Shown in pieces: positions 1 to 64,000 of a stretch of DNA of 64,000 nt; the stretch's first letter is position 1, and the number at the start of each line of letters is the position of its first letter. The notes under the pieces were generated by a model. It saw nothing but the letters and a program-made list of their open reading frames with translations. It did no database searches and had not been told where the DNA came from. This stretch comes from Rhodopseudomonas pseudopalustris. GTDB lineage: Bacteria > Pseudomonadota > Alphaproteobacteria > Rhizobiales > Xanthobacteraceae. Both the position numbers and the translations under genes were made by a program. The stretch lies in contig NZ_FODT01000002.1 in the NCBI RefSeq assembly GCF_900110435.1, positions 434,001-498,000 of the forward strand, given 5' to 3'.

Positions 1-1276
1 CCGCGGAGGTCGCGGCCGCGGCGCCGTAGCCGCCGAATTTCGGCACCAGGGCGAGGCACAGCGCGAGGTTGACTGCGAACGCCAGCGCATAGGCGAGCGC
101 GCAGATGTTCTGATGCCCGAGCATGTTCAGCAGCCGCTCGACCGGCCCGATCGCGGCGCGGACCATCAGCCCGATCGCGGCGACGAACATGATGCCGTAG
201 CCCTCGGTGAATTGCGGGCCGAACAGCCACAGCAGCGGCTTGCCGAGCGCGAGCAGCACCACGGTCGCCGCGAGCGAGGGCCAGAACGTCCAGGCAATCG
301 CGTGCTTCACATAGGCCGCCAGACGTTCCTTGTCGCCGGCGGCGTGATATTCGGTGAAGCGGTGCGCGGTGGTCGCCGACATCGCGTAATGGATGAACGA
401 CACCAGCGCCAGCGTCTTGACCACCGCGTAGTAAACCCCGACTTCTTCGGCGGAGCGGAATTGCTGCAGCACCAGCACGTCGGTGTAGGACAGCAGCAGA
501 TAGAAGCTCTCGACCAGCAGGATCGGCAACGAGGTGGCGAGCCAGCCGCGGAAATCGTAGGCGCGCGGACCGGCATCGACATGGCGGCCGAGCTTGCGGT
601 TGAGCGCGATCATCTGCCCGATCATCGCGATCCACACCGCCGCGCAGCTCGCCGCCATCGCGGCGACCGCGCCGAGCTGGAAGCCGAGCACGAACAGGCC
701 GGCGGTGAAGCCGATGATCAGCGCCTGCCGGATGATGAACTGCGGCATCAGCCCGAGCGGCATCCAGTCGTGCGAGCGGGCAATGCCGTCCTGGGTATTG
801 GCGACGACGAACGCCGGCAAGGTCAGGCAACCGAGATACAGCGGCAGCACGGTGGCGGAGTCGAGCGACGACGACAGCGCCCAGACCAGGGCCGCCAGCA
901 GCAGCGACGCCAGGCTGGAAGCCGCCAGCGTCGCCCAGCGGCTGCCTGAGAGAAACCCGCGCAACCGGTCGAGGTCGCCGCGCGCGCGATATTCGGGGAT
1001 GATCTTCTGGGCCGACGCCGAAATGCCGAAATCCAGCATCGATCCCAGCAGCAGGACCCAGGTCCAGACATAGACATAGACGCCGTAGTCGGAGCCGCCC
1101 ATCCAGCGCGCCAGCAGGATCTGCGCGAGATAGGCCATCCCGGCGCTGATGACGCGGATCAGGAAAATAGTACCGGCGAGGCGATTGGTCAGCGAACGCT
1201 CGTTCGCGCCGCCGAACAGCGCAGCGAGCCGCGCCTTCAGCCCGGCGAGCAGCGATGTTGCCGGTGGAGCATCCAT
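1..1276 (-). CDS. Polysaccharide/oligosaccharide flippase (Wzx/MATE-like), C-terminus beyond window edge
   Basis: Reading leftward from the ATG at 1276 gives an open frame to the window edge, about 425 residues without a stop. About 35 N-terminal residues precede a series of hydrophobic helices, the first around FLIRVISAGMAYLAQILLA, spaced as in the polysaccharide biosynthesis (Wzx) branch of the MATE/MOP superfamily. Such proteins move lipid-linked sugar chains across the inner membrane. An in-frame ATG at 1303 would add nine residues; I prefer 1276 because the shorter N-terminus begins with ordinary polar residues. The family call comes from overall hydrophobic pattern, so the exact substrate (LPS O-unit, capsule, exopolysaccharide) is unknown. 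No neighbouring glycosyltransferase is visible on this side. Confidence 0.75.
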   Translation of the reverse strand, partial: MDAPPATSLLAGLKARLAALFGGANERSLTNRLAGTIFLIRVISAGMAYLAQILLARWMGGSDYGVYVYVWTWVLLLGSMLDFGISASAQKIIPEYRARGDLDRLRGFLSGSRWATLAASSLASLLLAALVWALSSSLDSATVLPLYLGCLTLPAFVVANTQDGIARSHDWMPLGLMPQFIIRQALIIGFTAGLFVLGFQLGAVAAMAASCAAVWIAMIGQMIALNRKLGRHVDAGPRAYDFRGWLATSLPILLVESFYLLLSYTDVLVLQQFRSAEEVGVYYAVVKTLALVSFIHYAMSATTAHRFTEYHAAGDKERLAAYVKHAIAWTFWPSLAATVVLLALGKPLLWLFGPQFTEGYGIMFVAAIGLMVRAAIGPVERLLNMLGHQNICALAYALAFAVNLALCLALVPKFGGYGAAAATSA

Positions 1277-1555
1277 GACAGCCAAAGCGAACCCCGAGGG
1301 CATGGCCGCGGGTGACCGCGGTAGCCTGATCCCTTTAGCAACCAGATGTTAAGATTGGGTTGGGTGCGGCGGCAGACCACATCACGAATAATTTGCATAT
1401 TCATCCGCATGGGCGGTGTATCGTGGAAACCGGACGCTCACGGTCGCGTTGATACGCTACCGGTAGTCAAACGCGTTTTCGCTTCCGGACGCGTTCGCGT
1501 CGTCGGCGTCAGGACGGTCGTTCGTTACCACTCACGTGCAGGGCAGGATGTTACA

Positions 1556-1765
1556 ATGCCGAAACTCGCTCCGAAGACGATTGGTCTCATCGCTGCGGCG
1601 GGCTTCGCCGCCATCGTCGTCGCCGGTCTTCTCAGTATGATCACATCCACCACCTTGGGCTTCTCGGGAGAGGCGGTACGCGAGGGTGCGCTCAATGTGG
1701 TGAGTCTGGTCGTCGCGTTTCTGCTCGTCGCCGGAATAGGTCGCCAGCAAAAAGACAAAAGCTGA
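1556..1765 (+). CDS. Small hypothetical membrane protein (69 aa)
   Basis: The frame from ATG 1556 encodes 69 residues starting MPKLAPKTIG, with two hydrophobic segments (about residues 8-25 and 45-62) and a charged tail ending RQQKDKS. A weak purine-rich stretch (AGGATG) lies just upstream. The frame can be extended upstream to 1346, but that part reads as an arginine-rich low-quality sequence typical of non-coding DNA. I do not recognise the family. It stands alone between the divergent flippase and the PAS gene. A two-pass inner-membrane protein is an inference from hydrophobicity only. Confidence 0.5.
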   Translation: MPKLAPKTIGLIAAAGFAAIVVAGLLSMITSTTLGFSGEAVREGALNVVSLVVAFLLVAGIGRQQKDKS

Positions 1766-1959
1766 GCGCTGCAATTATTTAGTCGCTCGTACTGCGACTT
1801 TCGTCGGGGTCGTGGAAGCGCAATCAGTATCTCGATATAGGAAGATCGGCGAATCCCGTAAATTATGCTGTGTTCGAGCATTAGACGCATTTTTAGAGCG
1901 AACTAACTCTTAAGTTCCTGGCCCGTATTTGTTCGAGGCCGGACCATTGCGGGTTCGGC

Positions 1960-2508
1960 GTGATCGTTCGCAGCCGGACATTGCCCGTGAAACAAGTCGT
2001 AACACCGACCACCGTCGAAGTGTTCTTCGACGCCGACGACATCATTGTCTCCAAGACCGACCTCAAAGGCCGGATCACCTACGCCAACAAAGTATTCACC
2101 GATATCTGCGGATACAGCGAAGCAGAGCTGATCGGCCAGCCGCACTCGATCTTGCGCCATCCCGACATGCCGCGCTGCGTGTTCAAGCTGTTGTGGGACA
2201 CGCTGGCGGAAGGTCGCGAGATCTTCGCCTACGTCAAGAACATGACTCGCAAGGGCGATTACTATTGGGTCTTCGCCCATGTCACGCCGTCTTTCGACGC
2301 GAAGGGGCAGGTGATTGGATATCACTCCAATCGCCGGGTGCCGGATCGCCGTGTCGTCGCCGCGCTGGCGCCGGTTTACGCCCAGTTGTGTGAGGTGGAA
2401 TCCCATCATCGCAACGGCAAGGACGGTCTCGCCGCCGGCTATCGGCATCTGATCGATTTCGTCAAAGCGAAAAATGTGTCCTATGATCAGTTCATCTTCG
2501 CTGTCTAA
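1960..2508 (+). CDS. Soluble PAS-domain protein, Aer-like energy-taxis sensor half
   Basis: This 182-residue protein consists mainly of one PAS domain. Residues about 20-125 carry the Aer-type signature: [15 protein letters not shown], then [21 protein letters not shown], then a [13 protein letters not shown] strand. Aer-type PAS domains usually bind FAD and read redox state. The frame ends with SYDQFIFAV, inside the start of the next gene, a methyl-accepting chemotaxis protein, so the two genes overlap by up to 35 bases and should be co-translated. The start is a GTG at 1960; TTG 1981 and GTG 1987 are alternatives in frame. FAD binding is family inference; no ligand residue was tested. Confidence 0.82.
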
Positions 2509-3808
2509 CGCGGCCGTCTGTCTCGGCGGCGTGGTCGTTTCCACGCTGACGGCGTCCGTCGGTGTGATGACCGGCGCGCCGCTGTTGCAGCAGATCGGCC
2601 TGGTCGCGGCGCTGGTGTTTTGCGGGCTGCTCGGCTGGATGCTGTTGCGGCTCGATCGGACGCTGGTGAATTTCAGCGCGATCTGCGAGCGCATCGCCAA
2701 TGGCGACTTCGAGGCGCGGATCATCGGCAGCCGGGAAGGCGGTCGGATCGGCGCGCTGCATCACACCTTCAACGACATGATCGACCGCTGCGACGCCTTC
2801 GTGCGCGAAGCCAGCGCGGCGATGGGCGCGATCCGTGACGACAAATACTATCGTCACATCCTGCCGGCCGGATTGCGCGGCTCATTGCTGATCGCCAGCC
2901 GGACCATCAACGAGGCGATGCAGGTGATCGAGACCCGGGTCGCGGCCTTCAACGCCAACACCACGGAGTTCGAAGGCGCGATCGGCACGGTGATCGACAC
3001 TGTGTCGTCGGCTTCGAACAATATGGGCGAGACCGCGGGAAGCCTGAACCGCGGCGTCGCCGCTACGCGCGAGCGCGCATTGGCTGTGTCGGCGGCCTCG
3101 GAGCAGGCCTCGACCAACATGGAGACGGTGGCGGCGGCGACAACCGAGCTGACAGCGTCCGCGAACGAGATCCTCGGCAGCGTCAATCGCTCGGCCTCGA
3201 TCGCCAGAACCGCGGTGAGCGCCTCCGACCATGCGCGGGAAACCGTCGGCAGCCTGTCCACCGCAACCGAGCGGATCGGCACCATCGTGCAACTGATCGA
3301 AGAGATCGCCTCGCAGACCAATCTGCTGGCGCTGAACGCGACGATCGAGGCCGCGCGCGCCGGCGAGGCGGGCAGGGGCTTCTCGGTGGTGGCTCAGGAA
3401 GTGAAGTCGCTTGCGGCGCAGACCGCCAAGGCGACCCACGACATTTCGATGAGCATCGCCGAAGTGCAAGAGACGACCCGCGCCGCGGTCGACGCGATCT
3501 CCAGCATCGGCCAGAGCATCGGCGAGGTCGACGCCATCACCGGTCAGGTCGCAATCGCGGTCGAGACGCAGACGGCGGCGACCAGCGAGGTCGCGCGCAA
3601 CATCGAGCAGGCCTTCGCCGGCATTCGCGACATCTCGTTCAACATCCAGAGCGTGACCGTCAACGTCGCCGAAACCGAGCAACATGCCGGAACCACGCTG
3701 ACCGCGTCCGGCTCGCTCGCGCAGCAGGCGACGACGCTCGGCGATGCGGTGCGCGACTTCCTGAGGTCGTTGCGGCGGAGCGAAACCGGATCACGCCACG
3801 CCGCATGA
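2474..3808 (+). CDS. Methyl-accepting chemotaxis protein without periplasmic domain
   Basis: The 444-residue protein has two adjacent hydrophobic segments near the N-terminus (residues about 10-28 and 32-55) with almost no loop between them, then a HAMP region (about 56-110) and a long signalling coiled coil. The conserved hairpin tip reads [24 protein letters not shown], followed by [15 protein letters not shown], which contacts CheA and CheW. With no ligand-binding periplasmic domain it cannot sense external solutes itself. The overlapping upstream PAS protein is the obvious sensor partner, giving a two-piece version of Aer. The start is ATG 2474 or 2483; both overlap the upstream gene. No CheB/CheR docking pentapeptide is seen at the C-terminus. 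Confidence 0.9.
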
Positions 3809-3978
3809 CGTCGCGGGTTCCAGAGTTGATAGTCGATCGCGGCGGCGTTTCGGTGACGACGACGCGGTCCGTACCTTGCCAAGATTTCATCTAGATGAAC
3901 TCCATCGTCAGCGCTCATTCACCTGCGACTTCCTAGGCTGCCCGCAGTTTCGGAGTTGAATTGAAGGAGGTTGATCCG

Positions 3979-4278
3979 ATGAAACTCAAACTCGCTGTTG
4001 CCGCCGCCGCTGCTCTGGGCGCCGTTGCGCTTTCGCCGGGCGTTGCATCCGCCGCAATGCCGAACGGCCTTGCCGGCGCGGCCAACGCGGCCGGCAGCCA
4101 GGCCGCCAATGTCGATCAGGTGCGTTACGTCTGTAACGAGTGGGGTCGCTGCTGGTGGCGTCCGAACTCCTACGGCGCCTATGGCCATTATGGCCCGCGG
4201 GTCTACGGCGCGCCGCGCTTCTACGGCGGCCCGCGCCATTACGGCCGGCCGGGCTGGCACGGCGGGCGCCGCTGGTAA
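3979..4278 (+). CDS. Small secreted Gly/His/Tyr-rich protein
   Basis: ATG 3979 is chosen because a strong AAGGAGG lies 9 bases upstream; an earlier in-frame start at 3961 sits before that site. The 99-residue product begins MKLKLAVAAAAALGAVAL with cleavage likely after GVASA, a clear Sec signal peptide. The mature part has one CNEWGRCWWRP motif with two cysteines, then a tail of repeated YG, HYG and FYGG units ending GRRW. Proteins of this build are common in Bradyrhizobium and Rhodopseudomonas as uncharacterised periplasmic or surface proteins. The His/Tyr-rich tail could bind metal, but that is speculation. Confidence 0.75.
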   Translation: MKLKLAVAAAAALGAVALSPGVASAAMPNGLAGAANAAGSQAANVDQVRYVCNEWGRCWWRPNSYGAYGHYGPRVYGAPRFYGGPRHYGRPGWHGGRRW

Positions 4279-4344
4279 CAGCCTCACTCCATCGGACGGA
4301 TCGCGGGGCCTTCGGGCCCCGTTGTCGTTCAGGGCGCCTGCTGT

Positions 4345-4827
4345 TCAGGGAGCCTGTCGTTCCGCGCGCATCTCGCTGACATCGACCCATTCGGCGCCGA
4401 CCAGTTCCGCCATCCGCCGCGGCGCGATCCGCACCGCGCTGTTGATGGAGCCCGCCGCCGGCAGCACAATGTCGAACGCCTGCAGGGTGATGTCGCAATA
4501 GATCGGCAGCGGATCTTTCAGGCCGAACGGGCAGACGCCGCCGACTTCATGACCGGTGAGATCGGCGACCTCGTGCACGCCGAGCATCTTCGGCTTGGCG
4601 CCGAACGCCGCCTTGGCCTTCTTGTTGTCGAGCCGCGCCGTGCCGCTGGTCACCACCAGCACGACGCGTTCGCCGACCCGCAACGACAGCGTCTTGGCGA
4701 TCTGCTCCGGCGGCACGCCATGGGCTTCGGCTGCGAGCGGCACGGTGGCTGAGCTCTTGTCGGATTCCTCGACGGCAATGTCCGGGGCGTGTTGCGCGAA
4801 CCAGGCGCGAACGGAGTCGAGACTCAT
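4345..4827 (-). CDS. YbaK/EbsC-family aminoacyl-tRNA deacylase
   Basis: The 160-residue product from ATG 4827 has a GAAGGAAT ribosome-binding site upstream; a longer frame to 4869 adds arginine-rich residues that do not fit the family. The YbaK/ProX fold is recognised by the run SATVPLAAEAHGVPPEQIAKTL, a central VVTSGTARLDNKKAKAAFG containing the conserved lysine of YbaK editing domains, and the GHEVGGVCPFGL motif. These proteins hydrolyse mischarged aminoacyl-tRNA such as Cys-tRNA-Pro in trans. It is transcribed toward the secreted-protein gene and lies downstream of an amidohydrolase on the same strand. Substrate specificity cannot be read from sequence alone. Confidence 0.85.
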   Translation of the reverse strand: MSLDSVRAWFAQHAPDIAVEESDKSSATVPLAAEAHGVPPEQIAKTLSLRVGERVVLVVTSGTARLDNKKAKAAFGAKPKMLGVHEVADLTGHEVGGVCPFGLKDPLPIYCDITLQAFDIVLPAAGSINSAVRIAPRRMAELVGAEWVDVSEMRAERQAP

Positions 4828-4938
4828 GCGATTCCTTCGGCGGCGATTGAAGCCGGCAATCAAGTTCATTCGTCATGGCGAGCAGCACCCGGATCGGCAT
4901 TTCGTGCCGACCCGTGGGCTCGTGATGACGAAGCGATA

Positions 4939-5808
4939 TCAGATTCCCAGCAGCTTCCGGGCGTTCTGCTTCAGCACCTTCGGGCGAATCTCGTCGCGGA
5001 TCTCGAGTTTGGCGAAGTCTGCGAGCCATCGGTCCGGGGTGATCACCGGCCAGTCGGAGCCGAACAGCATCTTGTCCTGCAACAGGCCGTTGATGTAGCG
5101 CACCAGGATCGGCGGGAAGTATTTCGGCGACCAGCCCGACAGGTCGATATAGACGTTCGGCTTGTGGGTCGCGACCGACAGCGCCTCCTCCTGCCATGGG
5201 AAGGAGGGATGCGCGAGGATGATCTTCATGTCGGGGAAGTCAGCGGCGACGTCGTCCATGTAGATCGGGTTGGAGAATTTCAGCCGCATTCCCATGCCGC
5301 CCGGCATCCCGGAGCCGACACCGGTCTGGCCGGTGTGGAACAGCGCGATCGCGCCGCCTTCCTGGATCGCTTCATACAGCGGATAAGCGAGGCGATCGTT
5401 GGGATAGAAGCCCTGCATCGTCGGGTGAAATTTGAATCCCTTGATGCCGTAATCGGCGATCAGCCGCTTCGCCTCGCGCACCCCGAGCTTGCCCTTGTGC
5501 GGATCGATCGAAGCGAACGGAATCAGTACGTCGGAGTTCTGCCGCGTGATCTCGATCATCTCGTCGTTGTTGTAGCGGCGAAAGCCGGTCTCGCGCTCGG
5601 CGTCGACCGGGAAGATCACCGCCGCGATTTTCTTGGCGCGATAATAGGCCGCGGTCTCCGGCACGGTCGGCGGATGCTTGTTCGGCGAGCCGAAATACTC
5701 CGCCATCCGCGCCTGGAAATCGTCATAGCCGTCGTCGGGGTGCGAGCCGCAGGGCTCCTCGGCGTGGGTGTGGATGTCGATGGCGACGAGGTCGTCGGGG
5801 TTCAGCAT
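4939..5808 (-). CDS. Amidohydrolase (amidohydrolase-2/ACMSD-like family)
   Basis: The 289-residue protein starts MLNPDDLVAIDIHTH at ATG 5808, with AAGGAA a suitable distance upstream. The DIHTHAEE segment carries the first metal-binding HxH; KGFKFHP, ILAHPSFPW and GSDWP match the later histidine and aspartate metal ligands of the amidohydrolase-2 family. Members include decarboxylases and hydratases of aromatic-acid ring-cleavage products, which suits a versatile degrader, though the substrate is unknown. A perfect 16-bp-arm palindrome sits 45-79 bases upstream of the start and probably controls it. The frame upstream of 5808 reads into that palindrome and is not coding. Confidence 0.85.
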   Translation of the reverse strand: MLNPDDLVAIDIHTHAEEPCGSHPDDGYDDFQARMAEYFGSPNKHPPTVPETAAYYRAKKIAAVIFPVDAERETGFRRYNNDEMIEITRQNSDVLIPFASIDPHKGKLGVREAKRLIADYGIKGFKFHPTMQGFYPNDRLAYPLYEAIQEGGAIALFHTGQTGVGSGMPGGMGMRLKFSNPIYMDDVAADFPDMKIILAHPSFPWQEEALSVATHKPNVYIDLSGWSPKYFPPILVRYINGLLQDKMLFGSDWPVITPDRWLADFAKLEIRDEIRPKVLKQNARKLLGI

Positions 5809-5852
5809 CGGGTGTTTCCTTGGAGCCTTCTTGGCGGGGCGGATTGGCGGAG

Positions 5853-5887
5853 CGGTGAATTGATTATATTCTATAATCAATTCACCG
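5853..5887. promoter_or_regulatory. Perfect 35-bp palindrome, probable repressor operator
   Basis: Arms CGGTGAATTGATTATA (5853-5868) and its exact reverse complement (5872-5887) flank a 3-base centre. The AT-rich core in GC-rich DNA, placed in the promoter region of the leftward amidohydrolase gene, suggests an operator for a dimeric regulator such as a GntR- or MarR-type protein. The regulator is not encoded next to it. Confidence 0.6.
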
Positions 5888-6012
5888 GGCTGTGAAGCCG
5901 CGCATCGGCGGGGGCGCGCGGCGAAAATGGACCTCGCGCTGGCCAAGGCGGCTCCGTTCGCGTCGTCGGCGAATTTTCCTGCGGAATTGAGGGGATGGGC
6001 CGTCCGGTTCGA

Positions 6013-6041
6013 TTGACAGGTCCGGCTCCCCTCGTTAGAAA
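6013..6041 (+). promoter_or_regulatory. Sigma-70-type promoter candidate for rpmJ
   Basis: TTGACA at 6013-6018 is separated by 17 bases from TAGAAA at 6036-6041. It points toward rpmJ, whose ATG is about 95 bases downstream. Together with the palindrome at 5853-5887 it accounts for most of the 328-base gap between the divergent amidohydrolase and rpmJ genes. Confidence 0.5.
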
Positions 6042-6136
6042 CCGACCGTCCCGGGCGGAGTGCCGCCGGCGGGAAAGGTATATTTTACACCTTCGGCCAG
6101 TCCAAAAACGGCCTTTCAAACAGTCAGGAAAGACCC

Positions 6137-6262
6137 ATGAAGGTCCGTAACTCGCTGAAGTCGCTGCGCTCCCGTCATCGGGACAACCGCCTTGTGCGCC
6201 GCAAGGGCCGGATCTACGTGATCAACAAGGTGCAGCGCCGCTTCAAGGCCCGCCAGGGCTGA
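6137..6262 (+). CDS. rpmJ: 50S ribosomal protein L36
   Basis: A 41-residue basic protein beginning [14 protein letters not shown] and ending [10 protein letters not shown] matches L36 of alphaproteobacteria. It is the form without the zinc-binding cysteines, which is normal for this class. CAGGAA upstream serves as ribosome-binding site. L36 is a late-assembling component of the large ribosomal subunit. It is monocistronic here, away from the spc operon, again as usual in alphaproteobacteria. Confidence 0.97.
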
Positions 6263-6410
6263 TCGCGACCCGGTTGCGCGCAACCTGGTTGCTCGCATCG
6301 AGCTTGGTCGCACGCGGCTGAGCTCGTCCGGTGGCCGAACGATGATCCATCACGCCTGTGTGACGCGCGCGCTGCTTTGCAGCGCGTGTCGCTGCGTCTA
6401 GACTTCGCGG

Positions 6411-7091
6411 ATGGCTTCTGGATTCTCCGCCTGCCGTCACCTGCCTCGCGCGGCCTTGTTCGCCGCGCTATTGTCGCTGGCTCCTTTTGCCGCGCAGGCG
6501 CAGGCGCCTGACGGATCGCCGAAGACCGCGCCTCCGAAACATCATCCGGAAAAGCCGCTCGATGTGCCGCCGTCGCCGCCGGCCAAGCTTCCGCGCGTCG
6601 GTGGCGATCAGGTCAAGGGTCTGGATTTCCTGTTCGGCGCGCTGAAGGCGGCGCCGGACCAGGCCAGCGCCAAGCATGTCGAGGCGCGGATCTGGGCGCT
6701 GTGGAGCAAGACCCCGAGCGACACTGCCGCGCTGTTGATGGCGCGCTCCAAGGTCGCGGTGGAGGCCAAGCAATACGACGTCGCGGTGAAGCTGCTCGAC
6801 GCCGTGGTCAAGCTCCGGCCGGATTATGTCGAAGGCTGGAATCGCCGCGCCACCATCTTCTATCTGCAGAACAATTATGTCCGCTCGCTCGGCGATATCG
6901 AGCAGGTGCTGATGCGCGAGCCGCGCCATTTCGGCGCGCTGGCCGGCCTCGGCATGATCATGCAGGAGCTGGGCGACGACAAGCGTGCGCTCGAGGCGTT
7001 CCGAAAGGCGTTAGTGGTCAACCCGCATCTCGACAAGCTTCCCGACCTCGTGAAGACGCTGTCGGAAAAGGTCGAAGGCCGCGATATCTGA
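6411..7091 (+). CDS. Periplasmic TPR-repeat protein
   Basis: The 226-residue product has an N-terminal signal sequence (hydrophobic core AALFAALLSLAPF, likely cleavage near AQAQA), a proline/lysine-rich linker to about residue 60, and three helical tetratricopeptide-like repeats from about residue 95 to 215. The clearest motifs are YDVAVKLLDAVVKLRPDYVEGWNRRATIFY and DKRALEAFRKALVVNP. TPRs mediate protein contacts; this one would act in the periplasm. The next gene on the same strand, an alpha/beta hydrolase, begins 43 bases downstream, so co-transcription is likely. No specific partner is evident. Confidence 0.85.
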   Translation: MASGFSACRHLPRAALFAALLSLAPFAAQAQAPDGSPKTAPPKHHPEKPLDVPPSPPAKLPRVGGDQVKGLDFLFGALKAAPDQASAKHVEARIWALWSKTPSDTAALLMARSKVAVEAKQYDVAVKLLDAVVKLRPDYVEGWNRRATIFYLQNNYVRSLGDIEQVLMREPRHFGALAGLGMIMQELGDDKRALEAFRKALVVNPHLDKLPDLVKTLSEKVEGRDI

Positions 7092-7134
7092 ACAGGCCGA
7101 CGAAACAATCGCGGCAGCACGGCGTAACTCATCC

Positions 7135-8124
7135 GTGCGAAATCTCTCCCGGGTCCTCTCCATGGTTTTGATCGGCGCCGTCGCCACGCTCGCCGTCCTG
7201 GCGCTGCTGACGCATACCGGCGTGCTGTGGCTGCAAAGCAAATTTCCCCCGCAGGGCGAATTGATTTCGGTCGGTGGCGGCGTGCTGCACGTGGTCGATC
7301 TCGGCCCGCGCGGCCTCGCCGAGCCGCCGATCGTGATGATCCACGGCGCGAGCTCGAATCTCCGCGCGATGCAGGCGCCGCTCGGCGACCGACTCGCGCA
7401 GCAGCATCGTGTGCTTCTGGTCGACCGGCCCGGACATGGCTGGAGTTTCCGGGACGATCTGACCAATTCGTCACCGGCGATGCAGGCGCAGGCGATCGGC
7501 GAGGCGCTCGACCGGCTCGGCGTCTCGCGCGCGATCTTCGTGGTGCATTCGATGGCCGGCGCGCTCGGGGCGCGGCTGGCGCTCGACCAGCCACAGCGGG
7601 TGGCGGGGCTGGTGATGCTGGCGCCGGTGACGCATCCGTGGCGCGGCGGCGTCGGCACCTATAACCAGGTGATGACGACGCCGGTGATCGGCCCGCTGCT
7701 GGCTCATACCGTCACGCTGCCGCTCGGATTGCTGCTCACGGAGCCCGGGGCGCGCGCGGCGTTCACGCCGCAGACCATGCCCGTGGATTACGTCGACGCC
7801 AGCGCGACACCGCTGCTGCTGCGGCCGCGCGCATTCCTCGCTAATAGCTGGGACTTGACCACGCTGAACGAGGCTGTGGCCGAGCAGGCCGCGCGCTATC
7901 CGCAGATCACAGCGCCGACCGTGCTGATCCACGGTGACGCCGACAGGATTGTGTCTGTCGACGTTCATTCGCGCGCTTTCGCCGCCGCGGTTCCGCAGGC
8001 GAAGCTGATCGTGCTGCCCGATGTCGGGCACATGGTGCAGAATACCGCTCTGGATCTGGTCCAGCGCGAAGTCGAGGCGCTGATTGCGACCACCGTCACG
8101 AAATCGCACGCAGCGCTGCATTAG
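7135..8124 (+). CDS. Membrane-anchored alpha/beta-fold hydrolase
   Basis: The protein of 329 residues has an N-terminal hydrophobic segment (VLIGAVATLAVLALLTHTGVL) that probably anchors it. The hydrolase core follows: oxyanion motif MIHGASS, DRPGHGWS, and nucleophile elbow VVHSMAG with the catalytic serine. The acid lies in LIHGDADRIV and the histidine in LPDVGHMV near the C-terminus. All three members of the catalytic triad are present. The start is a GTG at 7135; an ATG at 7162 is also possible. Substrate unknown; esterase or lipase-like activity is the broadest safe call. It probably shares an operon with the TPR gene upstream. Confidence 0.87.
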   Translation: MRNLSRVLSMVLIGAVATLAVLALLTHTGVLWLQSKFPPQGELISVGGGVLHVVDLGPRGLAEPPIVMIHGASSNLRAMQAPLGDRLAQQHRVLLVDRPGHGWSFRDDLTNSSPAMQAQAIGEALDRLGVSRAIFVVHSMAGALGARLALDQPQRVAGLVMLAPVTHPWRGGVGTYNQVMTTPVIGPLLAHTVTLPLGLLLTEPGARAAFTPQTMPVDYVDASATPLLLRPRAFLANSWDLTTLNEAVAEQAARYPQITAPTVLIHGDADRIVSVDVHSRAFAAAVPQAKLIVLPDVGHMVQNTALDLVQREVEALIATTVTKSHAALH

Positions 8125-8161
8125 TCTTCACACGACTACTCACCAACGCAGGAGCTACCCA

Positions 8162-8590
8162 ATGAGCACCACATTCGGTTCGGCCAAATGGCAGGGCGGC
8201 ATCAAGGACGGCAAGGGCGCGATCTCGACCAAGAGCGGCGCGCTGTCCGACTATCCCTACGGCTTCGCCAGCCGCTTCGAAGGCAAGCCCGGCTCCAATC
8301 CTGAAGAGCTGATCGGCGCCGCCCATGCCGCCTGCTTCACCATGGCGCTGTCGCTGATCCTCGGCGAAGCCAAGCTCACCGCCGAGCAGATGGAGACCAA
8401 GGCCGACGTCACGCTTGAAAAACAGGGCGACGGCTTCGCCATCACCGCGGTTCATCTCACGCTGAACGCCAAGATCCCCGGCGCCGACGACACCACCTTC
8501 CAGGAACTCGCCGGCAAGGCGAAGGCCGGTTGCCCGGTGTCGAAACTGCTCAACACCAAGATCACCCTCGACGCCAAGCTGGCGAGCTGA
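8162..8590 (+). CDS. osmC: OsmC-family peroxiredoxin
   Basis: The 142-residue protein starting MSTTFGSAKWQGG follows an AGGAG ribosome-binding site; an upstream in-frame start overlaps the hydrolase gene and lacks family similarity. Both redox cysteines of OsmC/Ohr proteins are present: AAHAACFTMAL and KAGCPVSKLL. OsmC reduces organic hydroperoxides in the cytoplasm. The N-terminal GKGAISTKSGALSDYPYGF and the NPEELIGAAHAACF stretch point to OsmC rather than Ohr. It is followed by an intergenic repeat region, so it is likely the end of its transcript. Confidence 0.92.
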   Translation: MSTTFGSAKWQGGIKDGKGAISTKSGALSDYPYGFASRFEGKPGSNPEELIGAAHAACFTMALSLILGEAKLTAEQMETKADVTLEKQGDGFAITAVHLTLNAKIPGADDTTFQELAGKAKAGCPVSKLLNTKITLDAKLAS

Positions 8591-8661
8591 GTGGCGAATT
8601 AGAGACGAAGCATGAGCTCACGAGCGCAACTCATGCTCTCTGCGCAACCAGGCTTTTCGTT

Positions 8662-8805
8662 CGTCATTCCGGGGCGCGAGCGTAGCTCGCGAACCCGGAA
8701 TCCATATTCCCTGTGTTCATTGTGAAGCACTGGGGGAGTGATCGGAACTAACGAACTCTGGGGCTATGGATTCCGGGTTCGCGCTGCGCACGCCCCGGAA
8801 TGACC
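8662..8805. repeat. Inverted intergenic repeat (about 40-bp imperfect arms)
   Basis: CATTCCGGGGCGCG ... CCCGGAATCCAT (8662-8705) is repeated in inverse orientation as ATGGATTCCGGG ... CCCCGGAATGAC (8766-8805). Such imperfect long hairpins are a familiar interspersed repeat of Bradyrhizobium and Rhodopseudomonas genomes. With the next repeat it fills the 358-base gap between osmC and pyk. Confidence 0.7.
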
Positions 8806-8840
8806 AACGTTGATGTTGTGCGGACCGTGCGCAGGTCACC

Positions 8841-8946
8841 TAGAGCGTTTTCGAGCGAAGTGGAAACCGGTTCGCGTGAAGAAAACGCGTCGGAACAAAA
8901 AGCTAGAGCTCCGGCTCTGATTCTATCAGAACCGGAAAAGCTCTAG
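8841..8946. repeat. Interspersed repeat of the TAGAGCGTTTTCGAGCGAAGTG family
   Basis: The block begins TAGAGCGTTTTCGAGCGAAG and ends AAAAGCTCTAG, with GGTTCGCGTGAAGAAAACGC inside and an inner hairpin TCTGAT-TCT-ATCAGA. I recognise it as a common Rhizobiales intergenic repeat. A decayed relative starts near 22129. It abuts the pyk stop codon. Confidence 0.65.
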
Positions 8947-8948
8947 CC

Positions 8949-10382
8949 TCACACATCCGTATCGGTCGGCCCGACATAAGCGATCCGGACCATGTTGGTG
9001 GCGCCGGGTGTGCCGAGCGGCACGCCGGCGACGATGATGACGCGCTGGCCGGATTTGGCGAAGCCGTCGCGGAAGGCGATCCGGCCGGCGCGGTCGACCA
9101 TGTCGTCCTGATCCTTGGCGTCTTCGGCGACGACGCAATGCACGCCCCACACCGCCGATAGTTTGCGGCCGGTGTTGATGTTGGGGGTGATCGCAACCAC
9201 CGGGACCTTCGGCCGCTCGCGCGCGACGCGCAGGGCGGTCGAGCCCGAGCTGGTCCAGCAGATGATCGCCGACAGGTCGAGCGTTTCGGCGATCTGCCGC
9301 GCCGCGCCGGCGATCGCGTCGCCTGCGGTGGCTTCCGGCTCCGGTCGCTGCGCCGTCACCACGGTGCGGTAGATCGAATCGCGTTCAACCTCTTCGCCGA
9401 TCCGGTTCATCGTCGAGACCGCTTCGACCGGATACTTGCCCGCGGCGGATTCCGCCGACAGCATGATCGCGTCGGCGCCCTCATAGACCGCAGTGGCGAC
9501 GTCGGAGACTTCGGCGCGGGTCGGCACCGGGCTCGAGATCATCGATTCCAGCATCTGGGTCGCGATCACCACCGGCTTGCCGGCGCGGCGCGCCATCCGC
9601 GTCATCTGCTTCTGCAGACTAGGCACCCGCTCCAGCGGCATCTCGACGCCGAGATCGCCGCGCGCGACCATCAGCGCGTCGGAGACGTCGAGGATCTCCT
9701 GCAACCGATCGATCGCCTGCGGCTTTTCGATCTTCGCCATCACCGCGGCGCGGCCGCGGATCATCCGTTTCGCCTCGGCGACGTCATCGGCGCGCTGCAC
9801 GAAGGACAGCGCCACCCAGTCGATGCCGGTCTCGCACGCGGCCTCGAGGTCGGCGCGGTCCTTGTGGGTCATCGCCGACACCGGCAGATCGGTGTCGGGC
9901 AGGCTGACGCCCTTGCGGTCGGACATCTTGCCGCCGATCACCACGCGGGTCACCGCGCGATCATGCGAAGCCTCTTCGCAGATCAGCCGGACCTTGCCGT
10001 CGTCGAGCAGCAGCGCGTCGCCGACCTTCAGCGCGGTGAGAATCTCCGGGTGCGGCAGCTGCACGCGGTCGGCGTCGCCGGGCTCCTTGCTGGAATCCAG
10101 CACGAAGGTCGCGCCGTTGTTGAGCTGGATCGGGCCGTTGGCGAACGAGCCGACACGAAGCTTCGGCCCCTGCAGATCGACCAGAATGCCGATCGGGCGG
10201 CCGTAGCTGCCCTCGACATTGCGGATGGTCTTCACCAGCTCCCGCATCTTGTCATGCGAGGTGTGGCTCATGTTGATGCGGAACACGTCGGCGCCCGCCT
10301 CGAACAGCTTTCGGATCATCGCGCTGTCGGAAGAAACGGGGCCCAAGGTCGCGAGGATCTTGATTCGGCGCAGGCGTCTCAT
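8949..10382 (-). CDS. pyk: Pyruvate kinase
   Basis: The 477-residue enzyme starts MRRLRRIKILATLGP at ATG 10382. This ATG overlaps the stop of the upstream DUF1036 gene (ATGA), so the two are translationally coupled. Pyruvate kinase motifs are intact: RINMSHTSHDKM, VDLQGPKLRVG, the catalytic lysine in VMAKIEKPQAI, GDLGVEMPLERV, and the substrate-loop signature ATQMLESMISSPVPTRAEVSD. The enzyme converts phosphoenolpyruvate and ADP to pyruvate and ATP, the last step of glycolysis, in the cytoplasm. The open frame extends upstream to 10670 but that part overlaps the DUF1036 gene in another frame and is not coding. Confidence 0.97.
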   Translation of the reverse strand: MRRLRRIKILATLGPVSSDSAMIRKLFEAGADVFRINMSHTSHDKMRELVKTIRNVEGSYGRPIGILVDLQGPKLRVGSFANGPIQLNNGATFVLDSSKEPGDADRVQLPHPEILTALKVGDALLLDDGKVRLICEEASHDRAVTRVVIGGKMSDRKGVSLPDTDLPVSAMTHKDRADLEAACETGIDWVALSFVQRADDVAEAKRMIRGRAAVMAKIEKPQAIDRLQEILDVSDALMVARGDLGVEMPLERVPSLQKQMTRMARRAGKPVVIATQMLESMISSPVPTRAEVSDVATAVYEGADAIMLSAESAAGKYPVEAVSTMNRIGEEVERDSIYRTVVTAQRPEPEATAGDAIAGAARQIAETLDLSAIICWTSSGSTALRVARERPKVPVVAITPNINTGRKLSAVWGVHCVVAEDAKDQDDMVDRAGRIAFRDGFAKSGQRVIIVAGVPLGTPGATNMVRIAYVGPTDTDV

Positions 10383-10969
10383 GGCTTGTTCCCGTCGCCC
10401 GGCGGCGCGGTCGGTGTGGCCGGCGCGGTGCGGCCCGGCGTCGGCGGGATGCCCGGCATCCCGGCGCCTGGCGGCGAGCCGCCGGGAAGTCCCGGCAGCT
10501 TCTGGGTGTTCTGTTCGTTGCTCTCGGTGAGCTGCACGGTCCAGGCGCGTTGCTCGCCGGTGTCGACTTCGAAGAAGCCGGTGCGGTCGAAGCCTCGCGC
10601 GAGGCAGTTTTCGGTTCCCTTGATGGTGAACTCCTTGTCGCGTGAACACATGAAAGCCTGACCGGACCACTCGCCGCCGCGGTCATAGTCGAGCGCGTAG
10701 ATGTAGTAATAGCGCGCCACCAGAGTGCCGCGCAGCAGCGTCTCGCAACTCCGCGACGCCACGTTCCACCAGCCCTCGGTGGTCCAGCCGTCGACGTCCT
10801 TGTAGCCCAGCGCGATGCCGACCCGACTCGACGTGTTGTTGCACAGCCGGAAATCCGCCGCCGCCGGCGCCACGGCCAGCACCACGGCGCAAAGCGCCAG
10901 CGCGGCCGACAGGGCGACCTGGATACGGCGCGGTTGTGCGATGCGGGGGAGAGAATCTGTGCTGGTCAT
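10379..10969 (-). CDS. DUF1036-domain secreted protein
   Basis: The 196-residue protein has a signal peptide (VALSAALALCAVVLAVAPAAA) and then the DUF1036 domain, recognised by FRLCNNTSSRVGIALGYKD, WTTEGWWNVASRSCETLLRG and YYYIYALDYDRGGEW. The C-terminal third is a glycine/proline-rich tail ending GDGNKP. DUF1036 is a periplasmic domain of unknown function common in alphaproteobacteria. The gene overlaps pyk by four bases and lies upstream of it, an arrangement that would couple expression of a periplasmic protein to a glycolytic enzyme. No functional link is known to me. Confidence 0.88.
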   Translation of the reverse strand: MTSTDSLPRIAQPRRIQVALSAALALCAVVLAVAPAAADFRLCNNTSSRVGIALGYKDVDGWTTEGWWNVASRSCETLLRGTLVARYYYIYALDYDRGGEWSGQAFMCSRDKEFTIKGTENCLARGFDRTGFFEVDTGEQRAWTVQLTESNEQNTQKLPGLPGGSPPGAGMPGIPPTPGRTAPATPTAPPGDGNKP

Positions 10970-11184
10970 GCCGCCAAGCTATAACAAAACGAGGATGATT
11001 TCGCGTGACATGACCGGCCTGTCAACGGCGCTGCAGGGCGAATGTCCGGTAGGGCGCCCCTGGAACGTGGCGATGATGTTCTGGCGCGGCTGTTCGATCC
11101 CATCGCATGAGCCGCAAGATGTGGCAGAATTCGAGACCGCGCCCATTTGAGAAGGGCGTTGAAGTGCACGAGAAGGTGACCACG

Positions 11185-11478
11185 ATGGACGACAACACAC
11201 GGACCGAACTCGAAGCCGCGGCGTTTCGGCGGCTGGTGGCGCATCTGCGCGAGCGCAGCGACGTCCAGAACATCGACATGATGAATCTCGCCGGGTTCTG
11301 TCGCAACTGCCTGTCGAACTGGCTGAAGGAGGCCGCTGACGCGCAGGGCGTCGCGCTGAGCCGTGACGAGAGCCGTGAGGCGGTCTACGGCATGTCTTAC
11401 GAAGCGTGGAAAGCGAAGCATCAGAGCGAAGCGACGCCGGCGCAGCTCGACGCGTTCAAGAAAACCCACCGCCACTGA
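11185..11478 (+). CDS. DUF1244-domain protein
   Basis: From ATG 11185 the product has 97 residues, MDDNTRTELEAAAFRRLVAHL onward, an all-helical small cytoplasmic protein. The DUF1244 signature is LAGFCRNCLSNWLKEAA, containing CxxC, followed by YGMSYEAWKAKHQ. The family is widespread in proteobacteria with structure known but function unknown. An upstream in-frame start at 11107 would add arginine-rich residues with no family similarity. The CxxC may bind a metal; that is inference. Confidence 0.85.
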   Translation: MDDNTRTELEAAAFRRLVAHLRERSDVQNIDMMNLAGFCRNCLSNWLKEAADAQGVALSRDESREAVYGMSYEAWKAKHQSEATPAQLDAFKKTHRH

Positions 11479-11652
11479 CGCGCGAGTCCAGCACGCAAAA
11501 CTCCCTCCGAGATTTCTTCTGTGCGTCGCTGTGGATCGGCACGATGCCCCTTGACGGGGCGGGTCGCTCTGGGGACTGTCCCCCCTCAGATGCGGCGCGA
11601 GGCGATCATCCCCGCCGCCCTTTTCAGATCATCATGCCCCCAGGAGTGAACG

Positions 11653-11925
11653 ATGGCCACCTCTGCTGCCGCCGTCCAAGACGAACCCGCGACCCGATTC
11701 GCCAAGGATCAGCTCAAGGCCATCATCGAGCGGATCGAGCGGCTGGAAGAAGAAAAGAAGACGATCTCCGACGACATCCGCGACGTCTATGCCGAGGCCA
11801 AGGGCAATGGCTACGACGTCAAGGCGCTGCGCACCATCGTGCGGATGCGCAAGCAGGACGCCAACGAGCGCGCCGAGCAGGAGACCATCCTCGAGACCTA
11901 CATGCAGGCGCTCGGAATGCTGTGA
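11653..11925 (+). CDS. gapR: GapR-family (DUF2312) nucleoid-associated protein
   Basis: The 90-residue protein [12 protein letters not shown]... contains the DUF2312 domain almost end to end: [49 protein letters not shown] and the C-terminal ETYMQALG. In Caulobacter this family (GapR) clamps overtwisted DNA ahead of polymerases and forks, aids topoisomerases and is essential. Length and residues match the family closely. AGGAGTGAACG upstream provides the ribosome-binding site. It is preceded by about 170 bases with no other feature and followed by a GC-rich hairpin at 11951-11970, so it is probably monocistronic. Confidence 0.9.
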
Positions 11926-11950
11926 GGGCGCGAGCTCTCAAGCAGTCCTT

Positions 11951-11970
11951 CGCGGCCTCGACAGGCCGCG
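11951..11970 (+). terminator. Hairpin downstream of gapR
   Basis: CGCGGCCT-cgac-AGGCCGCG forms an 8-bp stem 25 bases after the gapR stop. There is no U-run, so it may be a weak terminator or a 3' stabiliser. Confidence 0.4.
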
Positions 11971-11981
11971 CACAACAGCAA

Positions 11982-12117
11982 CGTCGTCATCACCCGCGAA
12001 AGCGGGTGACCAGTATCGCAGAGCATCCCGATGGTGGATGCCGAGCCGATGCGATGTTCGATCCGAAGCTAGGCGCTCTGGAATACTGGGTCGCCCGCTT
12101 TCGCGGGCGATAACGTC
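11982..12117. repeat. Intergenic palindromic repeat with CCCGCGAAAGCGGG unit
   Basis: A left arm CGTCATCACCCGCGAAAGCG...CCAGTAT (11982-12016) is mirrored by ATACTGGGTCGCCCGCTTTCGC... (12082-12117). The left arm has its own CACCCGC-gaaa-GCGGGTG hairpin (11991-12008). This is a typical mobile palindromic repeat of the group, lying between gapR and the convergent endopeptidase gene. Confidence 0.65.
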
Positions 12118-12206
12118 GGAGTGGGATGCAGCTGTTTCGCGGACTCGCGATGACCTGCGAGAAGCAGCGATGATGCGAGGCAGCAAGATGTGTGATGCGG
12201 CTGCGC

Positions 12207-13811
12207 TCAGCGCAGTGCGGCGGTGGTGAAGGTCGTGGTCGACACGGTCGCCACGGCCGGGCCGGTGAACGTGTCGGCGTAGAGGCCGGGCTGCGGATCG
12301 TCGCTGAACGCCATCGTCACCGTGGTCTGCGGCTTGGCGAAGTGCTTGGTCAGCTGCGTCATGTCGGCATCGCCGATCGCCGTGGCGCCGGTCGTGACCG
12401 CGCTCGGCATCAGGATCATCGCGCGCATCCAGACGTCGCTGTCGCGGCTGCCGGCGGCGGTGATCCGCGCCGAATTTGCGACCACGCCGACTTTGCCCTG
12501 TGCGGTCTTGCCGACCACGGTGTCGATCCTGCTGGTCGTCACCGGATGGCGCGCCAGCGATGCGGATCGGCTACCGGACGGGATCGGCGCGCTCGCTGTC
12601 ACCACTTGCGGATGGGTCTGCGGCTTCGCGGCCTTCTCGCTCGAATTGGCGGCAAACGCCATCGCGTTCATCGGCGATTGCGGGTCCGCCGCTTCCAGCG
12701 CCTGACGGGCGCTGATCGCGGCGACTTGCGCCGGGCTGGCCTGCTTCGGCGCCGCGGGAATGTCATCCCAGAAACCGCGCGCGTTGATGATATCCGTCGG
12801 AGTCTGCGGCTTCGATTCGGACTTCGCTGCCTGTCTGGCGGGCTTCGCGGACGGCAGCGGGACGATGTTGTCGGCGGACGCGACCTGAATCGGCACGGCC
12901 GGCTTAGCGCGCGGCATCGGCACCGGCTCGGTGTTGACGAGCTTGACCTCGGCGGCCTTGACGTCCGCGACCTTGATGTCCGGAAGCTTGCCGGCCGGTT
13001 TGGCGCTGGCGGCTGCGGTGGCGGCGCTCGCGCCCTCGTCTTCGTCGTCGGCCGACTTGCCGCGGAACAGCGCGGTCAGGAAATTGGATTTGGACGACGA
13101 GGCGCCGCTGCCGTCGCCACGCTTCTGAATGTCGGCCAGCGCCAGTTCGTAGCCGCGCAGCGGCCTGCCGTCGGTCGGCAGGTGAACGGTGCGGCCATCC
13201 GGGAACACCCTGGCGAGCTGGTCGGAGCTCATGCGCGGCCAGTGGCGGATCCGCCCGGTGTCGAGATGGACGAAGGGCGAGCCGGAGGTCGGGTAGAAGC
13301 CGACGCCGCCACGCTGCAGGCGAAGCCCGGCGAAGCGGATCTGCTCGAGCGCCACGCCCGGAATATGGAAATCCATCGCGTGGCCCAGCGTATGCTGGCT
13401 ATGGCGGGCCACACCGGAGGAACGGCGGCGGAGCATCGCGTTGGTGGCGGGGGAGCGGTAGGCGGAGATGATCTGGATCGGCTGCTTGCCGTCGACGTCG
13501 CGATAGACTTCCCAGAGGATGTCGAACAGCGTCCGGTCCATCACGGTTTTGTCCTGGCTGCGCCAGTCCCGCAGGAAGTGATTGAGCTTGCCGAGCGCCT
13601 CTTCGTCGTAACGGCCGTTGCGCTTGAAGGTGACGGTGAGGTCTTCGCCGGAATGGGTGTGGTGGAAGGAGAGGGTGCGGCTGTCCCCGACCGCCGAGGC
13701 GTCGTGCACGGATCCCGCGCCGGCCAGCAGCACGGCCGAACTCAGCACGGCGCCATAGCCGGCTCTGGGAAATGACAATGATTTTAGACGGCGCGTGAGT
13801 CCAGCTAGCAC
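12207..13811 (-). CDS. DUF882/peptidase M15-type murein endopeptidase (MepK/YcbK-like)
   Basis: The catalytic domain (first 200 residues) has the metal-ligand pattern of YcbK/MepK: SAYRSPATNAMLRR, then HSQHTLGHAMDFHIPG, then FVHLDTGRIRHW. MepK cuts meso-DAP to meso-DAP (3-3) cross-links in peptidoglycan. A hydrophobic N-terminal segment (AGYGAVLSSAVLLAGAG) suits export. The C-terminal 300 residues are low-complexity, Ala/Lys/Pro-rich, with no recognised domain. I chose GTG 13811, just before LAGLTRRLKSLSFPRAGYG; the frame is open to 13976 but those residues look non-coding. The next gene upstream on the same strand is an L,D-transpeptidase, mirroring the ldtD-mepK neighbourhood of E. coli. 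Confidence 0.83.
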   Translation of the reverse strand: MLAGLTRRLKSLSFPRAGYGAVLSSAVLLAGAGSVHDASAVGDSRTLSFHHTHSGEDLTVTFKRNGRYDEEALGKLNHFLRDWRSQDKTVMDRTLFDILWEVYRDVDGKQPIQIISAYRSPATNAMLRRRSSGVARHSQHTLGHAMDFHIPGVALEQIRFAGLRLQRGGVGFYPTSGSPFVHLDTGRIRHWPRMSSDQLARVFPDGRTVHLPTDGRPLRGYELALADIQKRGDGSGASSSKSNFLTALFRGKSADDEDEGASAATAAASAKPAGKLPDIKVADVKAAEVKLVNTEPVPMPRAKPAVPIQVASADNIVPLPSAKPARQAAKSESKPQTPTDIINARGFWDDIPAAPKQASPAQVAAISARQALEAADPQSPMNAMAFAANSSEKAAKPQTHPQVVTASAPIPSGSRSASLARHPVTTSRIDTVVGKTAQGKVGVVANSARITAAGSRDSDVWMRAMILMPSAVTTGATAIGDADMTQLTKHFAKPQTTVTMAFSDDPQPGLYADTFTGPAVATVSTTTFTTAALR

Positions 13812-14039
13812 GAAGAAGCCCCACCAGAAGGACGACCGAACGGGAGCCTGTCGGCAAACCCCAGATCTGTCAGACCAAGTCTGCCAGACCAAATGCCGGA
13901 CAGGGTCGTTACATCGCCGACGGAGCGTTACCGAACCGAAAACGACGCCCGTTTCCCCAAGTCGATCGTCAACCATAACCCGCGGACTATGGCGAAATCG
14001 AGCCCGCTGCCGGCATCCTGATGGACAATGGTTAATGGA

Positions 14040-14065
14040 AACGGCTCATCCGGAGATGAGCCGTT
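14040..14065 (-). terminator. Terminator-like hairpin after the L,D-transpeptidase gene
   Basis: AACGGCTCATC-cgga-GATGAGCCGTT is a perfect 11-bp stem with a 4-base loop, 40 bases beyond the transpeptidase stop on the minus strand. The T-tract is short. It separates the transpeptidase from the endopeptidase gene, so the two may be separately transcribed or partly attenuated. Confidence 0.6.
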
Positions 14066-14104
14066 GTTCCATTTCAGCTTTTCAGATTAACGCCGGAACC
14101 GCGA

Positions 14105-16267
14105 TCAGCGGGTGTAGCGCTGTTGCTGGCGGCGCATCTGCTGCTGCGGAGGTGCCGGAGGACCGCCGAACAGCCGCTCGAAGAAGTTGAAGCCGGAGGC
14201 CTGCGACGACCCGGTGTAGTCCCCGGCGACGTTCACGCCCGGCGGCAGACTGGTCGGGCGGCTGTAATTCGGCTGGGAGTGAGCAACCACGGCTTCGAGG
14301 TTCTTGCCCTTGTCGTTGCGCAAGATCGCCAGCATGGCGGAGTCGCGGCCGTAGATGTCCTTGCGGATCTGCAGCTTGCCGTCATCGTCCACGAACGCGG
14401 TCTGGTAGGTGATGTTGACCGGGATCGGCGTCGGGAATTTCAGGTCGATCTCGCTGCGGCCGTACATCGAGCGGATCTTCTCCGGCGTATAGCGCTCGTT
14501 CGGCATGGTGATGTTGAGCAACGCCGCGGCGTATTGATCGGGATTCTGCACCCGCATGCAGCCGTGGCTGAAGGCGCGCTCGTCACGGGCGAACAGATTC
14601 TTGTCCGGGGTGTCGTGCTGGTACACCAGAAACTTGTTCGGGAAGTTGAAGCGGACGCGGCCGAGCGCATTGGCTTCGCCCGGCGGCTGCGAGATGTGGA
14701 TCGAGCCGTCGCGATTACGCGACATCTTCAGGCCCATCCGGTCGAGCACGGTCGGGTCCTGCGCAAGCGCCGGCAGGTACTCGTTGTTGATGATCGAGGG
14801 CGGCACGTTCCAGGTCGGGTTGACGGTGATGTACTTCATCGTTTCCGTCAGCAGCGGCGTCGCGTGCTTGCCGGGCTTGCCGGTGACCACGCGCGTGGTC
14901 CAGACCTGGGCGCCGTTCTGCATCACCTTCAGCGTGTAGTCCGGGATGTTGAGGATCACATAGGCGTTGCCGATCGAGGCCGCGCCGAGCTGGCGCGGCA
15001 GCCAGCGCCAGCGCTCCATGTTGACGATAATGGTGTCGATGCTGCGGTCGCGCTTCGGCGTGTTCAGCACCTTGACGGTGCGGTCGTCGAGCACGCCCGT
15101 CGGCTTCAGATCGGCGCTGCGCTGGAATTTGCGCACCGCTTCGGCGACCTTGGCGTCGTAGGTGGAGCTATCGGCGTCCTCGGTGATCCCGAGCTTGGCG
15201 CGGAGCTGCGGCACGCGCGGATCGTCCATGGTCACCGCCGGCTGCTTCTTGCGCGCCGGCACGAATTTCAGCGTCTCGCCCTCGGCGATCTTGAGCACCG
15301 GCATGCCGCTTTCGCCGCGCAGTTCGGCGAGCTTCTTCTTCAGTTCGCGATACGGCTTGTGCGGCGGGTTGTAGCTGTCGAGCGCCGCCGAGGCGTCCTT
15401 CGCGGTGGTGACGTTGGCGAGCACTTCGGCCGGATCGATCGGGTGTTCCGGATACTGAATGTCGGAGCCGGCCTGCGACCAGTGCATCCGGCCGCTCTGC
15501 GCCTGGCGCGCATAGTCCATCATGCTCTCGGTCAGCCGCAGCTCGGCCTCGGCGAGCGCGTCGGGCGAGGTCGCTGCGGCGAAATCCGGCACCGGGTAAT
15601 CGGTCGGATCGAGGCCGTCGGCGGCGGCGTCCTTCAGCCGCGCGATCACGCCCTTTCCGGCGGACGTCAAGGCGCCCGACGCCGTCCACACCGGCGCGTA
15701 GTCGCGCCCTTCATAGAATTTCTCGACCGCGGCGCGCTCGGCCTTGCGGTCGAAATAGCGCGCCGCCTTGGTGGCGAGCGTGTCGCGCACCTTGTCGGCG
15801 ACCGGCTGATCGGCGGCCGGCACGGTGCTCGCGGCCTTCTGCGGCTCGGCGGGCTGGTCCTTGGTTGCCTGCGTCTTCACCGGCTCCTTGACGGGCTCGG
15901 CGGCGGGCGCCGTCGCGGTGGCGGCGGGCGGCGCGGCGACCGGCGAGGCCGTTTCCGGCACCGCTGCGGTCGGCGCAGGCGCAGACTGTGCGGGCGCGGC
16001 CGGCGTGGGCGCGGCGGCGCTGTCGGTGTTGGTCTCGGCCGGCGGATTCACCGGAGCGGCCAGCGTGTCGGGCTTGAAATCGCCGATCGACGGCGGCGGC
16101 AGGTCGACCGGCTGCGGCACCGGAACGGCGGCGTCGATCGCGAGATCGGCGGGGGATTTGCTGGGCGATTGCGCGATCGCAGAGGTCACCGATACGGTCA
16201 GGAAGGTTGCCGCAACGGCCATCAGCACACCTTCAAAACCGCGGCGGCCAGTCGAGTGATCTCGCAT
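14105..16267 (-). CDS. L,D-transpeptidase (YcbB/LdtD-like)
   Basis: The 720-residue protein from ATG 16267 (AAGGGG upstream) has a signal sequence (GVLMAVAATFLTVSVTSAIAQ), a long Ala/Pro-rich linker to about residue 160, an N-terminal scaffold domain, a peptidoglycan-binding region (KVAEAVRKFQRSADLKPTGVLDDRTV) and a YkuD catalytic domain. The active-site motif is AFSHGCMRVQNPDQYA with the nucleophilic cysteine. The order and large size match YcbB-type enzymes, which form 3-3 cross-links or attach proteins to the wall in the periplasm. The likely counter-acting endopeptidase is encoded next. A longer frame to 16411 reads as arginine-rich non-coding sequence. Confidence 0.92.
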   Translation of the reverse strand: MRDHSTGRRGFEGVLMAVAATFLTVSVTSAIAQSPSKSPADLAIDAAVPVPQPVDLPPPSIGDFKPDTLAAPVNPPAETNTDSAAAPTPAAPAQSAPAPTAAVPETASPVAAPPAATATAPAAEPVKEPVKTQATKDQPAEPQKAASTVPAADQPVADKVRDTLATKAARYFDRKAERAAVEKFYEGRDYAPVWTASGALTSAGKGVIARLKDAAADGLDPTDYPVPDFAAATSPDALAEAELRLTESMMDYARQAQSGRMHWSQAGSDIQYPEHPIDPAEVLANVTTAKDASAALDSYNPPHKPYRELKKKLAELRGESGMPVLKIAEGETLKFVPARKKQPAVTMDDPRVPQLRAKLGITEDADSSTYDAKVAEAVRKFQRSADLKPTGVLDDRTVKVLNTPKRDRSIDTIIVNMERWRWLPRQLGAASIGNAYVILNIPDYTLKVMQNGAQVWTTRVVTGKPGKHATPLLTETMKYITVNPTWNVPPSIINNEYLPALAQDPTVLDRMGLKMSRNRDGSIHISQPPGEANALGRVRFNFPNKFLVYQHDTPDKNLFARDERAFSHGCMRVQNPDQYAAALLNITMPNERYTPEKIRSMYGRSEIDLKFPTPIPVNITYQTAFVDDDGKLQIRKDIYGRDSAMLAILRNDKGKNLEAVVAHSQPNYSRPTSLPPGVNVAGDYTGSSQASGFNFFERLFGGPPAPPQQQMRRQQQRYTR

Positions 16268-16611
16268 TCGTGCACCCCTTGGGAGAAGCTGCCGGAGGGC
16301 AGTTCGTGTTCTTGCTGTTCGTTTTTCGATGGATTCGCTGACCCGCGCCACGAGTGACCCGCGCCACGAGCGACAACGCGTCGCAAACTCACGACTCGTC
16401 CGACGATACACGCGCCCTGTCGGAGCGGCCAGCGCCCGCCGGGCGAGTCACGACAAACTGACCGCGCATCCCGGTTAGAAAGCGTTAACCGTTGATGCGC
16501 AGCGTTTTTGCCATGTGTTGCCGGCTTTGTCTGTCACCACTCCGCAACGGTTCAAATGTTCCGGGCGGTCAAGGCCGTGGCGGTGCGGTGCCACGGCGTC
16601 GCCACAATTTC
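16268..16611. other. Intergenic gap between L,D-transpeptidase and NtrC-type regulator
   Basis: These 344 bases hold the promoter and leader region of the transpeptidase (minus strand) and the 3' flank of the regulator gene, which is also on the minus strand. I see no additional gene, tRNA or clear hairpin. Confidence 0.5.
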
Positions 16612-18114
16612 TCAGCGGGTATTCGCCGGCGATGACGCCTGCGCCGCCCGAACAGCTTCCATCTCGTCGAGCTTGCGATACAGCGTCGAGCGGCCGATTT
16701 TCAGCCGCCGTGCCACTTCGGACATCTGGCCGCGATAATGGGAAATCGCAAAGCGGATGATCTCGCTCTCCAGCTCGTCCAGCGCCCGGACATCATTGTC
16801 GCTATTCAGCATCGGCAGGCTGCCATGGGTCGGCAGCGGCGCGATCGGCGCCTCGTTGGCGGCGACGAATTGCGCCGAGGTCGGCGGCTCCAGGATCAGC
16901 GGCTCGCCGTCCGCCTCGCCGGTCGGGACGGTCGAGGGCGCGCTCGCGAGCGGGAAGTCGTCGACGCCGAGCTGGTCGCTGTCGCTCATCACCACCGCGC
17001 GGTACACGGCGTTTTCGAGCTGGCGGATGTTGCCCGGCCAGTCGAGCTGGGCGAGGCGGGCCATCGCTTCGCCGGTGATGCCACCGATCGTGCGGTTTTC
17101 CTCGGCGCAGAACCGCACCAGAAAATGCCGCAGCAGCGGCGGGATGTCCTCGCGCCGTGATCGCAGCGGCGGGACCGTCAGCGGCAGCACGTGCAGGCGA
17201 TAGAACAGGTCTTCGCGGAACTGGCCGGCCTTGACCCGGTCGAGCAGGCGGCGATTGGTCGCCGAGATGATGCGCACGTCGACCTTCAGCGGCTTGCGCC
17301 CGCCGACCGCCTCGACCGCGCCTTCCTGCAGCGCCCGCAGCAGCTTGACCTGCGCGGCCAGCGGCAATTCGCTGACCTCGTCCAGAAACAGCGTGCCGCC
17401 GGTCGCCTCGACGAACTTGCCCATGTGACGGTCGGTGGCGCCGGTGAACGCACCCTTCTCGTGACCGAACAGGATGGATTCGACCAGATTGTCGGGGATC
17501 GCGCCGCAGTTGACCGCGACGAACGGTTTGCTCCGCCGTTCGCTCGAACCGTGAATGGCGCGCGCGAACATCTCCTTGCCGACGCCGGATTCGCCCTCGA
17601 TCAGCACCGGGATCGAGGAAGCTGCGGCCTTCTCGGAGGCGCGCAGCACCGCGGCCATCGACTCGCTGCGGGTGATGATGTCGGCGAAGGTCAGCCGGCC
17701 CTCGCGGCTGTGGCGGATGCGCTGCAACTCGCCCTTCAGCGCGCTGGCGTTCAGCGCGTTGCGCAAGGATACCTGCAGCCGCTCGATGCCGACCGGCTTG
17801 ACCACGAAATCATGCGCGCCTGCGCGCATCGCCGACACCACGTTGTCGATGCCGCCATGCGCGGTCTGTACGATGACCGGAACGCTCAGACCCGACTCGC
17901 GAATCTTGCCGAGCACGCCGAGGCCATCGAGGCCCGGCATCACCAAATCGAGTACCACGGCGTCGATCGCGGCGGTATCCGGCGCTGTCAGAAGCGCGAT
18001 CGCGGCGTCGCCGCTATCGGCCAGCACGGCCTCGTAGCCGCACTTTTGCACCATGTTCTCGACCAGCCGGCGCTGCACCGGGTCGTCGTCTGCGATCAAA
18101 ATCCGCTCAACCAT
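16612..18114 (-). CDS. NtrC-family sigma-54-dependent response regulator
   Basis: The 500-residue protein has three domains. A receiver (residues 1-120) carries the acidic pair in IADDDP, phospho-acceptor D56 in VVLDLVMPG, and the conserved lysine in VVKPVG. The AAA+ domain (about 150-385) has Walker A GESGVGKE, the sigma-54 contact loop GAFTGA, and Walker B GGTLFLDEVSEL. A Fis-type helix-turn-helix ends the protein (MSEVARRLKIGRSTLYRKLDEM). It therefore activates RNA polymerase with sigma-54 when phosphorylated. No cognate kinase lies beside it. Target genes are unknown. Confidence 0.94.
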   Translation of the reverse strand: MVERILIADDDPVQRRLVENMVQKCGYEAVLADSGDAAIALLTAPDTAAIDAVVLDLVMPGLDGLGVLGKIRESGLSVPVIVQTAHGGIDNVVSAMRAGAHDFVVKPVGIERLQVSLRNALNASALKGELQRIRHSREGRLTFADIITRSESMAAVLRASEKAAASSIPVLIEGESGVGKEMFARAIHGSSERRSKPFVAVNCGAIPDNLVESILFGHEKGAFTGATDRHMGKFVEATGGTLFLDEVSELPLAAQVKLLRALQEGAVEAVGGRKPLKVDVRIISATNRRLLDRVKAGQFREDLFYRLHVLPLTVPPLRSRREDIPPLLRHFLVRFCAEENRTIGGITGEAMARLAQLDWPGNIRQLENAVYRAVVMSDSDQLGVDDFPLASAPSTVPTGEADGEPLILEPPTSAQFVAANEAPIAPLPTHGSLPMLNSDNDVRALDELESEIIRFAISHYRGQMSEVARRLKIGRSTLYRKLDEMEAVRAAQASSPANTR

Positions 18115-18175
18115 ACCACTCTCAAGCCTGCAGTGTCCCGAATTGGTGCACCATGGGCGTGAAAGCGTTAATGGT

Positions 18176-18838
18176 TCATGAAAGTGACGAAAGCGCGGTG
18201 AATGCGTGCGGCCAAACTTCGAGGACGCCGCGATAGATCATGTCGAGCGCCACGTAGAGAATGATGGCGAGACCGACATAGGCGATCCAGCGGTGCTTCT
18301 GCAGCAGCTTGGCGATCACGGTCGCGGCGAGACCCATCAGCGCGATCGACAGGCCGAGGCCGAAGATCAGAATGATCGGGTGTTCGCGCGCGGCGCCCGC
18401 CACCGCGAGCACGTTGTCGAGCGACATCGAGACGTCGGCCAGCGTGATCTGCCACACCGCCTGCCCCAACGTCTTGGTCGGCCCGGCAGATGACGCGCCG
18501 ATTCGGCTGGCGTCCTCCGAAGCATCGTCGTCATCCGGATGCTGGGTTCGCAGCTCACGCCACATCTTCCAGCACACCCAGAGCAGCAGCACGCCGCCGG
18601 CCAGCAACAGGCCGAGGATCTGCAGCAATTGGACGGTGACGCTGGCGAACAGGATGCGCAGCACGGTGGCGGCGATGATGCCGATCAGGATCGCCTTGCC
18701 GCGCTGCTCTTTCGGCAGGCCAGCGGCGGCGAGGCCGATGACCACGGCGTTGTCGCCGGCGAGCACCAGGTCGATCATGATGACCTGCGCCAGAGCGGTC
18801 AGGCCTTCCGGGGTAAAGATCGTGAGAAATTCAGTCAT
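18176..18838 (-). CDS. TerC-family integral membrane protein
   Basis: The 220-residue protein has about seven hydrophobic segments with the TerC family acidic motifs in membrane context: IDLVLAGDNAVVIGLAAAGLP near the N-terminus and ADVSMSLDNVLAVAGAA in the second half. The two halves resemble each other, as in the family. A hydrophilic loop rich in Asp and Glu (DDDDASEDAS) joins them. TerC relatives export manganese or load metal onto secreted enzymes; in many bacteria they sit behind a manganese riboswitch. The leader here (18853-18919) is structured but does not match that riboswitch. Confidence 0.88.
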   Translation of the reverse strand: MTEFLTIFTPEGLTALAQVIMIDLVLAGDNAVVIGLAAAGLPKEQRGKAILIGIIAATVLRILFASVTVQLLQILGLLLAGGVLLLWVCWKMWRELRTQHPDDDDASEDASRIGASSAGPTKTLGQAVWQITLADVSMSLDNVLAVAGAAREHPIILIFGLGLSIALMGLAATVIAKLLQKHRWIAYVGLAIILYVALDMIYRGVLEVWPHAFTALSSLS

Positions 18839-18852
18839 GGGGCCTCTCCGTG

Positions 18853-18919
18853 AACGTCCAGTCCGACATCACAGTTCTTGCGAACTGCCAGAGGGGCCCG
18901 GTCCTTGGACGTTGATGTC
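18853..18919 (-). promoter_or_regulatory. Structured 5' leader candidate upstream of the TerC gene
   Basis: On the minus strand, in order: GACATC (18919-18914), AACGTCCA (18913-18906), a hairpin CAGTTC-GCAA-GAACTG (18887-18872), GATGTC (18870-18865) and TGGACGTT (18860-18853). GACATC pairs with GATGTC and AACGTCCA with TGGACGTT, interleaved, so they form either a pseudoknot or two exclusive folds. The hairpin has a GNRA-type tetraloop. The element ends 15 bases before the TerC start codon. The conserved GGGGAGUA and CUACC elements of the yybP-ykoY manganese riboswitch are absent. Confidence 0.45.
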
Positions 18920-18960
18920 TGAAGTCGTGGCACGACGGCGTCGGCGTCCGAAGGGTTAAT

Positions 18961-19266
18961 TCACTCGCTATTGGTTTGATCGGACAGCGGCATGAGACGC
19001 AGCAACTGGTCCGGGTCGATCAGGATCGAGACGGCGACGCCGGCATAGACAAGCAGCCCGGCTGCGTCGAGCCATTTCGCGCCTCGCAAGCGATCGCGTA
19101 GCAAAATACCGCCGAGGGCGACGCCGCCCGCGGCAGCCATCAGCAGCGCGGCGACCGTGGGCGTAACCGCGTCCGGCAGCACCACGTCCCGAAGCGCCAG
19201 CGTGACAGCGAGCAGCGCCAGCAGGCCGGCCACGACACAAAGCTTCACGCGATCCGCGTTGGGCAT
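18961..19266 (-). CDS. Small hypothetical membrane protein
   Basis: The 101-residue protein MPNADRVKLCVVAGLLALLAV... has three hydrophobic segments at about residues 9-25, 35-56 and 66-84. It ends with the polar DQTNSE. No family is recognised. It is on the same strand as and upstream of the TerC gene, with the structured leader between them, so it may be the first gene of that transcript. An overlapping frame on the same strand is arginine-rich and rejected. Confidence 0.6.
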   Translation of the reverse strand: MPNADRVKLCVVAGLLALLAVTLALRDVVLPDAVTPTVAALLMAAAGGVALGGILLRDRLRGAKWLDAAGLLVYAGVAVSILIDPDQLLRLMPLSDQTNSE

Positions 19267-19499
19267 ACGTTCCTCGAGCAGGGCTCCATTTCCTAGTGAT
19301 GGCGGTGGTTGCGATCAAGTGACGCAGCGTCGTAAAGGCCGCGCCGCCTTGTCGCAGGCAGGGCGCGGAATCGCGATCATGCCTCGGGCGGAACTGGCGG
19401 CGGTGGCGCTGAAATCCTGCCTTGAAAGAGGCGCTTGCGGAGGCCACGTGTCACCTAGTAGCGTTTTTCAACGCAATTGACGTCATTTCGAAAGTTGAC

Positions 19500-21398
19500 A
19501 TGCCGAAAGCTGTAACCTCCCGCACCGTCAAGACTTCCCGTAAGCCGTCGTCTCGCAAATCGGCGCCCGCCAAGCCGACCAAGCCCGCCAGCAAGAAATC
19601 CGCGTCCGCGGCGAGCCGGAAGCCGGCCAAGCTGCCGGAATGGAATCTGGCGGATCTGTATCCGGCGATCGATGCGCCGCAGGTTGCCGCCGATCTCGAC
19701 CGGCTGGATGCCGATTGCGCGTCGTTCGAAGCCGACTTCAAGGGCAAGCTCGCCGAGGAAGCCGCGAAGGACGGCGGCGGCGCGTGGCTGGCTTCCGCCG
19801 TCAGGCGCTACGAGGCGATCGAGGACCTTGCAGGAAGGCTCGGCTCCTATGCGGGCCTCGTCCATGCCGGCGACAGCGTCGATTCGGCCAAATCAAAGTT
19901 TTACGGCGACGTGTCCGAGCGGCTGACCGCGGCGTCGGTGCATCTGCTGTTCTTCGCGCTGGAACTCAACCGCGTCGACGACGAGGTGCTGGAGCGCGCG
20001 ATGCAGACACCCGAGCTCGGCCACTACCGGCCGTGGATCGAGGATCTGCGCAAGGACAAGCCGTATCAGCTTGAAGACCGCGTCGAGCAACTGTTCCATG
20101 AGAAGTCGCAGACCGGCTATGGCGCCTTCAACCGGCTGTTCGACCAGACCATCTCCGGCCTGCGCTTCAAGGTCGGCGGCAAGGAGCTGGCGATCGAGCC
20201 GACGCTGAACCTGTTGCAGGACCGCACGCCTGCGAAGCGCAAGGCGGCGGCCGACGCGTTGGCCAAGACATTCAAGGCGAATGAGCGCACCTTCGCGCTG
20301 ATCACCAACACGTTGGCCAAGGACAAGGAGATTTCCGACCGCTGGCGCGGCTTCGAGGATGTCGCCGATTCACGTCACCTCAACAACCGCGTCGAGCGCG
20401 AGGTGGTCGACGCGCTGGTCGCTTCGGTGCGCGGCGCCTATCCGCGGCTGTCGCATCGCTACTACAAGCTCAAGGCCGGCTGGTTCGGCAAGAAGAAGCT
20501 GCCGCATTGGGATCGCAACGCGCCGCTGCCATTCGCGGCCACCGGCAGCATCGCCTGGCCGGAAGCGCGCAATATGGTGCTGACCGCCTACAACGCGTTC
20601 TCGCCGGAGATGGCACGGATCGCCGAGCGTTTTTTCACCGATCGCTGGATCGATGCGCCGGTGCGTCCCGGCAAGGCGCCGGGTGCGTTCTCACACCCGA
20701 CCACGCCTTCTGCGCATCCCTACGTGCTGATGAACTACCAGGGCAAGCCGCGCGACGTGATGACGCTCGCCCACGAACTCGGCCACGGCGTGCATCAGGT
20801 GCTCGCCGCCGGCAACGGCGCGCTGATGGCGCCGACGCCGCTGACGCTGGCCGAAACCGCCAGCGTGTTCGGCGAGATGCTGACCTTCCGCCGGCTGCTG
20901 TCGCAGACCAAGAGCGTCAAGCAGCGCCAGGCGCTGCTCGCCGGCAAGGTCGAGGACATGATCAACACCGTGGTCCGGCAGATCGCGTTCTACTCTTTCG
21001 AACGCGCGATCCACACCGAGCGCCGCAGCGGCGAACTCACCGCGCAGCGGATCGGCGAGATCTGGCTGAGCGTGCAGGGCGAAAGTCTGGGACCCGCGAT
21101 CGACATCCGGCCGGGCTACGAGAATTTCTGGATGTACATCCCGCACTTCATCCATTCGCCGTTCTACGTCTACGCCTATGCGTTCGGCGACTGCCTCGTG
21201 AACTCGCTCTACGCGGTCTACGAAAATGCTCAGGAAGGCTTCGCCGATCGCTACCTCGCGATGCTCTCGGCCGGCGGCACCAAGCATTACTCCGAACTGC
21301 TCGCGCCGTTCGGTCTCGACGCCAAGGACCCGACATTCTGGGACGGCGGCCTGTCGGTGATCGCCGGCATGATCGACGAGCTGGAGGAGATGGGGTAG
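19500..21398 (+). CDS. M3-family oligoendopeptidase (PepF-like)
   Basis: The 632-residue protein begins with a Lys/Ser/Ala-rich stretch of about 45 residues, then the PepF/M3 fold (PEWNLADLYPAIDAPQ onward). The zinc site is H425-E-L-G-H429 in MTLAHELGHGVHQ, followed by the family segment TLAETASVFGEM with the third ligand glutamate. M3 peptidases degrade short peptides in the cytoplasm. The start is chosen as ATG 19500 although no good ribosome-binding site is visible; a TTG at 19422 is in frame. The basic N-terminal extension is longer than usual for PepF and may be partly untranslated. Confidence 0.9.
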   Translation: MPKAVTSRTVKTSRKPSSRKSAPAKPTKPASKKSASAASRKPAKLPEWNLADLYPAIDAPQVAADLDRLDADCASFEADFKGKLAEEAAKDGGGAWLASAVRRYEAIEDLAGRLGSYAGLVHAGDSVDSAKSKFYGDVSERLTAASVHLLFFALELNRVDDEVLERAMQTPELGHYRPWIEDLRKDKPYQLEDRVEQLFHEKSQTGYGAFNRLFDQTISGLRFKVGGKELAIEPTLNLLQDRTPAKRKAAADALAKTFKANERTFALITNTLAKDKEISDRWRGFEDVADSRHLNNRVEREVVDALVASVRGAYPRLSHRYYKLKAGWFGKKKLPHWDRNAPLPFAATGSIAWPEARNMVLTAYNAFSPEMARIAERFFTDRWIDAPVRPGKAPGAFSHPTTPSAHPYVLMNYQGKPRDVMTLAHELGHGVHQVLAAGNGALMAPTPLTLAETASVFGEMLTFRRLLSQTKSVKQRQALLAGKVEDMINTVVRQIAFYSFERAIHTERRSGELTAQRIGEIWLSVQGESLGPAIDIRPGYENFWMYIPHFIHSPFYVYAYAFGDCLVNSLYAVYENAQEGFADRYLAMLSAGGTKHYSELLAPFGLDAKDPTFWDGGLSVIAGMIDELEEMG

Positions 21399-21437
21399 GG
21401 AACGCCTAATCTCTGTATAACAATTGTTGAACTTGCT

Positions 21438-21476
21438 TCCATCCTCCGTTATACGTAACGTATAACGGAGGATGGA
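21438..21476. promoter_or_regulatory. 39-bp perfect palindrome over the toxin-antitoxin start, autoregulatory operator
   Basis: TCCATCCTCCGTTATACGT (21438-21456), one central A, then its exact reverse complement (21458-21476). The right arm contains the GGAGG ribosome-binding site of the antitoxin gene, whose ATG is 21480. An AbrB-type antitoxin bound here would block its own expression. As RNA, the hairpin would also hide the ribosome-binding site. Confidence 0.75.
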
Positions 21477-21479
21477 TTA

Positions 21480-21749
21480 ATGAACGAGCAGACCAAGATC
21501 GAATCCGGCCCGGGCCAGGTCGTCGCGACCGTCGAGATCAAGAAGATCGGAAACTCGTCGGGGCTGATCTTCTCGAAGGAATTGATGTCGCGCTTGAACC
21601 TGAGCGTCGGCGATCAGCTTTACGCCACGCTGACGCCTGATGGCGGCATCCGCTTTACGCCTTCCAATCCCGACTTCGAGAAAGCGATGGAAGTCGCGCG
21701 GCGGGGAATGAAGCGTTATCACAACGCTCTGGCGGAGCTCGCCAAATGA
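21480..21749 (+). CDS. AbrB/MazE-type antitoxin
   Basis: The 89-residue protein has a swapped-hairpin AbrB/SpoVT DNA-binding domain: VATVEIKKIGNSSGLIFSKELMSRLNLSVGDQLYATLTPDGGIRFT, which places the IGNS-type signature at about residue 21. The C-terminal helix (DFEKAMEVARRGMKRYHNAL) would wrap and neutralise the toxin. It overlaps the downstream Doc toxin gene by four bases (ATGA), the classical antitoxin-first order. The perfect palindrome just upstream is its probable operator. Doc toxins are more often paired with Phd antitoxins, so this is the hybrid AbrB-Doc type. Confidence 0.9.
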   Translation: MNEQTKIESGPGQVVATVEIKKIGNSSGLIFSKELMSRLNLSVGDQLYATLTPDGGIRFTPSNPDFEKAMEVARRGMKRYHNALAELAK

Positions 21750-22129
21750 GCGAGCCGATCTGGCTCACTCGGCAGATCATCGTCGCGATTCACGATGAGC
21801 AACTGGCCATTCATGGTGGCGCCGGGGGGCTGCGCGACGAAGGAATGCTCGAATCCGCGCTGGACCGCCCGCGCAATCGATGGACCTACGAGCAGGCCGA
21901 CTTGGCGGAGCTGGCCGCAGCATACGCCTTCGGCATCGCGCGCAATCATCCCTTCGTCGACGGCAACAAACGGACGTCGCTGCTCGCGCTTTACACCTTC
22001 CTCGGTGTCAACGGCATCGACTTCATCGTTCCAGAAGCAGATGCGGCGGCAATGATCCTCTCGCTCGCCGCCGGCGAAGTCAATGAGGCGAGCCTGACGC
22101 GTTGGATCAGGGACACTTGGCCGACTTAG
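21746..22129 (+). CDS. doc: Doc (death-on-curing) Fic-fold toxin
   Basis: The 127-residue protein contains the Doc/Fic catalytic motif HPFVDGNKRT at about residue 68, preceded by AAAYAFGIARN. The N-terminal region has the Doc pattern IHDEQLAIHGGAGGLRDEGMLESALDRP. Doc phosphorylates EF-Tu and stops translation; whether this copy keeps that activity is untested, but all signature residues are present. It is translationally coupled to the AbrB-type antitoxin. The normal length of the family (about 125) and the intact motif argue that the module is functional. Confidence 0.92.
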   Translation: MSEPIWLTRQIIVAIHDEQLAIHGGAGGLRDEGMLESALDRPRNRWTYEQADLAELAAAYAFGIARNHPFVDGNKRTSLLALYTFLGVNGIDFIVPEADAAAMILSLAAGEVNEASLTRWIRDTWPT

Positions 22130-22466
22130 AGCTTTTCAAACGAAGTGATGAGCTTGCTCGGCGCGCAGCTAGAGAACTTCGGCTGCAGCGCTCGGTCTGA
22201 TGATCAGCTGCAAATTGTGAGTGTGCACTGCGCAAATTCGCCGTCGTGACCCGCATAGCGGAATTATCAATGCAGTTGTTGCGAGTGCCTCCGAAATGCT
22301 TGTCCTGACGCTCGGTTGCGATCACACTGCGTCGTCGCAGGGACGGCAGCCGAGCTGATTTGGAATGATCCAAACTGGTTAGGTGCGTGCAGTGCAGCGC
22401 CGTTGCCCTCGCTTTGGGATTGCGCTAATGGCACAGCACTTTCGCGAAAATCGCTCGGAGAAGTCG
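22130..22466. repeat. Intergenic gap with a decayed interspersed repeat
   Basis: TTAGAGCTTTTCAAACGAAG near 22127-22147 and CAGCTAGAGAAC near 22170 resemble a degraded copy of the repeat at 8841-8946. The rest holds the promoter region of the oxidase subunit IV gene. I see no gene. Base composition is somewhat lower in GC than the surroundings. Confidence 0.4.
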
Positions 22467-22619
22467 ATGGCTGAGAAACACGACCTTGCCTACACCACCG
22501 CTTCGGGCAACGACTACGCTGCCCACGAGCAAACCTATGAAGGTTTCATCAAGCTGGTGAAGTATGGCTCGGCGGCTGTGATCGCGATCGTCGCCTTGAT
22601 GGCGATATTCCTGACTTGA
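22467..22619 (+). CDS. aa3-type cytochrome c oxidase subunit IV-like small protein
   Basis: The 50-residue protein starts MAEKHDLAYTTASGNDYAAHE at ATG 22467, behind CGGAGAAG. It has one transmembrane helix (YGSAAVIAIVALMAIFL) after a polar N-terminus. This matches the bacterial aa3-type oxidase subunit IV family (EHxxTY-type motif, here AHEQTYEGF), which in structures packs beside the oxidase core. Its position just upstream of the transhydrogenase genes is a recurring arrangement in Bradyrhizobiaceae. The main oxidase genes are not in this window. Confidence 0.82.
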   Translation: MAEKHDLAYTTASGNDYAAHEQTYEGFIKLVKYGSAAVIAIVALMAIFLT

Positions 22620-22697
22620 CGTTGACCTGAGTGCATCGCCCGAAAGCGGTGTCGGGACTGCTAGCTCACGCGCGCGCCAGGCGCCGCAGGAGGCTCC

Positions 22698-23822
22698 ATG
22701 AAAATTGCTGTTGCTAAAGAACTCGATACTTCTGAACCGCGTGTCGCGGCGACGCCGGACACGGTGAAGAAGCTGAAGGCGTTGGGCGCCGACATCGTTG
22801 TCGAGCCCGGCGCCGGCATCAGGTCCGGCCTGCTCGATGCCGAGTTCACCGCCGCCGGCGCGACCGTCAGTGCGGATGCGCTGAAGGACGCGGACATCGT
22901 TCTCAAAGTGAAGCGGCCGGAGGCGTCCGAACTCGCTGCCTACAAGCGCGGCGCGCTGGTGATGGCGATCATGGACCCGTACGGCAACGACGCCGCGCTG
23001 AAGTCGATGGCCGACGCCGGTGTTGTCGCCTTTGCGATGGAGCTGATGCCGCGCATCACCCGCGCGCAGGTGATGGACGTGCTGTCGAGCCAGGCCAACC
23101 TCGCGGGCTATCGCGCCGTGGTCGATGCGGCCGCACAGTTCGGCCGGGTGTTCCCGATGATGATGACCGCCGCCGGCACCGTTCCGGCCGCCAAGGTGTT
23201 CATCATGGGCGTCGGCGTCGCCGGTCTGCAGGCGATCGCGACGGCGCGCCGGCTCGGCGCCATCGTCACGGCGACCGACGTCCGCCCCGCCACCAAGGAG
23301 CAGGTCGAAAGCCTCGGCGCCAAGTTCCTCGCGGTCGAGGACGAGGAATTCAAGAACGCGCAGACCGCTGGCGGCTACGCCAAGGAAATGTCGAAAGAAT
23401 ATCAGGCCAAGCAGGCCGCGCTGACCGCCGAGCACATCAAGAAGCAGGACATCGTCATCACCACCGCGCTGATCCCGGGTCGTCCGGCGCCGCGTCTGGT
23501 CACCGCCGAGATGGTCCGCTCGATGAAGCCGGGTTCGGTGCTGGTCGATCTCGCGGTCGAGCGCGGCGGCAACGTCGAAGGCGCGAAGCCGGGCGAGGTG
23601 GTCGAGACCGACGGCGTCAAGATCGTCGGCTTCACCAACGTCGCCGGCCGCGTCGCGGCGTCGGCGTCGAGTCTGTATGCGCGCAATCTGTTCAGCTTCA
23701 TCGAGACGCTGATCGACAAGAATAGCAAGGCGCTGGCGGTGAATTGGGACGACGATCTGGTCAAGGCCACCGCGCTGACGCGCGATGGCGCCGTCGTTCA
23801 CCCGAACTTCCAGCCGAAGTAA
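22698..23822 (+). CDS. pntAA: NAD(P) transhydrogenase subunit alpha part 1
   Basis: The 374-residue protein MKIAVAKELDTSEPRVAATPDTVKK is the NAD(H)-binding domain I of proton-translocating transhydrogenase. Motifs: RITRAQVMDVLSSQANLAGYRAV, the Rossmann motif KVFIMGVGVAGLQAIATARRLGA, the mobile loop region after KEMSKEYQ, and IITTALIPGRPAP-type stretch VITTALIPGRPAPRL. GGAGG upstream is a strong ribosome-binding site. It heads a three-gene operon with pntAB and pntB, the split form known from Rhodospirillum. The complex uses the proton gradient to make NADPH from NADH at the inner membrane. Confidence 0.96.
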   Translation: MKIAVAKELDTSEPRVAATPDTVKKLKALGADIVVEPGAGIRSGLLDAEFTAAGATVSADALKDADIVLKVKRPEASELAAYKRGALVMAIMDPYGNDAALKSMADAGVVAFAMELMPRITRAQVMDVLSSQANLAGYRAVVDAAAQFGRVFPMMMTAAGTVPAAKVFIMGVGVAGLQAIATARRLGAIVTATDVRPATKEQVESLGAKFLAVEDEEFKNAQTAGGYAKEMSKEYQAKQAALTAEHIKKQDIVITTALIPGRPAPRLVTAEMVRSMKPGSVLVDLAVERGGNVEGAKPGEVVETDGVKIVGFTNVAGRVAASASSLYARNLFSFIETLIDKNSKALAVNWDDDLVKATALTRDGAVVHPNFQPK

Positions 23823-23834
23823 AGGAAAGCCGCC

Positions 23835-24158
23835 ATGGAGCATGTCGTACAGGCCGTCGATCCGTTTGTGTTTCGGCTGTCGATTTTCGTTCTGGCCGTG
23901 TTTGTCGGCTATTTCGTGGTGTGGGCGGTGACGCCCGCGCTGCATACCCCGCTGATGTCGGTCACCAACGCGATCTCCTCGGTGATCGTGGTCGGTGCAT
24001 TGCTGGCGGTCGGCGTTTCGCTGGTGGGCAGCGACAACGGGCCGCTGTGGGCGCGTGGCTTCGGCTTCGTCGCGCTGATCTTTGCAAGCGTCAACATCTT
24101 CGGCGGCTTCCTTGTCACCCAGCGTATGCTGGCGATGTACAAGAAGAAGCAGAAGTGA
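23835..24158 (+). CDS. pntAB: NAD(P) transhydrogenase subunit alpha part 2
   Basis: The 107-residue protein has three hydrophobic helices (about residues 14-35, 45-65, 72-95) and the family motif [28 protein letters not shown] at the end. It is the small membrane subunit of the three-subunit transhydrogenase. The gene starts 12 bases after pntAA and is followed 13 bases later by pntB, so the three are one operon. Confidence 0.95.
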
Positions 24159-24171
24159 TTAGGGGCCGTCG

Positions 24172-25575
24172 ATGAACGCCAATCTCTCCGCAGTCCTGTA
24201 TCTGATCGCAGGCGTCCTGTTCATCCTGTCGCTGCGCGGGCTGTCGTCGCCGGCGTCGAGCCGGCAGGGCAACTTCCTCGGCATGACCGGCATGGCGATC
24301 GCGGTCGCCACCACGCTGGCCGGCCATCCGCCGGCCGACCTCCTGGGTTGGGGGCTGGTCATCCTCGGCATCGCCATCGGCGGCGGCATCGGCGCGGTGA
24401 TCGCCCGCCGCGTGCCGATGACCTCGATGCCCGAACTGGTCGCCGCCTTCCACTCGCTGGTCGGCATGGCCGCGGTGCTGGTCGCCGCCGGCGCGTTCTA
24501 TGCGCCTGCCGCGTTCGACATCGGCGTCCCCGGCGACATCCACGGCTCCAGCCTGGTGGAAATGTCGCTCGGTGTCGCGATCGGCGCGCTGACCTTCACC
24601 GGCTCGGTGATCGCGTTCATGAAGCTGTCCGGCCGCATGAGCGGCGCGCCCATCATCCTGCCGGCGCGGCATGTGGTGAACATCGCGCTGTTCGTGCTGA
24701 TGATCGCGTCGATCGTCTATCTGGTCGCGACCCAGAGCGAGGTTGCGTTCTGGGTGATCACCGGCGTCGCGCTGCTGCTCGGCATCCTGATCATCATCCC
24801 GATCGGCGGCGCCGACATGCCGGTCGTGATCTCGATGCTGAACTCGTATTCGGGCTGGGCCGCGGCCGGCATCGGCTTCACGCTGGGCAACTCGGCGCTG
24901 ATCATCACCGGCGCGCTGGTCGGCTCCTCGGGTGCGATCCTGTCCTACATCATGTGTAAGGGCATGAACCGCTCCTTCATCTCGGTGATCCTCGGCGGCT
25001 TCGGCGGTGAGACCGCAGCCGCGGGCGGCGCCGGCGGCGAACAGCGCCCGGCCAAGCTCGGCTCGGCCGACGACGCGGCCTTCATCATGAAGAACGCGCA
25101 GAAGGTCATCATCGTGCCGGGCTACGGCATGGCGGTGGCGCAGGCCCAGCACGCGCTGCGCGAAATGGCCGACACGCTGAAGAAGGAAGGCGTCGAGGTG
25201 AAGTACGCGATTCATCCGGTCGCCGGCCGTATGCCGGGCCACATGAACGTGCTGCTCGCCGAAGCCAACGTGCCCTATGACGAGGTGTTCGAGCTCGAGG
25301 ACATCAACTCCGAGTTCCCGCAGGCCGACGTGGCCTTCGTGATCGGCGCCAACGACGTCACCAACCCGGCGGCCGAAGACGACAAGACCTCGCCGATCTA
25401 CGGCATGCCCGTGCTGCAGGTCTGGAAGGCCGGCACCGTGATGTTCATCAAGCGCTCGCTGGCGTCGGGCTACGCCGGCATCGACAATCCGCTGTTCTAT
25501 CGCGACAACACGATGATGCTGCTCGGCGACGCCAAGAAGATGACCGAGAACATCGTCAAGGCGATGAACCACTAA
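24172..25575 (+). CDS. pntB: NAD(P) transhydrogenase subunit beta
   Basis: The 467-residue protein has about eight membrane helices in its first 270 residues, including GGADMPVVISMLNSYSGWA, a conserved membrane segment of the proton channel. The NADP(H)-binding domain III follows: VIIVPGYGMAVAQAQHALREM (dinucleotide fold), HPVAGRMPGHMNVLLAEA, and GANDVTNPAAEDD. All are intact. An excellent terminator lies 22 bases after the stop codon, which closes the operon. Confidence 0.97.
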   Translation: MNANLSAVLYLIAGVLFILSLRGLSSPASSRQGNFLGMTGMAIAVATTLAGHPPADLLGWGLVILGIAIGGGIGAVIARRVPMTSMPELVAAFHSLVGMAAVLVAAGAFYAPAAFDIGVPGDIHGSSLVEMSLGVAIGALTFTGSVIAFMKLSGRMSGAPIILPARHVVNIALFVLMIASIVYLVATQSEVAFWVITGVALLLGILIIIPIGGADMPVVISMLNSYSGWAAAGIGFTLGNSALIITGALVGSSGAILSYIMCKGMNRSFISVILGGFGGETAAAGGAGGEQRPAKLGSADDAAFIMKNAQKVIIVPGYGMAVAQAQHALREMADTLKKEGVEVKYAIHPVAGRMPGHMNVLLAEANVPYDEVFELEDINSEFPQADVAFVIGANDVTNPAAEDDKTSPIYGMPVLQVWKAGTVMFIKRSLASGYAGIDNPLFYRDNTMMLLGDAKKMTENIVKAMNH

Positions 25576-25596
25576 AGCTCCGACGTCTCGAACGAC

Positions 25597-25630
25597 AAAC
25601 GCCCGGCCGAAAGGCCGGGCGTTTTCGTTT
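25597..25630 (+). terminator. Rho-independent terminator after pntB
   Basis: AAACGCCCGGCC (25597-25608), loop gaaa, GGCCGGGCGTTT (25613-25624), then a T-rich tail TTCGTTTT. The stem is perfect over 12 bp. Confidence 0.92.
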
Positions 25631-25654
25631 TGAGGCCAAACTAAATCGTGGCGT

Positions 25655-26176
25655 TCAACCACTTGGTTTGGCTGGAGCGTGGAGCAGCGCATCGGCCACA
25701 AAGGCGTCCTTGGCCGCCCGGTAACGTTCCATGGTTTGTCCGTCATGCGCCATCTTGAGAGCATTGTAGCTTTTCACCAGATCCGGATCGGCGCGCAGCG
25801 CGTCGACGAAGCGGTGGAAGACGTCCCATTCGCCACCCTTGGCCGTGAGTTGGATGCCGAGGTGAGGCGTGCGGTCCTCGTCCTCGAAGGCGGCGAACTC
25901 ATCTGTTCCGATCGAGCCAGGATTGCGGGCGAAGCGGGCGGCAAGCGCGGCTTCGACGGCTTGGAAATCCTTGCGCTCCACCCGCACGACAATATCGAGG
26001 TCGCCCTTGGTGAGACATCCCGGGACGGCCGTCGCGCCGACGTGCAGAACCTCGGCGGTCGCAGGGAGAAGCGCGTGAAGCTGCTGCTGCACGGCCGCGA
26101 ACAAGCGCTCGGCCGCCGCACGAGCCTGTTGGTGATCTGTGGCGACGTGGAACACATCGGGATGGGCCATCGTCAT
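25655..26176 (-). CDS. GrpB-family (UPF0157) nucleotidyltransferase-fold protein
   Basis: The 173-residue protein has the GrpB signature: HVGATAVPGCLTKGDLDIVVRV near residue 45, equivalent to the GSTA(V/I)PGxxxKxxxD motif of a nucleotidyltransferase fold, and FHRFVDALRADPDLVKSYNALK near the C-terminus. GrpB proteins are often mis-named as dephospho-CoA kinase domains; the function is unknown. ATG 26176 and ATG 26170 are both possible starts. It converges with the pntB terminator region. Confidence 0.82.
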   Translation of the reverse strand: MTMAHPDVFHVATDHQQARAAAERLFAAVQQQLHALLPATAEVLHVGATAVPGCLTKGDLDIVVRVERKDFQAVEAALAARFARNPGSIGTDEFAAFEDEDRTPHLGIQLTAKGGEWDVFHRFVDALRADPDLVKSYNALKMAHDGQTMERYRAAKDAFVADALLHAPAKPSG

Positions 26177-26231
26177 CTCAGGTCCAGAATGCGACCATGC
26201 GCCACTGCGTCTATTTACCTCCGACAGACGT

Positions 26232-26258
26232 TCATGCCCGGCGTAAGGCCGGGCATGA
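26232..26258. repeat. Hairpin between two minus-strand genes
   Basis: TCATGCCCGGC-gtaag-GCCGGGCATGA is a perfect 11-bp stem, 19 bases beyond the stop of the VOC gene. No T-run follows on the minus strand. The sequence resembles the common GTCATGCCCGGGC interspersed hairpin of the genus and may also act as a weak terminator. Confidence 0.55.
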
Positions 26259-26276
26259 CGGAGGTTGTTGTCAGCC

Positions 26277-26651
26277 TCACATCCGGTGCATCACGCAGAG
26301 CTTGTTGCCGTCGGGATCGCGCAAGTAGGCGAGGTAGAGCTTCATGTCGCCCATCGCCCGCACGCCGGGCGGGTCCTCGCAGGTGGTAGCGCCGCTGGCG
26401 ACGCCGGCCGCATGCCAGGCGTCGGCCTCTTCGGTGGACTTTGCAAGGAAGCCGATGGTGCCGCCATTGGCCGCTGTCGCGGGCTTGCCGTCGATCGGCT
26501 TCGACACCGCGAAGGTCCCGGTCTTGCTGCGATAGAAGATCCGGTGGCGATCGACCACGCCCGGGGCGATGCCGATGGTGCCGAGCAACTTGTCGTAGAA
26601 CGTCTTCGCCGCATCCAGATCGTTGGTGCCGATCATGACATGTGAAAACAT
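26277..26651 (-). CDS. VOC-superfamily (glyoxalase-like) protein
   Basis: From ATG 26651 the product has 124 residues: MFSHVMIGTNDLDAAKTFYDKLLG is the typical first strand-helix of the vicinal-oxygen-chelate fold, and LRDPDGNKLCVMHRM the typical last one. Metal ligands would be the early histidine, a central residue and the late acidic positions, but I cannot assign a reaction. An upstream in-frame ATG at 26681 is less likely because the fold begins at 26651 and GGAGCG lies just before it. Stand-alone gene. Confidence 0.86.
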   Translation of the reverse strand: MFSHVMIGTNDLDAAKTFYDKLLGTIGIAPGVVDRHRIFYRSKTGTFAVSKPIDGKPATAANGGTIGFLAKSTEEADAWHAAGVASGATTCEDPPGVRAMGDMKLYLAYLRDPDGNKLCVMHRM

Positions 26652-26860
26652 AGCGCTCCCTTTGTTCTTGCTTGATGTCATTGCAAAGATGACGCGCGAC
26701 TATACGCATCGCGCGTGATTTGGCGAGACGGCGGGCGAACCTGCCGCGGGGCGGAATTCGTTCGCATCGGAGTGGGCGCCGCTCGGTTGCATCCGGTGTT
26801 CGGCCCGGCGGCCATTGATGGTATGCGTGCTGTTCGCGCTCCCGCTGCCCGCACCCGAGG

Positions 26861-27157
26861 ATGACAACAATGACGGTCGCCGCACAATCCGAAGTTCAGG
26901 TCGACAATGCCGAGGTGCGCGTCACCGAATGGCGGCTCCCGCCCGGCGCCGCCACCGGTCCTCATCGGCACGGCATGGACTACGTCATCGTCCCGGTTGC
27001 GGATGGCGAGATGACGATCGTGGCGCCGGACGGCGCGCGCGCCAAGGCCCAGCTCAAGACCGGCAAGTCGTATTTCCGCAAGGCCGGCGTCGAGCACGAC
27101 GTGCTCAACGAAACCGCGACCGAGATCGTGTTTCTGGAGGTCGAGCTGAAAGTTTAA
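26861..27157 (+). CDS. Small cupin-domain protein
   Basis: The 98-residue protein is a single cupin barrel. Motif 1 is PGAATGPHRHGMDYVIVPVADGEM, with the HxH metal ligands and a glycine, and motif 2 is GKSYFRKAGVEHDVLNETATE with the second histidine. Single-domain cupins of this type may be enzymes or sensors; no specific role can be read. The start at ATG 26861 has AGGATG upstream; ATG 26870 is an alternative. It is a stand-alone gene in a loosely packed region. Confidence 0.8.
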   Translation: MTTMTVAAQSEVQVDNAEVRVTEWRLPPGAATGPHRHGMDYVIVPVADGEMTIVAPDGARAKAQLKTGKSYFRKAGVEHDVLNETATEIVFLEVELKV

Positions 27158-27303
27158 CTGCGCATTAAACCTTGTGGACCAGCTTCCCCGAGGGCGCGCC
27201 GCGACGCGCCCTTTCTACGTTTTGATGCCACCGATCCGTCGCAGTTGATCCCTCAATCAGCCTCAAACATCGAGCATCAAGGCGTTCGGGGAAGAGGCCG
27301 CCA

Positions 27304-28188
27304 ATGCTGAAATACATCACCGAAAAATTGATCGGGCAGATTCTGCCGTCGGTGGTCGCCACCGTGCTCGGCGCTTATGTCGTGAACCAGTACATCACCA
27401 GGCCGAATCCGCCGGCCGCCACGCATGACGCCAAAGCCGAGGCGGCGAAGCCCGCGCCGGGCGCCGAGACGCCGGCGCTGAACGCATCGCTGCCTGATTC
27501 CGACAAGGCCGACCCGACCAGGGGCAAGGCGTCAGCGGCCGACAAGGCAGCCGAGAAGCCGTCGCCGCGGCATTCCATTGCGCGTGACAAGGCTGCTGCA
27601 GAGAAAGCGGCCGCGGACAAGCTCGCCGCCGACAAGGCTGCTGCCGAGAAAGCCACGGCCGAGAAGGCTGTTGCGAAGCCGGCCGTGGCCACGGTGGCGT
27701 CCGAGCCTGCCAAGGCCCTGGAGAAGGCCCAGGAGAAGGCTCAGGACGAGCGCCGCGACGCCAACCGCGATCCCAACGACGTGGTCCGCGCCGCCATCGA
27801 GCGGCTGCGTGCATCGGAGCCCGCGCGTCCGGCGTCGACCGAAGTCACCTCGCGGACGCCTGAGCCTCTCAAGGTCCAGGAGCCTCTCAAAGTGCAGGAG
27901 GCCGTCAAGGTCCAGGAGGCGCCGCGCGCCGTCGCGCTGCAGCCGCTGCCGGCCCCGGTCAACGTTGCCACGCCAGTTCCCAACGCGTCGGTGACCACCG
28001 GCTCGAGCGTCACCGGCTCCGTGCCATCCGCCGCCACGGCGGATGCGAGCTACGGCAATCCGCGGATCAGCCCCCCGGCGGATATTCCCTCGGCCGCTGA
28101 TGGCGGCGGAATACAGCAACGGCCGTCGGTTGCCGAAGATGTGCTGCTCGCTGCGAAATCGGTGTTCCACGCGGTCCTGCCGCGCTAA
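27304..28188 (+). CDS. Membrane-anchored Ala/Lys-rich repeat protein
   Basis: The 294-residue protein has one N-terminal transmembrane segment (IGQILPSVVATVLGAYVVNQYI) and a long hydrophilic remainder. Residues about 95-125 repeat the unit DKAAAEKA with small variations, predicted helical or coiled coil. Residues about 185-205 hold four LKVQE/VKVQE units in tandem. The rest is Pro/Ser/Thr-rich and probably disordered. The C-terminus EDVLLAAKSVFHAVLPR looks amphipathic. I do not recognise a family. It could be a spacer or scaffold across the periplasm. A strong terminator follows at 28215-28241. Confidence 0.7.
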   Translation: MLKYITEKLIGQILPSVVATVLGAYVVNQYITRPNPPAATHDAKAEAAKPAPGAETPALNASLPDSDKADPTRGKASAADKAAEKPSPRHSIARDKAAAEKAAADKLAADKAAAEKATAEKAVAKPAVATVASEPAKALEKAQEKAQDERRDANRDPNDVVRAAIERLRASEPARPASTEVTSRTPEPLKVQEPLKVQEAVKVQEAPRAVALQPLPAPVNVATPVPNASVTTGSSVTGSVPSAATADASYGNPRISPPADIPSAADGGGIQQRPSVAEDVLLAAKSVFHAVLPR

Positions 28189-28214
28189 GCAGCGGCCGCG
28201 ATTCTGCCGATCGA

Positions 28215-28241
28215 GCCCGGGCTTCGCCCGGGCATTTTTTT
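28215..28241 (+). terminator. Rho-independent terminator after the repeat-rich protein gene
   Basis: GCCCGGGC-ttc-GCCCGGGC (28215-28233), one A, then seven T residues (28235-28241). Confidence 0.93.
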
Positions 28242-28315
28242 AACCGCAGCGGCTTTTTCACTCGCAGCGGCGCTGGTCCGGCAGGCATCGGCTCAACAGG
28301 CTCGGCTGAAACGCA

Positions 28316-28340
28316 AAACGCGGGCACAGGGCCCGCGTTT
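28316..28340 (-). terminator. Hairpin terminator after rpsU
   Basis: AAACGCGGGC (28316-28325), loop acagg, GCCCGCGTTT (28331-28340). On the minus strand it lies 27 bases after the rpsU stop, and the stem ends in a short T-run, giving terminator form. With 28215-28241 it separates the two convergent genes. Confidence 0.75.
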
Positions 28341-28367
28341 CGAAACCTACAACTGAAATCCGATCGA

Positions 28368-28670
28368 TCAGCGCGGACCGCGGGGGCCGGCACCTGCGCC
28401 TGCGCCAGCACCGGCAGCGCCCGGACGGCCGCGATCGGCGCCGAAGGCCGGCTTCGGCTTCATCGGCAGCAGGCCTTCGCGCTGCAGCTTCTTGCGGGCC
28501 AGCTTGCGAGCGCGGCGAACGGCCTCGGCCTTTTCACGAGCCTTCTTCTCGGACGGCTTCTCGTAATGACCGCGGAGCTTCATCTCGCGGAAAATGCCCT
28601 CGCGCTGCATCTTCTTCTTGAGCGCCTTGAGAGCTTGATCGACGTTGTTATCGCGAACGAGAACCTGCAC
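28368..28670 (-). CDS. rpsU: 30S ribosomal protein S21
   Basis: The start is a GTG at 28670 with AGGAT seven to eleven bases upstream, giving [21 protein letters not shown], the exact start expected for S21. The frame is open to 28802 but those residues do not belong to S21. The core [20 protein letters not shown] and basic [13 protein letters not shown] follow. The C-terminus continues in a Gly/Ala repeat ([17 protein letters not shown]), an extension seen in Bradyrhizobium-group S21. S21 sits by the platform of the small subunit near the 3' end of 16S rRNA. Confidence 0.95.
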
Positions 28671-28865
28671 GCGGCATCCTTTTTGACTGGTCCGATTGAG
28701 TCTGGTCGGATTTTGAATTTCTGAAAAAGGCGGAGCCGACAACGGCCAGGCCCTCAGCCTTAAGGGCGCGGATGTATCAGATCGGGTCGCCGATGTCCAC
28801 ATCGGCCGGGGATAAGTTTTTGCGACATTGGTCGGCCGGAATGCGAGGTTTGGCGGAGGGTTCGA

Positions 28866-29960
28866 TCACTGGGGCTCGATCACCGTCACATGGCCCATCT
28901 TGCGGCCGGGCAGGGCGGTCCGTTTGCCGTAAAGATGCACCGTGGCGCCCGGGACCGTCAGCCAGCGCGCATAATCGTCGACGTCGTGGCCGATCAGATT
29001 GGTCATGGTCACGCGGCCGTGGCGCAGCGGTTCCGCCAGCGGCCAGCCGGCGATCGCCCGGATGTGCTGTTCGAATTGAGACACCGAGGCGCCGTCGAGC
29101 GTCCAGTGACCGGAATTGTGCACGCGCGGGGCGATTTCATTGACCAGCACCCTGGCGCCGCCGTCGCCCGGCACCACAAACATCTCGACGCCGAGCACGC
29201 CGACATAATTCAGCGCGTCGGCGATCGTTTTGGCGATCCGCCGCGCCTCGTCCGCGACCGCATCGGTCACCGGCGCCGGCACCCGCGACACTTTCAGAAT
29301 GTGATCGCGGTGCTCGTTTTCGGTGACGTCGTAACACACCACCTGGCCGTCGCTGCCGCGCGCGGCAATCACCGAGACCTCGCGCTCGAAGGGCACGAAC
29401 GCCTCGAGAATCGCTGCGCGGGTTTCCAGCTTGGCCCAGGCCGCGTCGGGGTCGTCGCCCTCGCGCAGGATGATCTGGCCCTTGCCGTCATAGCCGAACC
29501 GGCGCGTTTTCAGCACGGCAGGCAGACCGAGCCTGGCGATCGCGGCACGCAGCGTCTGCGGCGACGTCACGTCGGCATAGGCGGCTGTGCCGATGCCGAG
29601 CTTGGTCACGAAGTCCTTCTCGCCGAGCCGGTCCTGCGTGGTCTCCAGGATCCTGTAGTCGGGCAGCACGGGTTTACGCGCCGCCAGCACCAAAGCGGCC
29701 GAGGCCGGCACGTTCTCGAATTCGTAAGTGATGACGTCGACGTCGGAGGCGAACATTTCCAGCGCCTCGACATCGGCATATTCGGCGCAGGTCGCGTTCT
29801 GCACCACGTCGAACGCCGGCGAATCGGGGTCCGGCGAGAACACATGGCAGCGCAGGCCGAGCCGCGCCGCGGCCATCGCCAGCATCCGGCCGAGCTGGCC
29901 GCCGCCGAGAATGCCGATCGTATCGCCGGGTTTGAGCACCAACTGAACGGGGGCCGTCAC
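28866..29960 (-). CDS. purK: 5-(carboxyamino)imidazole ribonucleotide synthase
   Basis: The 364-residue ATP-grasp enzyme has the PurK N-terminal fold [21 protein letters not shown], the ATP-grasp segment [12 protein letters not shown], and the signature [15 protein letters not shown]. It converts aminoimidazole ribonucleotide, ATP and bicarbonate to N5-CAIR in purine synthesis. The gene overlaps the stop of purE by four bases (ATGA), and purE supplies the mutase for the next step, so the two proteins are made together. Confidence 0.97.
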
Positions 29961-30445
29961 GCCGCGCCCTCCGGCCGGGCGGCGATCGCATCCGTTTGTC
30001 TCTTGCGCCAGGCCGTCAGCCGACCCGCCAGCGCCTCGTCGGTCAACGCCAGCACGCTCGCCGCCAGCAGTGCCGCGTTGATCGCGCCGGCCTTGCCGAT
30101 CGCCAGCGTGCCGACCGGGATGCCGGCCGGCATCTGCACGATCGAGTACAGCGAATCCACGCCCGACAGCGCCTTCGATTCGACCGGAACGCCGAAGACC
30201 GGCAGCTCGGTCAGCGCTGCGGTCATGCCGGGCAAATGCGCAGCGCCACCGGCGCCCGCGATGATGACCTTGAAACCGGCCGCTTTCGCGCCCTTGGCAA
30301 AGCCATAGAGCCGGTCGGGGGTGCGGTGGGCGGAGACGATCTGCGCATCATGAGCGATGCCGAGCGCGGTCAGGGTCTCGGCGGCATGCCGCATCGTGTC
30401 CCAGTCCGACTGGCTGCCCATGATGATCGCAATGGGGGCTGTCAT
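29957..30445 (-). CDS. purE: N5-CAIR mutase, PurE
   Basis: The 162-residue protein from ATG 30445 begins [20 protein letters not shown], the class I PurE start with the SDW phosphate-binding motif. [26 protein letters not shown] and [22 protein letters not shown] complete the active site. PurE rearranges N5-CAIR to CAIR. The longer frame to 30514 lacks similarity. It overlaps purK by four bases. Confidence 0.97.
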
Positions 30446-30585
30446 TCGAATGATTCTTTCGAGAATCCAGAAGCATAGGCGGGGGAATATAGGGCGCGCC
30501 GCAGCGTCGGCCAAGGCACCGGGAATGGACTATCCTTTCTTGGTGAAGACCGGCAAGTGTTGTCGTGGTTCTCACGTTGATTCTG

Positions 30586-31329
30586 ATGAAAAAGACGCCC
30601 AGCCGACCTTCCGAATCGCACCGCTCCGGCCGCAAAGTTGCGGCTGGCCCCGTCGCCGAGGAGCTGCCGCGGTCCGCTGCAGGAGCAAGCCAGGCGGCCC
30701 CGGACGAGGCGCCGGCGCGCGCCGGCGCTGGCGCCGGCAGGCTGCCTTCGGACCCCCAGGCCAAAATCCGGCGGCTGAAGGCCCAGCTCGCCGCTGCGTT
30801 GGCGCAGATCGAAGAGCTGCGCGCCTCCGCCGAGACCGACTTCCTGCTCGGCATCTCCAACCGCCGCGGCTTCGAGCGCGAACTCAACCGCGCGCTCGCC
30901 TACATCAAGCGCTACGGCGCGGCCGGCGCGCTGATCCTGCTCGACGTCGACCGGTTGAAGCCGGTCAACGACACTTTCGGCCATGCCGCCGGCGATGTCG
31001 TGCTGAAGTCGGTGGTCGAGGCGTTGCTCAGCCACGTCCGCGCCTCCGACCTGATCGGCCGGCTCGGCGGCGACGAGTTCGCGTTGCTGCTGTGGAATCT
31101 CTCGGAGGCCGACGCCCACATGAAGGCCGCCGCGCTGGAGCAGACGGTCGACCAGCTCGTGATTCGTTTCGGGACGCACACCGTCGCTGCCGGAGTTTCG
31201 GCCGGCGTCGCGATGCTGACGGCGGATATGGATGCGGCGGGGGCGCTGGCCTGCGCCGACCGGGCGATGTACGCCCGCAAGGCCGAGCGCCGCGCGGCCG
31301 AGGGCAAGCCGGACCCGGTCAGGCGATGA
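30586..31329 (+). CDS. GGDEF diguanylate cyclase
   Basis: The 247-residue protein starts MKKTPSRPSESHRSG; GTG 30565 is an alternative start and neither has a strong ribosome-binding site. An Ala/Pro-rich N-terminus and a short coiled coil (IRRLKAQLAAALAQIEELRAS) lead into the GGDEF domain. The active site GGDEF is in RLGGDEFALLLW, and an inhibitory RxxD I-site (RASD) lies five residues before it, so product inhibition is likely. It should make cyclic di-GMP in the cytoplasm. There is no sensory domain beyond the coiled coil. Its 3' end overlaps the convergent DUF465 gene by 11 bases. Confidence 0.88.
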   Translation: MKKTPSRPSESHRSGRKVAAGPVAEELPRSAAGASQAAPDEAPARAGAGAGRLPSDPQAKIRRLKAQLAAALAQIEELRASAETDFLLGISNRRGFERELNRALAYIKRYGAAGALILLDVDRLKPVNDTFGHAAGDVVLKSVVEALLSHVRASDLIGRLGGDEFALLLWNLSEADAHMKAAALEQTVDQLVIRFGTHTVAAGVSAGVAMLTADMDAAGALACADRAMYARKAERRAAEGKPDPVRR

Positions 31330-31531
31330 TGTCGGGCGTGATCTGATCTTCGATGAAGGAGATGCGATCGCGCAGCGCCAGCTTGCGCTTTTTCAGCCGC
31401 TGCAGCCGCAACAGATCGGGCGCCGGCGAATGGTGCAACGCATCGATCGCCGCGTCGAGATCGCGGTGTTCCTGCTGCAATTTCGCGAGCTCGGCATCGA
31501 GCTCGCCTTCGTCTTCATCGGTCATGACCAA
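31319..31531 (-). CDS. DUF465/YdcH-family small protein (first copy)
   Basis: This 70-residue acidic-to-basic helical hairpin has the DUF465 pattern: ELAKLQQEHRDLDAAIDAL then LLRLQRLKKRKLALRDRISFIEDQ. The family is widespread, small and of unknown function. Start MVMTDEDEGE at 31531, or ATG 31525. It converges with the diguanylate cyclase. A paralogue of the same fold lies at 31908. Confidence 0.85.
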   Translation of the reverse strand: MVMTDEDEGELDAELAKLQQEHRDLDAAIDALHHSPAPDLLRLQRLKKRKLALRDRISFIEDQITPDIIA

Positions 31532-31907
31532 AGTCGGCTTGAGCCGGGTCGCTGAAGCGCGGCCGGTGGCAGAGAGAATGATAGATCGGTTACAAGCTGA
31601 GTATCGCCTTTGCCGAGCTTGCGAGCAAGCGGCGCGCCTTGTTCGTTCGTCGAACGCGACCTTCGACAGTGAATGATTTCGAAGGCGTTAAAAATCCCAG
31701 CCGGCTGTTCGGCGTTGCTTGTTCGACTGGTTCGCCGGCTGTCCTGCGCTGCAGCAGGGCGTCAGCAGCAACCGGCATGGTCACGAATCGTTTCACACGA
31801 TCGGGTTATTATGACGCACGTATTTCAAAATCATCGACAGCCGCAACAAGAGATGTACACTCACTTGTCCGGATGGAATCTAGTCTCACTCACCGAGGAG
31901 GTTTCGT
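31532..31907. other. Intergenic gap between the two DUF465 genes
   Basis: A 376-base region between divergent DUF465 genes. It should contain both promoters. It is somewhat richer in A and T than the flanks. Frames through it have poor codon character. I see no RNA gene or strong hairpin. Confidence 0.5.
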
Positions 31908-32090
31908 ATGGCACTTCAGGCGCATCTCGTTGAACTTGAACGTAAACACAAAGTTCTAGAGTCCCAGTTGCACGACGCGCTCGTCCATCCCTCCACCGAC
32001 GCTCTGCGCATCGCCGAGCTGAAACGCCGCAAGCTTATGGTCCGGGACGAGATCAACCGGCTGCGGCAAGTCTCCAGCACACTCCATTGA
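31908..32090 (+). CDS. DUF465/YdcH-family small protein (second copy)
   Basis: The 60-residue protein MALQAHLVELERKHKVLESQLHDAL has the same two-helix pattern as its neighbour (RIAELKRRKLMVRDEINRLRQ). A strong GAGGAGG lies upstream of the ATG. The two copies are divergent around a 376-base spacer and differ in charge, so they are probably old paralogues rather than a recent duplication. Function unknown. Confidence 0.87.
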   Translation: MALQAHLVELERKHKVLESQLHDALVHPSTDALRIAELKRRKLMVRDEINRLRQVSSTLH

Positions 32091-32457
32091 CATCCCGTTT
32101 CGCAGCGCAACAGAGAGCCGCTGACGCCTTCTCGTGAGCAATCGCGCTGAAGGCGCTGCGATGTAGCTGTCATGATCCGGTCTGCGCCACCTGTCCGGGA
32201 CGCTCACGCGTCGGCGCCAAGACCGGGTTTGCAGCGACGCTGACTTCTGTTGATAGCAACGGTTGATAGTTGATACCGATCGCTGCCAGCGATCGTTGAC
32301 GATGATCGAAGCCAACGATTGGAATAGCGATCGTTGACAACGTTCGTCGATTGGATCGGTTCGGCGTGACGCAGAGCCGTCAAGAGCCGTCAGCCGTCAA
32401 ACGCAGAGTCTTCGGACGCAGAGTGTTCCGACTCTGCCGATCCGTCAGCCCTCCGCG
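32091..32457. repeat. Intergenic gap with clusters of short direct repeats
   Basis: Between 32250 and 32360 the motif GATCGTTGAC and variants (GATAGTTGAT, CGATCGTTGA) recur several times. Between 32365 and 32450 AGCCGTCA occurs three times and ACGCAGAG three times. No gene, long palindrome or CRISPR-type spacing is present. This may be slippage-generated sequence or a protein-binding array. Confidence 0.5.
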
Positions 32458-33576
32458 TTAGCTTGAATGCTCGAGCCGGTGCGAGAGGTCGGCGACGTGG
32501 TCGGCGATCGCCAGTGACGCGGTCAGCCCCGGCGACTCGATGCCGAACAGGTTGATCAGTCCGGCGACGCCGTGTTGATCCGCCCCCTGGATGACGAAGT
32601 CCTGCACGGCCACTTCAGGCGGCACGATCTTCGGCCGGATCCCGGAATAACCCGGAGCCAGCGCTCCGTCGGGCAGGCCGGGCCAGTATCTGCGGATCGC
32701 CGGATAGAATCGCTCCGCCCGCGCCGGATCGACGACGTAGTCGATCGCATCGATCCATTCGACGTCCGGTCCGAAACGGGCCTGCCCCGCCATATCCAGC
32801 GTCAGATGCACGCCGAGCCCGCCGGGTTCGGGCACCGGATAGATCAAGTGCGAGAACGGCGCGCGCGCATTGCAGGTGAAGTAATTGCCCTTGGCGAGAT
32901 ACGCGGACGGCACCAGCACCGCCGGCATCGGCGCGATCGCGCGCGCCACCGCCGACGCCTCCAGCCCCGCGGCGTTGATCAGCAGGCGGCACCCCAACGT
33001 CATCGGCGCCTCGCCGCCGACCTCCAGCGCGAAGCCGCCGGCGTCGGCCGTCGCTTGCAGGAGCGGCGCGTGGAAAGCGAACGCGGCGCCGGCCGCCTCG
33101 GCGTCGCCGCGCAGCGCCAGCATATAGGAATGACTGTCGATGATCCCGGTCGAGGGCGACAGCAGTGCTGCGACGCAGTTCAGCGCCGGCTCGATCGCCC
33201 GCGCCTCGGCGCCGTCGAGCGCGCGCAGATCGTCGACCCGATTGGCCGCCGCATGGGCGCGGATCGACGCCAGTTTCTCGGCCTCCGCGGCCGTGGTGGC
33301 GACGATCAGCTTGCCGCAATTGCGGTACGGCACGCCATGGTCGCGGCAAAAGGCGTACAGCGTCTGCTTGCCGGAAACGCACAGCCGCGCCATCAGGCTG
33401 CCGGCCCGATAATAGATCCCCGCGTGGATCACCTCGCTGTTGCGCGACGAGGTGCCGGTGCCGATGCCCTCGGCGGCTTCCAGCACGATCACTTCGCGGC
33501 CTTCCTGCGCCAGCCGCCGCGCAATCGCGAGACCGACGACGCCGGCTCCGACGACGACGCATTCAACCTGTTCCAT
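32458..33576 (-). CDS. FAD-dependent oxidoreductase, L-2-hydroxyglutarate oxidase-like
   Basis: The 372-residue protein has a DAO-type FAD fold: [30 protein letters not shown] at the N-terminus, then [20 protein letters not shown], which matches the LhgO/L2HGDH group. [14 protein letters not shown] and [12 protein letters not shown] near the C-terminus support it. LhgO oxidises L-2-hydroxyglutarate to 2-oxoglutarate at the membrane and passes electrons to quinone. The gene stands alone, so the exact substrate is a family inference. Start ATG 33576 with no strong alternative. Confidence 0.85.
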
Positions 33577-33747
33577 CCGCTGACTGTCCTCACTTCGGCT
33601 CGTGCTGATAACTCGGTGTTATCGCGGGATTAACCATCACAGGTCAAATGATGAAAATCTGGTCAATGGCCCGAAGATGCATCATCACCGTTTACACGTT
33701 TCAAACAGGTCACGAGCGAGACTCAACGAGCAATTGCTGGGTGTTTC

Positions 33748-36432
33748 ATGGTGCTGAGGATTGGGAAGGCGGGCAGCGGGGCAGCGGGGGCTGCGGCTAT
33801 GGCCGGACTGTTCGCGTCGATCAGCCTCGCGCAAGCTGCGCCCCAATTCGAGCCCGGCAGCCAAGTCGGTGGATTTGAGACCGAGTTGATCTGGGAGCTG
33901 CTGATCGGCGGCTTCGTCCTCGCGTCGTTCACCAGCGCCGTCGCGCTGTGGGCGACCGCAATGTTGCGCAAGCAGCGCCGCGCCCAGCGCCGCAAGAACA
34001 TACTGGTCAACTCGGTGCTGAACAAGCTCCAGCAGGGAGTCGTCATCACCGATGCCAACGGCACTCTGGTGTTCTGCAACGACCGATATCTCGAACTCTA
34101 CGGTCTTCAGCGTTCAGACGTACCGTGCGGCATCGCCAGCCACGACATGCTGGCCTTGCGCCGCGCCCGCGGCACGCTCGATCTCAGCAACGAGGAATTT
34201 TACCGCCACGCCGCGACGCCCGAAGGCTTCATCAGCGAGCTGCCGGACGGCCGCTTCGTGCAGGTGAAGTTCTCGCAGCTTGCCAATGGCGGGATGATCT
34301 CGACCCATGACGATTGCACTCAACTGCGGCGGGTGTCGAAGCAACTCGCGACCACCAGCCAGTTCCTGGAGTCGGTGATCGACAACATTCCGGTCTGCGT
34401 CGCGGCCAAGAGCATCGATGACGGTCGCTACATCCTCGCCAACCGGGCGTTCGAGAAATTGTCGCGGTTGCCGCGCGAACAAATCATCGGGAAGACTGCA
34501 GAGGACCTGTTTCCGCCGCGATCCGCCGCCGTGATTCGTGATTCCGACCGGGTCACGCTGGAATCCGGCAAGAATGGATTCCGCTCCGAACTGTCGATCG
34601 AATTCGGCCAGCGCGATGTGGTGCTGGCGACCGATCGCGTGGTCGCCTTCAACGAACGCAACGAGCCGGAATTCATCATCGTGCTGTTCGAGGACGTCAC
34701 CGAACGTCAGATGCTGGCGCGGGAACTCGACAAGACCCGCAGGTTCCTCGAGCTGGTCGTCGACAACATTCCGGTCGCGGTCACGGTTCAGAATGCCAGC
34801 AACGGCGCCTACCTGCTCGCCAATCGCGGAGCCGAGGTCATTCTCAATCGCCGGCGCGAAGATGCGATCGGCCTCACCTCGGGCGAAATCTTCAACGCCA
34901 AGGAAGCGCGGCTGATCGAGGAGCGCGACCAGCTCGCGATCCACAAAGGCGGGATGATGGTCGAGGAATATCCCATCAGCACCAAAAACGGCCTTCGGCT
35001 GTTCGTGACCCGCCGCATGACGGTGGCCGACGAGGCCGGCAATACCAACTACCTGATCAAGACCCATGCCGACGTCACGGATCGCCGCCAGACCGAGGTG
35101 CGCATGGCGCACATGGCCTATCACGACGGACTCACCGACCTGCCGAACCGCACTGCCTTCCTGAAGGCGTTGGCGCAGATGATCGAGGCCTGCGATTGCA
35201 CCGTGGACCAGTTCGCGGTGTTGTCGGTCGATCTCGACGGGCTCGCGGAAATCAACGATGTCTTTGGCCACGCGGTCGGCGACAAGCTGTTGATCGAGGT
35301 CGCGCGCCGGATCGAACGCGCCTCGCGCGGCGGCGTGGTGGCGCGGCTCAGCGGCGACGAATTCGGCCTGATCATCGACGGGCCGCAGCCGCAGGCCGCC
35401 CACGCGCTCGCCGAGCGCGTGGCGGAGGCGCTGGCCGACGGCCTCGAGATCGACGGCAAGACGGTGCGGACCGGCGTCACCACCGGAATCGCATTGTTCC
35501 CGCGCGATGGAAAGGACGCCGCCTCGCTGCTCGCCAATGCGGGCGCCGCGTTGTTCCGCGCCAAAGCGCGGGCGCGCGGTTCGGTCAGCCTGTTCGCGCC
35601 CGAAATGGACATGCAGATTCGCGACCGCAGGGCGCTGCATCAGGATCTGTCGAACGCGATCCGCAACGGCGAGTTGACGTTGCACTACCAGCCGCAGGCG
35701 GCGAGCAGCAAAAGCATCGACGAGACCGACGTCGTCGGCTTCGAAGCTCTGGCGCGCTGGCGGCATCCCACGCGCGGCTTCGTGCCGCCCGGCGAGTTCA
35801 TTCCGCTTGCGGAAGAGAGCGGTCTGATCGTCGAGATCGGCGAATGGATTCTGCGGGAGGCCTGCCGCGAAGCGGCGTCGTGGCCGAAGCCGTTGCAGAT
35901 CGCCGTCAATCTGTCGCCGGCGCAGTTCCTCAATTCCGATCTGGTCGGCTTCATTCACCAGGTGTTGCTCGAGACCGGGCTGCAGCCGGGCCGCCTCGAG
36001 CTGGAAATCACCGAGGGCGTACTGATCGAGGATTTCGAGCGCGGCCTGGCGTTGCTGCGCCGTGTGAAGGCGCTCGGCGTTCGCGTCTCGATGGACGATT
36101 TCGGCAGCGGCTACTCGTCGCTGACCTATCTGCAGGCGTTTCCATTCGACAAGATCAAGATCGACCGCGCCTTCATCATGAATCTCGGCCGCAACGCGCA
36201 GTCGGCGTCGATCGTCCGCGCGGTGATCGGGCTCGGCCACGGTCTCGGCGTGTCGCTGGTCGCCGAAGGCGTCGAGACCCAGGAGCAGCTCGACTTCCTC
36301 GTCGACGAAGGCTGCGACGCGGTGCAGGGCTATCTGATCGGCAGGCCGGCGCCGATCGATCAATTCCCCTGCATGGTAGGGCTCGCGCCGATGCTCGATG
36401 AAGTTCCCCGCCTCGCCCTGCAGGTCGGCTGA
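33748..36432 (+). CDS. Membrane PAS-PAS-PAS-GGDEF-EAL protein
   Basis: The 894-residue protein has two N-terminal hydrophobic segments (about 12-32 and 50-70), three PAS-like regions (about 90-200, 205-325, 330-445), a GGDEF domain (about 455-615) and an EAL domain (about 630-880). The cyclase motif reads LSGDEFGLI near residue 533, with Ser in place of the first Gly, so cyclase activity may be weak. The phosphodiesterase motif is FEALARW near 663, and the downstream LEITEGVLIED and DDFGSGYSSL catalytic segments are intact. It likely degrades cyclic di-GMP under PAS control. The ATG is preceded by a weak ribosome-binding site. Confidence 0.92.
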   Translation: MVLRIGKAGSGAAGAAAMAGLFASISLAQAAPQFEPGSQVGGFETELIWELLIGGFVLASFTSAVALWATAMLRKQRRAQRRKNILVNSVLNKLQQGVVITDANGTLVFCNDRYLELYGLQRSDVPCGIASHDMLALRRARGTLDLSNEEFYRHAATPEGFISELPDGRFVQVKFSQLANGGMISTHDDCTQLRRVSKQLATTSQFLESVIDNIPVCVAAKSIDDGRYILANRAFEKLSRLPREQIIGKTAEDLFPPRSAAVIRDSDRVTLESGKNGFRSELSIEFGQRDVVLATDRVVAFNERNEPEFIIVLFEDVTERQMLARELDKTRRFLELVVDNIPVAVTVQNASNGAYLLANRGAEVILNRRREDAIGLTSGEIFNAKEARLIEERDQLAIHKGGMMVEEYPISTKNGLRLFVTRRMTVADEAGNTNYLIKTHADVTDRRQTEVRMAHMAYHDGLTDLPNRTAFLKALAQMIEACDCTVDQFAVLSVDLDGLAEINDVFGHAVGDKLLIEVARRIERASRGGVVARLSGDEFGLIIDGPQPQAAHALAERVAEALADGLEIDGKTVRTGVTTGIALFPRDGKDAASLLANAGAALFRAKARARGSVSLFAPEMDMQIRDRRALHQDLSNAIRNGELTLHYQPQAASSKSIDETDVVGFEALARWRHPTRGFVPPGEFIPLAEESGLIVEIGEWILREACREAASWPKPLQIAVNLSPAQFLNSDLVGFIHQVLLETGLQPGRLELEITEGVLIEDFERGLALLRRVKALGVRVSMDDFGSGYSSLTYLQAFPFDKIKIDRAFIMNLGRNAQSASIVRAVIGLGHGLGVSLVAEGVETQEQLDFLVDEGCDAVQGYLIGRPAPIDQFPCMVGLAPMLDEVPRLALQVG

Positions 36433-36543
36433 CGCGCGCATCGCGCGTTATGCACAGGGCGAGCGCCGCCGCGCATTCCACTCTCCGCCTGTTGAGCCAT
36501 TCGCCATCCGCGGCTAGCGTGCGGGTGGGACTGGGATGGTGGA

Positions 36544-37692
36544 ATGATCGAGAACGTTGCAAAGCGCAGCGCACCCGCTGATGCCTCGGGTGCGCCGCTC
36601 CTTCAAATCGAAGCGGTCGAGAAGCGATTCGGCGGCTTCGTCGCGGTGAACAGGCTGTCGCTCGATATCCGGGCCGGCGAGTTTTTCGCGCTGCTCGGGC
36701 CGAGCGGATGCGGCAAAACCACGCTGCTGCGGATGCTGGCCGGTTTCGAGACGCCCGACAGCGGCCGCATCCTGCTCGACGGGCAGGACATCGCTGCGGT
36801 GCTGCCGCATCAGCGCCCGGTCAACATGATGTTCCAGAACTACGCGCTGTTTCCGCATTTGTCGGTCGCCAACAACATCGCCTTCGGCCTGAAGCGCGCC
36901 GGTCTGCCGGGCCGCGAGATCAGGGAGCGCGTCGCCGAGATGGTGGCGCTGGTGAAGCTCGAAGGCATGGAGCGGCGAAAGCCCGATCAGCTTTCCGGCG
37001 GCCAGCAGCAGCGCGTGGCGCTGGCGCGTGCGCTGGCGCGCCGACCGCGCCTGCTGCTGCTCGACGAGCCGCTGGCGGCGCTCGACAAGAAGCTGCGCGA
37101 GAGCACCCAGCTCGAACTGATGGCGCTGCAGAAGCGGCTCGGCATGACGTTCATCATCGTCACGCACGATCAGGACGAAGCCATGACCGTGGCCGATCGC
37201 ATCGGCGTGATGCAGTCCGGCCGCCTCGCGCAGGTCGCGACGCCGCGGCAGCTCTACGAGACTCCGGCGTCGCGGTGGGTCGCCGAATTCGTCGGCGACG
37301 TCAACATGCTCGAAGGCGCGATCGAGGCGCGGGATCACGGCCGTCTCACGGTCGCGACCGAAGGCGCCGGGAGGATCAGCATCGCCGAGCCACGTCAGCC
37401 GATCGAGGCGACCTCGGTGTGCATCGCGATCCGGCCGGAGAAGATCAAGCTGTCGCGGCGCGGACCCGCCGCCGACATCGACCACGCCGATGCGATGAAC
37501 CGGCTCGACGGCGAGGTCGCCGAGGTCGGCTATTATGGCGGGCTGACCAGCTACAAGATCAGACTCGATACCGGCGCGACGCTGCTCGCCAAGATGGCCA
37601 ACACCACCCGGTTGGATGTCGACGCCTATCGCGCCGGCCAGCACGTCGTGGCGTGGTTTGCGCCCGATGATTGCGTGGCGCTGGACAGATGA
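36544..37692 (+). CDS. ABC transporter ATP-binding protein, PotA/PotG-like (polyamine type)
   Basis: The 382-residue protein has Walker A GPSGCGKTT, signature LSGGQQQRVALARAL, Walker B LLLLDEPLAALD, and a C-terminal TOBE region (residues about 300-380). This combination and the partner permeases place it in the spermidine/putrescine subfamily. It energises uptake at the inner membrane. The gene starts 112 bases after the GGDEF-EAL gene and runs into two permease genes. No substrate-binding protein gene is present on either side. Confidence 0.9.
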   Translation: MIENVAKRSAPADASGAPLLQIEAVEKRFGGFVAVNRLSLDIRAGEFFALLGPSGCGKTTLLRMLAGFETPDSGRILLDGQDIAAVLPHQRPVNMMFQNYALFPHLSVANNIAFGLKRAGLPGREIRERVAEMVALVKLEGMERRKPDQLSGGQQQRVALARALARRPRLLLLDEPLAALDKKLRESTQLELMALQKRLGMTFIIVTHDQDEAMTVADRIGVMQSGRLAQVATPRQLYETPASRWVAEFVGDVNMLEGAIEARDHGRLTVATEGAGRISIAEPRQPIEATSVCIAIRPEKIKLSRRGPAADIDHADAMNRLDGEVAEVGYYGGLTSYKIRLDTGATLLAKMANTTRLDVDAYRAGQHVVAWFAPDDCVALDR

Positions 37693-37702
37693 GCACGGAC
37701 CG

Positions 37703-38617
37703 ATGAGCGCACGTCAGATCTTCACGCGGCCCGCCCGCATCGCAGTGATCGCGCCGTATCTGTGGATGGGGCTGTTCTTCCTGGTGCCGTTCGGCTTCGT
37801 GATGAAGATCAGCCTGTCGCAGAGCGCGATCGCGCTGCCGCCCTACACGCCGGTGTTCGATCTCGCCGCCGGATGGGACGCGCTGGCGGCGGCGTTCGCC
37901 GAGCTGTCGCTCGACAATTTCCGCCTGCTGATCTCCGACAATCTCTATGTGCTGTCCTATCTGCGCAGCCTCACCGTCGCCGCGGTGTCGACCGCGATCC
38001 TGCTGGTGATCGGCTATCCGGTCGCTTACGCAATGGCGCGGCTGCCGCGAGGGTGGCAGCCTCTGGCGATGATGCTGGTGATCGTGCCGTTCTGGACCTC
38101 GTTCCTGATCCGGGTCTACGCCTGGATCAACATTCTGCAGCACGACGGGCTGCTCAACAAAGTGCTGCTGTGGCTGCATCTGGTCTCGGCGCCCGTGGTG
38201 TGGCTGTCGACCGACACCGCGATGTATCTCGGCATCGTCTATTCCTATCTGCCGTTCATGGTGCTGCCGTTGTATGCGACGTTGGCAAAGCTGCCGCACG
38301 CGCTCGGCGAGGCCGCGGCCGATCTCGGTTGCTCGCCGCGCCAGGCGTTCTGGCTGGTGACGTTTCCGCTGTCGTTGCCGGGCATCGGCGCCGGCGTGTT
38401 GCTGTGCTTCATCCCGATCGTCGGCGAATTCGTGATCCCGGATCTGCTGGCCGGCTCCGGCTCGCAAATGATCGGGCAGACGCTGTGGCTGGAGTTCTTC
38501 ACCAACCGCGACTGGCCGGTGGCGTCGGCGATCGCGTTGATCCTGCTCGCCGTGCTGCTGTTGCCGCTGACGATCTACGAGCGGGTGCAGCTTCGCCAGC
38601 TCGAAGGAGGGCGGTGA
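37703..38617 (+). CDS. ABC transporter permease, PotH/PotB-like
   Basis: The 304-residue protein has six hydrophobic segments and the EAA-type loop EAAADLGCSPRQAFWLVTFPLSLPGI that contacts the ATPase. Start ATG 37703, 10 bases after the ATPase gene; an earlier in-frame start at 37616 would overlap that gene and is rejected. PotH-like features include SFLIRVYAWINIL and FIPIVGEFVIPDLLAG. It forms the membrane channel with the next permease. Confidence 0.9.
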   Translation: MSARQIFTRPARIAVIAPYLWMGLFFLVPFGFVMKISLSQSAIALPPYTPVFDLAAGWDALAAAFAELSLDNFRLLISDNLYVLSYLRSLTVAAVSTAILLVIGYPVAYAMARLPRGWQPLAMMLVIVPFWTSFLIRVYAWINILQHDGLLNKVLLWLHLVSAPVVWLSTDTAMYLGIVYSYLPFMVLPLYATLAKLPHALGEAAADLGCSPRQAFWLVTFPLSLPGIGAGVLLCFIPIVGEFVIPDLLAGSGSQMIGQTLWLEFFTNRDWPVASAIALILLAVLLLPLTIYERVQLRQLEGGR

Positions 38618-39432
38618 TGGCAGCGCGCGTCGCCCGCTTCTCCAACTTCAATCTGGTGTCGTTGACGCTCGGGCTGGCGTTTCTGTATCTGCCGATCGTG
38701 ATCCTGGTGGTGTACTCGTTCAACGACTCCCGCCTGGTCACGGTGTGGGGCGGCTGGTCGCTGCGCTGGTACAGGGAATTCTTCCAGGACGACGCGATGC
38801 TGGCCGCATCCTGGATGAGCCTGCGGGTGGCGCTGGCCTCGGCGACCGCGGCCGCAGTGCTCGGCACGCTGGCGGCGGTGGCGTTGTCGCGCGCCGGTTC
38901 GTTCCGCGGCCGCACGCTGTTCTCCGGGATGCTGTATGCGCCGCTGGTGATGCCGGAAGTGATCACCGGGCTGTCATTGCTGCTGTTGTTCGTGGCGCTG
39001 AACGCCGAGCGCGGGTTCTGGACGGTGGCGATCGCCCACACCACGCTGACGATGTGTTTCGTCGCAGTGGTGGTGCAATCGCGGCTCGGCTCGCTCGATC
39101 GCAGCGTCGAGGAGGCGGCGATGGATCTCGGCTGCGGCCCGGTCGAGGCGTTCTTCCAGGCCACCCTGCCGCTGATCTGGCCGGCGATCGCGGCGGGCTG
39201 GATGCTGGCCTTCGCGCTGTCGCTGGACGATCTGGTGATCGCGAGCTTCACCACCGGGCCGGGCTCGGCGACGCTGCCGATCCGGATCTATTCGGAAGTG
39301 CGCCTCGGCGTGAAGCCGGAAATCAACGCGATCTGCACGCTGATCATCGCGGTGGTGACGATCGCGATCGTGATCGCCTCGCTGGCCTCGAAGCTGTCAC
39401 GCGGACGGGCCGACAGCGCCGCGCCGATGTGA
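38617..39432 (+). CDS. ABC transporter permease, PotI/PotC-like
   Basis: The 271-residue protein starts at an ATG that overlaps the potH-like stop by one base (TGATG), with GAAGGAGG upstream. It has six hydrophobic segments and the EAA loop EEAAMDLGCGPVEAFFQATLPLIWPAI. LAFALSLDDLVIASFTTGPG is typical of PotI/PotC. It completes the heterodimeric permease. A palindromic repeat follows at 39461-39568, so the operon ends here without a binding-protein gene. Confidence 0.9.
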   Translation: MAARVARFSNFNLVSLTLGLAFLYLPIVILVVYSFNDSRLVTVWGGWSLRWYREFFQDDAMLAASWMSLRVALASATAAAVLGTLAAVALSRAGSFRGRTLFSGMLYAPLVMPEVITGLSLLLLFVALNAERGFWTVAIAHTTLTMCFVAVVVQSRLGSLDRSVEEAAMDLGCGPVEAFFQATLPLIWPAIAAGWMLAFALSLDDLVIASFTTGPGSATLPIRIYSEVRLGVKPEINAICTLIIAVVTIAIVIASLASKLSRGRADSAAPM

Positions 39433-39460
39433 GGCGAGCCGCTTTCGCCAATGTGCACAA

Positions 39461-39568
39461 CGTCATCCTGAGGTGCGCGGTCTTGCGCGCCTCGAAGGAT
39501 GGGCGACAGGCACGCGCCTCGGTCATCCTTCGAGGCTCGCCGAAGGCGGCGAGCACCTCAGGATGACG
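39461..39568. repeat. Palindromic repeat CGTCATCCTGAGGTGC family
   Basis: CGTCATCCTGAGGTGC (39461-39476) is exactly mirrored by GCACCTCAGGATGACG (39553-39568). Inner CTCGAAGGATG and CATCCTTCGAGG elements pair as well. This is the familiar long palindromic repeat of Rhizobiales chromosomes. A degraded relative is seen at about 43160-43275. Confidence 0.8.
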
Positions 39569-39599
39569 CTTTGCACAAGCGGCTATCTGCGTGAACCGA

Positions 39600-41573
39600 T
39601 CAGTTCGCCTTCGGCGCAGCGTCCGGCTCGGGAGCGCCCGGCGCGGCTGGCGTTTCCACCGCCGCATCGGGCTCCGCCTTGCGGCCGCCACCGGTGATGC
39701 GTTCCAGCACCGAACGCACGGCGTCGCGGGTCTTGCGGTCCTTCACGGCGTCGAGCAGCGGAGCGGAGGCAGGCGAGCGGCGGATCAGGCTTTCCGGATC
39801 GGGGAAGATCAGCGGGTCGTCCCACGGACCCTCGACGATAAAGGGCAGGTCGAAGCCCGGCGCCCCGCCCGAGGCCTTGGCGAGGCTGGCGACGCCCTTG
39901 AGGTTGTATTCGCGGGTCGGGACAGAGGCGGTCCCGGTCATCGACACCCGCGCGGTCGGGCCGTCGATCCGCACGTCATCGGCGGTGGCGACGCCGTCGC
40001 TGAACCGCACAGCGACATTGAGCGTGTCGAACGGCGTCTTGCCATTGCGGAAATTACCGCCGCCGGAGAGCGGCCGGCGCTCCAGCCGCTTCAGCAACTG
40101 CTCGACGTTGAAACCGGTGATCGCGCCGTCATGGCCGGTCAGCAGCGCCGAGCCGTCGAGCGACTGCGCCAGTCCGAACGGGCTGGAGCCCGAGGCCTCC
40201 AGCGCGATGCTGAGATTGCCCCGGCCCGAGAGATTGCGCACGCCGAGCAGGTCGGCGGCGCAGGCTTCGAGGTCGACGTCGTTGAACTGGAACTGGGTCT
40301 TGATGTTGGCGATGTTCTGGCTACGGGCGACGCCGAGCGTGCCGCGGACGATGCCGCCATAGACCTGTGCCTCGCCGACGCTCAGCGCCAACGTGCCGCC
40401 GCGAAGATTGGCGCTGAGAGCGGTGCGCCCCAGCGTCGAGGAGCCGAAGACGACCTTGGCGGCGGACAGACGCACGTCGAGGTCGAGCGGATTGGCGGCG
40501 CCGAGATCGAACAGCTGCCGGTTCCAGTCGCGCGCGCCGGTGGTCAGCAGCTTGATCGTCGACAGATACGGCGTGACGTCGATCGTGCCGGCGGCGAGCG
40601 TCGCCTGCAGGCCCTGATGGCCGCTGGCGATGGTGTAGGTCATCACCCCTTCGGCGACGTTCTTGTCGAGTTCGATATTGACGTTGGTCAGCGCGATCGA
40701 CGGTCCGACGAGATTGGCGCGCGCTTTCATCGCGAAGCGGCCGAATCCGCCGGCGCCGGGCGGCTCCTGTCCGGCCCAGCGCAGCGCGTTGCGCAGCGAG
40801 GCGCTGTCGGCGGTCAGGGTGCCTTCCAGCACGAGGCTGGATCGGTTGGCGATCGCGCCGTCGAACGCGATCTTCATCGGCGCGCCGGCGAGCCGCAGCT
40901 TGAGGCTGGAGCGGTCGCCCGCGAGAGCTTGGATGAAATCGCCGACGCTGATGCTGCCGTCGATCCGCTCGCCGCGCCAGTCAAACTGGCCGGCGGCTGC
41001 GAAAGTGCGGGAGATCGATGGCCACGCCAGCGACAGGTCGATGTCGCCGATGTTCTCGAGCGTATGGTTGGCGTCGTCTTGGTAATTGAGGACGCCGTCC
41101 TGCAAACGGATCTCGGAGAACGACACCTGTTCGTCGAGCCCCGGCTTCATCGTCCGGGTCAGGCTTTTGATGAACGGCGTCCAGTTGCTGCCGCCGTCGG
41201 CATCGCGAATGACGCGGATGGTCGGCTGAAACAGCACGACGTCGGCAATCTCGAAGCGGCGCAGCAGCAAAGGCAGCAGCCGCAGAGTGGCGGTGAGGGT
41301 ATCGACGCTGAGCGCGGTATCGCCGCCGCCGTCCTCGCTGCTTTTCAGGCGCACCGCCTTGAAGGTGACGTAGCTGCGCGGAAAGATCGCAACCTCGATG
41401 GGGCCATCGATCGCCAGTTCGAGCCCGGTGGCGGCGCGCAGTTGCGACTCCACCGCCTGCCGCATCGCACCGCGATCGATCAGCAGCGAAAGCGTCAACG
41501 CGGAGATCACGGCAACGGCAATGAGCGCCGCCACCGATATCCCGAGGCGCTTGATTCCTTGGGCCATCGCCAA
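39600..41573 (-). CDS. AsmA-family protein
   Basis: The 657-residue protein has an N-terminal membrane anchor (LGISVAALIAVAVISALTLSLLI) followed by the AsmA start pattern LRAATGLELAIDGPIEVAIFPRSYVTFKAVRL. The long beta-rich body and the C-terminal domain containing GRGNLSIALEASGSSP and FDTLNVAVRFSDGVATADD match the family. AsmA-like proteins bridge the periplasm and are thought to move phospholipids to the outer membrane. The C-terminal tail is Ala/Pro/Glu-rich. Start 41573, with a second ATG at 41567. Stand-alone gene. Confidence 0.9.
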   Translation of the reverse strand: MAMAQGIKRLGISVAALIAVAVISALTLSLLIDRGAMRQAVESQLRAATGLELAIDGPIEVAIFPRSYVTFKAVRLKSSEDGGGDTALSVDTLTATLRLLPLLLRRFEIADVVLFQPTIRVIRDADGGSNWTPFIKSLTRTMKPGLDEQVSFSEIRLQDGVLNYQDDANHTLENIGDIDLSLAWPSISRTFAAAGQFDWRGERIDGSISVGDFIQALAGDRSSLKLRLAGAPMKIAFDGAIANRSSLVLEGTLTADSASLRNALRWAGQEPPGAGGFGRFAMKARANLVGPSIALTNVNIELDKNVAEGVMTYTIASGHQGLQATLAAGTIDVTPYLSTIKLLTTGARDWNRQLFDLGAANPLDLDVRLSAAKVVFGSSTLGRTALSANLRGGTLALSVGEAQVYGGIVRGTLGVARSQNIANIKTQFQFNDVDLEACAADLLGVRNLSGRGNLSIALEASGSSPFGLAQSLDGSALLTGHDGAITGFNVEQLLKRLERRPLSGGGNFRNGKTPFDTLNVAVRFSDGVATADDVRIDGPTARVSMTGTASVPTREYNLKGVASLAKASGGAPGFDLPFIVEGPWDDPLIFPDPESLIRRSPASAPLLDAVKDRKTRDAVRSVLERITGGGRKAEPDAAVETPAAPGAPEPDAAPKAN

Positions 41574-41762
41574 TGATTATCCAGATCGAATGTGGGAGTG
41601 GACGTGCAGGGCCCGCCGGCCCCTGTTTGGCGGCAACTTGATCGGTTTTCTTGTCTCTTTCAAGGCCCTCCGGGGCGGCGCGGCGGGTGCAATTGACGGC
41701 CCTCTGGGTTTTTGCCTAATAAACCCATTCGCAGCCAGTCCCCCCTCACCAGGTCCCTGCAT

Positions 41763-42479
41763 ATGAACAAGGTTTACCCCGACGCCGAAACGGCACTCGC
41801 CGGAATCCTGCGGGACGGCATGATGATCATGTCCGGAGGTTTCGGGCTCTGCGGCATCGCCGAGACGCTGTCGGACGCGTTGCGCGAGTCCGGCGTCAAG
41901 GACCTCACCGTTGTCTCGAACAATGCCGGCGTCGATGGCATCGGCCTCAGCCGGTTGCTCGAAACGCGGCAGATCAAGAAGATGATCTCATCCTATGTCG
42001 GTGAGAACAAGCTGTTCGCGCAGCAGTTCCTGGCCGGCGAGCTCGAGCTTGAATTCGCCCCGCAGGGCACCCTGGCCGAGCGCATCCGCGCCGGCGGCGC
42101 CGGCATTCCGGCGTTCTTCACCAAGACCGGCGTCGGCACGCTGGTCGCGGAAGGCAAGGAAGTGCGCGAGTTCGACGGCGAGAAGTACGTGATGGAGCGC
42201 GGCCTGTTCGCCGATCTCGCGATCGTCCACGCCTGGAAGGGCGATACCGCGGGCAACCTCGTGTACCGGAAGACCGCGCGAAACTTCAATCCGATGATGG
42301 CGACCGCGGCGAAGATCACCATCGCCGAGGTCGAGCACCTGGTCCCGGCCGGCGAGATCGATCCCGATCACATCCACACCCCGGGCATCTTCGTCCAGCG
42401 CATCATCGACGTCGGCACCGGCAAGAAGCGCATCGAGCAGCGCACCACCCGCAAGCGCCCCGAAGCCGCGGCAACCTGA
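41763..42479 (+). CDS. scoA: Succinyl-CoA:3-ketoacid CoA-transferase subunit A
   Basis: The 238-residue protein [34 protein letters not shown] carries the [10 protein letters not shown]-type CoA-transferase signature of subunit [35 protein letters not shown] and [12 protein letters not shown] follow as in ScoA/OXCT1. The enzyme activates acetoacetate with succinyl-CoA and serves ketone-body and poly-hydroxybutyrate use. The frame is open upstream to 41712, but 41763 fits the family start. scoB starts 11 bases after the stop. Confidence 0.95.
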
Positions 42480-42490
42480 GGAGACCTCTG

Positions 42491-43141
42491 ATGGCCTGGA
42501 CCCGCGAACAGATGGCTGCGCGCGCCGCCAAGGAATTGCGCGACGGTTTCTACGTCAATCTCGGCATCGGCATTCCGACGCTGGTGTCGAACTACATTCC
42601 CGACGGCGTCGACGTGGTGCTGCAGAGCGAGAACGGAATGCTCGGCATGGGCCCGTTCCCCTACGAGGGCGAGGAAGACCCCGACCTGATCAACGCCGGC
42701 AAGCAGACCGTCACCGAGCTGCCGTCGACCAGCTACTTCTCCAGCGCGGATTCGTTCGCGATGGTGCGCGGCGGCCATATCGATCTGTCGATCCTCGGCG
42801 CGATGCAGGTGGCGCAGAATGGCGACCTCGCCAACTGGATGATCCCCGGCAAGATGGTCAAGGGCATGGGCGGCGCGATGGACCTGGTCGCCGGCGTCAA
42901 GCGCGTCGTGGTGGTGATGGAGCATTCGGCCAAGGACGGCCCGAAGCTGCTGAAAGAGTGCAACCTGCCGCTGACCGGCGAGAAGGTCGTCGACATGGTC
43001 GTCACCGACCTTGCGGTGTTCACCATCGACAAGCACGGCAATGACGGCATGGCCCTGATCGAACTCGCCGACGGCGTCACGCTCGACGAAGTCAGAGCCA
43101 AGACCGAAGCCGACTTTCGGGTGGCGCTGAAGAACGCGTAG
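42491..43141 (+). CDS. scoB: Succinyl-CoA:3-ketoacid CoA-transferase subunit B
   Basis: The 216-residue subunit has the active-site glutamate in [14 protein letters not shown], the SENG motif of CoA-transferase family [18 protein letters not shown] and [20 protein letters not shown] are also typical. GAGGAGA precedes the ATG. It forms the heteromer with ScoA. The region after the stop is a decayed repeat with no further gene in the operon. Confidence 0.96.
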
Positions 43142-43622
43142 TACGGCGCGTTCGCCGGAGGACGGCGCCGTCATTCCGCGGTGCAAGGGCGAAGCCCGAG
43201 CCTCGAGGGATGCGGCGAGGATAACGTCGATGCGACTTGCATGCGACCCATTCTTCAAAGCTCGCCCAAGAGGGCGAGCACTCCAGCATCACGGCGGATA
43301 GGACGCGCGCGCTCGGCGGCATTGTGTCGCACGAAACGTCGCGCATCGCGTCGGCGCGCCGCGGCCGCGTCATGAGCGCAATGAACGCCGGCATTCCTGC
43401 TATCTCGTCCTCCACGCTGTCGCCACGACGTGCGTCGCCGTCGCATGCGTCTCAATGACGTGGCTCAATGCCACCTCCGGTCCGTCGGCAAATCGTATTG
43501 CGGCCCGTGCGATGTTCGTCGAGGGTTCCCTCGCGCCGCTGACTCGTCCGCGGTTCGCGGAGGAAGAGACGGCGTACTTCATCGTGCGGCGCCGAGGCGC
43601 ATGACATCTTGGAACGGAATCC
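43142..43622. other. 481-base intergenic region with decayed palindromic repeat
   Basis: From about 43160 to 43275 the sequence GCCTCGAGGGATG ... AAGCTCGCCCAAGAGGGCGAGCACTCCAGCATCACGG resembles a degraded copy of the repeat at 39461. The rest has no supported gene, although several short frames exist on both strands. The promoter of the P-type ATPase should lie in the last 150 bases. Confidence 0.5.
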
Positions 43623-46352
<2,730 letters not shown>

Positions 46353-46390
46353 CTCCAGGCCGAACCTGGTCGAAACCGGATAAGGTTTGG

Positions 46391-47029
46391 TTACCGCCGG
46401 CCGCCCGAAAACATCGTCGACTCGCCGGGTAGCAGCGACGAGCGGATGTCGCTGTCGACCGCGCCCGAGGGTTGGACGTAGCCGGCCGAGACCGACAGGC
46501 TCAGATTGGACGTCGGCCGGATCTCGACGCCACCGTGAACGGCAGTGGCCGCGGTGTTGCCGCTGCTGAAGCCCGGCGAGGTCAGCGAAGTGAATACGTC
46601 GGGATTGTATTTCAGCGTATCGACGCCGCCGAACAGCGTCACCGGCAGACCGCCGACGCCCTTGAAATTATAGCCGTATTGCGCGCCCTCGGAGGTCAGC
46701 GCGCTGAAATTGCCGAATGCGCCGGCGCCGCCGATCCCGCCGACGCCGCGCCAGGCGGAACCGCCGGCGAACGAACTGACCGGCGTGCTGTAGCTGCGGA
46801 ACGCGAAGCCGGTCCGCTCGCCGTCCTCGCCGCTGACGCTGTCGGCGGTAAAGCCAGGTACGTCGCCCCAATTCAGCGTCTGCCAGCTCTGCGACGTGCC
46901 GCCGCCGAAGCCGAATGGGCCGCCGGGCACCCAATAGCGGATCGGCGCCGATTGCGCCGACGCCGCCTGCGCGCCGAGGCACAGCGCGGCGGCGATGGCG
47001 AGGCTGATTTTGGCTGCGAAGTGGGTCAT
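46391..47029 (-). CDS. Secreted Gly/Ser-rich, beta-barrel-like hypothetical protein
   Basis: From ATG 47029 (GGAAG upstream) the 212-residue product has a signal peptide (ISLAIAAALCLGAQAASAQ). The mature part is glycine-, serine- and aromatic-rich with alternating strand patterns such as TLFGGVDTLKYNP, VHGGVEIRPTSNLSLSVSAGYVQPSG. This looks like part of an outer-membrane beta-barrel, although it is short for one. No family is recognised with confidence. ATG 47044 is another possible start; the frame beyond it is arginine-rich and rejected. Confidence 0.7.
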   Translation of the reverse strand: MTHFAAKISLAIAAALCLGAQAASAQSAPIRYWVPGGPFGFGGGTSQSWQTLNWGDVPGFTADSVSGEDGERTGFAFRSYSTPVSSFAGGSAWRGVGGIGGAGAFGNFSALTSEGAQYGYNFKGVGGLPVTLFGGVDTLKYNPDVFTSLTSPGFSSGNTAATAVHGGVEIRPTSNLSLSVSAGYVQPSGAVDSDIRSSLLPGESTMFSGGRR

Positions 47030-47189
47030 CCGGGCTTCCGTCATAAGGTGCCGGATTCTACGCCTTGGCGCGTCCGAAGGCCAGCGGGAGCGGCCGATGG
47101 TCGCTTCCGGGTTCCATCGTCGACAATACGTGCAGCTTCTCACTTGCGCCGCGGCGCCTCAGCATGACGTTGGTTATGGGGCTGGCGCT

Positions 47190-48836
47190 TTACTCCGGCA
47201 GATCCGAAAACCGCGTCAGCCAGATCACCGGCGGGATGCTGGCGGCGACGATGATCAAGGCGGCGAGCGCGCCCTCCTCGAAGCTGCCGCGGCTGGCGTA
47301 TTGGTAGATCGAGGTCGACAGCGTGTCGACGTTCAGCGGCCGCAGCAGCAGCGTCGCCGGCAGCTCCTTCAGGCAATCGACGAACACCAGGATCGCGGCG
47401 CCCAGCAGCGCCGGCTTCAGCAGCGGCAGGTCGATTTTCGCAAGCGTCACCAGCCGGCTTGCGCCGGCGGCGCGCGCCGAGTCGTCGTAATCGCGCGGGA
47501 TCCGTTCGAAGCCGGCTTTCAGCAGACCGGTCGGCACCGCGAGGAAGCGGATCACATAGGCGGCGATCACCGCGCCGCCCGAACTCATCAGCAGCAGGCC
47601 GGGCGAGGCAAGACCGATCGATTGCGCAAACGTGGCGATCGCGCCGTCGAGCGCCAGCAGCGGGGCCAGCAGGCCGAGCGCGAGCACCAGCCCCGGCAGC
47701 GCGTAGCCAAGCTGCGCCACCGAGACAGCCGCGGTTGCGGTCCGGCTGGGACGCCAGCGCGCGGCGAGGATCACGATCAGGCCGAGCATCAGCGCCAGCG
47801 CCGTCGCGATCGACGCCAGCGTCACCGTATGCAGCGCATCGCGCCACAGCGACGGATCGATCCGCCCCGCGAGGCTGCGACGCAGGCTCTCGCCGAGCAG
47901 ATAGGCGGCGGGCACGATGAAGCCGAGCAGCGCCGGCAGCAGGCAGGCGGCGAAGGCGAGGGAGCCCTTGAGGCCCGCCAGCTTCGTGCGCGGCCGCAGC
48001 CGCGGGTTTTCGGCGGAGAATTCGACGTTGGCGTTGCGGCGGCCGATCCGCTCGACGGTGATCAGCAGCGCGGCGAAGCCGAGCAGCACCAGCGACAATT
48101 GCGCCGCGCCGGCGAGGCTGCCGCGGTTGAGCCAGGTCGAGAACACCGAGACCGTGAGGGTGCGGACGCCGAGATACTCGCTGGCGCCGATGTCGTTCAG
48201 CGTCTCCAGCGCCGCCAGCGCCACGCCGACCGCGAGCGCCGGCCGCGCCATCGGCAGGATCACGCGTCGCAGGATGGTGAAGCGTCCGGCGCCCAGCGTC
48301 CGCGCGGCCTCGATCGCATCCGCGCTTTGCGCCTGAAACACCGCGCGCGCCGACAGAAAGACGTAAGGGTAGAGCACCAGAGCGAGCAGCAGCACCGCAC
48401 CGGGCAGTGAGCGCAGATGCGGCAGCCAATGCACCGCCTCCGCCGCCGGCATCAGCAGCGTCAGCGTGCGATGGGCGAGGCCGAGCGGCTCGAACAGATC
48501 GACATAGACGTAAGCCGACAGATAGGTCGGCACCGCGAGCGGCAGCGGCAGCAGCCAGATCAGCAGCGCGCGGCCCGGGAAGTCATGCGACGACACCAGC
48601 CATGCGGTGCCGGCGCCGATCAGAAGGGTCAGCGTGCCGACGCCCGCTAACAGCAGCGCGGTGTCGCGCAGCGACTGCGGCAGCACGTAAGCGAGCAGAT
48701 GCGGCCAGATATCGACAGCGGGCTGCAGCGCGGTCACCGCGAGGCTGATCACCGGCGCCGCGACCATCAGCCCAACCAGCAGCGCGATTCCGAGCGCGAT
48801 GAATTCGACACGCGACGCCCGCACCGACGCTCTCAT
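47190..48836 (-). CDS. fbpB: Ferric-iron ABC transporter permease (FbpB-like, fused two-domain)
   Basis: The 548-residue protein from ATG 48836 has about twelve hydrophobic segments in two halves, each with an EAA-type loop: EAARTLGAGRFTILRRVILPMARPAL in the first and DDSARAAGASRLVTLAKIDLPLLKPAL in the second. This duplicated permease is characteristic of the FbpB/SfuB/HitB iron group. The periplasmic iron-binding protein gene lies directly upstream on the same strand. No ATPase (fbpC) gene follows; the next gene is a secreted protein. The frame extends upstream to 49001, but those residues are arginine/histidine-rich and not plausible. Confidence 0.9.
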   Translation of the reverse strand: MRASVRASRVEFIALGIALLVGLMVAAPVISLAVTALQPAVDIWPHLLAYVLPQSLRDTALLLAGVGTLTLLIGAGTAWLVSSHDFPGRALLIWLLPLPLAVPTYLSAYVYVDLFEPLGLAHRTLTLLMPAAEAVHWLPHLRSLPGAVLLLALVLYPYVFLSARAVFQAQSADAIEAARTLGAGRFTILRRVILPMARPALAVGVALAALETLNDIGASEYLGVRTLTVSVFSTWLNRGSLAGAAQLSLVLLGFAALLITVERIGRRNANVEFSAENPRLRPRTKLAGLKGSLAFAACLLPALLGFIVPAAYLLGESLRRSLAGRIDPSLWRDALHTVTLASIATALALMLGLIVILAARWRPSRTATAAVSVAQLGYALPGLVLALGLLAPLLALDGAIATFAQSIGLASPGLLLMSSGGAVIAAYVIRFLAVPTGLLKAGFERIPRDYDDSARAAGASRLVTLAKIDLPLLKPALLGAAILVFVDCLKELPATLLLRPLNVDTLSTSIYQYASRGSFEEGALAALIIVAASIPPVIWLTRFSDLPE

Positions 48837-49037
48837 CGTGAGCAGGCGCGCAGCGGCGTTGCGGACGAGGATGTGACGCGACGAAGCCTCATGTTTGGAT
48901 AGGCGCCGCAACCGCTGCTCCTCGAAGGCCGGCCGGTCGTGCAACGACGCCATGGGCGGATGTCGCACGCGCACCGTCACGCCCAGGCGGGTCCCGGGCA
49001 TCCACGTCTTCAGGCCGCGCGTCGGGAGTTCCCTTGG

Positions 49038-49060
49038 AGGGCCGGGTCAAGCCCGGCCCT
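49038..49060 (-). terminator. Intercistronic hairpin between fbpA and fbpB
   Basis: AGGGCCGGG-tcaag-CCCGGCCCT is a perfect 9-bp stem 23 bases after the fbpA stop, with no T-run. In binding-protein operons such hairpins often stabilise or separate the highly expressed first gene from the permease gene. Confidence 0.6.
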
Positions 49061-49082
49061 GACGGGGAGTGGCCGGCGCGGC

Positions 49083-50096
49083 TCAGTTGTCGAATCCGAC
49101 CTTGTCGACCAGGGTCGAGGCGGCCTTGCGTTGCGCCGCAATCTTGGCGATCGGCAACGGATCGGCCGTCAGCCGGCCGTAGCTGGCGATGGTCGGATTG
49201 AGCGGTACGCCGGGGCGGATCGGATATTCGTAGTTGGCGTCGGCGTAGATCTGCTGCGCTTTCTCGCCGGCCAGCCATTCGATCAGCTTCACGCCGTTGT
49301 CCTTGTTCGGCGCGTTCTTCGCCAGCAACACGCCGGAGAGATTGACGTGGGTTCCGCCGCCTTCGAAGGTCGGCAGGATCACCCGGGTCGCCTCGGCCCA
49401 CGGCTTCTTGTCGGGGTCGCCATTCATCATCAGCGCCCAGTAATAGGTATTGCCGATGCCGAGGTCGCATTTGCCGGCGGCGACGTCGCGCGCGGTCTCA
49501 CGGTCGCCCCCCGACGGCTTCTGCGCCAGATTGGCTTTCAGCCCCCGCAGCCAGGCTTCGGCTTTCTCCTCGCCGTATTTGGCGACATAGGCCGCGAACA
49601 GCGCGTTGTTGTAGATGTGCTGGCCGGACCGGATGCAGATCTTGCCCTTCCATTTCGGGTCGGCCAACTCTTCGTAGGTGATCGCGTTCTGTTTGACGCG
49701 CTCCTTCGAGGCGTAGATCACCCGTGCGCGCATCGAGATGCCGGCCCAGTGCCCGTCGGGATCGCGATAGCGCGGCGGCACGGTCTCGTCGATCACCGCG
49801 GACTTGATCGGCTGGGTGATGCCGGCCTGCACCGCTTCGTCGATGCGTCCGATGTCCACTGTCAACAGCACGTCGGCCGGGCTGTTGGCGCCTTCCGCCT
49901 TGATCCGCTGCTCCAGCCCGGAACTCGCCGAGATCACGTTGACGGCGATGCCGGTGTCCTTGGTGAAGGCGTCGAACAAAGGCTGAACCAGCTTGGTTTC
50001 GCGATAGGTGTAGACATTGACCTGTTCGGCGGCTCCTGCCTGCAGCGGCAGCAGAACGGCAACGAAGGCGAGGGCAGCGGCGCGGTGGCGGCTCAT
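49083..50096 (-). CDS. fbpA: Periplasmic ferric-iron-binding protein (FbpA/FutA-like)
   Basis: The 337-residue protein has a signal peptide (AAALAFVAVLLPLQAGAAEQ) and the iron-type solute-binding fold: VNVYTYRETKLVQPLFDAFTKDTGI, ERVKQNAITYEELADPKWKGKICIRSG, and DLGIGNTYYWALMM with the adjacent tyrosines that coordinate Fe(III) in this family. It delivers iron to the FbpB permease encoded next. No Irr or RirA-type box was recognised in the 200 bases upstream, only an imperfect GGAAT/ATTCC dyad at about 50168-50192. AGGAGTCCG sits before the ATG. Confidence 0.93.
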   Translation of the reverse strand: MSRHRAAALAFVAVLLPLQAGAAEQVNVYTYRETKLVQPLFDAFTKDTGIAVNVISASSGLEQRIKAEGANSPADVLLTVDIGRIDEAVQAGITQPIKSAVIDETVPPRYRDPDGHWAGISMRARVIYASKERVKQNAITYEELADPKWKGKICIRSGQHIYNNALFAAYVAKYGEEKAEAWLRGLKANLAQKPSGGDRETARDVAAGKCDLGIGNTYYWALMMNGDPDKKPWAEATRVILPTFEGGGTHVNLSGVLLAKNAPNKDNGVKLIEWLAGEKAQQIYADANYEYPIRPGVPLNPTIASYGRLTADPLPIAKIAAQRKAASTLVDKVGFDN

Positions 50097-50308
50097 GCAG
50101 CGGACTCCTGAACGGGCTAGTTGATACCCGGTGTCAGTAGCTCAGGGGGGCGAAGGAGTGCAGCGACGGAATGTCGCGATTAGAGCGATTCCAGCCGCCA
50201 GAACGGCCACTCGCGCGCACCAGCCCTGGCCCACAATCAGACGAAATGCGGCCGGCCGGGGCATCGAAAGCGCTGTTAACCAGATTCAATTGTTTCGAAG
50301 CAGCCGTC

Positions 50309-50542
50309 TCAGATCAGATCGCGTGAGATCGGACGATTGTTCTCGCCGTCCTGGCAGGACGGGCATTTGCAATTGTGGAAGCTCACGTCGGTGGCGAGAT
50401 ACTCGTTGCCGCAATGAATGCAGCCGATCCGCAGATGCGGCCGCTTGTCGGGACTAACGGTGCGGTCGACCAGATACTGCCCGAGTGCATTCTGGTCGCC
50501 AACGGCGACATGATAGTTCGCGACCACTTGCGTCCCCCGCAT
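50309..50542 (-). CDS. Small zinc-ribbon protein
   Basis: From ATG 50542 the 77-residue product has paired cysteines in IGCIHCGNEYLATDVSFHNCKCPSCQDGE, that is CxxC and CxCxxC 16 residues apart, suitable for one zinc ion. The N-terminal half, MRGTQVVANYHVAVGDQNALGQYLVDRTVSPDKR, is polar without known motif. The start is chosen because the frame beyond it becomes arginine-rich. It may bind nucleic acid or protein. The family is unrecognised. It lies alone between fbpA and the beta-CASP nuclease operon. Confidence 0.65.
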   Translation of the reverse strand: MRGTQVVANYHVAVGDQNALGQYLVDRTVSPDKRPHLRIGCIHCGNEYLATDVSFHNCKCPSCQDGENNRPISRDLI

Positions 50543-50715
50543 CTCGCGTCTGCGAGATAGTCTAGCACACAGCCGGCGGGGAAAAGCAAACAAGATAGCT
50601 GCGAGCCGATTGCGTTGGCGAGCGGGATCCGGCGCCGTTCGGCATGTTTGGCGTTCATCGCGGTATTCGACGGTATTTAGGCAATGTGTCGCGAGATGAT
50701 GTGCCTCTCACCGGT

Positions 50716-52329
50716 TTATGGGCGCTTGTCACGGTCGGTTTCGTCCAGCGCGCGGCGTAGCCGCCGGACAATGACGCTGCGAGCGCGGGCGTCCGCCGCC
50801 GTCTCGATGCGTTCGTTGATATCGAGGATGAGCTTCGACATGTCGTTGTGCCAGTCGAGCTTGACCACGGCCTCGGGTTCGAGCCGGCGGCGATGTTTGG
50901 CGTCGAGCGGTGTCGGGCTGGCCGCCGCAAGTTCGTAGATGTCATCCAGCACCGGCTGGAAGATTTTTGCGGCAGGCAACACTCCGCCGGAGATCCGCTC
51001 TGCCAGCGCGGCGATCGCGGTTTCCTCGCCATGCGCGAGAAACAGCCCGCGCTCGATCGGACGACGTGCTGCGATCCAGCGCGCCAGTTCATTGGCGTCG
51101 GCGTGGCCGGAGTAATCGTCGATACGTCGGATACGTGCCTTGACGCGGATCTCATCGCCCATGATCCGTACGGATGTCGCGCCTTCCTGCAGGAAGCGGC
51201 CGAGTGTGCCCTGTGCCTGATAGCCGACCAGCAGCACGGTGCCGTTACTTCGACACAACCAGCGCTTCAGATGATGGCGGATGCGGCCGGCATCGCACAT
51301 TCCGCTTGCGGCGATGATGATGTGAAATCCGGAGAGCTTGGCGATCGCCTTGCTTTCCTCGACAGTCTCGGTGAAGCGCAGATGCGGCGACGACAGCAGA
51401 CGTTCGATATCGACGTCCTCGTCGAGACTCGCCGCGTGGCGGCGGAAGACTTCTGTGGCGCGGATTGCCAGCGGCGAGTCGAGAAAGATGGGCGCAGCCG
51501 GAATCGCGCCACGCGCCATCAGGTCGATCAAATCGACGATCAGCTCTTGGGTGCGCTCGACGGCGAATGCCGGGATCACCAGCGCCCCGCGCGCAGCGGC
51601 GGCGGCATTCACTTCCGCCGCCAGCCGCTCGTGGCGGAGTTGCGACGAGGTCGCCTCGCGGATGCGGTCGCCATAGGTGGACTCACAGATCACGTAGTCG
51701 AAATGCGACGGCGCTTCCGGATTGGGCTGCAAGAGCTTTTCGTCGGGCCCGATGTCGCCGGAGGCAAGCACGCGCAGCGCGGAGGCGGAACGGCCTTCCC
51801 CGGCGATTTCGATCTCGATCGATGCCGAGCCCAGCAGATGGCCCGCGTTCCAGTAGCGGGCGCGCACTCCGGGAATGACGTTGGTCCAGGTCTCATAGTC
51901 CACCGGCCGGAACAATTGCAGCGAAGCGATGGCGTCGGCCTGGGTGTAGATCGGGCTCACTTCCGGCCGTCCGCGCGCGACGTTGCGGCGGTTTAGCATT
52001 GCGACTTCGGACTCCTGAATGCTGCCTGCGTCCGGCAACATGTAGGAGCACAGATCAATGGTGCCGCGGGTGGCGAAGATCGGCCCTTGAAAGCCGTCGC
52101 GTAGTAGCTTCGGCAGCAGGCCGGAATGGTCGATATGCGCATGCGTCAGCAGCACCGCGTCGACCGCCGACGCGCGAAATGGGAAGGCGCCGTAGTTCAG
52201 TTCCTTCAGAGTCTTCTGGCCCTGGAACAGACCGCAATCGACCAGAAAGCGGCCGTTTCGGGTCTCGAACAAGTAACAGGAGCCGGTGACGGTGCGCGCG
52301 GCGCCGCAGAACCGTAGGGTGATGCTCAT
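50716..52329 (-). CDS. MBL-fold/beta-CASP RNA-processing nuclease
   Basis: The 537-residue protein from ATG 52329 has the metallo-beta-lactamase motif H63-x-H65-x-D67-H68 in LLTHAHIDHSGLLP, then WNAGHLLGSASIEIE, ESTYGDR, a beta-CASP region with FIDSPLA-type IFLDSPLAIRATEVF, and IIAASGMCDAGRIRHHLKRWL. The C-terminal RNA-specificity motif region includes IDDYSGHADANELARW. This arrangement is that of CPSF73/Ysh1-like nucleases found in archaea and many bacteria. It overlaps the PRPP synthetase-like gene by four bases (ATGA). A C-terminal extension of about 80 residues after the core is helical and charged. Substrate RNA unknown. Confidence 0.92.
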   Translation of the reverse strand: MSITLRFCGAARTVTGSCYLFETRNGRFLVDCGLFQGQKTLKELNYGAFPFRASAVDAVLLTHAHIDHSGLLPKLLRDGFQGPIFATRGTIDLCSYMLPDAGSIQESEVAMLNRRNVARGRPEVSPIYTQADAIASLQLFRPVDYETWTNVIPGVRARYWNAGHLLGSASIEIEIAGEGRSASALRVLASGDIGPDEKLLQPNPEAPSHFDYVICESTYGDRIREATSSQLRHERLAAEVNAAAAARGALVIPAFAVERTQELIVDLIDLMARGAIPAAPIFLDSPLAIRATEVFRRHAASLDEDVDIERLLSSPHLRFTETVEESKAIAKLSGFHIIIAASGMCDAGRIRHHLKRWLCRSNGTVLLVGYQAQGTLGRFLQEGATSVRIMGDEIRVKARIRRIDDYSGHADANELARWIAARRPIERGLFLAHGEETAIAALAERISGGVLPAAKIFQPVLDDIYELAAASPTPLDAKHRRRLEPEAVVKLDWHNDMSKLILDINERIETAADARARSVIVRRLRRALDETDRDKRP

Positions 52330-53240
52330 GTGAGTGCCTCCGGGGGCGCCGCACCGACCTCGTCGCGCAGCGCCTCGGCGAACAGGTCGTCGAGCACAAT
52401 GGCGTTGGTCGGATGCGGCACGGTGTGGGCCGAGCGAATCGAGCTGATGCCCGCCGCGGTGAACTCGGGCAGCATCTTCGGCGGAAACAGCGCGTGAGTG
52501 ATGACCGCGTCGACCGATGTCGCGCCGGCCGCGAGCAACGCCTGCGCACACGCGATCAGGGTGCCGCCCGACGACACGATGTCGTCGATCAGGAGGGCCG
52601 GGCGGCCGGCGATCCGCGCGGGGTCGTCGAAGGCGATTTCGACGCTGCGATCGCCGTGGCGGATCTTGCGCGCCACGGCCGAGTGTGCGCCGATCAGTCC
52701 CGCCAGCGTATCGACCCATGGCTGCGACTCGGAGTCGGGGCCGACCACAATGGTCGTTGGCGCGAGACGGCTTTGACACAGCGCCGCGGCGATCACCGGC
52801 ATCGCCGATAAGTCGTTGGCCACGATCCCGGGAAACACCTCGCCAAGCGTTGCGGTCCGGTGCAGATGCGCGTCGACCGTGATGACGCGATCGACCAGAC
52901 CGGCGAGGAGGCGGCCGACCGCCCTTTGGCTGATGGCCTCGCCTGGATGAAAGGCGATGTCCTGGCGCATGTAGCAGAGATATGGCGCCAGCAGCACGAG
53001 CCGGGAACAACCGTCGCGCCGCAGCGCTTCCGCGGCAAACAGGATCGTCAGCAGCTTGTCGTTCGGCTGGTCGAGCGGCAGGTAGAGGATCGTGGTCGCC
53101 GCCGCGGGGCCGACCGTCACCGCGATCTCGCCGTCGGGAAACCGATGCTGCGCGATCCGGTGAACCGGCACGCCGAGCCGCGCACCGAGCCGCGTCGCGT
53201 CGTCGGCGGTCGAAGCCAGGCACTGGATCGCGGTGGTCAC
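52326..53240 (-). CDS. Ribose-phosphate pyrophosphokinase-like protein
   Basis: The 304-residue protein starts at GTG 53240, overlapping the AMP-phosphorylase stop by four bases. It has the PRPP synthetase fold: [37 protein letters not shown]-site [24 protein letters not shown], and the PRPP loop [20 protein letters not shown]. It is a second, divergent family member compared with the housekeeping Prs expected elsewhere. It may make PRPP from ribose 5-phosphate, or act on a related phosphosugar made by the upstream phosphorylase. The frame continues upstream inside the previous gene; that part is a shadow. Confidence 0.9.
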
Positions 53241-54781
53241 GACACCGGTTCCACGGCGGCGGGAGAGTGATGGTTGACCGAGAAACCGGACTCTGCTTCC
53301 GCGGCCGCAATCGCGAGGTCCAGTTCGGAGCGGTCGGAGGCGTAGATGCGATAGATCGGTTCTCCCTGATCGACGCGGTCGCCGATCTTCTTGAACAGAT
53401 CGATGCCGGCGCCCTTCACGATCGGCGCCCCCGCGGTGCGGGCGAGGCGGTTGATGCGCAGGCAGTCGATGCCGTTGACCACGCCGTCGGCCGGCGCGAG
53501 CACGTCGGCGGCATGGCTGCCGAGTTCGGAGTTGCACACGGACGGCCCCTGCGCGTCGATGATCTGCTGCATCTTCTTCAGCGCCGCGCCGCTGTCGAGC
53601 AGCTCCTTCGCCCGTGCGTAACCGGCGCCGCCCCGCAGCAGAGGGTCGTATTCGAGCAGATGCGCGGCGAGCCGCAGCGATTTTTCGCGCAGATCTGCCG
53701 GCGCGTTCGGCTCGTTGCCGAGCACGGCCATCACGTCGCGCGCTTCCAGCACCGGGCCTATGCCACGGCCGATCGGCTGTCGGCCATCGGTGGTTACCAC
53801 CTCGACCGCGATGCCGAAGTGATCGCCGACGAATTCGAACAGTTTGCGCAACCGCATCGCTTCGGAAGCGCTTGCGATCTTGGCGCTGGGCCCGACCGGA
53901 AAATCGATCAGGAGCCGCGTCGAGCCTGCCGCGAGCTTCTTCGACATGATCGAAGCGACCATCTGCTCCGGCGTGTCGAGGCTCAACGGCCGTTCGACCG
54001 AGATCAGGATGTCGTCGGCTGGCGACAGATTGACGTGGCCGCCCCATATCAGGCAGCCGCCGCAAGTGGTGACCACCCGCTTCATCTGTTCGACGTCGAG
54101 ATCGACGCGCGCCAGCACTTCCATCGTGTCGGCGGTGCCGGCCGGCGAGGTGATCGCGCGCGACGAGGTCTTGGGAATCATCAGCCCCTGCGCGGCGACG
54201 ATCGGCACCACGATCATGGTGGTCCGGTTGCCGGGAATGCCGCCGATGCAGTGCTTGTCGACCACGATCGGGTTCTGCCATTTCAACCGGGTGCCGACCG
54301 AGGCCATGGCGTCGACCAGCGCCAGCAATTCATCGGTCGAGGTGAAGCGTGCGGCGCTGATCAGGAACGCCGCGATCTCCATGTCGGAGTAGCGGAAGTG
54401 TGCGACGTCGTCGATGACAGCGGTGATTTCCGCGGGCGTCAGCGTGTGGCCCTGGATCTTGGCGCGCACCGCGTCGAGGCTGGCCGGCGGCTGCGCCGGC
54501 GACACGCTCACCGCGCTGCCAACCGGTTCGTTGAAGCGGCGAAACGCCGGCTCGGACAGGCCGAGTTCGTCGGGGCCGATCATCGCATCGTCGTCGGTGA
54601 TCATCAGCGTCGCCAGCAGCACTTTGGTGTTGATGCGCAACGCGACCCGGCTGAAGCCACGAAAGACGTCGGCGCGCAACGCCCGCGAACGGCGCGAGAT
54701 CACCGCGACATTTTCGCGGCCGGTATCGAGGCTGATCCGCCGGATCGTCAGCGGTGGACGGGACAGGTGGGAGGCGTTCAC
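53237..54781 (-). CDS. AMP phosphorylase-type (archaeal-like) nucleoside phosphorylase
   Basis: The 514-residue protein is longer than bacterial thymidine phosphorylase (about 440) because of an N-terminal domain of about 85 residues, as in archaeal AMP phosphorylase. The phosphate-binding loop reads [13 protein letters not shown]. The nucleotide-site segment [20 protein letters not shown] and [18 protein letters not shown] match the AMP-phosphorylase group rather than DeoA. These enzymes split AMP (or CMP, UMP) with phosphate to base plus ribose 1,5-bisphosphate. The gene leads a coupled operon with the PRPP synthetase-like and beta-CASP nuclease genes. A perfect FNR-type box lies 106-119 bases upstream. 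Confidence 0.9.
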
Positions 54782-54886
54782 GGCGGGGAGACTCCGCGCA
54801 TCGGCCGGATGGCCGGATCAAGGGCAGGGCGGGCAGGCGAGGCTACGCGCGCGACAGCAGGCTAGAGGCCGGTACGTCGGATCAGA

Positions 54887-54900
54887 TTGACGCGCGTCAA
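54887..54900. promoter_or_regulatory. FNR/FixK-type box
   Basis: TTGACGCGCGTCAA is a perfect TTGA-N6-TCAA palindrome, the half-sites recognised by FNR, FixK and related regulators. It lies between the Crp/Fnr-family gene and the AMP-phosphorylase gene, 106 bases upstream of the latter's ATG, a position typical for activation of that operon at low oxygen. Confidence 0.8.
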
Positions 54901-54946
54901 TGTCGGTCGCCCGGAACCGTTATGTCGCACGGTGGTGAAACGAGCA

Positions 54947-55657
54947 TCATGACGTCTGGTCGTCGGGCGTTTGGTCCGCCAGCACCACGAGCTGATCCAG
55001 ATTGCGGAGCACGATGCGCTGGCGGCCGCTCTCGATCAGCCCCTTCTGCTCCCAGCCGGAGAGCAGCCGGCTGACGGTGTGCAGCGTGGTTCCGGTCATC
55101 TGCGCGATATCCTGGCGGCTGATCGGGAAGTCGATCTCGACGCCGTTTGCGACCTTGCGGCCGGATTGCTTGGCGAGCCGCAGCAGGGCGTGCGCGACGC
55201 GCTGCTCGACCTGCTGGGTGGAGATTTCGACGACGCGCGAATGGGTTTCCTGCAGCCGCGCGCCCACGGTGCGCAGCGTATTGGTGGCGAGCGACGGATA
55301 TTGCTCGACGAGACGCGGCCAGGCGGCCGTCGGCCATGCCAGCACGATGCTGTCGTCGACCGCGGTCGCCGTCGCTGGATAGCTGAGCAGCCCGATCGCC
55401 ATCGCCACGCCCAGCGTCTCGCCGGGCGAGACGTAGCGCACCACCACCTGCTCGCCGGCCGGCGTCAGTTTGCTGGCGCGGACATGGCCGTGCAGCAACA
55501 CGAAGAAGGAATGCGCGTCCTCGCCTTGCTCGAACACATTGGCGTTCTTCGGAACCCTGATCGAGCGCGCCTGCTGCAGAATGGCGTCGAGCTCGTCCGC
55601 AGTCAGCCCCGCAAACAGCGGCAGCTTCGTCACGAGGGATGCGTCGATGGTCGCCAT
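54947..55657 (-). CDS. Crp/Fnr-family transcriptional regulator without Fe-S cysteines
   Basis: The 236-residue protein has a cyclic-nucleotide-binding-like sensor domain (residues about 10-125, FFVLLHGHVRASKLTPAGEQVVVRYVSPGETLG), a dimer helix and a C-terminal helix-turn-helix FPISRQDIAQMTGTTLHTVSRLLSGWEQKGLI. No cysteine occurs, so it cannot hold the 4Fe-4S cluster of FNR. The recognition helix has HTVSR where FNR has ETISR; this resembles the NnrR/Dnr-like branches that sense nitric oxide by haem. It sits just upstream of the AMP-phosphorylase operon and is a candidate for controlling it through the box at 54887. No strong alternative start. Confidence 0.88.
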   Translation of the reverse strand: MATIDASLVTKLPLFAGLTADELDAILQQARSIRVPKNANVFEQGEDAHSFFVLLHGHVRASKLTPAGEQVVVRYVSPGETLGVAMAIGLLSYPATATAVDDSIVLAWPTAAWPRLVEQYPSLATNTLRTVGARLQETHSRVVEISTQQVEQRVAHALLRLAKQSGRKVANGVEIDFPISRQDIAQMTGTTLHTVSRLLSGWEQKGLIESGRQRIVLRNLDQLVVLADQTPDDQTS

Positions 55658-55736
55658 GCGATGTCTCGCGGTTGATGTGGCCGAAACGAGCCAAATCGCG
55701 ATTGCGGGCGTGCTTACTTCGAGTTCGACAAACCGC

Positions 55737-58700
55737 TCACGCCTGCGCGGGCACGTGCGAAAACACCACCTCGATCAGCGTTCCGGATTGCGGCGCGCTC
55801 TTGATGTGGAACTTGGCGCGGTTGGCTTCGACCAGCGCTTTGGTGAGCGACAGGCTGACGCCCGAGGTTTCCGAACGGTCGCTCGGCGCCGGCGTGTTGA
55901 ACGGCTGCAGCGCCGCCATGATTTCGCTCTCGTTGAGGCGCTGACCGGTGTCGCGCACCCGCAGCACCACCTCGCCGAAATCGGACAGCGCGGTCGAGAC
56001 GATCACCTGACCTCCCGCATTGGCGAGATGGATCGAGGTGCCGATCAGGTTCATCAAGATCTGGCGCAGCGCCTGCGGATCAGCGACCACGGTCGGCAGC
56101 AGATGCGCAAGCGAGGTACGGATGATGATGCGCTCGCGATTGGCGCGCGGCTGCATTACCGCGACGCATTGCTCGACCATTTCGTTGAGATTCTGGCTGG
56201 TGAATGACAGCTCGAGCTTGCCGGTCTCGATCTGCGACAGATCGAGCAGATCGCTGACGATGCCGATCACGCGCTCGCCCGAGGCGCGGATGTCCTTCAT
56301 GTACTCGCCATAGCGGTCGTTGCCGAGCGCGCCGAACCGCTCCTCGATCATCACCTCGGCGAAGCCGATAATGGCGTTGAGCGGCGTGCGGATTTCATGG
56401 CTGAGCCGCGCCAGGACGTCGGCTTTGGCGCCGGCCGCGCGCTCGGCGAGCTTACGTACCTGATTGAGTTCGGTCTCGATCTTGCGCGCCTGCGACAGAT
56501 CGCGGAACACGGCGAAGAAATTCGGACCGTCGGGCTGGGTCCGGCCGATCGTCATCGTCAGCGGCAACAGCCCGCCTTCGCGCACCCGGCCGAGCGCTTC
56601 GAGTCCGTGATCGAGCAGGCTTTCGGCGCTGCCGGCCTTGACGCTGTCGAAATAATCGAGCACCGCGCCGTTGCTTTCAGGCGCGAACAACTCCGCGATG
56701 TTGCGCTGGACCAGATCGTCGCCGTCATAGCCGAACAGCGCCTCGGCGCTGCGGTTGCAGGCGCTGATCCGGCCGTCGGCGTCGAACATCAGGATGCCCT
56801 CGGCGGTGGTGTCGAGAATCGCGCCGAGTTCTTCGGCGTTGGCATGGCCGACATCCGACGGCGCATTGATCTCGGGCGCGATCGGCGTCGCCGCGCCGAC
56901 TTCAGCGATCGGCTCGGCTGTGGCGGAGAAGATCAGCGCCAGCGCCTGATCGCCGTCCCATTCGATCGCATGAAGGCGGCCCGCGGTCGGCGCCGATTGC
57001 GTCGTCGTGACGGTGATCGGCGTGCCGCTTTCCGACGTGCTGCTCGAGCCGGTGACGCCTTCTTCGACATACAGCGTATCGAGGCCGCCGGCCTCTTCGA
57101 GCGCGGACAAGGTTGCGAAGCCCATCCGCTGCAGAAAGGCGGTGTTGGCGTAGATCAGACGGTCGAGCCGGTAGATCAGCACGCCGACCGGCATCAGGTC
57201 GAGCAGCACACGGTCGCGCGCGCTGTCGCCCTTCGCAGGCGTCGCGAGCGGCGCAAGCCAGTCGGCTTTCGGCGCCGCCGGTTGCTCGGGCGTCGTGGTG
57301 GTTTCGCTCGGCGAGGTCTCGTTCGCCTTCGGGGGCTGCTCAGCAATTGTGTTGTGCTGCGTATCGGTCGGCGCTTCCGCGAACAGACGCTCCGCTGTGT
57401 TTGCGGCATCGCTTTCCAGCCGTTCCGACAATTGCCGGGCGAGTTCGTTGAAGGCGCTGTTCTCGACCGGCGTCAGCGCCGGCGACCGGACGTCGTGGAT
57501 AGGCCGGAAGGGAAGAACGTTTCTCGGGGTGTCCACGATGATATCCGATTGTTGTTGGGAGGAAGCGTCGGTCGCGGCCGTTTCGGTCGCGTCCCCGACG
57601 AGCGTTGTGTCGCGCGGTGTGAAATCCGCCGACAGCGACCGCGGCGGATGTTCGTCCGGGCCGCCGCGCTGGCGCCGCGCCGCGAGCTGATCGAGGCCGT
57701 CGAGATCGCGGCAGACGCCGAAGCCGCGATATCCCGTGAAGTTGCCATCGCGGTCTTGCACCGGCAGGCCGGACATCTCGACTGGAAGGCGACGGCTGGC
57801 GCCATCGGCCGGCCATTGCAGCGTGATGCCGCTCCAGGTGTGGCGCGTCGCAATGGCTTGCGCGAAACTGTCGTCGGGATCGAGGTCGAGCGCCGCGCGA
57901 ATCTCGGTCCAGGGCTGACCGAAATGCGCGATGGTGCGCGGTCCGGCCAGACGGATGAACTCGTCCGACCTCACCGTGAAGCGGCTGTCGCTGTCGAGCT
58001 GCCAGACGAATCGCAGCGGATGCCGGCGCGACGGCAATGGTTCGTAGGCCGCGAGCTCGCCGCTTGGCTCCGGCTCGACCGCAAGGATCATCGCCGGTTC
58101 GGCAAGTTCGGTTTCATCCTGCGACGGGACGTCGAGGGGATGATGCTCTGCGGTCGGTTCGGCTTCGGTGAGCGGCGCGGGGTGAGGTGCTGCATCCGCC
58201 GACCTGTCGGGCAGTGTTTCGGTCGCAGGCGCTTCAGGCCGTGGCTCGTCGGCGACCGGCGCGATCAACGGCGAGGGGGCGAGCGGGGCGATCTCGGCGG
58301 CAACGGGCGACGCCTCTTCAACGGCGGTCACGTCTTGCGCCGGCTGTTGTTCGGCTCCGGCCGTTGACGCGGTCTCCGCAGGAAGAACCTGTTCGGCCCG
58401 CGCCTCGCTGGTGTTTTCGAATGCTACGTCGTCGATGGTGTCGGCGGCCGCCACGGGTTCGACAGGCTGGATCGGGTCGGGACTGACCGCGGAGGCAGAC
58501 TCTGTTTCCTGCGCCGATGGTTGATCGTCTTGCTGCGCCGGTTCGGCAGGCAGCTCCGGATCCTGAATTTGCGTAGCGCGCTGTTCCGCTGGCGAATCGC
58601 CCGGCGCGAGCAGCGCGACCAGACCGACATCGCTGCCGCTGCCGACGCGTTGCAGCACCATGCGGCCGATCCCGATCGGGGTTTCGGAGCGGCCGTTTCG

Positions 58701-59246
58701 CAGTGCGTCCGCGCGCGCCTGGTCGAGGCCCGCGTCGGTCAGGTTGCGAAAGCCGAGCAAAGTGCGCGCGGCGGCGCTCGAGCCGATGAACAGGCCGTCG
58801 CGGGCGAATGCCGCAATCGGGGTGTCGATGCTTTCGACCAGCCCGCGCAGCCGATCGACCAGCGACATCGGGCGGCCGATCGGTTCCGCGGCGGCGATCA
58901 GCACGCCGGCGGTGCCGTCGGCGAAATCCAGCCGCGCGCAGGCGCAGGTCACCAGCGCGCCGAGCCGCGCGCCGAAGCCGCGCAACCGCTCCAGGCGGGT
59001 CGCGCCGTTCGGCGGCAATCTGCCGGCGAGTTGCGCCACCAGGCGGCGATGGGGATCCGCCGGTCCGAAGGTCCGCGCGCCGAGTTCCTTGCCGTTGTTC
59101 GCGCCGAAAAGCCGGGCGCCGACCGGGTTGGCCCAAAGCACGCGGGTGCCATCGACTGACCACAGCCAGACCGGAAGCGCACGCGTGGCGTGAACCGCAA
59201 GCCGCGGATCGTCGACCCCTCGCAACTGAAAATCCCAACTGGTCAT
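55737..59246 (-). CDS. Long PAS-domain histidine kinase with degenerate ATP-binding motifs
   Basis: The 1169-residue protein from ATG 59246 begins MTSWDFQLRGVDDPR. N-terminal PAS-like domains (about 20-200) are followed by a long acidic Glu/Ala/Pro-rich linker (about 220-410), more PAS regions (about 415-560, 680-780 and 800-920) and a HisKA domain with H950 in RLSHEIRTPLNAIIGFAEVM, the DivJ/PleC/PdhS type. The HATPase motifs are eroded: N-box NLIGTSIHL lacks the second Asn, G1 is DTGQRL, and G2 is SGVSLSL. It may have lost kinase activity and act as a phosphatase or scaffold in DivK-type cell-cycle signalling. The frame is open to 59312. Confidence 0.85.
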   Translation of the reverse strand: MTSWDFQLRGVDDPRLAVHATRALPVWLWSVDGTRVLWANPVGARLFGANNGKELGARTFGPADPHRRLVAQLAGRLPPNGATRLERLRGFGARLGALVTCACARLDFADGTAGVLIAAAEPIGRPMSLVDRLRGLVESIDTPIAAFARDGLFIGSSAAARTLLGFRNLTDAGLDQARADALRNGRSETPIGIGRMVLQRVGSGSDVGLVALLAPGDSPAEQRATQIQDPELPAEPAQQDDQPSAQETESASAVSPDPIQPVEPVAAADTIDDVAFENTSEARAEQVLPAETASTAGAEQQPAQDVTAVEEASPVAAEIAPLAPSPLIAPVADEPRPEAPATETLPDRSADAAPHPAPLTEAEPTAEHHPLDVPSQDETELAEPAMILAVEPEPSGELAAYEPLPSRRHPLRFVWQLDSDSRFTVRSDEFIRLAGPRTIAHFGQPWTEIRAALDLDPDDSFAQAIATRHTWSGITLQWPADGASRRLPVEMSGLPVQDRDGNFTGYRGFGVCRDLDGLDQLAARRQRGGPDEHPPRSLSADFTPRDTTLVGDATETAATDASSQQQSDIIVDTPRNVLPFRPIHDVRSPALTPVENSAFNELARQLSERLESDAANTAERLFAEAPTDTQHNTIAEQPPKANETSPSETTTTPEQPAAPKADWLAPLATPAKGDSARDRVLLDLMPVGVLIYRLDRLIYANTAFLQRMGFATLSALEEAGGLDTLYVEEGVTGSSSTSESGTPITVTTTQSAPTAGRLHAIEWDGDQALALIFSATAEPIAEVGAATPIAPEINAPSDVGHANAEELGAILDTTAEGILMFDADGRISACNRSAEALFGYDGDDLVQRNIAELFAPESNGAVLDYFDSVKAGSAESLLDHGLEALGRVREGGLLPLTMTIGRTQPDGPNFFAVFRDLSQARKIETELNQVRKLAERAAGAKADVLARLSHEIRTPLNAIIGFAEVMIEERFGALGNDRYGEYMKDIRASGERVIGIVSDLLDLSQIETGKLELSFTSQNLNEMVEQCVAVMQPRANRERIIIRTSLAHLLPTVVADPQALRQILMNLIGTSIHLANAGGQVIVSTALSDFGEVVLRVRDTGQRLNESEIMAALQPFNTPAPSDRSETSGVSLSLTKALVEANRAKFHIKSAPQSGTLIEVVFSHVPAQA

Positions 59247-59599
59247 CGATGCTCGCGCGCGGCGGTTCCCGTCAGGTCCAGGCGCCGAGCAGCTCGAAGC
59301 GGCGGCCGGCAAAGAACCTTAACAATTCATTATCGCTTTCGGCCGCCGCCAGGTCCACGGTCGCCTGCGCGCTGTCCCAACCTAAGCGCCGATAACCTTA
59401 ATTCGACCACTCGGCAGAACCTTGTCGGCCGCGTTTGCGTTGCAAGGTTGAAAAAAACAATCATTCGGTCACGATGCGAACGGCTGCCACCGGCCGGTCA
59501 TATCGCCGATGCGAGACGAGATTAGGGTGGAAAAAGACTTGGAGAGGGTCGCAAGGCGACCTCCCCGCCTTCAGCTGCGGGGCGCAATAGGAGTCGATC
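59247..59599. other. Intergenic region between the histidine kinase and phasin genes
   Basis: A 353-base divergent promoter region. From 59430 to 59470 the sequence is A-rich (GGTTGAAAAAAACAATC). AGGAGTCG lies just before the phasin ATG. No RNA gene or other coding frame is supported. Confidence 0.45.
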
Positions 59600-59983
59600 A
59601 TGGATCAGGATGGGCGTGACCGTTTCGAAATCCCCAAGGAAGTGCGTTCCATGGCAGAGGCCAGCTTCGATCAAGCCCGCAAGGCGTTCGAGCACATGCT
59701 GACCAACGCCCAGCAGACCGCCACCACGATCGAGGACCGCGGCGCCACCGTCCGCGCCAACGCCAAGGAAATCAGCACCCGGGCCGTGAGCTTTGCCGAG
59801 CGCAACGTTTCGGCGGCGCTCGACTACGCCCAGCAACTGGTCCACGCCAAGGACCTCGGCGACGTGCTGCGCCTGCATAGCGAATACGTTCAGGGTCAGA
59901 TGAAGGCCCTGGCCGAGCAGGCTGCCGAACTCGGGCAGGTTGTGACCAAGGCTGCCCAGGACGCCGCGAAGCCGAAGAGCTAG
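59600..59983 (+). CDS. Phasin-family protein (first copy)
   Basis: The 127-residue all-helical protein has the phasin pattern of amphipathic repeats: SFDQARKAFEHMLTNAQQTATTIEDRGATV and SFAERNVSAALDYAQQLVHAKDLGDVLRLHSEYVQGQMKALAEQ. Phasins coat poly-hydroxybutyrate granules in the cytoplasm and stabilise them. Start ATG 59600, with AGGAG upstream; ATG 59651 is a possible internal start. It is followed 246 bases later by a second phasin-like gene. Two phasins in tandem are common in Bradyrhizobiaceae. Confidence 0.9.
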   Translation: MDQDGRDRFEIPKEVRSMAEASFDQARKAFEHMLTNAQQTATTIEDRGATVRANAKEISTRAVSFAERNVSAALDYAQQLVHAKDLGDVLRLHSEYVQGQMKALAEQAAELGQVVTKAAQDAAKPKS

Positions 59984-60228
59984 TCAGCTTCTACACCCGC
60001 TACGGACCGGATTATCAGGAACATTCGGCGGCGTTCGGAATTGTTGCTGGCTGTAAATCTGGCAGTGCAATGCGATTTTATGTTGCGTTGCAACAATTGT
60101 AATGTTACCTATTGATGAATAGGGACGACCAGCGTCGGTCGTCCCCAAACAGGCTCGGCGACGGCCCATTTTTCCTTAGGCCATCCGCGCGGGTCACTTC
60201 GATTTCCCCACCAGCGAAGGATGTCCCA

Positions 60229-60660
60229 ATGGCCGATTCGAGCGATCCGTTTTCCACCGTCCTCCCGTTCCAGCTGCCCGAGCAGGTCCGCGCATTTGCT
60301 GAAAAGGGCGTGTCCCAGGCACGCGACAGCTACAGCAAGTTGCGGGACGTGGCCGAGACCAACAACGGCACGATCGAGGCTATGTTCTCCACGGCCAGCA
60401 AGGGCGCGACCGACTATTCGGCCAAGATGTTCGAAATCGTGAAGACCAACACCGGCGCCAGCTTCGATTTCGCGCATAGCCTGTTCGGCGCCAAGACGCT
60501 GCCGGAAGTGCTGGAAATGTGGACCTCGCACGCCAAGAAGCAGGTCGAGGTGATGACCACCCAGACCAAGGAACTGACCGAATTGAGCCAGAAGGTCGCC
60601 GCCGAGGCGGTCGAGCCGATCAAGGCCAGCGCCTCGAAGCTCTTCACCTCGGCCGCCTGA
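60229..60660 (+). CDS. Phasin-family protein (second copy)
   Basis: The 143-residue protein from ATG 60229 (GCGAAGGATG upstream) starts MADSSDPFSTVLPFQLPEQVRAFAEKGV. The repeat segments SQARDSYSKLRDVAETNNGTIEAMFSTASKGATDYSAKMFEIVKTN and KTLPEVLEMWTSHAKKQVEVMTTQTKEL have the phasin amphipathic pattern. It differs from the first copy in the N-terminal VLPFQLPEQ motif, typical of another phasin subfamily. A strong terminator follows at 60686-60714. The frame is open upstream to 60112, but that stretch is low-quality sequence. Confidence 0.92.
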   Translation: MADSSDPFSTVLPFQLPEQVRAFAEKGVSQARDSYSKLRDVAETNNGTIEAMFSTASKGATDYSAKMFEIVKTNTGASFDFAHSLFGAKTLPEVLEMWTSHAKKQVEVMTTQTKELTELSQKVAAEAVEPIKASASKLFTSAA

Positions 60661-60685
60661 TCCGGGCGCAGTTCGCACGATTTCG

Positions 60686-60714
60686 AAAGCCCGGGCATTG
60701 TCCCGGGCTTTTTT
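60686..60714 (+). terminator. Rho-independent terminator after the second phasin gene
   Basis: AAAGCCCGGG (60686-60695), six-base loop, CCCGGGCTTT (60702-60711) running into a run of six T residues (60709-60714). Confidence 0.93.
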
Positions 60715-60820
60715 GTCGATAGCGACCCTCGACATTCGTCTGGAGGCCGTTCGCGGCCTTGCCAAAGAGCCGCGTTGCACCTAGTTTCCGCCCGTTCGCG
60801 GCCAAGCTGCCGCGCCGGAT

Positions 60821-60897
60821 GCAGTTGTAGCTCAGTTGGTTAGAGCGCCTGTCTGTGGAACAGGAGGTCGGTGGTTCGAGCCCACCCAACTGTACCA
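60821..60897 (+). tRNA. tRNA-His (anticodon GTG)
   Basis: The 77-base gene folds into a cloverleaf: acceptor GCAGTTG pairs with CAACTGT (first pair G-U), D-stem GCTC/GAGC, anticodon stem CCTGT/ACAGG with loop CTGTGGA (anticodon GTG), and T-arm GGTGGTTCGAGCCCACC. The discriminator base is A73, the CCA end is encoded, and the usual G-1 is missing, which is the alphaproteobacterial form of tRNA-His. Its 3' 49 bases are duplicated at 62936-62984, marking it as an integration target. Confidence 0.97.
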
Positions 60898-61099
60898 CAA
60901 AATCAACCGCTTAGCGGAACTTAAGTCATACTCCTTCTGCCTGGAACGCACACCGAGCCACACACGTGTGATTTCGTGGGACTGGGAAAACAAACCTGCA
61001 ATCAGACCTAGTGAGCGTGGAAAACACACTCGTAGGATCACGTAAGCTTTACCAAAATCGCTTTGCGGTTGTAGGCTCCCGGCGTCACTGGGGGCAAAA

Positions 61100-62113
61100 A
61101 TGGCTGAAGAAGCACTATTTACGGTCACGAGCGAGGAGGACGCTTGGGCGCTTCTGCGCAATGCGTTGGAGAAGCGCGGAGACATTCCAGATGATCTAGA
61201 GATTGTTTGGAGCGGATGGCCGACCCTGCGCATTTATCTTCCGAACGTGCCGGAGGACGCCACGATCTCCACATCAATGATGTCTGCAATCATCTCTCTA
61301 CAGACATCGATCTATCGAACCCACGCCCTGCTTTCCAAGGGAAACAGCAACCTTCGAACATTGACACAGATTGAGCGAGATCAATTTGAAATTCGCGTTA
61401 AAGTTGAAAAAGGAAGCAGCGATCTCTCGATCAATCTGAATGACATTCTTGCCAAATACGGAAACGAAATCATCGCAAAAATGACCGGTACAGACCTGCT
61501 CATCTTGGTTTTGGGACTTGCCCTAATTTATGCGGGCAAGCTGGCTTTTAGTGATTTTCTCAAATTCAAGAGCGAGCAGCGAAAAGCGGCCTCGGACGAT
61601 CAGAAGACCAAAGGGCTACTCGACACTTTCGAGACATACTTACAGCATGACTCCAAGCGAACTGAATTGCTTTCTAGAGCGCTAGAGGCGGCACCGGTCC
61701 TTAAGCAAATTCAGCAGAGTGCCAATTCGGCCAAGGAGGAACTCGTCAGAGCCGTTGCGGATGAGCGCGGCGGTAAAATTCAAGGCATCGAGTTGCCGAA
61801 GGATGTTGCCAACGAGATTAGCTCCAAAAGCCGAACGCAAAGTTCTGAAGCGCGCAGTGCCGGCCAGTACCGTGTTGCAAAAGTTGATACTACAGTCGCA
61901 AACGGATTCAGAGTAACTCTTGAAGATATAGAGTCCGGTGAGATCGTAACCGCCTCTCTATTCGATGCAATTATCTCGGCTGAACACCGCACCGTGCTTC
62001 AATCCGCTGAATGGAATAAGAAGCCTTTGTTTGTCGAAATGAGTGGTCGCAGGCTCCGCGGAAAGATGGTCGACGCAAAAATTGTGAGTGTTTCGGCTGT
62101 CGAGGATGCGTAA
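61100..62113 (+). CDS. Unknown single-pass membrane protein, island cargo
   Basis: The 337-residue protein MAEEALFTVTSEEDAWALLRN... has no family I recognise. Residues 1-125 form a mixed alpha/beta N-terminal domain (WSGWPTLRIYLPNVPEDATIS, then QTSIYRTHALLSKGNSNLRTL). One transmembrane helix spans about 130-150 (DLLILVLGLALIYAGKLAF). Residues 155-240 are charged and helical, probably coiled coil. Residues 250-337 form a beta-rich domain (YRVAKVDTTVANGFRVTLEDIESGEIVTASLFD ... GRRLRGKMVDAKIVSV). The frame is intact with a normal start, while the adjacent terminase is broken, which suggests it has been kept by selection. A host-protective or phage-related role is possible but unproven. Confidence 0.8.
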   Translation: MAEEALFTVTSEEDAWALLRNALEKRGDIPDDLEIVWSGWPTLRIYLPNVPEDATISTSMMSAIISLQTSIYRTHALLSKGNSNLRTLTQIERDQFEIRVKVEKGSSDLSINLNDILAKYGNEIIAKMTGTDLLILVLGLALIYAGKLAFSDFLKFKSEQRKAASDDQKTKGLLDTFETYLQHDSKRTELLSRALEAAPVLKQIQQSANSAKEELVRAVADERGGKIQGIELPKDVANEISSKSRTQSSEARSAGQYRVAKVDTTVANGFRVTLEDIESGEIVTASLFDAIISAEHRTVLQSAEWNKKPLFVEMSGRRLRGKMVDAKIVSVSAVEDA

Positions 62114-62248
62114 TATTTCAGGACGCCATTTGGCACTAACTTAGAAGCAGCGAAGCGAAATTTCTCTCGCCCGGAACTGGGAACCCGCCGGTACGCTGAG
62201 CCTGTAGCGGAAATGGTGCTGCGCCGTGCGCTGTTCCGACCCGAGGAG

Positions 62249-62771
62249 CTAGTTTATCAGGCGCGGGTGGTCGCGCAGATCGGCCTTTCTGCTGTTGATC
62301 AGAGGCAGGCTGTCCCGATACAGGTCGCTCTTCGGCTTTGCGGCGGCTTCGTAGGTGATGCCGGCCGATCGGAACGCTCCTTGCCCATTCGCCCGCATAG
62401 CGATCTCTGAGGACGTGGGTAATGCCGTAGCTGCGCAGCGTCGCCGCGAACTCCTCCACAACATCATCGGGCGAGAATGGCGGTTTTCGCTCGCGGACCG
62501 CGTCGAAGACGCAGACGCCATTTTCGCGATGCGCGATCGCAAGCGTCATCGAGACTGAAAATCCCCCCGATGGATCGCAGAACGCCGAATAGCAGGCTTC
62601 ATCAACACGGCTCCGCTCGAAAACGCCCGCTGAGACGCAAGCGTCGATCGCAGCGCGGCCGATGACCCGCAGAACGAGGCCGAGCATCCGCTGGTCGAAG
62701 TAGTCCACCTGCTTGCCGGGGGTGGGCCTGAGGTTCCGCCCCCTTTCTTCGGTGAGTCGTTTCCGCGGCAT
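62249..62771 (-). pseudogene. Phage terminase large-subunit remnant, frameshifted and truncated
   Basis: In one frame (from about 62700 down to about 62380) the translation is RAAIDACVSAGVFERSRVDE, then CDPSGGFSVSMTLAIAHRE, VRERKPPFSPDDVVEEFAATLRSYGIT and RDRYAGEWA, the nuclease domain of a terminase-like family. At about 62370-62380 the frame shifts, and the continuation FRSAGITYEAAAKPKSDLYR, then DSLPLINSRKADLRDHPRLI runs in another frame to a TAG at 62249. Both the N-terminal ATPase part and the C-terminal end are missing. The protein cannot be made whole. Confidence 0.8.
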
Positions 62772-63139
62772 CCCATCCTTCGCCTAATGAATGCCTAGGT
62801 AATTTGGGATGGCTGGATGGTGCTACTACAGGTTGATTCTTCATGAGTCGATCGCATCCAGTTGAATATTTGGTTTAAAATCAAAAATTTCGTCGAAGCG
62901 AGCCGAAATGCTACGGCTTTGGCAACTAAAGATTGTGTCTGTGGAACAGGACGTCAGTGGTTCGAGCCCACCCAACTGTACCACTCACCAATCCCCCTTG
63001 ATGTCGTCACAGCCCGGCCGTTGGCCGTGCCGGCACAGCGACGCTCTGATCCGACGTTCGCGCCGACTTCCAAGCCTCCGCCTTTGCCGGAACGAGCACC
63101 CGTGCGCCGCGTTTCCTCCTTATCGAAGATGGAGGCGGC
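62772..63139. other. Intergenic stretch spanning the right end of the island
   Basis: The first 160 bases belong to the island and are AT-richer, without a gene. The 49-base tRNA-His 3' copy occupies 62936-62984. The remaining 155 bases return to chromosomal composition and end with GATGGAGGCGGC, the ribosome-binding site of the next gene. No second tRNA is formed, because the 5' half of the copy is missing. Confidence 0.6.
62936..62984 (+). repeat. Right attachment-site repeat (tRNA-His 3' fragment)
   Basis: TGTCTGTGGAACAGGACGTC and the following TTCGAGCCCACCCAACTGTA plus CCAC repeat the tRNA-His 3' end with two substitutions (G to C, and G to A, in the variable/T-stem region). The anticodon stem 5' half is absent, so it is not a functional tRNA. 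Confidence 0.88.
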
Positions 63140-63355
63140 ATGACCGAGTTCGAACCGGGGGACGACGCGATCGCACTGATGGTCGATGTCGCCCGAACAG
63201 GCGGACGCGATTTGAATGCAGCGCAGCGACGTGACCTAAATCACTTGGTGTCGCGGGGCTTGGTCGCGGTCGACGAGGCGTCGAATAGTTGCGAAGTCAC
63301 GCCGAAGGGACAAGCATTGCTCGATCAGCGAGGGGTCGGCGTCAATGAAGCGTAG
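63140..63355 (+). CDS. Small hypothetical protein, possible winged-helix fold
   Basis: The 71-residue protein MTEFEPGDDAIALMVDVARTGG has helices around residues 8-20 and 27-40 (DLNAAQRRDLNHLVSRGLVAVDEA) and a short strand pair ending VTPKGQALLDQ. The spacing LVSRGLVAV ... VTPKGQALL is like the wing of small winged-helix domains. GGAGG precedes the ATG. Family not recognised. It lies outside the island, beyond the repeat at 62936-62984. Confidence 0.6.
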   Translation: MTEFEPGDDAIALMVDVARTGGRDLNAAQRRDLNHLVSRGLVAVDEASNSCEVTPKGQALLDQRGVGVNEA

Positions 63356-63490
63356 TATCCGGGCTAATTCCGGCGATGCGATCGGATTTCCTTTCTCTCA
63401 TCTTGGCGAAGATCAGCAAGCGGTTCCAACGCAACAGCGCGTCAGACTGACGCGCTGGCGCCGCGCCGATGCGCCTCATAACTCGAACGG

Positions 63491-63880
63491 ATGAATCAGA
63501 TCATGAACGATGCCGACCACCGAGCCGAGCTCGATCGCCATCTGGCTTGGTTCGAATCCAAATTGCCGGAGAAGCCCGCGAATTTCGTCGGATGGCTGCG
63601 GAAGCCATCATCGAAATACGTTCGTTTGCCGCTCGGGGTGATGCTGGTCGGTGGTGGCGTGCTGAGCTTTCTGCCGGTGCTGGGGTTGTGGATGTTGCCG
63701 CTTGGTCTCGTGCTGATCGCTCAGGATGTGCCGGCGCTGGAGAAGCCGACGGCGCGGACGTTGAGTTGGGTGGAGCGTAAATGGCTCGAACGGCAGCGTC
63801 CCAAGGGTGCCGATACGGAACCTTTCATTCCTGATCAGCACCCGCATAGTGCCTCCGATGACCCGCGGCCGAGGGCCTGA
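63491..63880 (+). CDS. Small membrane protein with two hydrophobic segments
   Basis: The 129-residue protein has a polar N-terminus (DADHRAELDRHLAWFESKLPEKPANFVGWLRKP), a hydrophobic hairpin (LGVMLVGGGVLSFLPVLGLWMLPLGLVLIA, residues about 47-76), then DVPALEKPTARTLSWVERKW and a polar tail. This pattern is a conserved hypothetical family in Rhizobiales, sometimes mislabelled as tryptophan synthase beta. ATG 63491 or 63503 could be the start. Function unknown; it is presumably an inner-membrane protein. Confidence 0.75.
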   Translation: MNQIMNDADHRAELDRHLAWFESKLPEKPANFVGWLRKPSSKYVRLPLGVMLVGGGVLSFLPVLGLWMLPLGLVLIAQDVPALEKPTARTLSWVERKWLERQRPKGADTEPFIPDQHPHSASDDPRPRA

Positions 63881-64000
63881 TACGGCACCCTGGCGCGATT
63901 AGTGTGACTCAAAAGCCAATCGGCAGCTGCAATCCGGCAGGCATCCTCGCCAGCCTGCAGTTTTATCTTCCACGAATCAGCTTCCTGATTCACCTTTGTC

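Follow-up and report, generated by a model that had tools for sequence, protein, structure and literature searches.

A decayed element in a tRNA-His gene of Rhodopseudomonas pseudopalustris retains one intact gene, a candidate for phage exclusion

The window, a 64,000-nucleotide stretch of Rhodopseudomonas pseudopalustris DNA (contig NZ_FODT01000002.1, positions 434,001 to 498,000), carries at the 3' end of its tRNA-His gene an inserted element that is a remnant, not a working element, and in which a single gene is still intact. Decayed satellites or small prophages integrated at tRNA genes are a known kind of element, of which this is a further case, and its tRNA footprint is ordinary biology; the interest lies in the cargo gene, a member of the phage protein family PHROG 6191, whose function is unknown in every library searched. 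The best explanation, which we hold to be slightly more probable than not, is that a decayed satellite or small prophage has kept a single-gene phage-exclusion candidate. The features of the locus are as follows (positions are those of the window).

60821..60897, plus strand: intact tRNA-His gene (anticodon GTG; ARAGORN), the integration target
60850..60898, plus strand: proximal 49-nt repeat, attL side, made up of the last 48 nt of tRNA-His and one further base
60899..61099, no strand assigned: left arm of the element, 51% GC, starting with AAAATCAA
61100..62113, plus strand: intact 337-aa gene, PHROG 6191
62136..62771, minus strand: integrase-terminase frame of 211 codons, a putative deletion fusion
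62219..62666, minus strand: terminase large subunit remnant that covers residues 278-427 of the G080 frame, which has 508 residues (tblastn E 5e-36)
62655..62771, minus strand: remnant of a tyrosine-integrase N-terminus, about 39 codons, joined to the terminase piece
62936..62984, plus strand: distal copy of the 49-nt repeat, attR side, agreeing with the proximal one at 47/49 positions
63140..63355, plus strand: 71-aa flank gene, with a winged-helix match below the cut-off
63491..63880, plus strand: 129-aa conserved right-hand flank gene, used as the yardstick for site size in relatives

The tRNA-His gene is the sole tRNA gene detected in the 64-kb window, and two adjacent phasin genes (PF09361; 59600-59983 and 60217-60660) lie directly upstream of it. 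An earlier note on this DNA had reported a 49-base copy of the tRNA 3' end, matching at 47 of 49 bases, 2.1 kb downstream of the intact gene; both copies were confirmed at 60850-60898 and 62936-62984, and the element is thus bordered on both sides by a direct repeat of the tRNA 3' end. A 44-nt repeat pattern, scanned genome-wide with 3 mismatches permitted and two variable positions left open, occurred twice in the 5.27-Mb genome, both times at the tRNA-His locus and with no third copy, and the reversed pattern gave zero matches in the same scan. The possibility, raised in the note, that the repeat also exists elsewhere in the genome was therefore not borne out. When the 2.2-kb stretch was used as the query, three further genomic matches were obtained that covered only tRNA positions, and from this coverage they look like ordinary tRNA homology.

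The same site was compared in relatives from other genomes of the genus, the sample comprising 16 genomes including the window's own. A tRNA-His match together with about 70 bp of upstream flank was present in all 15 other genomes, and the tRNA was identical at 77/77 positions in 15 of the 17 relatives' loci compared, with 97% identity in the remaining two (G009 and G014). The 129-aa flank gene was found in 14 of the 15 other genomes; it was not found in G007, where the contig is short, and in G001 it lies on a separate contig from the tRNA-His match. Five sites were near-empty, with 0.56 kb (G013), 0.67 kb (G003), 0.68 kb (G011), 0.94 kb (G015) and 1.0 kb (G005) between the end of the tRNA match and the 129-aa gene, and at near-empty sites such as that of G013 the 71-aa flank gene adjoins tRNA-His. 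These are the uninterrupted sites that had been predicted for strains without the element. The corresponding distance is 2.6 kb in the window itself, and 1.2 kb in G006, 2.0 kb in G010, 2.1 kb in G004, 4.0 kb in G008, 41 kb in G012 and 70 kb in G002. A search of the 15 other genus genomes did not recover the 337-aa gene, so the same 2.1 kb is not a shared feature of all relatives.

Larger versions with an integrase between the repeats had likewise been anticipated, and they were found in three genomes. G034, of the same family, carries an 11.5-kb element in tRNA-His with a distal repeat of 45 nt (45/45 identical), and the elements of G009 and G014 are 15 kb long, with a distal repeat of 55 nt that matches the tRNA end of the window at 98%; in all three a tyrosine integrase adjoins the distal repeat and reads inward. 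No PF00589 match was found inside the large intervals of G012 (contig C1 1661295-1702291, 41 kb) and G002 (contig C1 2730376-2800159, 70 kb), and these need not therefore be the same kind of element. Two other observations concern the contents of such sites. The G001 site has an open frame of roughly 5,690 codons, which begins 2 kb downstream of tRNA-His and reaches the contig end (L172 2199-19271), possibly encoding a giant secreted or adhesin protein, and the 15-kb element of G014 has sensor-kinase-like and nucleotide-cyclase-like frames beside a transposase-like frame (L040 1829-6402; all by eye).

The junctions of the element were also compared. In the window, AAAATCAA comes immediately 3' of the proximal tRNA repeat, and AAATCAA is also found within a few bases 3' of tRNA-His in G034, G001 and G020, of which the contig of G020 ends soon after and G001 has its giant open frame there. 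AAATCAA was absent from nine near-empty or short sites (G013, G003, G011, G005, G015, G006, G004, G010 and G007), those of G004 and G010 having AAAATC without CAA, and from the position after tRNA-His in three genomes with longer intervals (G012, G002 and G008); G014 and G009 were left out of this comparison because their tRNA end differs. Beyond its distal copy, the window continues with CTCACCAATCCCCC, which resembles CTCAGCAAGACCCCC found straight 3' of the tRNA in G007. The pattern fits a left arm derived from the element and a right flank derived from the host, and 60899..61099 probably served as the attP arm.

The G034 element gives the best view of a larger relative. Between its 45-nt perfect repeats (L042 680-12236) lie genes for an MT-A70 methyltransferase, which matches PADLOC, an HNH-like protein, a head maturation protease, a terminase and an integrase; from the distal repeat inward, the order is integrase, further genes, terminase. 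Capsid, portal and tail families gave no match among the eight G034-element proteins scanned, and the element is likely to be a phage satellite. A phage satellite is expected to have packaging genes without a full virion set, and on this point the window contributes a terminase remnant and G034 an integrase, a terminase and a head protease among the eight proteins scanned. The earlier suggestion of a satellite gains support from the G034 element, but the window element may also have been a defective prophage; decay of a defence island, named in the same note, is still a candidate.

The 211-codon frame of the window is a composite, and is read as a relic rather than a working gene. Its start of about 39 codons resembles tyrosine integrases, with 46% identity to that of G044 (E 1.5e-8) and 53% identity to that of G026 (E 2.3e-7). 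These were the two of five integrases tried that matched the 2.2-kb stretch; those of G034, G076 and G014 gave no match in it at E<=0.1, and the G034 integrase reached 18.9 bits against the 171-nt stretch alone, under the best shuffle. The remnant itself scored 42.4 bits, compared with at most 23.9 bits in 200 base shuffles of the 171-nt stretch searched with the five integrases. From 62666 the frame matches the terminase of G080 (56% over 96 residues; combined E 5e-36), and all four terminases tried matched this remnant, whose reading frame is interrupted both by a shift near 62376 and by an in-frame stop. Two wrong-frame matches appeared in the same permissive search at E 0.002 and 0.005, so that values near 1e-3 are meaningless there. 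Going inward from the distal repeat, the integrase frame (mechanical start codons) is reached after 165 bp in the window, compared with 193 bp for G034 and 142 bp for G014. Because in G034 the integrase is followed by further genes and then the terminase, a single deletion from about integrase codon 40 to about terminase codon 278 would explain the fusion. The terminase remnant of the earlier note is therefore upheld, and its statement that no integrase is left holds for an intact integrase, of which there is none between the repeats, but not for the N-terminal codons, about 39 of which persist at 62771-62655. Integration by a tyrosine recombinase is supported by this remnant together with the repeats and the near-empty sites.

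The 337-aa gene is the intact low-GC gene previously described, with 49.9% GC and 53% GC3 in a window of 65% GC. GC3 is 81-87% for the two phasin genes and a kinase-like gene upstream, 68-71% for the two right-hand flank genes and 64% for the terminase relic. Its product matches the PHROG 6191 profile over its full length (residues 3-335 of 337, E 2.6e-73), and had zero matches at E<=1 in Pfam, NCBIfam and PADLOC 2.0.0 (0 families). The predicted architecture consists of an N-terminal domain (about residues 1-128), a single hydrophobic helix, for which the best stretch of 19 residues is 133-151, a helical linker and a C-terminal OB fold (about 247-337). A hydrophobic segment is present in 29/29 family members; four positive charges follow the helix and two precede it, which leaves the side faced by each domain unsure. 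Many of the OB-fold matches are to proteins that bind no nucleic acid, and a Foldseek search against the PDB returned nothing at E<=0.001. A search of 60800-63000 revealed no sigma-70-like promoter; the gene begins some 200 bp past tRNA-His and might be transcribed from the tRNA promoter. Compared with 23 relatives, the window copy has a best identity of 30%. Alignment A4 has 13 columns that do not vary among its 28 other rows; the window copy retains 6 of these and has lost 7, and of 44 columns conserved at 90% or more in those rows it retains 26, a divergence which means that its function may differ from that of the family or be fading. The residues common to all 29 aligned members are W40, Q68, G105, S106, R245 and G255.

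The family is rare. Among 101 near genomes only two had it, the window's own and that of G028. In wider samples, each with the window's own genome counted in, it was present in 4 of the 385 genomes that stood for the class, 3 of the 397 for the order and 4 of the 398 for the phylum (one weak partial match included for the phylum), and in none of 14 control genomes in the class, order or phylum search. Among 5,426 complete E. coli genomes, 95 had a DNA match to the E. coli copy, all chromosomal, with 9 of them at 99% or above and the other 86 at 60-80%. In a profile-seeded scan, IMG/VR contributed 69 loci and GTDB genomes another 5, a set that is biased because the scan patterns came from four mainly gammaproteobacterial copies; together with 8 others, these 82 loci formed 17 clusters at 85% identity.

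Copies of the gene were found on several kinds of vehicle. One recurrent position is next to a CI/LexA-type repressor on the same strand, as in Moraxella phage Mcat17 (31 bp downstream of the repressor), a 7-kb lambda-like plasmid (70 bp) and a lambdoid prophage (121 bp) of E. coli, whose copies share one cluster, IMG/VR contig L144 (62 bp) and L155, where one small DUF6232 gene separates the two. Another, seen in E. coli prophages and their relatives, is between the Q antiterminator and the lysis genes on the opposite strand, in 4 of 17 clusters (L088/L104, L103, L120 and L135): Q was scanned in L103 and lysis genes in L104 and L120, both were annotated in L088/L089, and L135 was assigned by similarity only. 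Elsewhere the gene follows a major tail gene at a distance of about 1.7 kb (L145 cluster), or it lies 1.6 kb from an Rz-like spanin (L161), next to a recombinase on a phage-gene-bearing plasmid of Syntrophotalea, and between a virion-morphogenesis gene and an I-type protease in a Mu-like prophage (G1082), which G941 resembles by eye, with a neighbour that lacks a Pfam match.

IS1595 transposons form a further vehicle. In G653, inverted repeats at 7010-7035 and 10438-10463 of L169 enclose the PHROG 6191 gene, a DUF3800 gene and the transposase, and the exact 8-bp duplication GAGAGGCG stands at both sides; in G278 only the transposase and the PHROG 6191 gene lie between ends at 4300 and 6468 of L167 (18/24 complementary), flanked by the exact 8-bp duplication CGCAAGCG. 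Duplications of 8 bp are typical of IS1595. In G028 an IS1595 transposase abuts the gene, and no clean transposon ends were found there. A transposase model built from these three genomes detected IS1595 in those three only among 91 sources searched, and the ranges scanned at the window locus held no IS1595 transposase, inverted repeats or 8-bp duplication. No vehicle was recognised for the copies in G115, G764, L143, L159, L162 and a Vibrio plasmid; the G446 copy is near an AAA/TniB-like gene. Ten proteins were scanned against PADLOC (seven neighbours from five loci, two G034-element proteins and PdpSau), and the only matches were the G034 methyltransferase and a candidate defence gene, PDC-S20/PifA-like (E 1.7e-115), beside the Diaphorobacter copy (L163), so that a known defence neighbour was seen in one of five neighbourhoods. 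Accessory positions in unrelated phages and in IS1595 transposons make the PHROG 6191 gene a free-moving accessory ('moron') gene.

Taken together, the repeats, near-empty sites and integrase and terminase remnants show that an integrase-bearing satellite or small prophage entered the 3' end of tRNA-His. The deletion suggested by the fusion would then have cost the element its genes for mobility and packaging and immobilised what was left, with one cargo gene of PHROG 6191 as the sole intact survivor. That gene most likely protects the lysogen or host against other phages. Its product may sit in the inner membrane, held there by the single helix, with the OB-fold domain binding a nucleic-acid or protein product of the incoming phage, and may then halt phage replication or break the membrane barrier, as reported for PdpSau (PMC10127798). 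Anti-phage activity of the family we regard as evenly balanced; the specific membrane and OB-fold mechanism, drawn by analogy, is rather doubtful.

A chance or dispersed tRNA-derived repeat, with no element ever inserted, could be imagined because motifs are shared among tRNA genes, but we regard this reading as refuted and give it practically no weight: the pattern occurs only twice, relatives have near-empty sites, integrase-bearing elements lie between equivalent repeats in G034, G009 and G014, and integrase and terminase remnants lie between the copies. It is also possible, though clearly less than probable, that the 2.1 kb is an ordinary defective prophage relic and the 337-aa gene a still undecayed leftover that serves no function in the host. 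Both recognisable neighbouring element genes are broken, GC3 of the gene is low, the copy has lost over half of the otherwise invariant residues (7/13), and the G034 element holds head and terminase genes, all of which speak for this reading. The 337-codon frame is nevertheless intact, next to a terminase piece in which 450 bp contain both a frameshift and a stop, and its match to the family profile still spans the full length.

A role in lysogenic conversion, in which the cargo would act on lysis timing, the host membrane or stress survival and not in phage exclusion, is unlikely in our judgement. The position between Q and the lysis genes, where lysis and host-benefit genes also sit, the nearby spanin in L161 and the predicted membrane helix are all consistent with it. 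However, the annotated E. coli copies are on the strand opposite the lysis genes, relatives also lie beside CI and among Mu-like head genes, and others travel in IS1595 transposons, which have no lysis programme. Two general considerations count against exclusion: morons also comprise virulence, lysis-control and metabolic genes, and OB folds are common. We continue to favour a decayed satellite or small prophage with a phage-exclusion candidate, since a family of unknown function on several unrelated mobile vehicles, often as the lone accessory gene, has the look expected of an overlooked defence gene, and PHROG 6191 is missing from the defence library searched (PADLOC). In its fullest form, this proposal sees PHROG 6191 as an undescribed single-gene anti-phage family, with a membrane-anchored OB fold and a new N-terminal sensor domain, passed around among lambdoid and Mu-like prophages, phage-plasmids, satellites and IS1595 transposons, with the window copy as the only gene that a dead satellite has kept at a tRNA-His hotspot; we put this at somewhat below an even chance. 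If the gene is protective, a compact membrane/OB-fold system would be added for Gram-negative hosts, IS1595 transposons would be carriers of defence cargo, and a dead satellite would have left a protective gene behind.

Several known systems offer comparisons. For tRNA-integrated phage satellites, the points of comparison are tRNA 3'-end repeats, an integrase next to the distal one and a terminase; relative to these, the window element has shrunk to 2.1 kb and both its integrase and its terminase are broken. IS1595 transposons can carry passengers, and two of them (G653 and G278) hold a PHROG 6191 gene, whereas the window locus is without transposase or matching ends. The lambda rexAB genes sit directly downstream of the CI-type repressor, and several PHROG 6191 relatives share this place directly 3' of such a repressor; the likeness is one of position, rexAB being two genes and PHROG 6191 one. 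Compared with PHROG 6191 as a phage protein family, the window copy is solitary as well as divergent: no further phage gene, and neither a repressor nor an integrase in intact form, was recognised between the repeats. The closest functional parallel is with PdpSau and the lactococcal abortive-infection protein AbiP. As described in PMC10127798, pdpSau is an accessory gene of Staphylococcus prophages adjoining holin and amidase, and its product is membrane-anchored through an N-terminal helix (residues 5-27) and has an OB-like region; in infected cells phage DNA replication stops and membrane polarity and permeability are altered, and its authors liken it to AbiP, cited as membrane-anchored and nucleic-acid-binding. 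A single membrane helix and an OB fold are shared with the 337-aa protein, where both are predicted; the helix of PdpSau is N-terminal in that account, while in the 337-aa protein a domain of about 128 residues precedes it. An hhalign comparison with PdpSau gave a probability of 0.1% over 20 columns, that is, no detectable sequence homology, and PHROG 6191 was not assigned to the AbiP/PdpSau-like proteins despite the helix and OB fold. The claim is thus that PHROG 6191 works like these proteins, not that it is one of them: the cargo family behaves like an overlooked defence or exclusion gene.
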